Assembly (NCBI GenBank): GCA_016190145.1
Contig: JACPRD010000095.1
Location: 1-39,390 of the forward strand
Origin: Planctomycetota bacterium
GTDB taxonomy: Bacteria; Planctomycetota; MHYJ01; WSZJ01
Length of the DNA stretch: 39,390 nt
Direction of reading: 5' to 3'
In this document: one piece after another, positions 1 to 39,390 of the stretch
Numbering within the stretch: the first letter of the stretch is position 1
Layout of the letters: each line of letters opens with the position of its first letter
Program-made: the position numbers and the translations under genes
Notes under the pieces: model-generated
The model's input: the letters and a program-made list of their open reading frames with translations, nothing else
Told to the model about the DNA's origin: nothing
Database searches by the model: none

Positions 1-690
1 CCGCAGAATCCCTTCCCCCAGCAGCCCATGGGCTACCCTCCCGGCCAGATGCCGCCGCAGGCACCCGCGAAATCCGGCGGCTGCTTCAAGGGCTGCTGCA
101 TCGCCGCGGTGATCCTCGCGGTGCTGGGCGTGATCGGGATGGTGATCATCGGGACGCAGTGGAAGAAATGGATGGGGAGCCTCGCGATCGAGGGGATCAT
201 CAAGCCGAGCGACATGACGGAGGCGGAGAAGAAGGAGGCCTCCGACATGATCCCGATGTACATCGAAGCGCTGGAGAAGTCGAAGGTCACGCAGGCGCAG
301 TTCCAGGAGATCATGGAGTCGCTGGACCGCGCGGGCAAGGACCAGAAGTACGAGGCGAAGGAACTGAGGCCGATCTTCGGGAAGATGAAGGCGCAGCTCA
401 AGGCGGCCGGGTACTCCTTACCGTCGGAGCTGTTCCCGCCGATCGCGGAGATCCGGTCGGAAGCCGAGGGGAAGTGGCAGGTGGTGGTGAGGTCGGTTCC
501 GAAGGGAAAGGTTTCGGAGTCGGCCGCGGCGATCGCGCAGGCGATGAAGGTGCCGGAGAGCGGCGCCAAGGCGATGCTCAAGGACCTGCCGTCCACGGTG
601 ATGGAGGGCGTGACGAAAGGCTCGGCGGACGCGCTGGCGGCGAAGCTGAGAGCCGAGGGGTGCGAAGTCGACGTCACGGAGAAGGAGTAG
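1..690 (+). CDS. Membrane-anchored protein with C-terminal L7/L12-like domain (5' partial)
   Basis: The reading frame is open to the left edge of the window. The residues before the first ATG (position 28) are Pro/Gln-rich like those after it, so the true start probably lies outside. A Pro/Gln-rich head and two Cys pairs are followed by one strong membrane segment (about residues 24-43 counted from the ATG) and a charged soluble part. The last 70 residues resemble the C-terminal domain of ribosomal protein L7/L12: a beta strand, a helix, the PSTVMEGVTKGSADAL stretch matching the family's P-x-x-hydrophobic-K-E-G-V-x-K pattern, then KLRAEGCEVDV. L7/L12 CTDs dock translation factors on the ribosome, but a membrane-anchored copy has no role I can assign. 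It lies 6 nt before the TPR gene and is probably cotranscribed with it. Confidence 0.75.
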   Translation, partial: PQNPFPQQPMGYPPGQMPPQAPAKSGGCFKGCCIAAVILAVLGVIGMVIIGTQWKKWMGSLAIEGIIKPSDMTEAEKKEASDMIPMYIEALEKSKVTQAQFQEIMESLDRAGKDQKYEAKELRPIFGKMKAQLKAAGYSLPSELFPPIAEIRSEAEGKWQVVVRSVPKGKVSESAAAIAQAMKVPESGAKAMLKDLPSTVMEGVTKGSADALAAKLRAEGCEVDVTEKE

Positions 691-696
691 CGCACC

Positions 697-2439
697 ATGA
701 AGCCCTCAGCCGCGGTCTTCCTCACGCTCGCCCTCGCCGCGCAGGCCGTCGCGCAGGAGAAAGCTCCCGACGCCAAGGCCCAGGCCAAGGCCCTCGTCGA
801 CCAGGCCAAAGGCAGGCATGGCAAGGACGCGATCGACCTCTACACGCAGGCGATCTCGAAGGATCCGCTGAGCGTCGACGCCTTCACCGGCCGCGGCGCC
901 GAGCTGCGCCACACCGACCCGCTCCTCGCCCTCGCCGACTTCGCCCACGCGGAGGCCGCTTCCTCCAACGACTTCCCCTCCGCCGCCTACTTCTGGCGCG
1001 CCGTCACGCTGCTCGACGGCCTGCTCGACCGGACGGCGGCGTGGGACGAGCTGGAGCGGCTGAAGCGGCGCGGGCAGGGGGCGTGGGCGTACATGGGCTC
1101 GGGGCTCCAGCGGATGATGATCGGGCGGTGGGACGACGCGATCGCGGACTTTGAGAAAGTCGCGAAGAACGATTCCTCGATTCCGCTCGTCTTCCGGTTC
1201 AAGGCGATCTGCCACTACGAGGCGCCCGACGTGTTCGGCGCCGCGGCGGTGGCGACGGCGCTCGAAAAGGCGCCCGAAGACCCGACGGTGCAGGCGACCA
1301 AGGCGCTTCTCGACGGCGCGTCGGACTGGGATGCCGCTTCCCGCAAACTCGATGCGCTGGCGGGGGAGTACCCGAAGGTGGCGTGGATCCACGTCGCGAA
1401 GGCGAAGGTATTCCAGAAGAACAAGAAGTGGGATGAGTCGCTGGCGCCGCTCGACGCGGCGGATCTTGCGGCCCCGTGCGGCGCGGAGACGGCGTTTCTG
1501 CGCGGGCGGGCGCAGTTCGAGCTTGGGAAGATGGCGGAGGCGGAGGCGGCGCTCACGAACGCCGTCACCTGGGACGTCCAGATGGGCGACGCGCTCGCGC
1601 TCCGGGCCGAGGTGCGGATGAAGAACCGCGACTGGTACGGCGCGGTGCGCGACTACGAGGCGATGCAGAAGTTCGCGCTGACCGAGGCGGAGCAGGGCGC
1701 GCTCCGGATGAAGATCGAGGACGCGACGAAACGGATCCAGCGCGACGCCGCGCCCCTCGGAACGGTGGCGGGCCTTTGCGAGCGCGCGGAGGGGTACATC
1801 CGCGAGGGTAACTTCGAGAGCGCGGCGAAGGACATCGAAGCGGCGGCGAAAATCGACGCGAACGACCGGCGGCCGAAGATCACCTGGCTCGTCTACTGGG
1901 CGAAGAAGAAGGACGTGGCGAAGCTGTTCGAAGCCGTGCAGTCGGTGTGCGACGCCGAGCTGCCCGGCTTCGCGATCGTGAGCGACACGCGGTCGCAGTC
2001 GGGGATCGAGACGTACGCGGAGATCCAGAAGGACCCGAAGTTCAACGAGCTGCGGGACAAGCTGACGCTGAAGACGCAGTTCGACTTCAACGCCCGCGGC
2101 ATCCACCGCTCGATGCAGGCGATCGCGCTGGCGTCGGGCCCGCTGGACGAACAGAAACGCCTCTGGCACCTTGCGATCGAGGATTTCGAGGAGATCCTCA
2201 AGCGCTGGGGCGAGGGCGACGACGCCGCGGCGAGCGCGCTTTACAACATGGCCTGCTGTCACTCGCTGGCGAACGAGCTGGACAAGGCGTTCGAGACCCT
2301 CGACAAATCGATCGACCGCGGCTTCGACCAGGTCGAGCACATGGAGAAGAACGACACCGACCTGGCGAACATGCGGAAGGACCCGCGGTTCGCGGAAGCG
2401 GTGAAGAAGATCAAGGCGAAGACCGGGCGGGACAAGTAG
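697..2439 (+). CDS. Secreted TPR-repeat protein
   Basis: This 580-residue protein starts with a clear signal peptide (residues 1-20, Ala-x-Ala before Gln-Glu). The rest is almost wholly helical, with repeated TPR signatures: a repeat near residues 30-70 (DLYTQAISKDPLSVDAF), repeats around 145-330 (DAIADFEKV, ESLAPLDAADL, EAEAALTNAV, GAVRDYEAM), and a C-terminal group that includes YNMACCHSLANELDKAFETL and the ending RFAEAVKKI. TPR arrays are protein-protein scaffolds. No catalytic motif is visible, so the role is likely to be periplasmic scaffolding or complex assembly. It starts 6 nt after the upstream membrane protein, which suggests one operon. No Shine-Dalgarno is evident, so translation may be coupled. 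It ends against an inverted-repeat element that separates it from the convergent RND gene. Confidence 0.85.
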   Translation: MKPSAAVFLTLALAAQAVAQEKAPDAKAQAKALVDQAKGRHGKDAIDLYTQAISKDPLSVDAFTGRGAELRHTDPLLALADFAHAEAASSNDFPSAAYFWRAVTLLDGLLDRTAAWDELERLKRRGQGAWAYMGSGLQRMMIGRWDDAIADFEKVAKNDSSIPLVFRFKAICHYEAPDVFGAAAVATALEKAPEDPTVQATKALLDGASDWDAASRKLDALAGEYPKVAWIHVAKAKVFQKNKKWDESLAPLDAADLAAPCGAETAFLRGRAQFELGKMAEAEAALTNAVTWDVQMGDALALRAEVRMKNRDWYGAVRDYEAMQKFALTEAEQGALRMKIEDATKRIQRDAAPLGTVAGLCERAEGYIREGNFESAAKDIEAAAKIDANDRRPKITWLVYWAKKKDVAKLFEAVQSVCDAELPGFAIVSDTRSQSGIETYAEIQKDPKFNELRDKLTLKTQFDFNARGIHRSMQAIALASGPLDEQKRLWHLAIEDFEEILKRWGEGDDAAASALYNMACCHSLANELDKAFETLDKSIDRGFDQVEHMEKNDTDLANMRKDPRFAEAVKKIKAKTGRDK

Positions 2440-2454
2440 GGAGCGGTGTCGCGG

Positions 2455-2622
2455 ATCGTTCCTCGTTCTTCGTTACTCGTTACTCGTTTGATGGATCGCG
2501 CTCCCCGCCTCGTTCCGGCCACGAGGTTTGCCGCCTTTCGTCCCACTCCGCGAGGCCCCCGGCACGCTGGATCCGGCGCTTCCAAGGTACGAACGAGAAA
2601 CGATGAACGAGAAACGATGAAC
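2455..2622. repeat. Heptamer-armed inverted repeat (element A)
   Basis: The left arm (2455-2489) is a run of 7-bp words of the form TTYNTCG, and the right arm (2589-2622) is the same type of run in reverse complement. About 100 bp of unrelated GC-rich sequence lies between them. The element fills the gap between the convergent stop codons at 2439 and 2631, so it could act as a bidirectional terminator or an RNA-stabilising hairpin. The two arms differ in individual words, unlike the near-identical arms of the sister element at 15788-15914. Confidence 0.8.
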
Positions 2623-2630
2623 GCCTCGCC

Positions 2631-5600
2631 CTACCTCCGCCCCGCCACCCTCGCCGCCAGCCTCGCGACCATTTCGCGCAGATCGTCGAAGACCGTGTAC
2701 ATGACGGGGACGATGAAGAGCGTCATCACGGTCGCGGCGAGCAGCCCTCCCATCACGGTCCGCGCGAGCGGGGCGTAGGGGACGCCCGCGATGCCGGACT
2801 CGCCGAAGGCCATGGGGACGAGGCCGACGATCGTGGTGAGCGCGGTGATCCAGATGGGGCGGAACCGGGAGCGCGTGGCCTCGCGGCACGCGGCGAGGCG
2901 GTCCATGCCTCCCGCGCGCAGATGGAGGATGCGATCCACGAGGACGATCGCGTTGTTCACGACGACGCCCACGAGCACCACGATGCCGATCATGCCCATG
3001 AGGTCGAGCGTCGTGTGCGTGAGCCAGAGGAACCAGTAGACGCCGGCGAAGGAGAAGGGGATGGAGCCGAGGACGGAGAAGGGAAGGACCCAGGATTCGA
3101 AGAGTATGCCCATGAGGAGGAAGACGAAGACGACGGACATGGCCATGGAGAAGCCGTAGTCGCCTTCTTCGCGGCGCCAGCGGCGGGACCAGGAGCCCAT
3201 GTCGTAGCCGTAGCCGCGGGGGAAGGAGAAGCGGTCGAGCTCGGCGCGGAGGGCGTTGGAGAGGCCCATGGTGTCGGAGCCCGAGGCGACGACGGTGACG
3301 CCCATGGAGGTCTTGCGGTTTTCGTGGTTGATGCCGGCGAGGCCCTTGGCGAACTCGAAGTCCGCGACGGTGGAGAGAGGGACGGGGGAGGTGGCGCCGG
3401 GCGGGTAGAGGGCGATGGCGCCGAGCTGGGTGAGGTTCTCGCGGTCGCCGGCGGGGAACTGGAGGATGAGGGGGACTTCGCGGTCGCCGACGCGGAGGTC
3501 GGGGAGGCGGGAGCCGCGGAGGGCGGTGGAGACGGTGCCGCTGGCGACCCAGGAGTCGATGCCCGCGCGCGCCGCGCGGTCGCGGCGGACGCGGACGCGG
3601 ATTTCGTCGTTGCCGGATTCGAGGTCGGTCTTGACGTCCTCGACGCCGGGAAGGGCCTTGAGGCGGCGCTTGACCTCCTCGGAGAGGTCGGCGAGGACTT
3701 CCGAGTCCTCCCCGGTGAGCTGGACCTGGACTTCGCCCCCCTTGCCCTCGCCGCCGCGCCAGGACGCCGAGGGCTCGACGCCCGCGAGGACCGGCAGGAT
3801 CGCGCGCACGCGCTCCGAGAGCTTCTTGCGCTCTTCGTCGGTCCGCTTGCGCTTGTCCAGGTAGAGCGTCATGCGTCCGAACGTCTCGCGGAATCGCGTC
3901 CGGACGTTGGCGACCTGGAGTTCCGCGCGGTGCGCGTCGACCGCCGCTTCCAGCATCTTCATGTTCCGGTTGACGTCGGAGAGTCCGCCGGTGGAGGAGA
4001 AGCGGAAGAAGATTTCGACGTTGTTCGACTGTTCCTTCGGCTCCATGGACTTTTCGAGGCGGTCGTAGGGCCACCAGGCGGAGGCGAGGAGGGCGGCGGC
4101 GGCGAGGGCGGTTTCGAGGCGGTGGCGGAGGCACCAGCCGGTAATGGCAGCGGCGGCGGCGGCGGCCCAGCGGACGGGGGGAAGGGTTCTGGGGGTGCGG
4201 CGGCCGGCGAGGAAGGCGCTGGCGGCGGGGACGAGGGCGAGGGAGACGAAGAGGGAGGCGAGGAGGGAGACGCAGACGGGGATGGCGAGGCGGCCCATGA
4301 AGAACTGCATCATGCCTTCGCCGGACATGAGGGCGAGGGGGAGGAAGACGACGACGGTGGTGAGGGTGGAGAGGGTGACGGCGAGGGAGACTTCGGAGGC
4401 GCCCTGGACGGCGGCCCTGGCGGGCGGGAGTCCTTCGGCGCGGAGGCGGTCGATGTTCTCGGAGACCACGACGGAGTTGTCGACGAGCATGCCGATGGCG
4501 AGGGTGAGGCCCATGAGGGAGACGAGGTTCAGGGTGTCGCCGGTGAAGTACATGGCGATGAGAGTGATGAGGAAGGCGGCGGGGATGGCGAGGTTGATGA
4601 TGAGGGAGAGGCGGAAGCGCAGCAGGAAGACGAAGACGATGACGAGGGAGAAGAAGGCGCCCTGGAGGGCGGAGTGTTTGAGCGTGTCGATGGACTCGGT
4701 GATCATCGTCCCGGAGTCGTGGAGGACGAAGAATCGGACGTCGCGGAGCTCGGGGTCGGCGGGGAATTCCTGCTCGACGGCGTGGCGGACGGCGGCGCAG
4801 GTTTCGACGGTGTTGCCTTCGGATTCCTTGTAGATCTCGAGGGTGATGGCGGGCTTGCCGTCGATGCGGGAGATCACGTCGCGCCAGGAGAGGGCGGGGT
4901 GGACGTCGGCGACGTCGCCCAGTTTCAGGCCGGGGCCGACGGGAAGTGCGGCGACGTCCTCGGCGCCGTTCAGCATCGCGACGGAGCGGAGGGCGCGGTC
5001 CTTGCCGCCTTCTTCGAGCGTGCCCGCGCCCATGGTGAAGTCTTCGGTGCGCAGGCGCTGGACGAGGCGGTAGAGGTTGATGCCGTGCGCGCGGGCCTTG
5101 TCGCGGTCGACCTCGATGCGGATGGACTCGTCGACGAGGCCTTCGAATTCCAGTTTCGCGACGCCGGGGATGCGCTCGATTTCCCGCGAGAGCTTGCGTT
5201 CGAGGCGGGTCAGGTCTTCCTCGTCCTCCGGGTACGAAATGGCGATCTCCATGATCGCTTCGGAGTTCGGGTTGTACTTGAAGACGGAGTAGCGCTCGAC
5301 GTCGTCGGGGAACTCTCCCATGGCGCGGTCCATGCGGTCGCGGACTTCGGAGTAGGCGACGTCCATGTCGGTGCCGTTGGTGAATCCGATCCAGATGCGC
5401 GTTTCATTGGCGCCGGAGCGGGAGGACATGGTTTCGACGTTGGCTACGGTGGCGAGGGCTTCCTCGGCCGGCCGCGTGACGTACTTTTCGACTTCGCGCG
5501 GGGTGCCGTCGCGGTAGGGGATGCGGACGAACAGGAACGGCACGGAGTAGCCGCCGGGGAGGAGCTGGACGGGGATGCGGTTGTAGGCGAGCCCGCCGAC

Positions 5601-5678
5601 GGCGACGATGGCGCACAGGATCATCGTCGCGGTGACGGGCTTTGCGACGGACGTCTTCGCGAGCCAGTTCTCCCTCAC
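2631..5678 (-). CDS. RND efflux transporter permease (second of tandem pair)
   Basis: This is a 1015-residue inner-membrane proton-driven efflux pump of the AcrB/HAE-1 type, close to the family's usual length of about 1040. After a short cytoplasmic N terminus (RENWLAKTSVAKPVTA) comes TM1, a porter domain with the RIPYRDGTP segment, and the TM2-TM6 bundle with the proton-relay region LAIGMLVDNSVVVSENI, where one Asp of the AcrB DD pair remains. A second porter half and the TM10 motif VVVNNAIVLVD follow. I chose GTG at 5678 because it overlaps the stop of the upstream RND gene as GTGA. The frame remains open further upstream, but that part is a shadow of the other pump. Tandem RND permeases can form mixed trimers, as in MdtBC, but that is inference here. 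No outer-membrane TolC-type gene is nearby. Confidence 0.93.
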   Translation of the reverse strand: MRENWLAKTSVAKPVTATMILCAIVAVGGLAYNRIPVQLLPGGYSVPFLFVRIPYRDGTPREVEKYVTRPAEEALATVANVETMSSRSGANETRIWIGFTNGTDMDVAYSEVRDRMDRAMGEFPDDVERYSVFKYNPNSEAIMEIAISYPEDEEDLTRLERKLSREIERIPGVAKLEFEGLVDESIRIEVDRDKARAHGINLYRLVQRLRTEDFTMGAGTLEEGGKDRALRSVAMLNGAEDVAALPVGPGLKLGDVADVHPALSWRDVISRIDGKPAITLEIYKESEGNTVETCAAVRHAVEQEFPADPELRDVRFFVLHDSGTMITESIDTLKHSALQGAFFSLVIVFVFLLRFRLSLIINLAIPAAFLITLIAMYFTGDTLNLVSLMGLTLAIGMLVDNSVVVSENIDRLRAEGLPPARAAVQGASEVSLAVTLSTLTTVVVFLPLALMSGEGMMQFFMGRLAIPVCVSLLASLFVSLALVPAASAFLAGRRTPRTLPPVRWAAAAAAAITGWCLRHRLETALAAAALLASAWWPYDRLEKSMEPKEQSNNVEIFFRFSSTGGLSDVNRNMKMLEAAVDAHRAELQVANVRTRFRETFGRMTLYLDKRKRTDEERKKLSERVRAILPVLAGVEPSASWRGGEGKGGEVQVQLTGEDSEVLADLSEEVKRRLKALPGVEDVKTDLESGNDEIRVRVRRDRAARAGIDSWVASGTVSTALRGSRLPDLRVGDREVPLILQFPAGDRENLTQLGAIALYPPGATSPVPLSTVADFEFAKGLAGINHENRKTSMGVTVVASGSDTMGLSNALRAELDRFSFPRGYGYDMGSWSRRWRREEGDYGFSMAMSVVFVFLLMGILFESWVLPFSVLGSIPFSFAGVYWFLWLTHTTLDLMGMIGIVVLVGVVVNNAIVLVDRILHLRAGGMDRLAACREATRSRFRPIWITALTTIVGLVPMAFGESGIAGVPYAPLARTVMGGLLAATVMTLFIVPVMYTVFDDLREMVARLAARVAGRR

Positions 5679-8600
5679 GAGGCCCTCCGGGACTCCACGG
5701 CGTGCCAGAGGACGGGGATCAGGATCAGCGTGAGGAACGTGCTCGAGAGCATGCCGCCGAGCACGGTCACGGCGAGCGGGGACTGGAGTTCGGAGCCCTG
5801 TCCGAGCCCGATCGCCATCGGGAGGAGCCCGAGAATCGTCGTGAGGCTCGTCATCAGCACGGGGCGCAGCCGCGACTTCGAGGCCCGCACGATCGCGTCC
5901 GTCGGGTCCGCGCCCGCCCGGCGCAGCTGGTTGGCCGCGTCGATCAGCACGATCGCATTGTTCACCGCGATTCCCGCCAGCACGATCGCCCCGATCGCCA
6001 CGATCACCGACACCGGCGTCGCCGTCCACTTGAGCGCGAGGATGACGCCCACGAAAGCCATGGGCAGCGTGAACATGATGAGGAAGGGGTGGAGCAGGCT
6101 TTCGAACTGCGCCGCCATCACCACGTAGACGAGGAACGCGGCCAGGACGAGCGCGAGGACGAGGGAATCTCCGGAAGCGCGCAGTTCGCGGCTCTGTCCG
6201 CCGACCGAGAACTGCACGTCGCGGGACTTCGGCAGCCCCGCCACGGCTTCCTCGATCGAGCGCGCCGCGCCGCCGAGGTCGTACCCCGCGACGTTGGCGC
6301 GGACGAGCGCCGCGCGCTGGTGCGCCACGCGGCGGATCTCGTTGGGCCCCTCCGCCCGGTCGAATGTCGCCACCGCCCCCAGCCGCACCGGGATCGGCGC
6401 CCCCGGATTCACCACGATCGTCTCGACGCGCCCCAGCTCCGCCACGTCCGCATCGGACCCCTTCACGCGTACCGGCACCTTCCGCTCCGCTTCCGCCAGC
6501 TTCGTCGCTTCGGTCCCCAGCACCTCGTGCTGCACGATCGTCGCGACGGCGTTGATGTCGAGCCCGTACTCGGCGAGGCGGGCGCGGTTGTAGAAGATGC
6601 GGATTTCGGGGTTGCCGCGGCCGACGGTGGATTTCACGTCGGTGAGCTGCGGCAGTTTTGCGAGGGCGGCTTCGGCGTCACGCGCGGCGCGGCGGATTTC
6701 GGCCAGGTCGTGGCCGCGGACTTCGAGCTCGACGGGGGTGCGGAACGAGAAGAGGACGGGGTGGGCGACTTTCATGGTGACGTCGGGGAGGTCGCGGAAG
6801 CGTTCGCGGAGGGCGGCGAGGACGGATTCTTCGGCGGCGGCGGTGTCTTTCGCCGGGTGGAGGCGGACGCGGATGCGCGCGGTGTTCTCGCCCTCGGACT
6901 CGCGGCGGTTGGCGTCGTCCTCGACGCCGACGGCGGTGACGGCGGAGGCGACGCCGGGGGTCGCGAGCACGAACTTCTCGATCTCCGCGACCTGCAGGTC
7001 GGTGCGCTCGATGGGCGTGCCGACGGGGAGCGCGATTTCGAGGACGAACTCGCCCTGGTGCATCGTCGGGATCAGCTCCTGCGCCAGCCCCGGGACGAGG
7101 CGGAAGGAAGCCGCGAACGCCGCGAGGCAGGCGGCGCCGACGACGACGCGGTTGCTCAGCGCGACGCGGAGCGCGCGGGGGTAGGCCTCGTTGACGGCGC
7201 CCATGAAGCGGTTGAACACCCAGAGGATCGGAGCGATGGCGAACCCGAGAGCGATGCCGAGCAGGCGCGCGGCGCGGAAAGCGATCCAGGCGAGGCCGAA
7301 GGCGATCGCCAGTAGTATGCGCAGCGGAATCTCCAGCGCCAGGGCAACCGGGAGTACGAGAGCGGCCAGGGCCGCATCGAGCCGACCCAGGAAGCCGGAA
7401 TCCCAGCCTTCGCGGATCCGCGAGAAGTAGGAGAGGGACGAGAGTCGGAAGATCTCGCGCCTGGATTCAGCGGGCGAAGCGGCCCACTGGCGCGAGGCGA
7501 GCATCGGAACGAAGAACAGCGACACGCCCATCGACATCATGAGCGACATGCACACCGTCAGGGCCTGGTCGCGGAAAATCTGCCCGGCGATGCCCTCGAC
7601 GAACGCGATCGGGAAGAACACCACGACCGTCGTGAGCGTGCTCGCCGACACCGCGAGCCCGACCTCCTTCGTCCCGCGCATCGCCGCCCCCGCTCGGTCG
7701 TCCCCTTCCTCGCGGCACCGCGCGATGGAGTCCAGGACGACGATGGAAGCGTCCACCATCATGCCGACGCCGAGGGCGAGTCCGCCGAGCGACATCACGT
7801 TGAGCGAGACGCCGGAGACGTGCATGGCCCCGAACGTGCCGATGATCGAGAGGGGGATCGAGACGCCGATGATGAGCGTGTCCTGGACGGACCGGAGGAA
7901 GAGGAACAGGACGACGACGGCCAGGAGGGCGCCCTGCCATGCGGCATCGCGCACGGAGGCGATGGCGTCCCGCACGAACGTGCTCTGGTCGCTCAGCACG
8001 GGGGCGCGGATGCCTTTCGGGAGCCGGACGCGCCCCTCCGTTTCCTCTTCCTTCGGCGCGCCGCCCCGGCCCTGGGCGAACTTCTTCGTGTACTTCGCGT
8101 ACCACGCCTCGGGCTCGCCCTCGAGCCGGACGCGCACCGCGTCGGCCACGGCGACGATGTTCGCGTCGGCTTCGCGGTAGATGTCGAGGAGAACGGCCTC
8201 GTTTCCGTCGATGCGGGCGATTACCTGAGGGTCCTTCGACACCCGCCGGATCTTCGCGACCTGCGAGAGCAGCACGTCGGCGTCGCCCTTGCGCGCCACG
8301 ACGATCGAGCCGATCTCCGCGTCGGTCCGGAACTCGTTCAGCGTGCGGACGAGGTACTCCACGTCCCCCTCGATCAGCGACCCGCTCGCGACGTTCAGGT
8401 TCTCCTGCCCCAGCTTCTCCGCCACCTGCCGCGGGTCGAGCCCGAGCTGCGACAGCGCCGCGCGGTGCAGCTCCACCCGGATTTCTTCTTCGCGCCCGCC
8501 GCGCACCTTGACCGCCGCGACGCCCGGCGTGCTCTCGAGCGACCGCCGCACGTCGTCCTCGGCGATCTTGCGCAGCTCCACCAGCGTCCGGCTGCCCGTC

Positions 8601-9031
8601 ACGCCCACCCGCATCACGGGGTCGAGGTTCGGGTCGTAGCGCAGCAGGATCGGCCGCTTCGCCTCCCTGGGCAGCACCAGGTGGTCGAGCTTCTCGCGGA
8701 TTTCCTGAAGCGCCGTGTCCATCTTCGTGTCCCACTCGAACTCGAGCGTGACGTCCGACGCGCCGGCGCGCGACACGCTGGAGATCTGGACGAGGCCGCC
8801 CACGACGCCCACGGCCTCCTCGATCGGCTCGGTGACGCCGCGCTCCACGTCCTCGGGAGCGGCACCCTCCATTTCCGTGCGTATCGTGATGCTCGGATAC
8901 GAAATGTCCGGAACGAGGTTGAGCGCGAGGCGGCGCCACGAGACCGCGCCGAAGACCGCAACCGCGGTGGTGATCATGAAGACGGCCACGGGGCGGGTGA
9001 CCGTGAAGCCGAAGAAGCCGCTCGGTTTCAT
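5675..9031 (-). CDS. RND efflux transporter permease (first of tandem pair), with enlarged TM6-TM7 linker
   Basis: This is an AcrB-like pump of 1118 residues, about 80 longer than usual. It opens with MKPSGFFGFTVTRPVAVFMI (TM1). It has the relay segment GVGMMVDASIVVLDSI in TM4 (one Asp, the AcrB second Asp replaced by Ala), ASTLTTVVVFFPIAFVEG in TM5, and AVNNAIVLIDAANQL in TM10. The extra length sits between TM6 and TM7, where AcrB has a short amphipathic linker. Here there are several added hydrophobic runs (LVLPVALALEIPLRILLAIA and AARLLGIALGFAIAPILW). I prefer the ATG at 9031 over the TTG six codons upstream. It is coupled by a 4-bp overlap to the second pump and lies downstream of the membrane fusion protein. 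Confidence 0.93.
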   Translation of the reverse strand: MKPSGFFGFTVTRPVAVFMITTAVAVFGAVSWRRLALNLVPDISYPSITIRTEMEGAAPEDVERGVTEPIEEAVGVVGGLVQISSVSRAGASDVTLEFEWDTKMDTALQEIREKLDHLVLPREAKRPILLRYDPNLDPVMRVGVTGSRTLVELRKIAEDDVRRSLESTPGVAAVKVRGGREEEIRVELHRAALSQLGLDPRQVAEKLGQENLNVASGSLIEGDVEYLVRTLNEFRTDAEIGSIVVARKGDADVLLSQVAKIRRVSKDPQVIARIDGNEAVLLDIYREADANIVAVADAVRVRLEGEPEAWYAKYTKKFAQGRGGAPKEEETEGRVRLPKGIRAPVLSDQSTFVRDAIASVRDAAWQGALLAVVVLFLFLRSVQDTLIIGVSIPLSIIGTFGAMHVSGVSLNVMSLGGLALGVGMMVDASIVVLDSIARCREEGDDRAGAAMRGTKEVGLAVSASTLTTVVVFFPIAFVEGIAGQIFRDQALTVCMSLMMSMGVSLFFVPMLASRQWAASPAESRREIFRLSSLSYFSRIREGWDSGFLGRLDAALAALVLPVALALEIPLRILLAIAFGLAWIAFRAARLLGIALGFAIAPILWVFNRFMGAVNEAYPRALRVALSNRVVVGAACLAAFAASFRLVPGLAQELIPTMHQGEFVLEIALPVGTPIERTDLQVAEIEKFVLATPGVASAVTAVGVEDDANRRESEGENTARIRVRLHPAKDTAAAEESVLAALRERFRDLPDVTMKVAHPVLFSFRTPVELEVRGHDLAEIRRAARDAEAALAKLPQLTDVKSTVGRGNPEIRIFYNRARLAEYGLDINAVATIVQHEVLGTEATKLAEAERKVPVRVKGSDADVAELGRVETIVVNPGAPIPVRLGAVATFDRAEGPNEIRRVAHQRAALVRANVAGYDLGGAARSIEEAVAGLPKSRDVQFSVGGQSRELRASGDSLVLALVLAAFLVYVVMAAQFESLLHPFLIMFTLPMAFVGVILALKWTATPVSVIVAIGAIVLAGIAVNNAIVLIDAANQLRRAGADPTDAIVRASKSRLRPVLMTSLTTILGLLPMAIGLGQGSELQSPLAVTVLGGMLSSTFLTLILIPVLWHAVESRRAS

Positions 9032-9046
9032 CGGGTCTCGGAACGG

Positions 9047-9151
9047 CAATATTGAATTTTGAATTTTGAATTTTGAATTGTCCGGCCGTCGATACCCCGA
9101 CCTGCGCCGCAGGCCCTAAATTCAAAATTCAAAATTAAAAATTCACAATTG
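9047..9151. repeat. AT-rich heptamer-armed inverted repeat (element B)
   Basis: The left arm (9047-9080) is four to five copies of the 7-bp word TTGAATT, and the right arm (9117-9151) is the complementary run of AAATTCA words. A 36-bp GC-rich centre separates them. The element occupies nearly all of the 133-bp spacer between the membrane fusion gene and the first RND gene, inside an otherwise tight operon. It is the most AT-rich patch of the region. It may attenuate or process the transcript so that pump and adaptor levels differ. Confidence 0.85.
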
Positions 9152-9164
9152 TCGTTGAGCGCGC

Positions 9165-10217
9165 TCATTCGACGATGACCCGTATCTTCGCCCCGTCCTT
9201 CAACCCGCTCTGCCCCACCATCACCACCTCGTCCCCCAGCTCCGCCCCCTTCAGGACCTCCGCCTCGTCCTTCTCCTGGAACCCCAGCGTCAGCTCGCTC
9301 CACTTCACCGACTCCCCCTTGCGCACGAACACCCCCGGCCGCCCCTCGTCGTAAACCAGCGCCTTCTTCGGCACGAGCAGCGCGTCCGGGTGCGGCTCGA
9401 TCACGATCGAAACGTCGATGAACATCCCGGGCCTGAGCCGCCCGCTCGCGTCCTCGAGCGCCAGGTACGCCTTCGCCGTCCCGCTCGTGCGGTCGATCAC
9501 CTGGTTCACACGCTTCACCTTCGCCGGAAACGCCGCCTGGAGCGATTCGCTCGCGATTTCCGCCGGCTGGCCCTCGGCGAGGCGAAGCGCGTCCTTCTCC
9601 GGCACGTGGATCACGCATTCGAGCTCGGACAGGTCCGTGATCTCCCCGAGCGCCGCGTTCGCGGACACGTAGCGGCCTTTCTGAACGTCGAGGCGCGTCA
9701 CCGTCCCCGCGATCGGCGCCTTGATCGTGGCGTTCGCGAGCGCGAGCCCCGCGGATTCGACCTCCAGCTCCGCCGTCCGCCACGCCTGCTCGACCTTCCG
9801 GAACTCGTCGAGGCTGACGAATTTCTCCTTCAGAAGCGTTCCCGAGTGCTCGTAGTCCGCCCTGGCCTTCGACTCGTTGACCTCCGCTTTCTTCACCGCG
9901 AGCGCCAGCTCCTCGTCGTCGAGCCGCGCCACCACGTCGCCCGCCTTCACCGCCGAACCCTCGGGTGCCGCGATCTCCTTCACGACCCCCGACGCCTTCG
10001 ACACCAGGTCCACGCGCCGCACCGGGTCCACCGTCGCCGTCGTCAGCAGCTTCTGCGCGATCAGACCCCGCTTGAGTCCCGCCACCTTCACCGGCACCGC
10101 CTCCGCCGGCGCGTCCCCCCCCTTCTTGCCCCATTTCCCCTCGGGCGGACCGCCCCCGGCCGGGCCGCAGGAAGCGGCCGCGAGGGGCAGGAGGAGCGCG
10201 AGGAGGGCTCGTTTCAT
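9165..10217 (-). CDS. RND membrane fusion protein (HlyD/AcrA family, putative lipoprotein)
   Basis: This is the periplasmic adaptor, 350 residues, that would link the RND pumps to an outer-membrane channel. It starts with a lipoprotein-like signal (MKRALLALLLPLAAASC, with Cys17 preceded by Ala-Ala-Ser, a slightly weak lipobox). The first lipoyl half follows (VKEIAAPEGSAVKAGDVVA), then an alpha hairpin (about residues 95-150), the second lipoyl half (ATIKAPIAGTVTRLDVQKG), a beta barrel (ITDLSELECVIHVPEKDAL) and a membrane-proximal domain ending in GLKDGAKIRVIVE. An alternative ATG six codons upstream (10235) gives a poorer signal peptide. The metallopeptidase gene lies 53 nt upstream, and the pumps follow after the AT-rich inverted repeat. 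Confidence 0.9.
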   Translation of the reverse strand: MKRALLALLLPLAAASCGPAGGGPPEGKWGKKGGDAPAEAVPVKVAGLKRGLIAQKLLTTATVDPVRRVDLVSKASGVVKEIAAPEGSAVKAGDVVARLDDEELALAVKKAEVNESKARADYEHSGTLLKEKFVSLDEFRKVEQAWRTAELEVESAGLALANATIKAPIAGTVTRLDVQKGRYVSANAALGEITDLSELECVIHVPEKDALRLAEGQPAEIASESLQAAFPAKVKRVNQVIDRTSGTAKAYLALEDASGRLRPGMFIDVSIVIEPHPDALLVPKKALVYDEGRPGVFVRKGESVKWSELTLGFQEKDEAEVLKGAELGDEVVMVGQSGLKDGAKIRVIVE

Positions 10218-10270
10218 GGTGGAGGAATTCCCCATGGTATACGCTCGGGGGGAATCGGGGTTGGGGCGTT

Positions 10271-12031
10271 TCATTTCACCTTGACCACGAAGTCCGCGTC
10301 CCCTTCCGTCGGGGCGCCGTCCCCGGCGTCCACGACCACGATCAGCGCCTTCCCGCCCGTGAGGCGCGCGGCGCGCGAGGGGATGCCGAAGCGGAACCCG
10401 GCGTGTCCGGAGCCGGCGACCACGACCATCCGGCGCAGTCCTCGGCCCTTCCGGAATCGCGCGGTCGACGCGGCCATCACGCTGTCCCACGTCGCCATCA
10501 CCTGGTACGACCGCTCCTGCTGCTCCGGCGACGGCGTGCGCGCGCCGTGCATCGAGCTCAGCAGCTCGAACCAGTGCTCGCGATGCTTCTTCACGCCGAA
10601 ATCCACCTTGCCAAGCTGCTTTTTCTCGGCGCGCGTGAGCGAGTCCCACCCTCCCATCCCGATCTTGCGCGTGAGCTCCACGGGCGCGTTGAGCGCCGCC
10701 AGCCCGATCCCGTTCCGCCGACAGAACTCGACGATCGGCCGGTACAGGCCCCAATCGAATCCCCAGCGCTTCGCCCACTCGGATTCTTCGAGGAAGCGCT
10801 TCTCATCGGAGGCGCCGTCGACATAGCGGTCGAGGGCGTCCTGGAAGGGGGTCTGGAACATTTCCATGCCGACGCCGAGGCTTTCGTCGCAGGCGAAGAG
10901 CGATTTGATCACGCGGAGCTGGACCTGGTGGTGCAATTCGCTGTCGTGGGTTTCGCCGACGCAGACGACATCGGCCTCGAGCAACCGGTCGACGAACTCG
11001 CCCCACGAGATCGCACGCTTTTCCTTCGTGGAGAAGACGCTGAACTCCGGCTCCTCTCCCCGCGCACGCTCCAGCAGCCGCGCGAACGCGGCGCCGTCGG
11101 GGCCTTCGACCACGTACGCGCGGTCGCCGCGCACCGCGATCGCGAGCAGCGTCTTCTCCGGCCCGGCCCATCCGCGCAGCCCGGGTTCCTCGACGAGCGG
11201 CGTGAGCGCCGGATTCTGCGCCGAACGCAGCCGCGCGAGCGCCGCCGCGAATTCCTCCGCGTCCGCCGCCGTCGCGAACGCGACCTCCCACAGCTTCGCC
11301 CCGCCGGACGGCGTTTCCCCGTCCCCCCTCCAGCCCGCCGCCGCCTTCACCGCCTCCGCCGCCGTCGCCGGATCCGCCGCGAGCATCCCGATGATCCCGA
11401 GTTCGCCCACCGCCTTGCCGCCCCCCACCCGGATCGCGTTCACGCCCTCCGGGTGCAGCACCGCCGCCGTCGACCGCGGCGGACTCCGGAACGCCGCGTT
11501 CACCGCTTCCCAGCCGCCTTTCTCCCGCAGCGCCTTCACGTAGCGCGCCCCCTGCGCGTAGAGAAATGCGCCCTGCAGATTCCGCGCCTTCTCGAGCGGC
11601 GAGTTCAGCATCGCCCCCACCTTCGGCTGCTCTTTCTTCAGCACCTCGATCATCGTGTACGTCGCATCTCCTTCGATGAGCGCCGCAAGCGCCAGCTCTG
11701 CCTCGCCCTCGAACGTCGCCTGGTGCAGTTTCGCGAGACCGAAATGCTGGTCCTGCAGCGCGTGCGCCATCTCGTGGATCAGCACGCCCTTTTCATAGGC
11801 GCCCGACACGTCCGTGTAGAGGTACAGCGTCTTGTCGCCCGTGCTGTAGTACCCCTGAACGTGCTTAGAGGCGTCCTTCGGCCGCTCGATCGTCTTCGCC
11901 CGCACCGGCTCCCTGAACTCGAGCCCGCGCGCGGCGGCGATCTCCTTTTCGAGCGCCCGCAGGCGGTCTTCCTGGGCGGAAGCGGCGGCGGCGCAGGCGG
12001 CGAAGACGGCGAGGCAGCGGACGAGGTTCAT
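10271..12031 (-). CDS. Secreted metallopeptidase-like protein fused to a ChaN/Tiki-type domain
   Basis: A signal peptide (about residues 1-19) is followed by two domains. Domain 1 carries HEMAHALQDQHF at residues 86-97, a gluzincin-like HExxH-type helix, and then E-G-E-A and IEGDATY near 108-124. This is the layout of secreted putative metallopeptidases that begin with a signal peptide and a GYY segment. Domain 2 (roughly residues 340-586) matches the ChaN family (haem-binding, Tiki superfamily): VVCVGETHDS, GVGMEMFQ, and the C-terminal GSGHAGFRFGIP. ChaN proteins are lipoproteins linked to iron or haem; the related Tiki proteins are metalloproteases. The fusion sits 16 nt after a Spy-like sensor and before the efflux genes, so it is probably part of the same sigma-controlled envelope response. 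Its substrate is unknown. Confidence 0.82.
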   Translation of the reverse strand: MNLVRCLAVFAACAAAASAQEDRLRALEKEIAAARGLEFREPVRAKTIERPKDASKHVQGYYSTGDKTLYLYTDVSGAYEKGVLIHEMAHALQDQHFGLAKLHQATFEGEAELALAALIEGDATYTMIEVLKKEQPKVGAMLNSPLEKARNLQGAFLYAQGARYVKALREKGGWEAVNAAFRSPPRSTAAVLHPEGVNAIRVGGGKAVGELGIIGMLAADPATAAEAVKAAAGWRGDGETPSGGAKLWEVAFATAADAEEFAAALARLRSAQNPALTPLVEEPGLRGWAGPEKTLLAIAVRGDRAYVVEGPDGAAFARLLERARGEEPEFSVFSTKEKRAISWGEFVDRLLEADVVCVGETHDSELHHQVQLRVIKSLFACDESLGVGMEMFQTPFQDALDRYVDGASDEKRFLEESEWAKRWGFDWGLYRPIVEFCRRNGIGLAALNAPVELTRKIGMGGWDSLTRAEKKQLGKVDFGVKKHREHWFELLSSMHGARTPSPEQQERSYQVMATWDSVMAASTARFRKGRGLRRMVVVAGSGHAGFRFGIPSRAARLTGGKALIVVVDAGDGAPTEGDADFVVKVK

Positions 12032-12047
12032 GGGGGAGTCTCCGGAT

Positions 12048-12449
12048 TCAGCGGGTCGCAGGTTCGCCGGCGAGGCGCGAGAAGAGGCGTTCGCGCTGCT
12101 CGGGCGTGAGGAGGGGCTTGACGGCGAGCAGGTGGTCGAGGACGTGTTTCTGGATGCGCGCGCGGGTCGCGGCGATCTCGGCGGCGAGCCGGTCCACCTG
12201 GGCGCGGTCGCACGGTTCCTTTTTCAGTTCCGCGTAGAGCGCCCGGCGTTTTTCGCCCAGGGCCGCGCACTCCGGTCCGACGGCGGCGTCGAGCTTCTTC
12301 ATTTCGGCCTCGACGGTCGACGTCAGCCCGAGCTCCGCATACACCGCTTCCAGCCCGTGCTTCTTCGCCCCGCGGTCCTGCGGCACGGCGAACGCGGCGA
12401 GCCCGGCGCCGGCGAGGAAGACGCACGCGTGGAGCATCCAGGTTTTCAT
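12048..12449 (-). CDS. Spy/CnrX-like periplasmic stress or metal sensor
   Basis: This is a 133-residue secreted helical protein. A signal peptide or N-terminal anchor (residues 1-21) is followed by long charged helices and the LTPEQRERLFSRL signature near the C terminus. That signature is typical of the Spy/CpxP/ZraP and heavy-metal-sensor (CnrX-like) group, whose members bind metals or act as chaperones in the periplasm. Two Cys residues (PEC and EPCDRAQ) lie in the mature part. Its start overlaps the stop of the anti-sigma gene as ATGA, so the two are translationally coupled. The gene order sigma, anti-sigma, Spy-like sensor recalls the cnrYXH cobalt-nickel system, in which the sensor relieves the anti-sigma factor. 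That mechanism is inferred here. Confidence 0.8.
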   Translation of the reverse strand: MKTWMLHACVFLAGAGLAAFAVPQDRGAKKHGLEAVYAELGLTSTVEAEMKKLDAAVGPECAALGEKRRALYAELKKEPCDRAQVDRLAAEIAATRARIQKHVLDHLLAVKPLLTPEQRERLFSRLAGEPATR

Positions 12450-12832
12450 GGCGAGTCTCCGGTGACGAAATCGGCGAGGTCCACGCCGCCTCCGAGGGCC
12501 GCCGGGTCGGCCGGCCGGGCCGCGGCATCGCCGCCCGGCGCGAAAACCCGGATTGCCCCGAGGCCCGCGAGGGCTCCGAGGGCAAAGATGAGGAACTCGG
12601 CGGCGACGCGCGCCCAGCGCGGCGCCCGGCGGCGGATCGGCAGGGAGGCGAGGACCTTCGCCTCGAAGGTGTCGGAGAGGGAAGGGGCAGCCCAGGTGGC
12701 GAGGCGGGCGGGCAGGGCGGCGAGCGCGTCCGCCCAGGCGCGGCATTCGGCGCACGTCCCGAGATGACGCGCCGCGTCAGGCGGGACTTCGCCGCTGTCC
12801 GACAGCGCCCGGCGCGTTTCTTCGCAGTTCAT
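12446..12832 (-). CDS. Zinc-finger anti-sigma factor (ZAS-type)
   Basis: This 128-residue protein has the anti-sigma zinc motif His23-x3-Cys27-x2-Cys30 (HLGTCAEC), preceded by Cys3 in MNCEETRRAL. A single membrane segment (about residues 79-97) and a short periplasmic tail of about 30 residues follow. Such proteins hold their partner ECF sigma factor at the inner membrane until an envelope signal releases it. It begins 39 nt after the sigma gene and overlaps the Spy-like gene by 4 bp. The periplasmic tail is too short to sense much alone, which fits signal input from the Spy-like neighbour. Confidence 0.88.
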   Translation of the reverse strand: MNCEETRRALSDSGEVPPDAARHLGTCAECRAWADALAALPARLATWAAPSLSDTFEAKVLASLPIRRRAPRWARVAAEFLIFALGALAGLGAIRVFAPGGDAAARPADPAALGGGVDLADFVTGDSP

Positions 12833-12871
12833 GCCCGTTTAAACCGGAAGTGGGCAAGGCGCTTGCGAAAA

Positions 12872-13399
12872 TTATTTCAGGAGGTCCACGAGCTTCCGGC
12901 GCGCGCGGAACAGCAGCGCCTGCGCGGCGCTGAGCGACAGCTCCATGGCTTCGGCGACCTCGCGGTCCGTGCGTTCCCCGAAATACTTGAGAGCGATGGC
13001 GAGCCGCTGGTCGTCGGGGAGGGAGAGCACGGCCTGCCGGACGCGCTGCGCTTCTTCGCTTCCCAGCCGCTCGTCCGTCGGCGCCGCAACTTCCTGCTCT
13101 GGAAGGGTGTGCCGCCTTGCGAATTTCGCCCGCTCGTTCAGGCAGAGCCGCGAAGCGATCGTGGCGAGCCACGTCGTCACCCGCGCCGTCGGCTGCCACC
13201 GCCCGCGCGCGGCCCACGCGCGCAGGTACACCTCCTGCGCCAGATCCTCCGTTTCCCGCGCGTGCCCCAGGAAACGGTAGATCACCCCCGCCACCAGCGC
13301 CTTCGTCCCCTTCACCAATTCCCCGAACGCCGCCGCATCTCCCGCCGCGGCGCGGCGCATCAGGTCGGCATGGGGATCCGGGGCGGCGGGCAGGTTCAC
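12872..13399 (-). CDS. ECF-family RNA polymerase sigma factor (RpoE-like)
   Basis: This 175-residue protein has sigma region 2 (LMRRAAAGDAAAFGELVKG through ETEDLAQEVYLRAW, with the core-binding and -10 recognition helix) and region 4 (SLPDDQRLAIALKYFGERT then DREVAEAMELSLSAAQALLF, a helix-turn-helix). I chose GTG at 13399 because a TACACT box sits 8 nt before it, as seen upstream of several other genes here. GTG at 13441 in the same frame would add 14 residues without a ribosome site. The anti-sigma gene follows directly. The factor probably drives the efflux operon and itself, as is common for ECF/anti-sigma pairs. Confidence 0.9.
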   Translation of the reverse strand: MNLPAAPDPHADLMRRAAAGDAAAFGELVKGTKALVAGVIYRFLGHARETEDLAQEVYLRAWAARGRWQPTARVTTWLATIASRLCLNERAKFARRHTLPEQEVAAPTDERLGSEEAQRVRQAVLSLPDDQRLAIALKYFGERTDREVAEAMELSLSAAQALLFRARRKLVDLLK

Positions 13400-13407
13400 C
13401 GATCTGA

Positions 13408-13413
13408 AGTGTA
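13408..13413 (-). promoter_or_regulatory. TAnnnT box (TACACT) before the ECF sigma gene
   Basis: TACACT on the minus strand ends 8 nt before GTG 13399, and there is no Shine-Dalgarno between them. This suggests a -10 element of a leaderless transcript. A GTGACT about 16 nt further upstream is a weak -35 match. Confidence 0.5.
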
Positions 13414-13495
13414 CGCCGGGCGCCGCGGGAGTCACGCGCACTCGAACGTCCGTGACCGCGCCGGAATTCCGTTCGAAATCTCCTCCCCGACTGCC

Positions 13496-13501
13496 GATAA
13501 T
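13496..13501 (+). promoter_or_regulatory. -10-like box (GATAAT) before the GIY-YIG gene
   Basis: GATAAT ends 8 nt before ATG 13510. It differs from the bacterial -10 consensus at one base and has the same spacing as the TAnnnT boxes elsewhere in the window. A leaderless transcript is likely. Confidence 0.45.
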
Positions 13502-13509
13502 TCCTCCAG

Positions 13510-13788
13510 ATGCTCCCCCCCTCCCTCCGCCGCTGGACCGTCTACCTCCTGCGCTGCGCCGACGGCACGCTCTACACCGGCATCGCGCGAAACCTCGAGC
13601 GCCGCCTGGCCCAGCACAATTCCGGCCGCGGTGCGCGTTACACGCGCGGGCGCGGACCCGTGCAGGTCCTCTGGAGCGAATGCCGGCGGTCGCAGGGCGC
13701 GGCGCTGAGGCGCGAGGCGGAGATAAAGAGCTGGAAGAAGGTGAAGAAACTCCAGTGGGCGAAAGCCGGCCGGAAGGGGAAGCCGTAA
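13510..13788 (+). CDS. GIY-YIG domain protein (YhbQ/UPF0213-like)
   Basis: This is a 92-residue single-domain protein. [17 protein letters not shown] carries the GIY-YIG core (VYL...YTG), followed by [18 protein letters not shown] with the conserved Arg and His-Asn pair. EAEIKSWKK supplies the usual glutamate helix. Stand-alone members of this size (YhbQ type) are predicted small nucleases that may act in DNA or RNA repair. It is divergent from the ECF sigma gene across a 110-bp gap. It ends directly in a large inverted-repeat element. Confidence 0.88.
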
Positions 13789-13790
13789 AA

Positions 13791-13969
13791 CAGAAGCCAT
13801 AAGCCAGAAGCCATAAGCTATAAGCGGCGCGCTTCGCGCGCTACCCCGGGCGCAAGGGACTTCAGAGTTCCCGGGCCACCGTGGGGTCGGAAAGCCTGAA
13901 GTCCCCTCCGCACCATGGGGCGCGCGAAGCGCGCCGCTTATGGCTTATGGCCTATGGCTTCTGGCTTTC
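13791..13969. repeat. Nested heptamer-armed inverted repeat (element C) overlapping a gene end
   Basis: The arms at 13791-13840 and 13921-13969 are built of 7-bp words of the type AnAAGCC, each flanking a GCGCGCTTCGCGCG-type palindrome. Inside is a second perfect 10-bp stem, GGGACTTCAG (13856-13865) with CTGAAGTCCC (13896-13905). The whole can fold as a long branched hairpin between the convergent GIY-YIG and EamA genes. The right arm encodes the last residues and the stop codon of the EamA gene. Confidence 0.88.
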
Positions 13970-14890
13970 TCTTCGCGCCCATCCTGAATTGCAGATCACG
14001 TTCCCGACCAGGATCAACACCCCGCCCATCAGCTTCCGTTCGCCGAAGGCCTCTCCAAAGAAGATCCACGAGAAGATCCCCGCGAACACGGGCTCCATCG
14101 TGTAGATCACCGCGGCGCGGTTGGGCGAGAGCAGCTTCTGAAACCGGTTCATGAGCGCGATGGAACCGACCGTCGCCAGGAGGCCCGTGACGGCGATGCC
14201 GACGAGCGCGTCCCGTTCGCGCAGGATCGCCGGGAGCGCGGCGAACGGAGTCGGCCGCACGAACGCCAGCGGCAGCGCGCACACCACCGCCGCAAACGTC
14301 GTCGAATGCCACGCCATCGCGATCGGGTCCGTCCGCTTCGTCCCGATGTCCGTCAGGATGATGTGCGCCGAGAACACGAGCGCGCAGAGCAGCGAGAGGA
14401 TCTCGCCCGCGCCGAGCGTGGCGCCTCTCGCGCCGGTGATGAGCCACAGCCCGCCCACCGCGAAGCCTATGCCGAGCACCAGATTGCGGGCCGGAGCCTT
14501 GCGGAAGAGGGCGAGCATGAGCAGGGGCGTGAAGAGGACGAACATGCTCGTGAAGAGCGCCGAGATCGAAGGATCGACCTCGCGCAGCCCGTAGATCTGG
14601 AGGACGAATCCGCCGGCGAACGGGATTCCGGCCCACACGCCCCAGCTCAAGGCGCTTCGCGGCGCCCTGCGGATCCAGGGAAACACGAGGGGGAACGCGA
14701 GCGACGCGAGCGCGAACCGGCACATGAGGAAGACCAGGGCGGCCCAGGCGCCCGTGCCAGGCGCTAGGTGCCGCTCGATGGCGACGGTCCCCGCCTTCAT
14801 CAGGAAGAACGTCGCGCCCCAGAACAGCGTCGCCAGGACGAGCGCCCAGGCGGCGCCGCGTCGCGCCCGATCGTCCGCGGACAGGCTCAC
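13952..14890 (-). CDS. EamA/DMT-superfamily transporter
   Basis: This 312-residue inner-membrane protein has about ten hydrophobic segments arranged as two EamA repeats. The first begins GAAWALVLATLFWGATFFLM and the second begins with the GEILSLLCALVFSAHIIL helix. It ends with the typical AVIYTMEPVFAGIFSWIFFGE segment. Family members export metabolites or amino acids; the substrate cannot be told. GTG at 14890 overlaps the stop of the cyclase gene as GTGA. The final codons (ESQKP and stop) lie within the arm of an inverted-repeat element, so the natural C terminus has been replaced or extended by repeat sequence. Confidence 0.88.
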   Translation of the reverse strand: MSLSADDRARRGAAWALVLATLFWGATFFLMKAGTVAIERHLAPGTGAWAALVFLMCRFALASLAFPLVFPWIRRAPRSALSWGVWAGIPFAGGFVLQIYGLREVDPSISALFTSMFVLFTPLLMLALFRKAPARNLVLGIGFAVGGLWLITGARGATLGAGEILSLLCALVFSAHIILTDIGTKRTDPIAMAWHSTTFAAVVCALPLAFVRPTPFAALPAILRERDALVGIAVTGLLATVGSIALMNRFQKLLSPNRAAVIYTMEPVFAGIFSWIFFGEAFGERKLMGGVLILVGNVICNSGWARRESQKP

Positions 14891-15483
14891 GGGGTCCAGT
14901 CCAGCTCCCGGTACGGGACCTTGACCGCTCCGAACCGCGCGATCCTGCGCGAGCCCCACGCGTACGCGGAGCCCGCCGACTTCGCGGCTTCTTCCGTCAC
15001 CAGGATCTGCTCCTCGCAGGCGAGATCCTCCCCCAGTTTCGCGGCGCGGTTGACCTGCGCCCCGTAGGCCTCGTGGCCGCACCGGAAGATCGGCCCGAAT
15101 CCCACGCCGCAGCACAGCCGGAGCTGCTCCGCCTCGGGACGTCCCGCGTTCCGGCGCGTGAGCGCGCGGTTCATCTCCACCGCCGCCTCCACCGCCTGCC
15201 GCGCCGTGTCGAAATGCGCGAACAGCGAGTCCGCTTCCCATTTCAGCACGTGCCCGCCGTGTTTCCGGACGAGCGGGTTGAGGACGCGCTCCCCGCGGGC
15301 GATCAGGGTGAGGAAATGGAGGATTCCGAACAGTTCGGTGAAGAGGGAGAAGTTTTTGTAGTCGGTGACGAGGATGGCGCCCGGGCGTTCGCAGGTGCGG
15401 AGCCTGCGGTCGATGGTTTCCCGCGCCTTCCCGCGCGCGCCGGCGCGGCGGGCGAGAAGGGCGAAGAACTCCTTTTCCGTCAT
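14887..15483 (-). CDS. Class III nucleotidyl cyclase-like protein, single domain
   Basis: This 198-residue protein is essentially one cyclase homology domain. Candidate metal-binding aspartates are Asp41 (AILVTDYKNFSLFTE) and Asp85 (KWEADSLFAHF). The transition-state segment is GAQVNRAAKL, with the Asn and Arg expected for this fold. The position corresponding to the usual Lys-Phe substrate-recognition pair reads VLKWEAD. It could therefore make cAMP or another cyclic nucleotide in the cytoplasm, but activity is not certain. It starts 7 nt after the histone-fold gene and overlaps the transporter start, so the three form one operon. Confidence 0.8.
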   Translation of the reverse strand: MTEKEFFALLARRAGARGKARETIDRRLRTCERPGAILVTDYKNFSLFTELFGILHFLTLIARGERVLNPLVRKHGGHVLKWEADSLFAHFDTARQAVEAAVEMNRALTRRNAGRPEAEQLRLCCGVGFGPIFRCGHEAYGAQVNRAAKLGEDLACEEQILVTEEAAKSAGSAYAWGSRRIARFGAVKVPYRELDWTP

Positions 15484-15490
15484 TCTCCGG

Positions 15491-15715
15491 CTACCAGGTT
15501 CGCCCGCCGGAGAGTGCGGTCTTCGCGGCGGTGATATCCTCGTCCATGATCGTCTTGCGCTTGGCCTCGCCGGCGCTGCGCGCGGACTCGGCGGCGAGCT
15601 TCTTGAGAAATTCCTGGGCGGCCTCGGCGGCGAGCGTCACGGCGGTGGCGCTGATGCGGCCGACGCCATTGGCGAGGAGGATGCGTTTCACGGCGGCATT
15701 GGGCAGGTCGGCCAT
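15491..15715 (-). CDS. Archaeal-type histone-fold protein (bacterial histone)
   Basis: This 74-residue basic protein follows the archaeal HMf layout across its whole length. A short N helix (LPNAAVKRILLANG) leads to loop 1 with Arg20 in GVGRIS. A long central helix follows (about residues 23-49), then loop 2 as KRKTI (Lys54-Thr55) and a final helix MDEDITAAKTAL. In HMf-type histones the Arg of loop 1 and the Lys-Thr of loop 2 contact DNA, and all are kept. Archaeal-type histones are now known in some bacteria, for example Bdellovibrio and Leptospira. A GGAG site precedes the ATG. It heads an operon with a cyclase and an EamA transporter. I infer DNA binding; no oligomer state can be read. Confidence 0.88.
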   Translation of the reverse strand: MADLPNAAVKRILLANGVGRISATAVTLAAEAAQEFLKKLAAESARSAGEAKRKTIMDEDITAAKTALSGGRTW

Positions 15716-15743
15716 GGGCGGCTTCTCCAAAGGGTTCCGTTGC

Positions 15744-15771
15744 AGGATACACGACGATTTGCGGAATGCAA
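15744..15771 (-). promoter_or_regulatory. Candidate sigma-70-like promoter of the histone operon
   Basis: On the minus strand TTGCAT (15766-15771) and TATCCT (15744-15749) are 16 nt apart. They lie 28 nt or more before the histone ATG, leaving room for the GGAG ribosome site. This is the only AT-rich stretch in the spacer outside the repeat element. Confidence 0.4.
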
Positions 15772-15787
15772 TTCCCTGATGTGCGGG

Positions 15788-15914
15788 TAAGGGCGTTCCT
15801 CGTTTCTCGTTCATCGTTTCTCGTTCCGCAATCCCGAACCAGGTCGCGCAGGCACCTGTCGTCGCACCGCCGCACGGAACGAGAAACGAAGAACGAGAAA
15901 CGAGGAACGCCCTC
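15788..15914. repeat. Heptamer-armed inverted repeat (element D)
   Basis: The arms at 15788-15829 and 15875-15914 consist of TTYNTCG words and their complements. Over 39 bp the two arms differ at a single position. A 45-bp GC-rich centre separates them. The element lies between the stop of the phosphodiesterase-fold gene (15913) and the histone operon promoter, where it could terminate one transcript and insulate the next. It is the best preserved member of its class in the window. Confidence 0.88.
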
Positions 15915-17253
15915 ACCGGCCGAGAAGCTCCAGGATCCTCGATTTGACCTGCGTCATGTCTTCCGCGCGCGCGCCGCGCTCGCTCGAAATCCAGACCGGC
16001 CCGTCCTGCGGATCGGCGGGCTCGAGGCCGTGGCTGCCTCTGACCAGCGTCGTGTCGAGCGGCACCACGTCCATCAGGTAGCGCATCCCGAGCCTCTTCT
16101 GCGCGAGACGGAACGCCGTGCGCGTGACGGCGCCGGGTGCCGCGAACAGCTCCCGCGGGTCGTAGCCGGGCTTTCGGTGGATGTCCACCGTGCGGGCGAA
16201 ATCGGGCGCGCGCGCGTCGTCGAGCCAGTAGTCGTACGCGAACCACGCGTCCTCAGGCGCGAGCAGCACGATGTCCCCGGCCCGCGGATGGTCGAGCCCG
16301 AGCTCCCGCCGCGCGTCGCCCGCGAACGCCCGGCCGACCTCGCGCAACGCCTCCGCCGCCTCGGAGACGAAACCCGCTTCCCGTACGTAGACGTGCGCCA
16401 CCTGGTGGTCGCACACCGCGAACGCCTTCGAGCCGAACGTGTCGAGCATTTCGCCGAAGGGGCCGTCGCGGGCGGCGAGCAGGCCCTTTTCACGGAGATG
16501 GATGTTGGGGAAGAGGGCTCGCCTGACGGGCTGGATGCCGTACTCGCTCACGACGGCGACGGAGGCGCCCTGCGCGCGCGCGGCGTCGAGGACGACGCCG
16601 GCGCAGGCGTCGATTTCGCGCAGCAGGGCGGGGCTGCCGGGGCCCTGGCGCTGGTGGTCGTAGTCGAGATGGGGGAGGTAACAGAGCGTGAGCGCGGGAG
16701 CGTGGCGGCGGATCACCTCGGCGGTGGCGCGCGCGATCCAGTCGGAGGAGGGCAGGCCGGATTTCGGACCCCAGAAGCTGAAGAACGGGAAGGGGCCGAG
16801 TTTCTCCGTGAGTTCCGCCGCGAAGCCGGCCGGCGTCGACTGCACGTCGAACACCTTCGACCCGTCCGCCCCGTAGTGCGGCTTCGGCGTCACGCACCAG
16901 TCGACGCGCGCGCCCTGGTTGAACCACCAGAACATCTTCGCGCAGGTGAAGGCCGGGTCGAGCTTCGCCGCGGCCTCGTAGACCTTTTCGCCGGCGACGA
17001 GGGCGTTGGACTGGAGCCAGAAGCGGATTTCGCCGGTCTCGCGGTGCAGCCAGCCGTTGCCGACCACGCCGTGCTCCTGGGGCAGCAGGCCCGTGAGCAT
17101 CGTGGCCTGCGCGCTGCACGTCACCGCCGGGATCACGCCTTTCATCGGCACGATCCCCGAGCCCGCGCGCGCGAGTTCCGCCAGGCGCGGCGTGTCGGGG
17201 CCGATCTGGCGCGGCGTCAGTCCGACGATGTCGAGGAGCAGGACGGGTTTCAT
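15913..17253 (-). CDS. Alkaline phosphatase-superfamily protein (nucleotide pyrophosphatase/phosphodiesterase type)
   Basis: This 446-residue protein begins MKPVLLLDIVGLTPRQIG, with the first metal Asp at residue 8. The nucleophile region is PAVTCSAQATMLTG (Thr45), followed by LLPQEHGVVGNGW as in Phosphodiest (PF01663) proteins. A further metal pair is in YLPHLDYDHQR, and a last His region is in RGSHGLEP. The usual Ser-Asp-His-Gly metal motif reads VSEYGI, so two expected ligands differ; DHQVAHVYV nearby might compensate. Proteins with this variant occur beside ebo-type biosynthetic clusters, but no ebo genes are here. It has no signal peptide, so it is likely cytoplasmic. It is divergent from tRNA-Leu. 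Confidence 0.83.
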   Translation of the reverse strand: MKPVLLLDIVGLTPRQIGPDTPRLAELARAGSGIVPMKGVIPAVTCSAQATMLTGLLPQEHGVVGNGWLHRETGEIRFWLQSNALVAGEKVYEAAAKLDPAFTCAKMFWWFNQGARVDWCVTPKPHYGADGSKVFDVQSTPAGFAAELTEKLGPFPFFSFWGPKSGLPSSDWIARATAEVIRRHAPALTLCYLPHLDYDHQRQGPGSPALLREIDACAGVVLDAARAQGASVAVVSEYGIQPVRRALFPNIHLREKGLLAARDGPFGEMLDTFGSKAFAVCDHQVAHVYVREAGFVSEAAEALREVGRAFAGDARRELGLDHPRAGDIVLLAPEDAWFAYDYWLDDARAPDFARTVDIHRKPGYDPRELFAAPGAVTRTAFRLAQKRLGMRYLMDVVPLDTTLVRGSHGLEPADPQDGPVWISSERGARAEDMTQVKSRILELLGR

Positions 17254-17262
17254 GCGTCCCTG

Positions 17263-17268
17263 AGAATA
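17263..17268 (-). promoter_or_regulatory. TAnnnT box (TATTCT) before the phosphodiesterase gene
   Basis: TATTCT on the minus strand ends 9 nt before ATG 17253 with no Shine-Dalgarno between. This fits a -10 element and a leaderless or nearly leaderless start. Confidence 0.45.
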
Positions 17269-17316
17269 CGCAAATCCCCCGCCCGGGGCACCGATTGGGC
17301 ATAATCCCGGCGTTCA

Positions 17317-17402
17317 AGCCGGGTGGCGGAACTGGCAGACGCACAGGATTTAAAATCCCGTGACCTGAAAGGGTCGTGAGGGTTCAACCCCCTCCCCGGC
17401 TA
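17317..17402 (+). tRNA. tRNA-Leu (anticodon TAA)
   Basis: This 86-nt cloverleaf has a 7-bp acceptor stem (A17317 pairs T17401) and discriminator A17402, the leucine identity base. The D arm is GCG...CGC, and the anticodon loop TTTAAAA has TAA at 17351-17353. A long variable arm (GTGACCTGAAAGGGTCGT) and the T arm with GGTTCAACC follow. One anticodon-stem pair (17345-17359) is mismatched. CCA is not encoded. CATAAT at 17300-17305 is a plausible -10 box. The last three bases are also the stop codon of the convergent cyclase-like gene. Confidence 0.95.
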
Positions 17403-20400
17403 TGTTCTTTCCCGGAGCGCCCGCAGCGGCGCCGCTTCGCCGGGCGCGCCATGCGCCTCGGCCAGCGCGATCCCCTCGTCCAGAAGTCGCCGGGACTCGA
17501 CCGGATCGCCCAGCGCGCGGTGCGCGAGCGCGCGAGCCTCCGCGACGGCGAAACGGTGCGCGAAGGCGAGTCGCCCGGTCTCCCCGTCCTCCCCGGCCGG
17601 CATTCCCGCCGACGCGCGCGCGGCGTCCGCGACGGCCTTGAGCAGGGGAGTCCAGAAGCCCTCTCCGACGGCGCGGGCTTCGCCGATCGACTCCAGGAGC
17701 TTCGCGGCGCCAGCCGGGGAAGTGTCTCGCAGTTCATAGAGGGCGCCGAAGGCTAGTCCTTCGGCGACTCCCGGGCGTTCCCCCAGGGCGCGCCGAAGGG
17801 AGATCGCAACCGAGATCTCCCGGCACGCGGCCGCGTCGTCGCCGCGCAGGTGGTGCACGCGCGCCGTTTCGAAATGGCCGAGAGCCTCCAGCGAGCGGTT
17901 TCCGATTTCGGCGGAGATGGCGACAGACTCCTGCGTCGCGCGGATCGCCGCTTCGAAGTCCCCGCGGCTCGCCAGGAGGGCCGCAAGGGAGGCCAGGGAC
18001 TCCGCGATCCCCGGCCGGTCGCCGAGCCGCCTGCGAAGGTCGAGCGACTCTTCGAGCGGCGAGGCCGCCTCCGCCAGTTCTCCCAGCGCATGCCGAGTGG
18101 TTCCGACGCCGGTGAGGGAGTTGGCGGCGCCCGGCAGGTCTCCGATTTCCCTCTTGAGCGCCAGGGCCTCCAGGTGACCGCGCAGCGCTTCCTCGCAGGC
18201 GCCCTGCGCAAGCCGGATCGACGCCAGATTCCCAAGGCTGCACGCCAGGCCGAGGCGATTTCCGACGCGCCGCTGGATCGCGATCGACTCTTCCTGCGCG
18301 AGCGCGGCTTCGGCGTACTCGCCGCGGTCGAAGAGCACGTTCCCGATGTTGCCCAGGCAGTTCGCCAGCGCGGCCGGGATTCCGGAAACGCGCAGGATCG
18401 CCAGGGCTGCGCGATGCTCTGCGAGCGCCGCCTCCGGCTTTCCGGATCGGAACAGGGCGATCCCCAGGTTGGAGTGCGCCGAGGCGGCGCCGATTCCGTC
18501 GCCGATCTCCAGGTGCAGACGCAGCGACTCCTCCTCCGCCTCCACCGCCCTGGCATAGTCTCCACGCCACTGGTGGACAAGGCCGAGATTCAGGAGACAT
18601 GTCGCGACCCCGCGCCGGTCCCCGATTTCGCGCTGGCCTGCGATCGCCGTCTCCAGGGCCCGCGCGGCGCCCTCGAAGTCGCCAAGGCGGTGGCGGGTCT
18701 GACCGAGGCTGTTCAGGCATCCCAGGACGCCGAAGGCGTTGCCATGCCTCCGCTGAAACTCGAGGGCCGACTCGAAGGCGCGGAGCGCCCCCTGGGAGTC
18801 GCCGCAGCAGAAGAGCACCTGCCCCTCCGCGTGGGCGACGAAATATGCGGAGCGGGATCCGGGCGGACGCCCTGCCAGGATCCCGTGCGCCAGCGCCAGG
18901 CTCTCCCGCGCTGCCTCAGCCCGGCCGCGCCGCGACTGCAACTCCGCCCGGAAGCCGAGGATCTCGATCCGGAACTCGTCGTCATCCGCGTGCTCCAGGG
19001 CAAGACCGGTGGCTTCCTCCGCCTCCGCCAACCGGCTGGTCTTGCTGCAGATCCGCGCCTTCTGGAGGAGGGCGCGCGAGCGAAGCGGCGTCGCGGGATC
19101 CGCGAGGACGGACTCGAACAGCTCGAGCGCCTCCGGGTACCGCGCAAGATGGAGGAGGGCATTGCCCGTGAAGAGCGCGGTGTCGGTCCCCCCGCCCAGC
19201 CGCTCTGCCTCCGCGGCATACGACAGCGATTCCTCCCACGCCGGCGCCGCGAACGCGTCGCGCGCCGCCCTCATCCACAGAATCGCCGCCTCGCCCGGCG
19301 CGCCGGCCGCTTCCCGGTGCCGCGCCGCCAGCACGGTCGCGATCCGGCCCGCGGCGGAGGCCCGCTTCTCGAACGCGTCGGCCGCCGCGCCATGCAGGCG
19401 CGCCCGCTCCTTCTTCGTCACGAGCGAGTACGCCGCGTCTCGCAAGAGGGCGTGGCGGAACGCCGACTGCCGCTCCCCGGGGAGCAGGGAGGCGGGCCGG
19501 TCGAGGACCATGCCGCGACGCGAAGCCTCGGCAAGGGAAGCGTGGACCTCCCGGTCCAGGAGGCCCGCCAGGAACAGCTCCCAGAATTCCTGCCCGACCA
19601 CGCTCGCCCCCTTCACGACTTCCTTTTCATCCGCCGCGAGCCCGTCAAGCCGGGCGACGAGCAGTCCCTGGAGGCCGTCGGGGACCCTCTCCGTCCGCGA
19701 GGCCAGGCGCAGCGGCAGGCCGACGGCCAGCCGATTCTCGAGCAGGAACCGGGCGAGCTCTTCAATGTAGTAAGGGTTGCCGCCCGACTTCTTCGCGAGG
19801 AACGCCTCGAGGTCCGGGGCGAGCGGCCCGCCGAGAATGGAAGCGGCGAGCGCGGTCGCGGCGTCGGCGGGGAGCTCGCCGAGCGCGACCGCCTCGAATC
19901 CTCCGGGTCGGCGGGCCCCGGGGCGGGCGGTGGCGACGACGGCGAAGGACTCGGCGGCGAGGCGCGAGGCGAGGCAGGCCAGGAGGTCGATGGTTCCGTC
20001 GTCGGCGACGTGAAGGTCCTCGAGGCAGAGGAGAAGCGGCCCGCGCGCGAGCAGCGCCCGCATCCATTGTTCCCAGGCCCAGTGCGTCTCGGCCTTCAGT
20101 CGCGCAGGCTCGACCGCGCCCGCGTTCGAGTCTTCGACGGCGCGGCCGAGGGAGATTGCGATCAGGTTTCCCCAGTTGCGCGCGTCGCCGGCGCTCGCGC
20201 CCGCGGCGGCCAGCGCCTCCGCCAGCGCCGGCGCCAGGCGCTCTCCGTGCGTCTGTCCGATCGCCTCCCCGAGCGCGTACATCGGCAGCTTCGCCGCGTC
20301 GGTGGCGCGACCGGTCTCGATTCGCAGCCCCGGCCGCAGGAGCCGGAGCCGGGCCCGCAGCTCTCCGACCAGCCGGCTTTTCCCGACGCCCGCTTCCCCC

Positions 20401-21065
20401 TCCACCCACAGGAATGCGCCCCGGCCTGCCGAGACCGCCGAAGTCAGGCGTTCGATCTCGGCCGAGCGCCCCACCATCGGCGCCGCGTCAAGCCGCGCCG
20501 TCCGGCCCGGGGAGCCTCCCGTTACGGCGAAAGCGGAGACGGACTCTTCGCGGCCTTTCAAATGCAGCGGCGGGATGGCCTGGAACTCGAAGGCTCCGCG
20601 CGCGAGGGTCTCTACCGCGGCGGATGCCAAGACCTGTCCCGATGCGGCGGCAGCCTCGAGGCGCTGGGCGACGTTGACGGCGTCGCCCATCACGGTGGCA
20701 CGGTCGCCGCCGACCCGGCCGTAGAGCACTTCGCCCCGGTTGACGCCCGCACGCAGTCCGAGGGCGACGCCGTGATGAGAAGCGAACGTCGCGGTTTCAC
20801 GGGCCATCTCGAGGGAGGCCCTGAGGGCGCGGGCTTCGTCGTCCTCGTGGGCCTTCGGGGCGCCCCAGAGTGCCATCACGACGTCCCCGATGAATTTGTC
20901 GACCGACCCGCCGTGACTTTCGACGACGAGGCGGAGGCGCCGAAAGAGCGCGTCGGCAATCGCGGTGCGTTCCGACTCCGGCAGTTCGGCGAGGCCGGAC
21001 GCCTGGGCGAACACGACGCAGACGACGCGGCGTTCCTGCGATTCGGTTGCGGGCACGAGGGGCAC
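17400..21065 (-). CDS. Large signalling protein: degenerate class III cyclase domain, AAA-type ATPase, TPR array
   Basis: The protein has 1221 residues in three parts. Residues 9-180 form a class III cyclase homology domain. The second metal Asp is present (KFIGD, Asp61), as is the MGDAVNVAQRL segment (Asn131, Arg135). The first metal Asp, normally in a FADL-type motif, is Gln21 in VVFAQASG, so catalysis is doubtful. Residues 196-540 form a signalling ATPase with Walker A GEAGVGKS (223-230) and a Walker-B-like LLLCLEDLHVAD. The rest is a long TPR array, with repeats such as NLGIALFRSGKPEAALAEH. This architecture is common in large regulatory proteins of soil and aquatic bacteria. GTG 21065 is the best start; GTG 21056 is possible. 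It is divergent from the hydrolase. Confidence 0.85.
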   Translation of the reverse strand: MPLVPATESQERRVVCVVFAQASGLAELPESERTAIADALFRRLRLVVESHGGSVDKFIGDVVMALWGAPKAHEDDEARALRASLEMARETATFASHHGVALGLRAGVNRGEVLYGRVGGDRATVMGDAVNVAQRLEAAAASGQVLASAAVETLARGAFEFQAIPPLHLKGREESVSAFAVTGGSPGRTARLDAAPMVGRSAEIERLTSAVSAGRGAFLWVEGEAGVGKSRLVGELRARLRLLRPGLRIETGRATDAAKLPMYALGEAIGQTHGERLAPALAEALAAAGASAGDARNWGNLIAISLGRAVEDSNAGAVEPARLKAETHWAWEQWMRALLARGPLLLCLEDLHVADDGTIDLLACLASRLAAESFAVVATARPGARRPGGFEAVALGELPADAATALAASILGGPLAPDLEAFLAKKSGGNPYYIEELARFLLENRLAVGLPLRLASRTERVPDGLQGLLVARLDGLAADEKEVVKGASVVGQEFWELFLAGLLDREVHASLAEASRRGMVLDRPASLLPGERQSAFRHALLRDAAYSLVTKKERARLHGAAADAFEKRASAAGRIATVLAARHREAAGAPGEAAILWMRAARDAFAAPAWEESLSYAAEAERLGGGTDTALFTGNALLHLARYPEALELFESVLADPATPLRSRALLQKARICSKTSRLAEAEEATGLALEHADDDEFRIEILGFRAELQSRRGRAEAARESLALAHGILAGRPPGSRSAYFVAHAEGQVLFCCGDSQGALRAFESALEFQRRHGNAFGVLGCLNSLGQTRHRLGDFEGAARALETAIAGQREIGDRRGVATCLLNLGLVHQWRGDYARAVEAEEESLRLHLEIGDGIGAASAHSNLGIALFRSGKPEAALAEHRAALAILRVSGIPAALANCLGNIGNVLFDRGEYAEAALAQEESIAIQRRVGNRLGLACSLGNLASIRLAQGACEEALRGHLEALALKREIGDLPGAANSLTGVGTTRHALGELAEAASPLEESLDLRRRLGDRPGIAESLASLAALLASRGDFEAAIRATQESVAISAEIGNRSLEALGHFETARVHHLRGDDAAACREISVAISLRRALGERPGVAEGLAFGALYELRDTSPAGAAKLLESIGEARAVGEGFWTPLLKAVADAARASAGMPAGEDGETGRLAFAHRFAVAEARALAHRALGDPVESRRLLDEGIALAEAHGAPGEAAPLRALRERT

Positions 21066-21120
21066 TCCGGTTCCGGGCCACCGGAATCCTCGCACTTCGG
21101 GGGCGAAGGGTCCATTCCCA

Positions 21121-21139
21121 CCGGAGGTCGTTCCTCCGG
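21121..21139. promoter_or_regulatory. Small perfect hairpin in a divergent spacer
   Basis: CCGGAGG and CCTCCGG flank a 5-nt centre, about 11 bp upstream of the -10-like box of the hydrolase gene and between two divergent genes. It could be an operator; there is no T run after it, so a terminator is unlikely. Confidence 0.35.
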
Positions 21140-21149
21140 CGCAAAACCG

Positions 21150-21155
21150 TATACT
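21150..21155 (+). promoter_or_regulatory. TAnnnT box (TATACT) before the hydrolase gene
   Basis: TATACT ends 7 nt before ATG 21163 and no ribosome site lies between them. It is a strong -10 match and suggests a leaderless transcript. Confidence 0.5.
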
Positions 21156-21162
21156 TCCGCGG

Positions 21163-22464
21163 ATGACCCGTGCGCTGGCGCTCGCTCTCCTGCTCCCGCT
21201 CGCCGCGTTCGCCGAGGACGCGCCCGCGAAGAAGCTCAAGACCGACTCGCCGATCCGGCAGAAGAGGGTAAAGGAGTTCCTGTCGGGCGACGCCGAAAAG
21301 AAAACATTGGCGATGGCGGAGGCGGCGAAATGGCTGACGGTGCCCGCCGCCGCCGCTTCCAAAGAGCTCGACATGCTCCGCAGACACGTGCCCGCGCGCG
21401 GACTCTTCAAGGACCCGAAAGGTCAGCCCCTTCTCCGCGGCCTCGAAAAGTACAAGGTCGGCGGCAAGGAGTTCGAATACCAGTGGGCCGTACCGAAGGA
21501 CTACAACCCCGCGAAACCGACGCCCCTCCTCATCTACCTCCACGGCTCCAACGGACCTCAGGGCATCGGCCCCTGGGACGGCTGGGCCGCCTCGAAGGGC
21601 GCGATCCTCGTGGCTCCCGCTTCCCCCAACCGCCAGTACTGGCACCCGGTGGACGGTGCGACGGACCCGAAGGAGTACGAGGAGACGTTCTTTTTCACGC
21701 ACATGAAGGCCTGGCGGGAGAAGTTCAACCTCGACTGGAACCGGATCTGCCTGTCGGGATTTTCGGCGGGCGGGTTCGGGTCGTGGTGGTTCTCGCTCCG
21801 GTACCCGGACTGGTGGGCGGCGGTGATGCCGATGGCGGGCGGGCCGCCGGCGAACTGGGGCGAGCGCGGGCCGTACGAGCACGTGGGGAAGCTGCCGTAC
21901 TGGGTGTGGCACGGGGAGTTGGACAAGGACGTGCCGGTCGACATCGACCGGAAGGGCGTGGAGTGGCTGAAGAAGATCGGGACGCCGTGCGAGTACAAGG
22001 AGTACGAGGGAGGGGACCACAACACATGGTTCGGGAAGGACCCGGAGATTGCGAAGACGGTGCTCAAGGTGATCGAGGGCCAGAGGCGGATCGTGTGGCC
22101 GAAGAAGGTGGTGTGGACGTGGGACCAGCTGTTCCTGAAGACGTTCCCCGGCATCACGCGGGTGGCGGGCGCGTGGTGGCTGGAGATGGGGGAGCATGGG
22201 GAACGGGCGAGGCTGGAAGGGGAGATCACGGCGCCGAACGTGGTGGAGCTGCGGGTGAAGGACGTAAAGAGCGCGCGCGTGCTGGTGTTCGCGGACCTGT
22301 TCGACCTGGCGAAGCCGATCGAGGTGAAGTGGGAAGGGGCGACGGTGTTCAACGGGGTGGTCGAGGTGGATTTCGAGATGATGCTGCGGGAGTTCGCCGC
22401 GCGGCCGGATCCGAACAGGATCGTGGTGGGGGAGATTCTCGTCAACGCGCCGGCGGGAAAATGA
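21163..22464 (+). CDS. Secreted alpha/beta-hydrolase (esterase/depolymerase-like)
   Basis: This 433-residue protein has a signal peptide (about residues 1-17, cleavage near AFA-ED). A helical region is followed by an alpha/beta-hydrolase domain. The oxyanion region is YLHGSNGP (about 126-132). The nucleophile elbow is LSGFSAGGFGSW (Ser201). A likely acid is in WHGELDKDVP, and the catalytic His is in YEGGDHNTWFG. The order matches PHB-depolymerase/feruloyl-esterase-like hydrolases, which cleave esters or peptides outside the cytoplasm. A C-terminal all-beta extension (about 340-433) may bind substrate or the cell surface. The natural substrate cannot be deduced. It is divergent from the large signalling protein. 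Confidence 0.85.
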   Translation: MTRALALALLLPLAAFAEDAPAKKLKTDSPIRQKRVKEFLSGDAEKKTLAMAEAAKWLTVPAAAASKELDMLRRHVPARGLFKDPKGQPLLRGLEKYKVGGKEFEYQWAVPKDYNPAKPTPLLIYLHGSNGPQGIGPWDGWAASKGAILVAPASPNRQYWHPVDGATDPKEYEETFFFTHMKAWREKFNLDWNRICLSGFSAGGFGSWWFSLRYPDWWAAVMPMAGGPPANWGERGPYEHVGKLPYWVWHGELDKDVPVDIDRKGVEWLKKIGTPCEYKEYEGGDHNTWFGKDPEIAKTVLKVIEGQRRIVWPKKVVWTWDQLFLKTFPGITRVAGAWWLEMGEHGERARLEGEITAPNVVELRVKDVKSARVLVFADLFDLAKPIEVKWEGATVFNGVVEVDFEMMLREFAARPDPNRIVVGEILVNAPAGK

Positions 22465-22486
22465 AGTCTCCGGCACATCGTGGGAC

Positions 22487-22640
22487 ATCGGTGTTTCATC
22501 CTCTTTCATCACCTTCCAGGGAGTATCCATCCTGTGTAAATCCCCCGAAATCCATCCCGGAATATCCATGGGGGATGTCAGGGGATGTTCAATGGATAGG
22601 AACGTCTCTGGAAAGTGATAAAAGAGGATGAAACACCGAT
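22487..22640. repeat. TTTCATC-type inverted repeat (element E)
   Basis: The arms at 22487-22523 and 22606-22640 match over about 35 bp with few differences. Each starts ATCGGTGTTTCATCCTCTTT in its own orientation. Further pairing inside (TATCCAT with ATGGATA, CATCCC with GGGATG) extends the hairpin inward. It fills most of the 222-bp gap between the hydrolase and the MFS gene, upstream of the selenoprotein operon. No ORF is supported in the gap. Confidence 0.88.
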
Positions 22641-22686
22641 CTGGCTCCCTCGACGGCGACCGCCACCTGGACTCCGCAACTCTCGC

Positions 22687-23907
22687 ATGAAACGCCTCGC
22701 CGACTTCCTCGGCATCAACGCCCAGACCGGCGCCCTCCTCCTTGCCATTCTCTTCGTCGGCATCGGCGAGGAACTCTGGCTGCCCTTCGTTCCGAAGTAC
22801 ATCAAGGCCTCCGGCGGCACGATCTTCACGGTCGCCCTCTACGCCGCCGGCATCAACCTCCTCGAGGGCTTCTACTTCTTCGTCGGCGGCTCGCTCGCCG
22901 ACCGTATCGGCGTCCGCCGCTCCATGGCTCTGTTCGCCCTCGTTCCCCTCGCGGGCTACGCCATCTTTCTCTCCGGCGGCGGCCCGTGGGTCGCGGTCGC
23001 CGGCACGCTCGCGATCGCCGCCTGGGAACCGCTCGTGGTGCCGGCGACGTTCGACGTGGTGGGAAGCGCGCTCAAGGAATCGAAGCGGACGATGGCGTTC
23101 GCAGTGCAGTCGATCCAGAAGCGGCTGCCGAAGATCGTGGGGCCGGCGGTGGGCGGGGTGGTGCTGTTCACGGTCGGGGTGGTGAACGGGACGCGCGCGT
23201 GCCTCTGGGTTTCGCTGGTCTTCGTCGGGTTTTCGCTCGTGACGCAGCTCGTGCTCCTCAAGGACGTGCCGCGCAAAGGGCCGCCCGCCTCGCTGGGCGC
23301 GGCGCTCCGCGCGATGGACCCCTTCCTCAAGAGGCTTCTCGTTGCGGAGGTGCTGGTCAGGTGGTGCGACTGGCTGATCCGGGAGTTCGTGGTGCTCTAC
23401 GTGATCGAGGAACTGTGTTTTTCGTCGAAGGACTACGGATTCCTGCGGTCGTTCATGATGATCGTCTCGCTCCTCACGTACCTTCCGATCGGCTGGCTGG
23501 CCGACCGGACGTCGCCGCCGGCGTTCGTGCGGCTGACGTTCTTCTTTTTCGCGGCGTTCCCTCTCGCGCTGTCGTTCGCGCACACGATGCCGATGCTGGT
23601 GGCGGCGTTCGCGCTGTGGGGGCTGCGAGAGATCGGCGAGCCGGCGCGCAAGGCGATCATCACTTCGCGTTTCGCGCCGGAAGTCCGCGCGCGTGCCGTC
23701 GGGGCGTACTGGGGGATCCGGGCGTTCCTGATCTGGCCCGCGCCGATTCTCGGGGCGTGGATCTGGAAGGAGCACGGTCCCGAGGCGCTGATGCGTGTTG
23801 CGGCGGGGCTGGGGGCGGCGGCGTTCTTCGTTTTCCTGTTCGCGGAGAGGTGGATAGGCGGGAATAGGAGGAGCGAGGGCGGCGTTCGGGAGCTATCGAA
23901 ACCCTGA
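22687..23907 (+). CDS. Major facilitator superfamily transporter
   Basis: This 406-residue protein has about twelve hydrophobic segments. The MFS loop-2/3 signature is present as GGSLADRIGVRRSM (about residues 75-88), with a weaker second copy as GWLADRTSPPAFVR in the C-terminal half. Both are the typical G-x-x-x-D-R pattern. Substrate unknown. ATG 22687 gives the natural N terminus MKRLADFLGINAQTG; the frame extends upstream into repeat DNA and should not be used. The gene ends 13 nt before the PDZ-thioredoxin selenoprotein gene, so they are probably one operon. Confidence 0.88.
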   Translation: MKRLADFLGINAQTGALLLAILFVGIGEELWLPFVPKYIKASGGTIFTVALYAAGINLLEGFYFFVGGSLADRIGVRRSMALFALVPLAGYAIFLSGGGPWVAVAGTLAIAAWEPLVVPATFDVVGSALKESKRTMAFAVQSIQKRLPKIVGPAVGGVVLFTVGVVNGTRACLWVSLVFVGFSLVTQLVLLKDVPRKGPPASLGAALRAMDPFLKRLLVAEVLVRWCDWLIREFVVLYVIEELCFSSKDYGFLRSFMMIVSLLTYLPIGWLADRTSPPAFVRLTFFFFAAFPLALSFAHTMPMLVAAFALWGLREIGEPARKAIITSRFAPEVRARAVGAYWGIRAFLIWPAPILGAWIWKEHGPEALMRVAAGLGAAAFFVFLFAERWIGGNRRSEGGVRELSKP

Positions 23908-23920
23908 GGGAGGGCCAGCC

Positions 23921-24679
23921 ATGAAGCGTGCGTGGATCGGGGTCGTCTGTTTCGGACTGGCCGTGGTCGCTGAGGAGCCGCCCGCGGAGAAGCACGCCGT
24001 GCTCGGCGCGGTTTCGCGCAGTCCGTCAAAGGACGAAACGAAGGCGCTCGGGCTCGGGAGCGCGATCGCAGGACGCGTGAACGGGCAGATCGTGACGGAG
24101 GTGGAGAAGGGCGGGCCCGCTGAAGCTGCCGGCCTGAAAACGGGCGACGCGCTCCTCGCACTCGGCGACAACCTGGTCTACTCGCGGGACGACGTCGACG
24201 ATTTTCTGCGCGCGGCCGCGCCGGGGGCGGAGGTCCAGGTGCGCGCCATGCGAGCGGAGTCGAAGAAAGAAGAAACGCTGACGGTGACTCTGGGCGCGGA
24301 GAAAGGCGCCGCCTTCGCCGGCATCCGCTGGGACTTCGCCGGCCCCGGCCAGCTCGACGAGGCGCTCGCGGCCGCGAAGAAGGAAGGCCGGAAGGTGCTG
24401 GTGGGCATCAGCGGCGCGGAGACGTGATGACCCACGACCCGCTTCGAGAGCCGTGAGCTCTCGGAAAAGCTCGGCGACGCCTTCGTCGTGAAAGCCTCGG
24501 AGAAGTTCGTCCGCGTCATCATCCGCCGCCCCCACGCCTATGCTTTCGCGAACGAACATAAGGGCGCGCAGATCCCCGGCCTCGCCGTCCTCGACGCCGA
24601 AGGAAAGCTCGCCGGCACCGCGGACATCGACGGCGACTCCGCAGCCATCGCGAAGGAGCTCGAGGCGCTCGCCCGGTGA
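23921..24679 (+). CDS. PDZ-thioredoxin-like selenoprotein with two adjacent in-frame TGA codons
   Basis: A GAGGGAGG ribosome site precedes the ATG. The 252-residue frame runs through TGA at 24425 and 24428 (residues 169-170) to the TGA stop at 24677. A signal peptide (residues 1-17) is followed by a PDZ domain (about 45-130, with VEKGGPAEAAGLKTGDALLAL) and a thioredoxin-like domain (about 140-252). The TGAs fall at GAE-T-U-U-P-T-T-RF, where thioredoxins read A-D-W-C-x-P-C-K. The first thus replaces the nucleophilic Cys and the second its neighbour, while the resolving Cys is Thr. The fold continues after the TGAs with the cis-Pro strand AQIPGLAVLDAEGKL. No other stops or shifts occur. A hairpin follows. 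A redox or metal-binding role outside the cytoplasm is inferred. Truncation by real stops is the alternative, and is unlikely. Confidence 0.85.
24445..24463 (+). promoter_or_regulatory. SECIS-like hairpin for the TGA-TGA pair
   Basis: A perfect 7-bp stem CGAGAGC/GCTCTCG has a 5-nt loop CGTGA. The loop G lies 23 nt after the second TGA. Bacterial SECIS elements are short stem-loops inside the coding region, directly downstream of the UGA, with a G (often GU) at the loop top, so size, place and loop all fit. Confidence 0.7.
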
Positions 24680-25344
24680 AGCGAGCCGCGCTGCTGGCAG
24701 CCCTGCTCGCCGGGTGCGCTTCCGCCCCCCCGGCGGAGCAGCGCGTGTCGATCCGCGTAGACGGCATGGTCAAGACCCAGGGCCTGACCTGACTCGGCTG
24801 ACCCAACGCCGTCGAGGAAGCGCTGGAGGCGCTTCCCGGGATCTGCGAGTTGACCGTCGTCCTCGAGCACGACCGGTTCGACATCCGTTTCGATCCGGCG
24901 GTCGTCACGGTCGATCGGATGCTCGAAACCGTGCGCGCGAAGGGCTACGAGCCGGCGGTCGTTCCCGATGGCGGAGAGCCGGCCGCCGCGGTCCGGGAAA
25001 TCGACCCCGCGACCCTCTCCGATTCCCTGCGCGGCCGCTTCGAGGAGGCCCGCCGCGCCGGCCTCCCGCTCCTGATCGACGTCTCCGGCCCCGGCTGAGC
25101 GACGTGCGAACGCATGGATGCGGAGACGTATCCCGACGCGGCGGTGAAGGCGGAGCTGGCGAACTGGGTCTTCATACGCCTGGACCTCGCGACTGCTCGC
25201 GCGGACGCGAAGGCGCTCGGCGTGGCGGCTGTCCCGACGGCGGTGGCGGTGACGCCCGAGGGACAGGTTCTGGGCAGGCTGGAAGGATTTGTGAACGCCG
25301 AGGATTTCGCGCAGGCGCTGAGTCGCCTGCGCGCGGCCCGCTGA
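24676..25344 (+). CDS. Lipoprotein selenoprotein: HMA (MerP-like) domain plus thioredoxin domain, three in-frame TGA codons
   Basis: GTG 24676 overlaps the previous stop (GTGA). One frame of 222 residues crosses TGA at 24790, 24799 and 25096 and ends at TGA 25342. It has a lipoprotein signal with lipobox LLAGC (Cys14). An HMA domain (about 22-96) starts VSIRVDGM, carries U39-L-G-U42 followed by PNAVEEALEALPGI, and ends LETVRAKGYEPAVV. This matches MerP-like domains, where C-x-x-C-P binds the metal. The thioredoxin domain (about 115-222) has LPLLIDVSGPG-U141-A-T-C144-ERM and the cis-Pro strand AAVPTAVAV, as in DsbD-gamma-type domains. All three TGAs sit at Cys positions, so UxxU and UxxC are read. 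A periplasm-facing metal or thiol exchange role is inferred. Conventional gene callers would split it. Confidence 0.88.
24816..24836 (+). promoter_or_regulatory. SECIS-like hairpin for the HMA UxxU pair
   Basis: A perfect 8-bp stem GGAAGCGC/GCGCTTCC has the loop TGGAG. The loop starts 23 nt after the second TGA (24799-24801) and 32 nt after the first. Placement and loop G match the hairpin of the preceding gene. Confidence 0.7.
25102..25129 (+). promoter_or_regulatory. SECIS-like hairpin for the thioredoxin UxxC
   Basis: The inner stem CGCA/TGCG holds a TGGA loop (25115-25118), and an outer ACGT/ACGT stem surrounds an internal loop. The loop begins 17 nt after TGA 25096-25098. It is weaker than the other two, but its TGGA loop is shared with the HMA hairpin. 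Confidence 0.5.
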
Positions 25345-25430
25345 TCAACGGCTCGCTTCCTTGACGCCATCCGCCCCTCTTCCTACGCTGAACGGTCTTC
25401 ACTATCGACCCCAGACAAGGAGACCTTCCG

Positions 25431-26351
25431 ATGGCCAGCGAACTCGGTTACACCCGCGACCTGCTCGTCATGCCTTTCGATCACCGCGGCTCGTTCCTTG
25501 AAAAACTGTTCGGGATCAAGGGGCGCCAGCCGAATCCGGAGGAGGCGAAAGTCGTCTGCTCCTTCAAGGAGATCATTTACGACGGGTTCAAGAAGGCGCT
25601 GACGCTCGGCGTGCCGAAGGACAAGAGCGCGATCCTGGTGGACGAGCAGTTCGGGGAGAAGTGCCTGCTCGACGCGAAGGAGAGCGGGATCATGACGTGC
25701 ATGCCGACGGAGAAGTCGGGGCAGGACGAGTTCGACTTCGAGTACGGCAGGGAGTACGCGGCGCACATCGAGAAATTCGATCCGGCGTTCACGAAGGTGC
25801 TCGTCCGGTACAACACGGGCGGGGACGCCGGGATGAACACGCGGCAGACGGGGCGGCTGCAGGAGCTGAACGGGTATCTGAAGAAGCAGAACCGGAAGTT
25901 CATCTTCGAGCTGCTCGTGCCGGCCACCGAGGCGCAGCTCAAGGAGTGCGGCGGGGAAAAGGGGAGGTACGACCTGGAGAAGCGGCCGGGGCTGATGTGC
26001 GACACCATCTCGACCCTTCAGAAGGCCGGTGTCGAGCCGGACGTGTGGAAGCTCGAGGGGGTGGAGAAGCCCGGGGACGCCCGGAAGGTCGCGGACGCGG
26101 CGCGGGCGGGCGGCCGGTCGAAGGTGGGCGTGATCGTGCTCGGGCGCGGCGAGAGCGCGGAGAAGGTGAAGGAGTGGCTGAAGGTGGGGGCGAAGGTGCC
26201 GGGCGTGATCGGATTCGCGGTCGGGAGGACGGTGTTCTGGGACGCGCTCGTGGGCTTCAAAGAGAAGAAGCACGACCGGAACGCGGCGGTGGAGATGGTC
26301 GCGAAGAATTACAAAGGGTTCGTGGACCTGTGGATGGAGAACCGGAAGTAG
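25431..26351 (+). CDS. IolC C-terminal/DUF2090-type aldolase-fold protein
   Basis: This is a 306-residue soluble protein with an AAGGAG ribosome site upstream. It matches the aldolase-like domain found at the C terminus of some IolC proteins (DUF2090): the start LLVMPFDHRGSF, then AILVDEQFGEKCLLDAKESG, VLVRYNTGGDAGMN, FELLVPATEAQL, and a TIM-barrel end VIGFAVGRTVFWDAL. Related proteins split or isomerise phosphorylated sugars such as inositol breakdown intermediates. No other inositol genes are nearby, so the substrate is open. It begins 86 nt after the selenoprotein gene, so cotranscription is uncertain. Confidence 0.8.
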   Translation: MASELGYTRDLLVMPFDHRGSFLEKLFGIKGRQPNPEEAKVVCSFKEIIYDGFKKALTLGVPKDKSAILVDEQFGEKCLLDAKESGIMTCMPTEKSGQDEFDFEYGREYAAHIEKFDPAFTKVLVRYNTGGDAGMNTRQTGRLQELNGYLKKQNRKFIFELLVPATEAQLKECGGEKGRYDLEKRPGLMCDTISTLQKAGVEPDVWKLEGVEKPGDARKVADAARAGGRSKVGVIVLGRGESAEKVKEWLKVGAKVPGVIGFAVGRTVFWDALVGFKEKKHDRNAAVEMVAKNYKGFVDLWMENRK

Positions 26352-26399
26352 GGAAGTCTCGCTGACGTACAAGGGGGGCCGCCGCGGTGAGAAGGCCGC

Positions 26400-26504
26400 G
26401 AAGCGGCCCCCTTTACCTTTACCTTCCCCTTTGCCTTTCCCTGTCGTTCGCCGCGGCAAAATCCAGGGAAAGGTAAAGGGGAAGGTAAAGGTAAAGGGGC
26501 GCGG
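26400..26504. repeat. Hexamer-armed inverted repeat (element F)
   Basis: The arms at 26400-26443 and 26464-26504 are runs of 6-bp CCTTTA-type words and their complement, with about one mismatch over 37 bp and a 20-bp loop. GGCCGC-type pairs just outside can extend it. It lies between the aldolase-like gene and the HIT gene. The word is 6 bp here, not 7 as in elements A-D and G. Confidence 0.85.
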
Positions 26505-26532
26505 CTGCGCCGCGCGGGTCGGAGAAGACCGG

Positions 26533-26952
26533 ATGGACTGTCACATGTGCGACGTCATCGCCAAACGCGACGGCTTCTTCATCGCGGACTGGCCCCTTCA
26601 CGTCTGGCGCCTCGCTGAAGACCAGACCTGGCCCGGCTGGTCGATGCTCGTCTCGAAGAAACACGTTTCCGAATTGTTCGATCTGACCCCCGAAGAACGC
26701 GCCGCGGGGATCGAGGAGGTCGCGGGCGCGGCGAAGATCCTCAAGGACGTCTTCAACGCGGCCAAGATGAACATCGAGCTGCTCGGCAACCAGCAGCCGC
26801 ACATCCACTGGCACGTCATTCCGCGCCGGACGGACGACCCCGCGTGGAACAAGCCGATCTGGTCGTTCGACCACAAGCCGCGCCCGCTGAGCTCGAAGGA
26901 GCACGACTCGGTGGTCTCGCGGATCCGGCGCGCCCTGCCCCAGTCCCCATGA
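26533..26952 (+). CDS. HIT-family protein (nucleotide hydrolase/transferase)
   Basis: This 139-residue protein has the histidine triad QQPHIHWHVIPRR (His90, His92, His94), plus an N-terminal CHMC pair (Cys3, Cys6) that may bind zinc, as in HINT and other HIT proteins. HIT enzymes act on nucleoside phosphoramidates or dinucleotides in the cytoplasm. The middle histidine, the usual nucleophile, is present. ATG 26533 is chosen because sequence upstream in frame is repeat element F. The kinase gene follows after 12 nt, with its own -10-like box overlapping this gene's end. Confidence 0.9.
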   Translation: MDCHMCDVIAKRDGFFIADWPLHVWRLAEDQTWPGWSMLVSKKHVSELFDLTPEERAAGIEEVAGAAKILKDVFNAAKMNIELLGNQQPHIHWHVIPRRTDDPAWNKPIWSFDHKPRPLSSKEHDSVVSRIRRALPQSP

Positions 26953-26958
26953 TACGCT
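26953..26958 (+). promoter_or_regulatory. TAnnnT box (TACGCT) before the kinase gene
   Basis: TACGCT ends 6 nt before ATG 26965 with no ribosome site. It suggests an independent leaderless start just after the HIT gene. Confidence 0.4.
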
Positions 26959-26964
26959 GATCGC

Positions 26965-27771
26965 ATGACGGCTCCCGACACCCAGACCATCCCCGGCTTC
27001 GAAGTCCAGGGCAAGATCGCCACGGGCGGATTCGCGGCGATCTTCAAGGCCGTCGACCTCGAGACCTGGCAGGTCGTCGCCATCAAGATGCTCTACCCCG
27101 AAAAGGCCAAGAACCCCGCCTACGTCAGCCGCTTCACCACCGAAATCCAGCTCCTCCTCAACATCGATTCGCCGTGGATCGTGAAGGGTCTGAAGCGCGG
27201 GGCGGTGCACGGGCTGCCGTACGTGGTGATGGAGTACGTGCCGTGTCTTCCGCTTTCGCACCTGATTGCGAACCAGGGGCCGATCATCGGGCCGGTCGCG
27301 CGGCGTGTGCTGATCGACTCGACGAAGGGCGTGCGGGTTCTGTGGGACAAGGGATTCGTGCACTGCGATCTCAAGCCGGACAACCTGCTGGTCACGGGGC
27401 ACGACCAGGTGAAGCTGTGCGACCTCGGCCTTGCGGAGCCGTCGGGGAACCAGACGCGGGAGCTGTCGGAGACGACGGCGGGGACGCCGGAGTTCATGTC
27501 GCCGGAGCAGGCGCTGGGGCGGCTCGATCTGGACCATCGCGCCGACGTCTACTCGCTCGGCATCATCCTCTACCAGATGATCTTCGGGCGGCTGCCGTTT
27601 TCGGGGAAGCGGGACGACGTGCTGATGGCGCAGGTGCGGGAGACGCCGTTCATCGACGACGTGACGTTCGAGATTCCGGCGTGGGCGCGGAAGCTGCTGC
27701 CGCGGATGCTGGCGAAGGAGCGGGACAAGCGGCCGACGGCGGACGAGATGCTCCGCGAGCTGGAAAGCTAG
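26965..27771 (+). CDS. Ser/Thr protein kinase (Hanks type, kinase domain only)
   Basis: This 268-residue protein is one kinase domain. The Gly-rich loop is GKIATGGFAAIFKA, the catalytic Lys is Lys41 (VAIKML), and the catalytic loop is HCDLKPDN (Asp135). The metal motif is CDLG (Asp153, a DFG variant), and the activation-end motif is GTPEFMSPEQA. The Arg of HRD is Cys, so it is a non-RD kinase, which usually needs no activation-loop phosphorylation. No membrane segment or sensor domain is present, unlike many bacterial PknB-type kinases, so it probably works in the cytoplasm on partners brought by other means. Confidence 0.92.
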   Translation: MTAPDTQTIPGFEVQGKIATGGFAAIFKAVDLETWQVVAIKMLYPEKAKNPAYVSRFTTEIQLLLNIDSPWIVKGLKRGAVHGLPYVVMEYVPCLPLSHLIANQGPIIGPVARRVLIDSTKGVRVLWDKGFVHCDLKPDNLLVTGHDQVKLCDLGLAEPSGNQTRELSETTAGTPEFMSPEQALGRLDLDHRADVYSLGIILYQMIFGRLPFSGKRDDVLMAQVRETPFIDDVTFEIPAWARKLLPRMLAKERDKRPTADEMLRELES

Positions 27772-27772
27772 A

Positions 27773-27997
27773 GTTCCTCGTTTCTCGTTCTTCGTTTCTC
27801 GTTCAGGCACTCCGGCCGGGGGCGGTGCGAGAGCGCATAGTGGTCAGCTTCGGGCGCCCTCGTGCGCCGTGCTTCGTGCGTCGTGTCCACGGAGCGATTC
27901 ACGGTGCACGAAGCACGCACCTCCCGAACGCGCGAGCCTCGCTGCCCCACGAGCGTGCTGCAGGCGTGAACGAGTAACGAGTAACGAGGAACGCCTC
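27773..27997. repeat. Double nested heptamer inverted repeat (element G)
   Basis: Outer arms at 27773-27808 (TTYNTCG words) and 27961-27997 (complement, one word shorter, with TAACGAG units) enclose a second inverted heptamer set. That set is CGTGCNN words at 27862-27885 against CACGNAN words at 27900-27920. The element begins two bases after the kinase stop and fills most of the 277-bp gap before the channel gene. No ORF is supported within it. Confidence 0.82.
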
Positions 27998-28034
27998 GTA
28001 CCAACCCTCGCTTCAATCTCTCCTCCTTCCCGCA

Positions 28035-28040
28035 TACCAT
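28035..28040 (+). promoter_or_regulatory. TAnnnT box (TACCAT) before the channel gene
   Basis: TACCAT ends 8 nt before ATG 28049. There is no Shine-Dalgarno between, so it is a candidate -10 of a leaderless transcript. Confidence 0.4.
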
Positions 28041-28048
28041 GTCCCGCC

Positions 28049-29527
28049 ATGGCCGTCGCGACCCCTCTTCCCGACACGCGCACCGAGGTTTTCCCGCCGC
28101 GGGCTCCGAATGAGCCGGTGAAACTGCGGGTCCGGCGGTGGCTGCACCGGCCGATGGTCGAGTTCGCGATCATGGCGCTCACGCTGATCTCGGTGACGCT
28201 CGCGGTCGTGGAGATCGACCGCGAGCTGAAGGACCACGTGCGGCTCTGGGTGCAGTGGGTCGGCGACGGCATCACGCTGCTGTTCATCGTCGAACTCGCC
28301 CTCCGCGGCTGGTCGTACCACCGGTTCGGGAAGTTCATGCGGAAGTACTGGCTCGACCTGCTTGCCTGCCTCGCGATCGGCCCCTGGCCGCCGGCGTGGG
28401 GCGCGGTCCGGATCCTGCGGCTCGTGAGGCTCGTCCGCATCATGCGGGTCGGCGCCCTGGTGCGCCGGCGGTACATGCAGGGCGCCGGAGGGGAGTTCGC
28501 GACCATCTTCGCCCTGGCGGTGATGGTGCTCGTCCTCGCGGGGTCGCTTCTGTTCGTCATCGAGGGAGACAACGGCGGCGGGTTCAAGCGGCTCGGGGAC
28601 TCCCTCTGGTGGTCGGTGTTCTCCATGGTCAGCGGCGAGCCGTCGGGCGGGATTCCGCAGACCACCACCGGCCGCGGCATCGCGCTCGTCCTCACGCTGT
28701 CCGGACTCTGCATCTTCGCCGTCATCACCGGCGCCGCCGCCGCCCTGATGACCCAGCGGCTCAAAAGCCTGGAGGTGTACGCGATGGACCTCGATGAGCT
28801 CGAAGGCCACATCATCATCTGCGGCTGGGACCGCCGCGCGCCGCTCGTGATCGAGGAGCTGCAGCACTCGAGCGACGAGCGGGACCGGCCGATCGTCATC
28901 GTCGCGGAGCTGGAGACGCTTCCCGAACTGAACTGGAAAATCGTCGACCGCGAAAAGGTCTACCTCGTGACCGGCGACTGCACGTCCGCCGAGAACCTCG
29001 AGAAGGCCGGCATCCGCCGCGCCGCCAAAGCCATCATCATGTCGGACAAGAGGGCGAGCCGCACCGACCAGGACCGCGACGCCCGCACCATCCTCGCCGC
29101 GCTCACCATCGAGAAACTCAACAGGAACATCTACACCTGCGCGGAGCTCCTGAACCGCGAACACGAGGCCCACCTCCGCATGGCCGGCGTCGAAGACGTG
29201 GTCTGCGTCTCCGAATACGGCGCGACCCTCATCTCCAGCATGGCCATCCACAGCGGCATCTCCAACATCATCGGCGAACTTCTCTCCGTCCAGTACGGCA
29301 ACGAGTTCTTCAAGCTCGACGTGCCGGCGGGCATGGAAGGGAAGAGGTTTTCGGACGTCGTCGGGGAGGTGACGGCGCGCCACGGCGCGATCCCGATCGC
29401 CGTCGAGCGGCCCGCCGCCGGGCCCCGGAAACGCGAAATGACCCTGAACCCGGAACCCGGGTATTCGCTCCAGAAAGGCGACCGCCTGATCGTGATCAGC
29501 CGCACGAGGCCGGAAATCGGATCCTGA
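28049..29527 (+). CDS. Voltage-gated-like cation channel with RCK/TrkA-N regulatory domains
   Basis: This 492-residue inner-membrane protein has hydrophobic S1-S6-like segments in residues 30-245. They include an Arg-rich S4-like stretch RILRLVRLVRIMRVGAL, then a pore helix WWSVFSMVSG and an outlet helix. A TrkA-N/RCK Rossmann domain starts GHIIICGWDRRAPLVIEEL. A TrkA-C-like end finishes SLQKGDRLIVIS. The selectivity-filter position reads SGEPSGGIPQT instead of TVGYG, so ion choice may differ from K+; it recalls the altered filters of CASTOR/POLLUX-type channels. RCK domains bind nucleotides or Ca2+ and gate the pore. ATG 28049 is chosen because repeat DNA lies upstream. Confidence 0.88.
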   Translation: MAVATPLPDTRTEVFPPRAPNEPVKLRVRRWLHRPMVEFAIMALTLISVTLAVVEIDRELKDHVRLWVQWVGDGITLLFIVELALRGWSYHRFGKFMRKYWLDLLACLAIGPWPPAWGAVRILRLVRLVRIMRVGALVRRRYMQGAGGEFATIFALAVMVLVLAGSLLFVIEGDNGGGFKRLGDSLWWSVFSMVSGEPSGGIPQTTTGRGIALVLTLSGLCIFAVITGAAAALMTQRLKSLEVYAMDLDELEGHIIICGWDRRAPLVIEELQHSSDERDRPIVIVAELETLPELNWKIVDREKVYLVTGDCTSAENLEKAGIRRAAKAIIMSDKRASRTDQDRDARTILAALTIEKLNRNIYTCAELLNREHEAHLRMAGVEDVVCVSEYGATLISSMAIHSGISNIIGELLSVQYGNEFFKLDVPAGMEGKRFSDVVGEVTARHGAIPIAVERPAAGPRKREMTLNPEPGYSLQKGDRLIVISRTRPEIGS

Positions 29528-29530
29528 CCC

Positions 29531-29640
29531 CGGTTTCCGAAACGCCGAACGCCGAACCCCGAACGCCGAACCCGGCGGCTGACCGCATCCCAACACATCG
29601 CAAGCAGGTGATTGCCTGCGAGGTACAGTGTTGCCGGGTT
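29531..29640. repeat. Heptamer run with hairpin (element H)
   Basis: A run of CCGAACS-type 7-bp words (29531-29576) ends in AACCCGGC, which pairs with GCCGGGTT at 29633-29640. Inside, CAACAC/GTGTTG and a CGCAAGCA/TGCCTGCG stem complete a hairpin. It spans the 119-bp gap between the channel and kinase-fusion genes and looks like a single-armed or decayed member of the class. Confidence 0.6.
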
Positions 29641-29646
29641 TCTCGC

Positions 29647-31203
29647 ATGCCTGCCTCGCCACCACCGCAGCCGCACGACCTCGTCCGGGACCTCCTCCGA
29701 CCGGAGAATTTCCCGGGCCGGACGCGCCGCGTCACGCTCGCCTCGACGCACATTTCGCACGTGTTCCTCACGGACACCGAGGCGTGGAAGGTGAAGCGGC
29801 CCGTGGACTTCGGCTTCCTTGATTTCACGACGCTCGAGAAGCGGCGGCGTTTCTGCCGTGAGGAGGTCCGCATCAACCGCGACCTGGCGCCCGGCGTCTA
29901 CCGCGGCGTCGCGCCCGTCCGGCTCGACGCGCGCGGGCATTCTCTGCGGCGGGGCGGACGGGTCGTGGACTACGCGGTGCGCATGAAGCGGCTCCCGGAC
30001 CGGGCGCGGGCGCGGGAGATGCTGGAGGCGGGGCGGCTGGCGTGGGGCCATCTCGCGGCGCTCGCCGCACGGCTCGCGGCATGGTATCCCGGGCGCCGGC
30101 GCACGCCGCGCTTCGGGACGGCGGCGGCGATCCGCGTCAACGTCCGCGAGAACTTCGAGCAGGTGGCGCCGTTCGTGGGGAGGTTTGTGGCGCCGGAGCG
30201 GTTCGCGTCCGTGCGCCGCTGGCAGGAGGAATTCCTCCGGACTCATGCCGGCGCACTGCGCGCGCGCGTCCGCGCGGGGCGCATCCGCGAGGGGCACGGC
30301 GACCTGCGCCTCGAACACGTCTACTTTCTCCCCTCCGGTCCCGCCGCCATCGACGGCATCGAGTTCAACGAACGGTTCCGCTGCGGCGACGTCGCCTCCG
30401 ACGTCGCATTTTTCGCGATGGAGCTCGTCCAGCGCGGCCGCCATGACCTCGCGTCGTGGTTCCTCGGCCGCTTCGCCCTCGAAACCGGCGATTTCGACCT
30501 CCTCACCGTCCTCGACTTCTACATCTCCTACCGCGCCTGGGTCCGCGCAAAGGTCGCCTGCTTCGTCGCGGACGACCCTTCCACTCCCCCCGATAAGGCG
30601 CTTCGCAAATCGGAAGAGGCCTCCGCGGGGTTCGCGCTGGCGGAGGCGTGCACGCGGCCGCCATGGGAGACGCCGCGCGTGATCGTGGTGGCGGGGCAGG
30701 TGGCGAGCGGGAAGTCGACGGTGGCGGAGGCGGTGGCGCGGGCGCTCGGGTACCCGGTGGTGTCGTCGGACGCGACGCGGAAGACGCTCGCCGGTCTCGG
30801 GCTGCGAGACCGCGGCGGGCCGGGGTTGTACACGAAGGCGTTCTCGCGGCGCACGTTCCGCGAGCTGTTCCGCCGCGCACGCGTCGTGCTCCGCTCGGGG
30901 CGCGGCGTGATTCTCGACGCGACGTTCGGAGCGCGCGCGCTCCGTGCGCGGGCGCGAAAGCTCGCCGGAAAGCTGCCGTTCCTGCTCGTCGAGGCGTGGT
31001 GCGACGACGCCACGACGCGGCGCCGGCTCCGGAAGCGGGCGCGTGGGGCGTCGGTTTCGGACGCGCGGGAAGCGGAGTGGAGGCTGCTCAAGGGGCGATT
31101 TGAGCCGATCGGCGAGTTTCCACCGGGCCAGCATGTGAGGGTGGACACGAGGCTTCGGGTCGAGGCCTGGGTTCCGGAGGTGCTGAAGGCGCTCGGGAGA
31201 TAG
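29647..31203 (+). CDS. Fusion of aminoglycoside-phosphotransferase-like domain and P-loop kinase (COG2187/COG0645 type)
   Basis: This 518-residue cytoplasmic protein has two parts. Residues 1-330 resemble an APH-type kinase fold: HVFLTDTEAWKVKRPVDFGFLDF, catalytic-loop-like EGHGDLRLEHVYF, and metal-site-like IDGIEFNERFRCGDVASD. Residues 340-518 form a P-loop ATPase with Walker A VAGQVASGKSTVAEA and GVILDATF, as in gluconate-kinase/zeta-like small-molecule kinases. This pairing is a known family whose substrate is unsettled; it is not evidence of drug resistance. ATG 29647 is chosen over upstream codons that lie in repeat element H. Confidence 0.85.
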   Translation: MPASPPPQPHDLVRDLLRPENFPGRTRRVTLASTHISHVFLTDTEAWKVKRPVDFGFLDFTTLEKRRRFCREEVRINRDLAPGVYRGVAPVRLDARGHSLRRGGRVVDYAVRMKRLPDRARAREMLEAGRLAWGHLAALAARLAAWYPGRRRTPRFGTAAAIRVNVRENFEQVAPFVGRFVAPERFASVRRWQEEFLRTHAGALRARVRAGRIREGHGDLRLEHVYFLPSGPAAIDGIEFNERFRCGDVASDVAFFAMELVQRGRHDLASWFLGRFALETGDFDLLTVLDFYISYRAWVRAKVACFVADDPSTPPDKALRKSEEASAGFALAEACTRPPWETPRVIVVAGQVASGKSTVAEAVARALGYPVVSSDATRKTLAGLGLRDRGGPGLYTKAFSRRTFRELFRRARVVLRSGRGVILDATFGARALRARARKLAGKLPFLLVEAWCDDATTRRRLRKRARGASVSDAREAEWRLLKGRFEPIGEFPPGQHVRVDTRLRVEAWVPEVLKALGR

Positions 31204-31220
31204 AGGGGAATCCTCCTCCG

Positions 31221-31319
31221 CATTCATCAGCATTTTCCCCGCCGTTCGTATCCGTTCTTCATCCAATTTCTGGGGAAGAAAAAGAAAATAAGAGCGGCGG
31301 GGAAAGTGCTGATAAATGG
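31221..31319. repeat. TTTCATC-type inverted repeat (element I)
   Basis: The left arm 31221-31247 (with CAGCATTTTCCCCGCCG) matches the complement of 31291-31319 with few changes. The loop is purine-rich (AAGAAAAAGAAAATAAG). It lies 17 bp after the stop of the kinase fusion and may terminate its transcript. Confidence 0.75.
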
Positions 31320-31448
31320 AGTCTATAGCAGGAAAGTCGGGAGAATTCCGGCAGTCCCCCAGCGAAGGTCAGCGGAAAATAGTGCCGGGTGGCAGTTGCT
31401 CAAGTATGCCCTGCTGAAGCGAGAGACTTTTCCGTTCGCGCGTTCGCA

Positions 31449-31679
31449 GTATCCTTTTTCACCCGTTTTCATCAGCGACTCCGCCGTTCCTATCAACTTT
31501 TATCCTTCGCAGCGGCGATCCCGAGATCGGGCGCTCATTTAGATTCGGAACGCTCCGCGTCGAGGAATACCGGGTGATGGAGACGCGCCTGGGGAGAAGG
31601 ACAGGATGAGGTGGAAAAGCAGGATGAAAGCCGGATAAGAACGGCGGAGTCGCGGATCACAAGAGATGAAAACGGATAC
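31449..31679. repeat. TTTCATC-type inverted repeat (element J)
   Basis: The arms at 31449-31505 and 31621-31679 share GCGACTCCGCCGTTC, then TATC and TTTTCATC words in opposite orientation. The loop is 115 bp. The core word CGCCGTTC-x-TATCC also occurs in element I, so the two are related copies. Confidence 0.75.
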
Positions 31680-31870
31680 GGCGACGAGCGCGGATTCCCT
31701 GATATCGAACCGCCGCTTCGCCCCGCAGACTGGTGGGACTGCTGGAGCGAGAGAAACTCCCGATTTCGCGGCCACAGTCTCGATAAGTGCGGATGAAAGC
31801 GGATACTCACTCGGACGCCGACTCCCGAGGCCGCCGCCCATCCGGCGAATCCCGGGAGCCCCATCCGCTG

Positions 31871-31876
31871 TAAACT
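31871..31876 (+). promoter_or_regulatory. TAnnnT box (TAAACT) before the 799-residue gene
   Basis: TAAACT ends 7 nt before ATG 31884 with no ribosome site. It fits a leaderless -10 element. Confidence 0.5.
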
Positions 31877-31883
31877 GATCCGG

Positions 31884-34283
31884 ATGAAACCCCTCCTCCC
31901 GATCCTCCTCGCCCTCGCCTTCCCCCTCGCCGCCGCCGCACAGGCCGGCGACGAGTTCTCAAGCCGCGAGTACGGCTTCCGCATCCGCCGCCCGGACGCG
32001 TCCTGGAGCTTCAGCCAGACCCCCACACCGGGCACACTCTTCTCTTTGAAAACCTCCCGGACCGACGGGAAAACGGAAACCAGCGCAACCGTGTTCGTGC
32101 TCGAACTCAAGGGACTGAAGGACGCCGGCGCCGCGTGCGACGCGACCGAAGCCGCGCGCAAGGTCGATCCGAAGTGCTCGGGCGTCCGCCGCGGCAGGGG
32201 AAAGGTCGGCGGCGAAACCGCCCCCTGGGTCGCCTTCGAGTACGACGTGGCGGGTACGAAGTACACCATCCGCCAGTACGACCTCGTTCACCACGAGATG
32301 CTGTTCATCCTTCAGTGCGCCGCCCCCGAAGATGAGTTCGAGGCGGACGGGTTCAAGCCCTTCCTCAAAAGCTTCGAATTCACGGAACTCGCCGACCCGG
32401 CGGAGCGCAAAACGCAGGCCCTCCTGCGCGAACTGACGGCGCGGTGCGGAAGCGAAATCGACTGGGCGCCGACGTGGAAGGACGCCGCGGCGCGCGCGGC
32501 CCGCGAGGACCGGCTCGTCGCCGTGGTGGTCGAGGAGTATCGCGGCGTGATCGGCGAGCAGTACGCCCCGTCGGCGCTCTTCATGGACTCCGACGTCGTG
32601 GAGCTGATGAACGCGCGGTTCGTGGGATTCCGGTGGAAGGGCGGAATGGAAGCGCCGTTCGTGTCCCCCGAGGTCTACGGCCTCGGTCCCTCGACGTTCG
32701 GGCAGGGAATTCTCTTTGCGGACGCGGAAGGCAACGTCGTCGCGATCGGCGTCAGCTTTAACCCCTTCTACTTCTATGACGCCGCACGCGCCGCGCTGAA
32801 ATTGCGGCCGGGCGGGCCTCCGGTCGGCCCCGGCGATCCCGCGGAGCGGCTGCGGCGCGGGGATTTCGAGGAAGCGGAGGAGCTGCTGGCGGCGCCAGAG
32901 ACGGCGGAGGAGTTCCGGCTGCGGGCGGCGCTGCTGCGGAAGCGGCGGAAGGGCGCGGAGGCGCTGAAGGCGATCGCAGAGGCGCGAGCCCGGGGGGCGG
33001 AGGGCGCGGAGGTGGACGAGGCGGTGATCCGGATCCGGATGGGGCAGTTCGACCAGGCGGAGCGGCTGCTGCGGGAGGTGGAGGCGCCCGAGGCGGTCTT
33101 CTGGCGCGCGCTCTGTCGCGGGATGCGCCTCGGCATCGAGCCGATCCGGAAGGAACTCGAGGAACTCGCCGCGGCGCACCCCGGCGACCGGTGGGCGTGG
33201 CGCGGCGCGGCGATGCTGTGCGGAAAGGGGATGGCGTCGGGGCTCGACCGTGCGGCGTGGCCGGAGGAGGCGCGGCTCGCGGCGTGCGCGATCGCGTCGG
33301 CGAAACCGGGCAAGGACGCGAAGCGTGCGGAGAAGGACGCGATCCGGTTCCTCCTCGAATCGCAGCTTCCCGACGGCTCGTGGCCGACGCCGATGTCGCT
33401 TGCGGAGCCGCGCGGGGCCGGCGCGGTCGCAGTGACGTCGATATGCGCCGCGGGGTTGCTGCCGCACCGCGGGCATGAGGGCGTCGCGGACGCCGTCGCC
33501 CGGGCGCTGAAATTCGTCCTCGCCGTCGAGCTGCGCTCCGACCCCGCGCGCCTGTTCGACTACACGATCTGGGGCCAGATCTTCTCGCTCCGGTTTTTCG
33601 CCGAATGCCGCGCGGCCGGCGCCGGCGACGCCGACGAACTCCTCGACGCCATGAACGACACCGTCCGCGAAATGAAGAAAGGCCGCTTCCCCGACGGCGG
33701 CTGGGCCTACTTCCGTCCTGAGGGCGGCGGGGGAGTCTCGATCGGGTTCGTGACGGCCGCGGCGGTCTGCGCGCTCGGAGCCGCGGAGAAGGCGGGGGCG
33801 GAGGTGCCGGAAGCGATGGTCGCGAAGGCGGTCGAGGTCGTCGCCGCGCTGCGCGCCGACGACGGCGCGTTCGGGTACATGGGGCGCCCGCAGGCCGGCG
33901 ACCGGCAGGGGGAGGCGTCGCTCCGGAGTCCGATGTATGCGCTCGTGCTCAGGCGGGCGGGGAAGGGCGACGTCGCGGAATTGCGGGCGGCGCTGGACAT
34001 TTACATCGAGCACCGTGAACACGTAAGGACGGAACGGGGGAAGAGCCTGTGCCACACGTCGCCGGAGGGAGCGGCATCGTACTACCTGCTCTACGGGTAC
34101 GCGTGGTCGGCGGAGTCGCTGTCGGAACTGCCGGAGAAGGAGCGCAAGAAGTACCGCGCGGCGCTGCTCGAGGACGTGCTGTACATGAGGACGAAGGATG
34201 GAGGGTTCTGCGACAATTCGGCGATGGGGAGGCATTACGGGGCGGGGATGGCGCTGAGGGCGTTGAAATTGATGGGAGACTGA
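31884..34283 (+). CDS. Secreted multidomain protein: Trx-like fold, helical repeats, terpene-cyclase-like barrel
   Basis: This 799-residue protein has a signal peptide (residues 1-19, AAA-QA). An N-terminal beta-rich domain (about 20-170) is followed by a thioredoxin-like domain (about 190-310: KDAAARAAREDRLVAVVVEE, then STFGQGILFADAEGNVV). That domain has no CxxC; the active-site position reads YRGVIGEQY. TPR-like helices cover about 310-460. A terpenoid-cyclase/prenyltransferase-type alpha/alpha barrel covers about 475-799, with QW-like repeats FLLESQLPDGSWP, GRFPDGGWAYF, RADDGAFGY and RTKDGGF. There is no DxDD or cyclase acid motif, so it is probably a binding scaffold. Such proteins are frequent in Planctomycetota-like genomes. 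Function unknown. Confidence 0.82.
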   Translation: MKPLLPILLALAFPLAAAAQAGDEFSSREYGFRIRRPDASWSFSQTPTPGTLFSLKTSRTDGKTETSATVFVLELKGLKDAGAACDATEAARKVDPKCSGVRRGRGKVGGETAPWVAFEYDVAGTKYTIRQYDLVHHEMLFILQCAAPEDEFEADGFKPFLKSFEFTELADPAERKTQALLRELTARCGSEIDWAPTWKDAAARAAREDRLVAVVVEEYRGVIGEQYAPSALFMDSDVVELMNARFVGFRWKGGMEAPFVSPEVYGLGPSTFGQGILFADAEGNVVAIGVSFNPFYFYDAARAALKLRPGGPPVGPGDPAERLRRGDFEEAEELLAAPETAEEFRLRAALLRKRRKGAEALKAIAEARARGAEGAEVDEAVIRIRMGQFDQAERLLREVEAPEAVFWRALCRGMRLGIEPIRKELEELAAAHPGDRWAWRGAAMLCGKGMASGLDRAAWPEEARLAACAIASAKPGKDAKRAEKDAIRFLLESQLPDGSWPTPMSLAEPRGAGAVAVTSICAAGLLPHRGHEGVADAVARALKFVLAVELRSDPARLFDYTIWGQIFSLRFFAECRAAGAGDADELLDAMNDTVREMKKGRFPDGGWAYFRPEGGGGVSIGFVTAAAVCALGAAEKAGAEVPEAMVAKAVEVVAALRADDGAFGYMGRPQAGDRQGEASLRSPMYALVLRRAGKGDVAELRAALDIYIEHREHVRTERGKSLCHTSPEGAASYYLLYGYAWSAESLSELPEKERKKYRAALLEDVLYMRTKDGGFCDNSAMGRHYGAGMALRALKLMGD

Positions 34284-34292
34284 CCGCAGACC

Positions 34293-34433
34293 CCATCCGT
34301 TTTCATCTTCCTTTATCCTCAACCAGGCCTTGCCTATCCGCCTTTCATCCGTTTTTTTCAAGCAAGATGAACGACTGGATGAATGGGGATAGGAAAGGCC
34401 TGGTTGCGGATAAAGGAAGATGAAAGCAGATGG
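34293..34433. repeat. TTTCATC-type inverted repeat (element K)
   Basis: The 47-bp arms (34293-34339 and 34387-34433) differ at about five positions. Each carries TTTCATCTTCCTTTATCC and AACCAGGCCTT. The loop also pairs (CATCC with GGATG). It starts 9 bp after the stop of the 799-residue gene and ends 42 bp before the next promoter box. It is the longest near-perfect hairpin in the window. Confidence 0.92.
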
Positions 34434-34475
34434 AGGCGACCGGAGGCTCCCGCTCGCCAAACGGCCCCCATCCCT

Positions 34476-34481
34476 TAAAGT
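34476..34481 (+). promoter_or_regulatory. TAnnnT box (TAAAGT) before the FkbM gene
   Basis: TAAAGT ends 7 nt before ATG 34489, without a Shine-Dalgarno. It is a candidate leaderless -10 box. Confidence 0.45.
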
Positions 34482-34488
34482 GCCCCTC

Positions 34489-35361
34489 ATGTTCGGCATC
34501 GTCCATTTCATCCGCCGCATCTGGCGCCACCCTTCGAATCGCGGCCGCCGCCTCCGGGCGCTCGCGTGCGCCACGGCATGGCGGATGACCTCGGCGGTGA
34601 TGGGGACGCCGACGGAGCTCAAGGCGATGGGCGGCCTCCGCCTCAAGGTCTACCCGGACAGCGGCGTCGCGAAAGGCCTCGTCTGCTACAGCGCGCGCCC
34701 GGAATACCACGAAATGGGCCTCGTCCAGCACCTCCTCCGCCCGGGCGACCGCTTCGTCGACGTCGGCGCCAACATCGGCTACTACACGCTCCTCGCCGCG
34801 GCGCTCGTGGGCCCGTCCGGGGCGGTCGAGGCCTTCGAGCCCGGGCAGCCCGCGCTCGACCGCCTGCGCGAAAACATCGCGCTCAACCGGCTGTTCAACG
34901 TCCGCGTCCACGCGCTCGCGCTCTCCGACACCCCTGGGAGCGCACGTTTTCTCACTGGCCGGGACACCACAAACCGCCTCGCCGCCTCCGCGGACGCTGC
35001 CTCACCCTCCTCGTCCGTACCCGCAGCGCGCCTGGACGACCTCCTCTCCGGCCAGCCCTGCGCCCTTGGCAAGATCGACGTCGAAGGCGCCGAACTGCGC
35101 GTCCTCCAGGGCGCCGAAGGAATGCTCTCGCGCGCGAACCCGCCCGTGTGGATCCTCGAAGTCACCCACCGCCTCCGCGACTTCGGCGCCTCCGAACCGC
35201 AGCTCGCCTCCTGGCTGGCCGCCCGCGGCTACGACCTCGGCTCGTACGACGCGGACGCGCGCACGTTCAGCTTCGGCCCCGAGCCCTGGAGCGGCCGCAC
35301 GAACGTCGTCGCCGTGGCGCGCTCCGCGAAGGCGGACGTCGCGCGGCGCGTGAGGGAATGA
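34489..35361 (+). CDS. FkbM-family SAM-dependent methyltransferase
   Basis: This 290-residue protein has the class I SAM-binding motif RFVDVGANIGYYTLLAA (about residues 84-100), followed by VEAFEPGQPALDRLRENIALN with the acidic residue that holds the ribose. The FkbM-typical GKIDVEGAELRVLQGAEGML and a C-terminal AARGYDLGSYD follow. FkbM-type enzymes O-methylate sugars or polyketides. No glycosyltransferase or capsule genes are nearby to point to a substrate. ATG 34489 is chosen since the frame further upstream is repeat element K. Confidence 0.9.
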   Translation: MFGIVHFIRRIWRHPSNRGRRLRALACATAWRMTSAVMGTPTELKAMGGLRLKVYPDSGVAKGLVCYSARPEYHEMGLVQHLLRPGDRFVDVGANIGYYTLLAAALVGPSGAVEAFEPGQPALDRLRENIALNRLFNVRVHALALSDTPGSARFLTGRDTTNRLAASADAASPSSSVPAARLDDLLSGQPCALGKIDVEGAELRVLQGAEGMLSRANPPVWILEVTHRLRDFGASEPQLASWLAARGYDLGSYDADARTFSFGPEPWSGRTNVVAVARSAKADVARRVRE

Positions 35362-35363
35362 AC

Positions 35364-35389
35364 CCCCGGGCCGGTGAATCGGCCCGGGG
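35364..35389. terminator. Bidirectional terminator-like hairpin
   Basis: CCCCGGGCCG and CGGCCCGGGG form a perfect 10-bp stem with a 6-nt loop, exactly between the convergent stops at 35361 and 35394. T runs are weak on both sides, so termination may be partial. Confidence 0.65.
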
Positions 35390-35393
35390 TCCC

Positions 35394-36056
35394 TTACTTA
35401 GCATCGTTCCACCACTTCAACTGAAGCGGCACCATACGCACCGGACGTCCGTCGAGCGTGGCCATCGGCGACCCCGGCTTTTTCGTCAGGTGCATCCCCG
35501 CCTTTGCCTGCTTCCAGAATCCATCGTCCACCTGCGAGAACGAATCCGTCCGGCCGCCCGTCTCCACCAGGATCATCGGAGCCTGGTGGTTCGAACCGTC
35601 CCGCGTCACCGACACGATCCGGCCGTCGCACTTCCAGCCCAGCCAGCACGCATAGTTGATCCTCGACACCAGGGAGAAAAGCGTCATCGCCATCACAGGC
35701 AGGAAGAGCAAGGCGCCGAACATCATGCCCTTGCCGACGGACTTCACCTGTTTCATCACGTCACCCCGGAACTCCGCGACGTGCCCGCCGGCTTCGCGCT
35801 TTGCCTTCAGCGACTCGTTCGCGCGGATCATGAGCGTGACGGGTCCCGAGGCGGCCACGGTGGCCAGGAGCACGAGCGGGAGTTCCGTCAGGAACCCTGC
35901 GAACGGCATCGCCATCATCGCGACGAGGTACAGCGCCACGAGGACGGGCGTGAGCGCGAACACGAGCCACGACGGCGTCCGGAGTTTCTGGTGCAGCCCG
36001 GCGACGACGGTCGTGAACGCGAACGCGAAGAACAGGCAGCCAACGGAGACCGGCAT
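35394..36056 (-). CDS. Integral membrane protein of unknown function
   Basis: This is a 220-residue protein with a strong GGAGG ribosome site before the ATG. Four or five hydrophobic segments occur: residues 2-20, 28-52, 55-76 and 108-130, with WLVFALTPVLVALYLVAMMA the clearest. The C-terminal soluble part of about 85 residues has no family motif I recognise. A Cys pair flanks the membrane exit (YACWLGWKCDG). It is divergent from the His-rich secreted protein across a 214-bp gap containing an 11-bp inverted repeat. Function unknown. Confidence 0.75.
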   Translation of the reverse strand: MPVSVGCLFFAFAFTTVVAGLHQKLRTPSWLVFALTPVLVALYLVAMMAMPFAGFLTELPLVLLATVAASGPVTLMIRANESLKAKREAGGHVAEFRGDVMKQVKSVGKGMMFGALLFLPVMAMTLFSLVSRINYACWLGWKCDGRIVSVTRDGSNHQAPMILVETGGRTDSFSQVDDGFWKQAKAGMHLTKKPGSPMATLDGRPVRMVPLQLKWWNDAK

Positions 36057-36091
36057 GGCACACCTCCTTCCAACCGACGGGTGAATCGGTC

Positions 36092-36166
36092 ACGGAATCG
36101 CAACGCGCGTGCCCGGCGGCCTGCCCGCCAGCGTGCCCTTCAGACGTTCGGCCCGTGCGATTCCGT
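36092..36166. repeat. Inverted repeat in a divergent promoter region
   Basis: ACGGAATCGCA (36092-36102) is repeated perfectly in reverse complement at 36156-36166, with GC-rich sequence between. It lies between two divergent genes and could be a pair of operator half-sites or a small hairpin element. Confidence 0.5.
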
Positions 36167-36236
36167 CCCGCGTGCACGGTTTTTCGATGGAAGAACCGGG
36201 AAGGCGCATCCATTCCCGATTGTTTTACAGATACGG

Positions 36237-36256
36237 CCCGCCCATAACGGGTGGGC
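36237..36256 (+). promoter_or_regulatory. 5' UTR hairpin next to the ribosome site
   Basis: GCCCGCC and GGTGGGC (one G-T pair) form a stem that ends directly before AAAGGAGG, the strongest Shine-Dalgarno in the window. It may tune translation of the His-rich protein or protect the mRNA end. Confidence 0.4.
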
Positions 36257-36270
36257 GAAAGGAGGACTTT

Positions 36271-36603
36271 ATGAAGCGGCTGATTCCAGTCGCGGCCCTC
36301 CTGGCTTTCCTCGTGGCGCCGGTGACGATTGCCAGCGCCGATCACTGGTACCGGGACGGCGTGGCCATCCACGACGATCATCACCATCACTACCGCAGCT
36401 GCGGGCACGTCTACGTGGCTGGGGAGTGGATCGTCGACGTGAGGGCCGGCTGGGACCCGTACTACCATCACTGCGTCAACCACTCCGTCTATCGTCGCTG
36501 GTGCGGGAGCTGCCGGACGTACGGCTACTACTGGAAGCTCCAGCATCACCCCGAATACAGAGGCGAGTGGAGGCGCGTGAACTGGCGCTGGCACAGGCGC
36601 TAG
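36271..36603 (+). CDS. Small secreted His- and aromatic-rich protein
   Basis: This 110-residue protein has a clean signal peptide (residues 1-23, cleavage near ASA-DH). The mature part is about 87 residues and very rich in His, Tyr, Trp and Cys. It includes DDHHHHYRSCGH, DPYYHHCVNHSVYRRWCGSC and YYWKLQHH. The clustered His and four Cys suggest metal binding or disulfide cross-linking in the envelope. I recognise no family. A strong AAAGGAGG site precedes the ATG and a 10-bp terminator hairpin follows, so it is an independent, probably well expressed unit. Confidence 0.8.
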   Translation: MKRLIPVAALLAFLVAPVTIASADHWYRDGVAIHDDHHHHYRSCGHVYVAGEWIVDVRAGWDPYYHHCVNHSVYRRWCGSCRTYGYYWKLQHHPEYRGEWRRVNWRWHRR

Positions 36604-36633
36604 TGAAGAGGAAGTCCGGAGAGTCCGACCCCT

Positions 36634-36677
36634 CGGCGGGCGACCGCGGCAGACAGCGGCTCGCCCGCCGTCGTTTT
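36634..36677 (+). terminator. Rho-independent terminator
   Basis: A perfect 10-bp stem CGGCGGGCGA/TCGCCCGCCG encloses an inner CCGC/GCGG pair and is followed by TCGTTTT. It ends the His-rich gene. Confidence 0.8.
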
Positions 36678-36692
36678 GAAATCAGGCATGTC

Positions 36693-36723
36693 TAAGACCT
36701 GAATTTATGATAAAAAGGTCTTA
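36693..36723 (+). promoter_or_regulatory. Operator-like inverted repeat at the ATPase start
   Basis: TAAGACCT (36693-36700) and AGGTCTTA (36716-36723) are perfect complements 15 nt apart, flanking TATGAT (36706-36711), a -10 match. The right half runs into the ATG. A repressor or the RNA hairpin itself could block the start. Confidence 0.55.
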
Positions 36724-37853
36724 TGTACACCCGAATGCTGAAGCCGCCCGAGGGCAGCTTCTTTCTTTTCGGCCCGCGAGGTGTCGGCAAGACGGCCTGG
36801 CTGCGGAGCCGGCTTCCGGACGCGTTGTATTTCGACCTTCTCCACCACGAGACCTGGACCGATCTCCTCGCGTCACCCGCGCGGCTCGACGAGAGAATTC
36901 CGAAAAACCACCAGGGTTGGGTCGTCCTCGACGAAATCCAGCGACTGCCTCTGCTTCTCAATGAAGTCCATCGCCTCATCGAGTCGCGCCGCCTGCGTTT
37001 CGCCATCAGCGGTTCGAGCGCCCGCAAGCTGCGCCGGCGCGGCGTCAACCTTCTCGCCGGCCGCGCCGTCACGAGGGCCATGCACCCCCTGACCGCCCGC
37101 GAACTTGGCGCCGACTTCGACCTCAAGAAGGCCGTCCAATTCGGCGGCCTGCCCCGCGCGTGCACCGACGCCGTTCCCCGCGATTACCTCAAGAGCTACG
37201 TCGCGACCTGGCTTACGGAAGAAATCCGGGAAGAGGGACTCGCCCGGAACCTCGGGAACTTCGCGAGGTTCCTCGAAGCCGCCAGCTTCTCGCAGGGCGC
37301 CGTCCTGAACATCGCTTCCGTCGCGCGCGACTGCTCCGTCCACGTCAAAGCCGTCCAGGACTACTTCGCCGTCCTGGAAGACCTGCTCGTCGCCGTCCGC
37401 CTCCCTGTCTTCACCCGGCGCGCCAAGCGCAGCGTCGCCCGCCACCCGAAATTCTATTTCTTCGACGCCGGCGTTTTCCAGGCCATCCGCCCGCGCGGCC
37501 CGCTCGACGCCCCTGAAGAAGTTCGCGGCCCGGCCCTCGAATCGCTCTTCCTCCACAACCTCCGCGCCCACAACGACTACCGCGACCTCGGCTACTCCCT
37601 GCACTTCTGGAGGACTCCGCAGGGCAGGGAAGTCGACTTCGTCCTGTACGGCGAGCGCGGCCTGCGGGCGTTCGAAGTCAAAGTCTCTGAACGGGTGCGA
37701 AGCGACGACACCCTCGGGCTGCGCGAATTCCTCCAGGACTACCCGATGGCGAAGGCCAGCCTGCTCCACCTCGGTTCCCGCCGTTGGCACGAACGCGGGA
37801 TCGATGTCGTGCCGATCGTCGACGTCCTCGGGGATCTGGAGAAGTGGCTGTGA
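36723..37853 (+). CDS. AAA_14 ATPase with C-terminal DUF4143 domain
   Basis: This is a 376-residue protein. Walker A is FGPRGVGKT (residues 16-24), Walker B is WVVLDEIQ (66-73), and sensor 1 is RFAISGSSARKLRR. A winged-helix region (FSQGAVLNIASVARDCSVH, then VQDYFAVLEDLLVA) leads to the DUF4143 end. That end has GREVDFVL and RAFEVKVS, the Asp and Glu-x-Lys pattern of PD-(D/E)xK nucleases. Family members are widespread, often mobile and linked to defence or selfish spread, but their role is unproven. The upstream spacer is unusually AT-rich for the window and holds an operator-like repeat, which hints at recent arrival. Confidence 0.9.
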   Translation: MYTRMLKPPEGSFFLFGPRGVGKTAWLRSRLPDALYFDLLHHETWTDLLASPARLDERIPKNHQGWVVLDEIQRLPLLLNEVHRLIESRRLRFAISGSSARKLRRRGVNLLAGRAVTRAMHPLTARELGADFDLKKAVQFGGLPRACTDAVPRDYLKSYVATWLTEEIREEGLARNLGNFARFLEAASFSQGAVLNIASVARDCSVHVKAVQDYFAVLEDLLVAVRLPVFTRRAKRSVARHPKFYFFDAGVFQAIRPRGPLDAPEEVRGPALESLFLHNLRAHNDYRDLGYSLHFWRTPQGREVDFVLYGERGLRAFEVKVSERVRSDDTLGLREFLQDYPMAKASLLHLGSRRWHERGIDVVPIVDVLGDLEKWL

Positions 37854-37943
37854 CGCCGGCGACCTGCAGCTTTCGTGGAACGCGCGCTCCTGATGCCTCA
37901 GCCCGAGCCTTTACGCGATCTCGGATTCCGGTGGGGAGAGTGG

Positions 37944-37949
37944 TAACGT
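37944..37949 (+). promoter_or_regulatory. TAnnnT box (TAACGT) before the Clp_N-like gene
   Basis: TAACGT ends 8 nt before ATG 37958 with no ribosome site. It is a candidate leaderless -10 element. Confidence 0.4.
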
Positions 37950-37957
37950 GAGACCCC

Positions 37958-38419
37958 ATGAGGAAGAAACCGCCCAAACGCCAGTGGGGAACACGGTTGC
38001 TCTCCGCCGCGCGCAGCGAGGCTGCTCTCATGGGGCACGAGTACGTGAGCACCCTGCATCTCATGCTCGCATCGGTGGCGGACGGTCGAAGCCGCGGCGC
38101 GAGATGGCTGAAATGCATCCGGACTTCCCGCGAGCGCCTTCGGGCCGCAGTCGAATCCGTCATGCCCCCCTGCGTCGGCCGAGGCGGATCCCGCATTCCC
38201 GCACGGGTCGTCGCGCCCGCCGCCGCCCGGATGCTCCCCATGTCACCCCTGGCCCGTAACGTCGTCGACGCGATCCGGCAGTCCCCGGAACCGGGGGACC
38301 TCGCCCTTCTGAGTTCAGTCCTCGCGCCGTCGGAGGGAAACGTCGCGAATGTCCTCGAGGAAATCGGGCTTTCGCTGAAGACGGCCAGAACCGCAGTTCG
38401 AAAACTCGCGCAAGTCTGA
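37958..38419 (+). CDS. Stand-alone tandem Clp_N-like domain protein
   Basis: This 153-residue protein looks like two Clp amino-terminal repeats. Repeat 1 is RLLSAARSEAALMGHEYVSTLHLMLASVADG, broken here for length: LLSAARSEAALMGHEY then VSTLHLMLASVADG, matching the family's A-x-x-x-A-x-x-x-G-H-x-x-I-x-x-x-H-L-L-L pattern. Repeat 2 is LSPLARNVVDAI, DLALLSSVLAPSEGNVANVL and EEIGLSLKTARTAV. There is no ATPase domain. In ClpA/ClpC this domain binds adaptors and substrates (phospho-Arg in ClpC). A free copy may act as an adaptor, decoy or stress protein. The call rests on pattern similarity only. Confidence 0.65.
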   Translation: MRKKPPKRQWGTRLLSAARSEAALMGHEYVSTLHLMLASVADGRSRGARWLKCIRTSRERLRAAVESVMPPCVGRGGSRIPARVVAPAAARMLPMSPLARNVVDAIRQSPEPGDLALLSSVLAPSEGNVANVLEEIGLSLKTARTAVRKLAQV

Positions 38420-38444
38420 AAAGGCCGCACAGGATCCGACACAG

Positions 38445-39065
38445 ATGAGATTGACTCGAACCGGATCGGCGTTTCTCTTCGCCATCATCTCGTGCGCCCC
38501 GTCGGCCTGCTGCCGCCATGAGCGGGAGTTCAGCGGAGATCCATGGGTAGAGCCGGCATTTTCCTGCGACGGGATCCGAGAGCGCGGTGACCGAGTCAAG
38601 ACCTCCCTCGACCTCGGAGAGAAGGAACTGTGGATCGTGAATCCGTTCGATTCCCACCCGGCATCGTGGCGCTTTTACATGCTCGTCGACGGGCGGACAA
38701 TTCGAATCGAATCGGTGAATGACCTGCTGGCGTACGCGGGCGGCATCCAGACCGAAGCAGATGCGCTCGAGTTCGTTCGAATCCTGACGCTGGTCGACAA
38801 CCTCGGTCCGTTGTGGATTGCTGGACTGCCGGGACGCAAGCTCATGTCCTGGGAGGCAGATCGCACGCACGAATTGTGCGGCGTCGATGCGTGCGTCATC
38901 GACGCAAAGTCCGTAAACGGGCAGATCGTCGTGGAGCGATTTGTCGGTTCGTGCGGCGAGCCGGACCAGGTCATCCGGGTGCGAGAGTTCCTCTCGGCAA
39001 ACAAGTACCGCTGGGAACTCGTCAACTTGCTCACGGAAGAAGTCCACCTGTTGCGCTTCCGGTAG
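38445..39065 (+). CDS. Putative lipoprotein of unknown function
   Basis: This 206-residue protein starts 25 nt after the Clp_N-like gene. The N terminus (MRLTRTGSAFLFAIISC) has an IISC lipobox at Cys17, with further Cys nearby (APSACC). The mature part contains WRFYMLVDGRTIRIESVNDLLAYAG and a C-terminal SANKYRWELVNLLTEEVHLL, alternating strands and helices with Cys pairs (LCGVDAC). I recognise no family. Codon use is slightly less GC-rich than in neighbouring genes, and no Shine-Dalgarno is evident. Confidence 0.65.
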   Translation: MRLTRTGSAFLFAIISCAPSACCRHEREFSGDPWVEPAFSCDGIRERGDRVKTSLDLGEKELWIVNPFDSHPASWRFYMLVDGRTIRIESVNDLLAYAGGIQTEADALEFVRILTLVDNLGPLWIAGLPGRKLMSWEADRTHELCGVDACVIDAKSVNGQIVVERFVGSCGEPDQVIRVREFLSANKYRWELVNLLTEEVHLLRFR

Positions 39066-39390
39066 ATGCCGCCTTCCAGACACTCGCGGCCTGCCGCGTA
39101 AGCACGGGCGCCGGCGCGCTTCCGCCTGCGCGCGCGCCGCCGGCTCGGCTCGCTTCGCTCGGGCAAGGTCTCGGCTGCGTCGGCGGCGCGCGCTCCGGCG
39201 GACCCTCCGGGACGCGCGCCGGCGCTGGGGCCGCACGAGGTTCTCCTTATAGCCGCGGCTTCCGCCGCCGTCTTCCTGCGGCCCGGCCGGGCGGGCGGGG
39301 CGGGCAACCGTCGCGCCGCGACCTCCCCCGCCTTGGTTTCCCCCCCTCGCACCCCCCCTTCCGAGGCGCCCCCTCCCTGCAAGGTAGGCC
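39066..39390. other. Gene-free GC-rich end with nested inverted repeats
   Basis: GCGCCGGCGCGC (39108-39119) pairs with 39214-39225, and GCGCGCGCCGCCG (39130-39142) pairs with 39181-39193. A CGCTTCGCTCG centre lies between. The whole could form a long hairpin after the lipoprotein gene. From about 39280 the plus strand is C-rich and low in complexity. Frames here lack any start context or family signature. Confidence 0.6.

Follow-up and report, generated by a model that had tools for sequence, protein, structure and literature searches.

Linked genes for two predicted envelope proteins with several selenocysteines in Planctomycetota, and their possible role in soft-metal handling

Where a protein uses selenocysteine (Sec, U), the common explanation is that it makes a single cysteine a better catalyst. 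NCBIfam holds models for several known Sec-containing forms: NF041115 (UxxU_metal_bind), NF045683 (MerT_CopZ_Se, a heavy-metal transport selenoprotein), and NF041199 (trx7_PDZ_seleno, a Trx7/PDZ selenoprotein with a CxxU motif). Sec is on record in MerP/MerT-like and UxxU metal-binding proteins, as well as in PDZ/Trx7 selenoproteins with CxxU (PMC13188914, PMC9312934, PMC2398784). We describe here two adjacent genes found in a window of 39,390 nucleotides from a Planctomycetota genome (the whole stretch of DNA analysed), which extend these known Sec-containing Mer/Trx proteins; their products miss the NF041115, NF041199, and MerP cut-offs.

The first product, UU-PDZ-Trx, likewise combines a PDZ domain with a Sec-containing Thioredoxin_7-like domain, but it matches NF041199 over the PDZ domain only (34.3 bits for a cut-off of 300) and carries UU where that family has CxxU. 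The second, HMA-Trx, shares with NF041115 the HMA fold and its UxxU site; whereas that model describes a single domain of 74 aa, the window protein is a predicted lipoprotein with a fused UxxC Trx domain and reaches 49.3 bits for a cut-off of 95. MerP/CopZ metallochaperones (TIGR02052, CopZ models) also have an extracytoplasmic HMA domain, and relatives of HMA-Trx adjoin MerT-type genes, but in HMA-Trx Sec replaces both Cys ligands, a Trx domain is fused, and all scores are below cut-off (23.0-23.7 bits for TIGR02052, cut-off 92.55). Among solved structures, those of the C-terminal (gamma) domain of DsbD are nearest to the Trx half, which differs in having a Sec at the first active-site position and in being fused to HMA, where DsbD has a membrane domain. 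As for NF045683, also a case of Sec in a mer-type system, it is related to the transporters standing beside HMA-Trx relatives, but these score 28-93 bits for a cut-off of 375, and none lies in the window. In the passages and tables of selenoprotein reviews that were searched, we came across neither the lipoprotein HMA(UxxU)-Trx architecture, nor the pairing and fusion of UU-Trx with HMA-Trx, nor a Trx site with conserved Sec-Sec; they may be described by Haft and Tolstoy 2025, a paper to which PMC13188914 refers.

The coordinates of the locus are listed in Table 1. Read directly, the stop codon of an MFS transporter gene and the initiation codon of the PDZ-Trx gene are separated by 13 nt, and the stop codon of the latter overlaps the GTG of the HMA-Trx gene as GTGA; both junctions, given in a preliminary description of this DNA, were borne out by reading and translation. 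The same description counted five Sec codons in 0.9 kb, and the five in-frame TGAs, all in the two selenoprotein genes, lie within 0.67 kb. It was also right that standard annotation hides these genes: with translation table 11, PDZ-Trx ends at 168 aa and HMA-Trx is broken into pieces. It proposed a single operon comprising an exporter and two multi-Sec genes; the gene layout supports one translationally coupled unit of two predicted exported multi-Sec proteins, but core membership of the MFS gene is not supported.

Table 1. Features of the locus (positions in the window).
Feature	Position	Strand	Remarks
Long palindrome 5' of MFS	22487..22640	.	Dispersed repeat, outside the system
MFS transporter gene	22687..23907	+	ATG 22687, stop 23905-23907; MFS_1 over cut-off
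Selenoprotein 1 gene, secreted PDZ-Trx (UU-PDZ-Trx)	23921..24679	+	ATG 23921, stop 24677-24679
Tandem UGA UGA (TGA TGA), Sec169-Sec170 of PDZ-Trx	24425..24430	+	
SECIS-type hairpin for UU	24445..24463	+	Best of 180 placements
Selenoprotein 2 gene, lipoprotein HMA-Trx (UxxU + UxxC)	24676..25344	+	GTG 24676, stop 25342-25344
UxxU motif of HMA	24790..24801	+	TGAs at 24790 (U39) and 24799 (U42)
SECIS-type hairpin for UxxU	24816..24836	+	Best of 180 placements
Sec141 of Trx UATC site in HMA-Trx	25096..25098	+	TGA 25096
SECIS-type hairpin for Sec141, weaker	25115..25134	+	Second-ranked of 180 placements

Comparison of homologous sequences makes it well supported that the five UGAs are selenocysteine codons, and places this reading far beyond chance, because the five UGAs and the gene overlap are kept in a sister species, the coding signal continues, and the UGA columns are kept across the phylum. 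In this sister species (the congener G003), whose proteins are 55-60% identical to those of the window, the same block keeps each of the five UGAs at the corresponding codon and has an ATGA overlap where the window has GTGA. The codon-position bias of substitutions and the GC3 run on through each UGA, and homologues throughout the phylum, of which we sampled 392 genomes, retain UGA at the same alignment columns. UU-Trx homologues (E < 1e-13) were found in 15 of these genomes and HMA-Trx homologues with 2-4 in-frame UGAs in 31. The UU site is Sec-Sec in 16 of 17 homologues and Cys-Sec in the remaining one (L121, CU). For UxxU, the first position is Sec in 30/30 homologues and the second in 29/30 (L106 has UxxC), so that 59 of the 60 positions hold Sec and CxxC never occurs among 30 divergent homologues, gathered with a Sec-built profile that may under-sample Cys forms. 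At the Trx active site of HMA-Trx (Sec141 column), 16 of these 30 have Sec and 14 have Cys.

SECIS-type hairpins were sought by comparing, across homologues, 180 placements of a short hairpin 3' of the last UGA. The one retained for UU has a 7-bp stem located 14 nt 3' of the last UGA, with 95% of cells paired and a GU invariant in the loop; the one for UxxU, 16 nt away, is 82% paired over 7 bp with two-sided changes at 4 pairs, and the loops of these two best-ranked hairpins carry a conserved G. For Sec141, pairing drops to 72%, with two-sided changes at 2-3 pairs. This comparative placement was informative; z-scores for the folding energy of individual hairpins, taken against codon shuffles, were uninformative. 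Judging from the spacing, both UGAs of each motif (UU; UxxU) appear to share one hairpin.

One has to consider that the UGAs could be true stops followed by decaying remnants of coding frames, since a tandem UGA-UGA resembles a double stop and the search for selB in the window genome, whose assembly is 85% complete, did not find the gene; the matches inspected there look like EF-Tu, IF2, LepA, TypA, and EF-G. SelB is, however, above cut-off in the four congeners of this genome (4/4), and selA (547 bits for SelA) and tRNA-Sec were found together on one contig of the window genome itself; moreover, in L121 and L106 a Cys takes the place of one Sec. With the identical UGA columns across the phylum, the comparative hairpin test, and the coding signal persisting beyond the UGAs, we rejected the stop-codon or pseudogene reading, whose probability we hold to be negligible.

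In UU-PDZ-Trx, a hydrophobic signal-like segment at the N terminus is followed by a PDZ domain (residues 49-123, over cut-off), the range to which the match of a PHROGs search was confined. The C-terminal domain matches Pfam Thioredoxin_7 below cut-off; aligned by hhalign with the Trx half of the HMA-Trx family, it gives a probability of 98.3%, U169 falling on the nucleophile U141. Homology to Trx, including the nucleophile position and the proline loop, assigns this domain to the Trx fold, with Thr replacing the usual resolving Cys in the profile alignment. The congener G003 has a second UU-PDZ-Trx copy 3' of HMA-Trx (L045 4365-5126), and six loci (L125, L126, L127, L129, L131, L132) encode UU-Trx proteins in which no PDZ was recognised by eye and whose C-terminal segments resemble degenerate HMA domains. 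The window genome appears rich in Trx-type selenoproteins: six further Trx-like candidates with an in-frame TGA in a UxxC motif (L033, L035, L036, L037, L038, L039; e.g., DWUKFC, PQUPAC) sit on its contigs C181, C164, C77, C29, C103, and C138.

HMA-Trx, for its part, has HMA and Thioredoxin_2 matches over cut-off and a lipobox (LAGC, residues 11-14), and its relatives have a lipobox-like Cys. Solved relatives of its HMA half are the HMA domains of copper ATPases, and its highest identity outside the genus is 46%, with the protein of G027. Structures modelled from single sequences reached mean pLDDT values of 57 and 36, too poor for interpretation. A plasmid search with HMA-Trx gave no match, and a scan of named genomes gave weak matches to the Trx half only, in Poribacteria and Rhodopirellula. 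In three genomes of one family, the HMA-Trx gene (L117, L134, L135) has a fourth in-frame UGA, which lies two codons inside the strand that follows the Trx proline loop (IPDTU). Extra HMA-like segments with an in-frame UGA (e.g., TUPQSC, TUPMU, GUGGAUPP) occur near HMA-Trx genes, including in MerT-type proteins (L110 6793-7035, L114 5648-5878, L105 6792-7040, L134 6794-7174, and L136 4933-5658 and 2300-2587).

UU-Trx and HMA-Trx genes are adjacent, in either order, in the window genome and G003 (family f1), in G203 (f75), and in G246 (f64), while in G162 (f16) a single ORF encodes a fused PDZ-Trx(UU)-HMA(UxxU)-Trx protein; HMA-Trx is present in 10 of the 15 UU genomes (hypergeometric p 5e-9, a value that ignores phylogeny and the shared need of Sec machinery). 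The conserved unit is thus the two selenoprotein genes, a linkage well supported by genome comparison since the linked or fused pairs fall in three separate places of the HMA-Trx tree, with both orders and one fusion. Of the gene set singled out in the preliminary description, the selenoprotein pair recurs beyond the genus, in both orders; outside the window genome, the MFS gene lies next to it in one congener only. The long hairpin said there to precede the genes is real (153 nt, 36-nt arms, 92% complementary, folding z = -8.3), yet it is not an operon feature: a second full copy lies on contig C216 of the same genome along with many half copies, and it is absent at the G003 locus. No Rfam match other than tRNA was found in the window. 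We consequently rejected this dispersed repeat as a riboswitch or operon regulator; it resembles a MITE or REP-type element.

Within 3.5 kb of HMA(UxxU)-Trx genes, a MerR/CsoR-type regulator was found at 13 of 30 loci, and a CopZ-N/MerT-type transporter, often with its own HMA domain, stands near 9 of 30; these mer-type contexts are spread across the whole HMA-Trx tree and include, in G027, an HMA-Trx gene inside a MerR-MerT-HMA-Trx operon. The MerR-type regulators fall short of the cut-off of the MerR equivalog model, and the metal they sense could be Cu, Zn, Cd, or Pb. None of the 17 UU loci has MerR, CsoR, or MerT nearby, and no metal gene adjoins the pair in the window or in G003, so that the metal link rests on the relatives of HMA-Trx, for which gene maps were made by simple ORF and GC3 picking with part of the genes listed. 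The window genome has an unlinked locus (L151 3067-6913, contig C186) where a MerR-type regulator is accompanied by a CopZ/MerT/HMA transporter and a small protein rich in Cys; a gene in convergent orientation to it looks, by eye, like that of a mercuric-reductase-type flavoprotein.

What the pair does has to be weighed against this background. We lean, with modest confidence drawn from domains and gene neighbourhoods, towards envelope selenoproteins that would handle a thiophilic metal via selenols, most likely Hg(II) or a similar soft metal; soft-metal capture by the UxxU HMA lipoprotein is favoured because its relatives stand near MerR/CsoR and MerT genes and because the genome has its own MerR and CopZ/MerT/HMA locus. 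The preliminary description had hesitated between envelope handling of a thiophilic metal or metalloid and a selenol relay, and the former agrees with these operons. In a relay free of metal, electrons would flow through UxxU, UATC, and UU to peroxides or to oxidised proteins in need of repair, and the HMA fold would be a scaffold only. This relay seems to us rather unlikely, although Trx domains occur in both proteins, at least six other Trx-like UxxC candidates exist in the window genome, and most known selenoproteins are redox enzymes (PMC13188914); no metal genes turned up around the UU loci that lie apart from HMA-Trx, which leaves room for a purely redox role, but the UxxU HMA adjoins MerR/CsoR and MerT genes in many lineages. 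The soft chemistry of vicinal selenols would also suit selenium, tellurium, or arsenic species instead of metal cations, and the gene that comes after the genome's MerT-type locus resembles, by eye, radical SAM/arsenic proteins; no arsenic or selenium-oxyanion gene was recognised among the genes listed by HMA-Trx or UU-Trx loci, however, and we give this substrate range very little credence.

A larger system, in which the MFS protein would export the metal or a metal complex fed to it by the two selenoproteins, is suggested by the 13-nt gap and by the same gene order in G003. This congener, where the gap reaches 93 nt, is nevertheless the only one among 23 genomes of the class searched to keep an MFS gene beside the pair; the other MFS homologues (G001, G235) stand apart from selenoprotein genes, and no MFS gene was recognised near the pair in G162, G203, and G246 among the genes listed on their short contigs. 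We thus find three-gene efflux improbable. With the pair and MFS together in two congeners only, MFS was rejected as a conserved core member, contrary to the preliminary description, which had included the exporter in the set, and it is probably a neighbour.

For the preferred reading, soft-metal handling by the pair, the following scheme may be proposed. Selenoprotein 2, anchored in the envelope as a lipoprotein, would capture the metal at the two-selenol UxxU site of its HMA domain, as MerP and CopZ do with CxxC, and the fused DsbD-gamma-like Trx domain (UATC) would re-reduce or unload this site. In selenoprotein 1, where the Trx active-site Sec is directly followed by a second one, the vicinal diselenol could act as the reductant of its partner or as a transfer site, and the PDZ domain may dock the protein on another envelope protein. 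In this scheme we infer the identity of the metal, the direction of transfer, the electron route, and any MFS role.

Sec is near-constant in UxxU but swaps freely with Cys at the Trx site of HMA-Trx, a contrast suggesting that selenium has been selected for its role as a metal ligand; it would open the idea of natural selenol metallochaperones to direct testing. The Sec-Sec pair conserved in the other Trx domain, whose adjacent UGAs are apparently decoded by one hairpin, would represent an unusual active-site chemistry and a demanding case of recoding, and both families, being cut short by normal gene calling, are easily overlooked. More tentatively, and with some doubt, the pair could form a selenium-only envelope metal trap and relay, with a two-selenol HMA site and a Trx whose vicinal Sec-Sec pair either closes into an intramolecular diselenide or offers two selenols to a metal; if true, this would be a selenium-dependent counterpart of MerP and DsbD, widespread in one phylum.

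Follow-up and report, generated by a model that had tools for sequence, protein, structure and literature searches.

The window analyzed here is a 39,390-nucleotide stretch of Planctomycetota DNA, and its forward strand carries a gene (24676 to 25344) that very likely encodes a 222-amino-acid lipoprotein with three selenocysteines (Sec; U), which we call the HMA-thioredoxin fusion selenolipoprotein. Read from its GTG start with TGA taken as Sec, the frame from 24676 to 25341 contains TGA at codons 39, 42, and 141, contains neither TAA nor TAG, and is followed by a terminal TGA (25342 to 25344). We take the terminal TGA as the real stop, as RNA folding downstream of it was weak and several homologues stop at this place with TAA or TAG. 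A signal peptide and lipobox (L11-A12-G13-C14) are encoded at 24676 to 24717, and similar motifs ending in GC or AC were found in homologues. By inspection, the lipobox LLAGC occupies residues 10 to 14 and ends in Cys14, which meets the criterion for a lipoprotein; lipidation itself is inferred. The signal is followed by an HMA (MerP-like) domain at residues 22 to 96 (24739 to 24963), which matched PF00403 with 43.2 bits against a gathering score of 24.8 (Pfam boundaries, 35 to 92), and by a thioredoxin-like (cDsbD-like) domain at residues 113 to 220 (25012 to 25335), which matched Thioredoxin_2 (PF13098) with 40.2 bits against a gathering score of 27 (Pfam boundaries, 126 to 215).

The three internal TGA codons fall within these domains. 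U39 (24790 to 24792) and U42 (24799 to 24801) occupy the two metal ligand positions of the HMA domain, and U141 (25096 to 25098) replaces the first cysteine of the thioredoxin active site, UATC, in which the second cysteine, Cys144 (25105 to 25107), is retained. An earlier note, made by reading the letters without database searches, had proposed the same coordinates, a single frame with three TGAs and no TAA or TAG, TGAs placed at the HMA CxxC and at the first thioredoxin cysteine with Cys144 kept, and a seven-residue insert between the GM of the HMA motif and the first Sec; each of these claims held, the last in the structural model and in 34 of 36 family members described below.

The insert, VKTQGLT (24769 to 24789), extends the metal-binding loop and was supported by both the secondary structure of an AlphaFold2 model and the family alignment. 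In the model (mean pLDDT, 91.3; pTM, 0.74), beta-1 spans residues 22 to 29 and is separated from a helix at residues 41 to 51 by a small additional beta turn. Profile alignments that start at residue 32 would instead make VKTQGLTU an ordinary beta-1 with no insert, and that possibility was rejected by the position of beta-1 in the model and in the family alignment. Foldseek matched the first domain to MerP (1osd; TM-score, 0.91 by target) and the second domain best to the C-terminal domain of DsbD (2fwf; E value, 2.9e-8), and PDB sequence searches agreed with both assignments. Thus, the confidently predicted structure is a MerP-like HMA domain with an extended metal loop joined to a cDsbD-like thioredoxin domain.

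To define the family, a profile of the window's protein and its same-genus orthologue was searched over 392 Planctomycetota genomes, and 36 neighborhoods were then searched locally with stops read through. The searches yielded 36 HMA-thioredoxin fusions in 31 genomes, each with two to four in-frame TGAs at aligned positions. The orthologue in a genome of the same genus (G001) was 58% identical and contained all three TGAs, and its neighborhood was also conserved: an MFS-type transporter gene, a PDZ-UU gene (described below), the fusion gene, and an aldolase-like gene. G001 also has a further PDZ-UU paralogue after the fusion. The three TGAs are not due to chance, since they are repeated in the 58%-identical gene and aligned TGAs occur in 36 fusion genes from 31 genomes. 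The HMA motif was UxxU after an extended loop in 33 members, UxxC in one (L101, with cysteine in place of U42), and UxxxU with an ordinary GMTU loop in two (L127 and L128), the only members without the insert. At the thioredoxin site, 16 members carried UxxC and 20 carried cysteine in place of U141 (CxxS in one). When an HMA-only profile was searched over the Planctomycetota sample, the top 36 matches (E < 1e-15) all contained TGA, and the first TGA-free HMA domains, with canonical cysteines, appeared at 6e-13 and aligned only from behind the loop. We conclude that within the 392 genomes searched the extended-loop HMA domain is seen only with Sec, unlike most selenoprotein families.

A fourth TGA was observed in three fusion genes (L116, L119, and L122), all from one family within the window's class, at the sequence IPDT-U-IL just past the cis-Pro loop; the corresponding residue in L118 is arginine. 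It is possible that such members contain four Sec residues. No homologue was found on the plasmids searched. Outside the Planctomycetota, the scan consisted of two narrow peptide patterns applied collection-wide and matched one planctomycete contig, and thus absence elsewhere has not been shown.

A bacterial selenoprotein gene is expected to have a SECIS hairpin just past the UGA, with a G among the first bases of the loop. Hairpins that meet this description were found after UGA-42, at 24816 to 24836 (a 9-bp stem of 24816 to 24824 and 24828 to 24836 with a GGA loop at 24825 to 24827, 23 nucleotides past the UGA), and after U141, at 25116 to 25133 (a stem of 25116 to 25122 and 25127 to 25133 with a GAGA loop at 25123 to 25126), the evidence being weaker at the thioredoxin UGA. 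The hairpin after the second UGA of UxxU keeps a constant spacing from that UGA. Across 30 members, 86.7% of the cells in the UxxU hairpin were paired and six of nine pairs had changed on both sides. Covariation was 0.293; shuffled alignments gave 0.141 (none of 500 matched the observed value), and sliding the stem gave no more than 0.077. Moreover, folding energy after the second HMA UGA was −13.2 kcal/mol versus −7.9 kcal/mol at other codons of the same genes (P of about 1e-16). Hairpins at the thioredoxin site were stronger in members with U than in members with C (P = 0.025) and were not significantly stronger than those at random codons of the same genes (P = 0.11). In a second subfamily, the stem at almost this position is a different one. 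One point against the Sec reading is that two UGAs 9 nucleotides apart would need one common hairpin.

A codon bias or a protein-level cause for the hairpin was considered and excluded. Where the peptide ALEG lies shortly after a UGA, it was encoded by GCC-CTG-GAA-GGG in 19 of 21 cases, compared to 0 of 27 controls elsewhere in the same set of loci. We note that the sequences compared are related to one another and that the counts are therefore not independent.

The Sec machinery was sought in the window's genome (G000, in which the window is contig C59), a 5.35-Mb draft that is 85% complete and in 217 contigs. The genome contains tRNA-Sec with the anticodon TCA, an intact selA (462 codons) that lies upstream of the tRNA gene by about 300 bases, and a selD with an in-frame TGA of its own (SCAGUASKL). 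SelD appears to be a selenoprotein in the window's genus, with loci L162 (G000:C181), L160, and L161. When the selB-specific domain PF09107 was used, no selB was found in the 85%-complete assembly, and the C-terminal wing domain that it describes was present in four of four other genus members. Matches to TIGR00475 in the window's genome were considered as selB candidates, and those that were read were other translation GTPases (EF-Tu, IF-2, LepA, and TypA types). The missing selB is plausible because selA starts 152 bases from a contig end.

The earlier note had held that its reading would be refuted by a genome without selB or tRNA-Sec, by homologues that end at these TGAs, or by evidence that the TGAs are read errors. 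The first was answered in part, as tRNA-Sec, selA, and selD were found and selB was found only in the other genus members. Homologues read through the TGAs; 20 of the 36 have cysteine rather than Sec at U141, as one does at U42. Read errors are ruled out by the conservation of the TGAs, together with SECIS-like hairpins, in independent genomes. The architecture, the conserved TGAs, the hairpins, the Sec genes in the genome and genus, and the operon neighbors are shown by sequence. We conclude that the fusion gene very likely encodes a genuine three-Sec lipoprotein belonging to a selenoprotein family of the Planctomycetota, on sequence evidence and in the absence of protein-level data.

The GTG start of the fusion gene and the stop codon of the gene before it overlap as GTGA, and in G001 the two genes overlap likewise, as ATGA. 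The preceding gene (23921 to 24679, forward strand) encodes a PDZ and Thioredoxin_7-like protein with two adjacent TGAs, U169 and U170 (TGATGA; 24425 to 24430), within the motif SGAETUUPTTRFES. A SECIS-like hairpin with a 9-bp stem lies after UGA-170 at 24443 to 24465 (loop CGUGA, 24452 to 24456). The gene is likely a selenoprotein gene, and its Sec-Sec nature was missed by the earlier note. Besides the window and G001, the fusion and the PDZ Sec-Sec gene are also adjacent in G161 (L117), G202 (L124), and G246 (L110), and a truncated MerR lies upstream in L124 as well. As a separate observation, the PDZ/thioredoxin-7-like Sec-Sec family had 16 matches in 14 Planctomycetota genomes, 15 with two TGAs, and good SECIS-like hairpins.

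Elsewhere in the family, the fusion gene often has mer-type neighbors. A MerR-family regulator was found beside the fusion in 15 of 36 loci and a CopZ-MerT-HMA protein in 12 of 36 (only parts of the protein matched in some loci), such that 18 of 36 had either or both. The usual order, merR, merT, and fusion on one strand, occurred in eight loci, with the MerT gene 28 to 412 bases upstream of the fusion, and no MerR match was found in 273 kb of other sequence from the same genomes, which served as background. All nine MerR proteins scanned against NCBIfam had the mercuric MerR (TIGR02051) as best match, below its equivalog cutoff, and the MerT matches were also below curated equivalog cutoffs. 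The residue corresponding to Cys82 of mercuric MerR was visibly kept in the regulators. The regulator in L102 scored 112.2 bits against CadR-PbrR and 113.1 bits against MerR. No merA was recognized among the neighboring proteins scanned near fusion genes, and no mer genes lie beside the fusion at the window locus or in the genus sister. A contig elsewhere in the window's genome (C186; L194:5280-7268) carries merR and a CopZ-MerT-HMA gene, both with ordinary cysteines and separated by the gene for a small CPGKILCPITGEEVC protein, and no fusion gene follows.

Additional in-frame TGAs were observed in genes near the fusions. Two MerR-type regulators, L099:8010-8405 (reverse strand) and L102:6914-7327 (forward strand), have a TGA at their counterpart of Cys117, a mercury ligand, and an identical hairpin, GCAGC-GGUC-GCUGC, follows the TGA in both; the two could possibly be selenocysteine metal sensors. 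Directly upstream of the fusion, a small HMA selenoprotein with the motif GFLUMxCP (UxxC with an extended loop) was found in L099 (about 7784 to 7987, reverse strand), L102 (about 7332 to 7532, forward strand), and L100 (about 6907 to 7106, forward strand). Further HMA domains with TGA at a ligand position were found at L119:8100-8471, L121:4936-5601, L106:8102-8338, and L111:7566-7775 on the reverse strand and at L125:8257-8466 on the forward strand. HMA domains of this kind include those of MerT-like proteins (GMTUPQSCP).

The reading that we prefer, and the simplest that combines these features, is that selenols of the protein trap Hg(II) or a similar soft metal outside the cytoplasm and relay it, with a selenol reductase built into the same chain. 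In this reading, the protein would be exported, lipidated at Cys14, and periplasm facing. The extended HMA loop would offer the selenolates of U39 and U42 for capture of a metal that is soft and thiophilic, Hg(II) being the likeliest, and the cDsbD-like domain, by means of a U141/C144 selenenylsulfide couple, would reduce or exchange at the HMA site. The thioredoxin domain may thereby keep the selenols reduced or pass the metal on to a subsequent carrier (MerT/CopZ/HMA, in loci that have it), and in the window's genus electrons or exchange may come from the cotranslated PDZ-thioredoxin Sec-Sec protein. The putative protein would thus resemble a MerP with selenols and a fused reductase. Export, the identity of the metal, the electron source, and the direction are all inferred, with the operon data favoring Hg(II), and the link to mer operons rests on 18 of 36 family loci, which do not include the window locus. 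The suggestion of the earlier note, a metal binder with its own reductase and perhaps for Hg, is supported by the mer-type operon context, and the metal remains unproven. We consider the whole reading to be the one that the evidence favors by a modest margin, with the metal and the chemistry inferred.

A copper or purely redox role remains open because the window locus lacks mer genes, no merA was recognized nearby, and the regulator scores are below cutoff. The first alternative is that Sec is real and that the protein handles redox or selenium generally outside the cytoplasm rather than binding metal, in which case the HMA fold would be a second redox center (a U39-U42 diselenide) for the thioredoxin domain to reduce, much as in a fusion of nDsbD and cDsbD. 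Consistent with this alternative, the thioredoxin domain is nearest to cDsbD, a UxxU diselenide is chemically plausible, and a Sec-Sec thioredoxin neighbor without intact mer genes found beside it occurs in the window, L094, L110, L117, and L124. The alternative is nonetheless unlikely, as half of the loci adjoin MerR and/or MerT proteins, which are products of metal genes, and the fold is MerP/CopZ-like. The second alternative is the same selenol capture for copper or another soft metal, such as Cu(I), Ag(I), Cd, or Pb, rather than mercury. In its favor, the HMA domain has profile matches to both CopZ and MerP, the neighbor protein carries fused CopZ-type domains, and the L102 regulator fits CadR-PbrR almost as well as MerR. 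We regard it too as improbable, as all nine regulators scanned matched mercuric MerR best with the Cys82 counterpart kept, and the membrane part is MerT. The third alternative, that TGA encodes an ordinary amino acid under a changed code or reflects sequencing errors or a pseudogene, could appeal to the draft assembly and to the selB not found there but is all but excluded, as the gene itself ends at a TGA where several homologues have TAA or TAG, the internal TGAs, which recur across genomes with SECIS-like hairpins behind them, are confined to metal or redox positions, and tRNA-Sec, selA, and selD are present.

The preferred reading, in which selenols trap and pass on Hg(II) or a similar metal, can be extended to a selenium-based system for mercury, or for soft metals, in many Planctomycetota in which the ligand-carrying parts are selenoproteins. 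The parts would be the capture lipoprotein with three or four Sec residues, the small UxxC HMA protein, sometimes MerT, and even a MerR-type sensor at the Cys117-like position, with the Sec-Sec thioredoxin partner added in some lineages. We put this extension forward tentatively, as the evidence for it falls slightly short of an even case. Selenols and thiols are commonly held to be the targets through which mercury is toxic. If the preferred reading is true, a family with selenols at the Hg-binding cysteine sites of MerP and with its own selenol reductase would test directly, in nature, whether selenium serves in mercury defense. Moreover, the extended-loop HMA domain, found only with Sec, may be a case in which cysteine will not do, and members with three or four Sec residues and a Sec-Sec neighbor are good models for the decoding of multiple UGAs in bacteria. 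The family is likely underreported, because standard annotation, which takes TGA for a stop, breaks its genes up or misses them.

A 2026 inventory of prokaryotic selenoproteins, which covers 119 families (PMC13188914), includes a UxxU metal-binding protein (NF041115), a Thioredoxin_2 UxxC protein, a Trx7/PDZ CxxU protein, and a Sec-containing mercuric transport protein, and GOS data have yielded MerP-like selenoproteins (PMC2398784). The HMA-thioredoxin fusion is absent from the inventory, in which the most Sec residues given is three, and no matching mention was found in the deep-Sep paper (PMC12013277). The proposal of the earlier note that the fusion may be undescribed agrees with the inventory. 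We conclude that the fusion is likely a new family built from known selenoprotein domains, where "undescribed" is provisional given incomplete coverage of the relevant literature. The PDZ Sec-Sec protein is also missing from the inventory; its nearest entry, NF041199 (Trx7/PDZ, CxxU), has related domain types, but the partner differs in its adjacent Sec residues and scored 34.3 against 300. Similarly, the MerT/CopZ fusion-like selenoprotein NF045683 is related to the mer neighbor, and the MerT neighbor in L109 scored 79.2 against 375.

Among systems that resemble the fusion itself, NF041115 (UxxU_metal_bind, "putative mercuric reductase," two Sec residues; PMC13188914) is likewise of the HMA type with Sec at both ligand positions. 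Its model, however, is a single domain of 74 positions, whereas the fusion has an extended loop and a thioredoxin domain; the fusion HMA domain scored 49.3 bits, short of the cutoff of 95, and the homologues scanned reached no more than about 52 bits. The Thioredoxin_2 "thiol:disulfide interchange" selenoproteins (PF13098, UxxC; PMC13188914) share the second domain, but the inventory entry has one Sec residue and no HMA domain. The nearest solved fold for that domain is cDsbD, in which the first cysteine of CxxC corresponds to Sec in the fusion; unlike its counterpart, the fusion domain is not part of the DsbD membrane protein and is joined to an HMA domain. Finally, the fusion shares with MerP (TIGR02052) and the MerTP fusion (NF033556) its fold, ligand positions, inferred export, and, in half of the loci, the company of mer genes, but differs in having Sec for Cys, a predicted lipid anchor, a loop extension, and a thioredoxin domain. 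The fusion scored 23.7 bits against TIGR02052, short of the cutoff of 92.55, and may nevertheless work like MerP.
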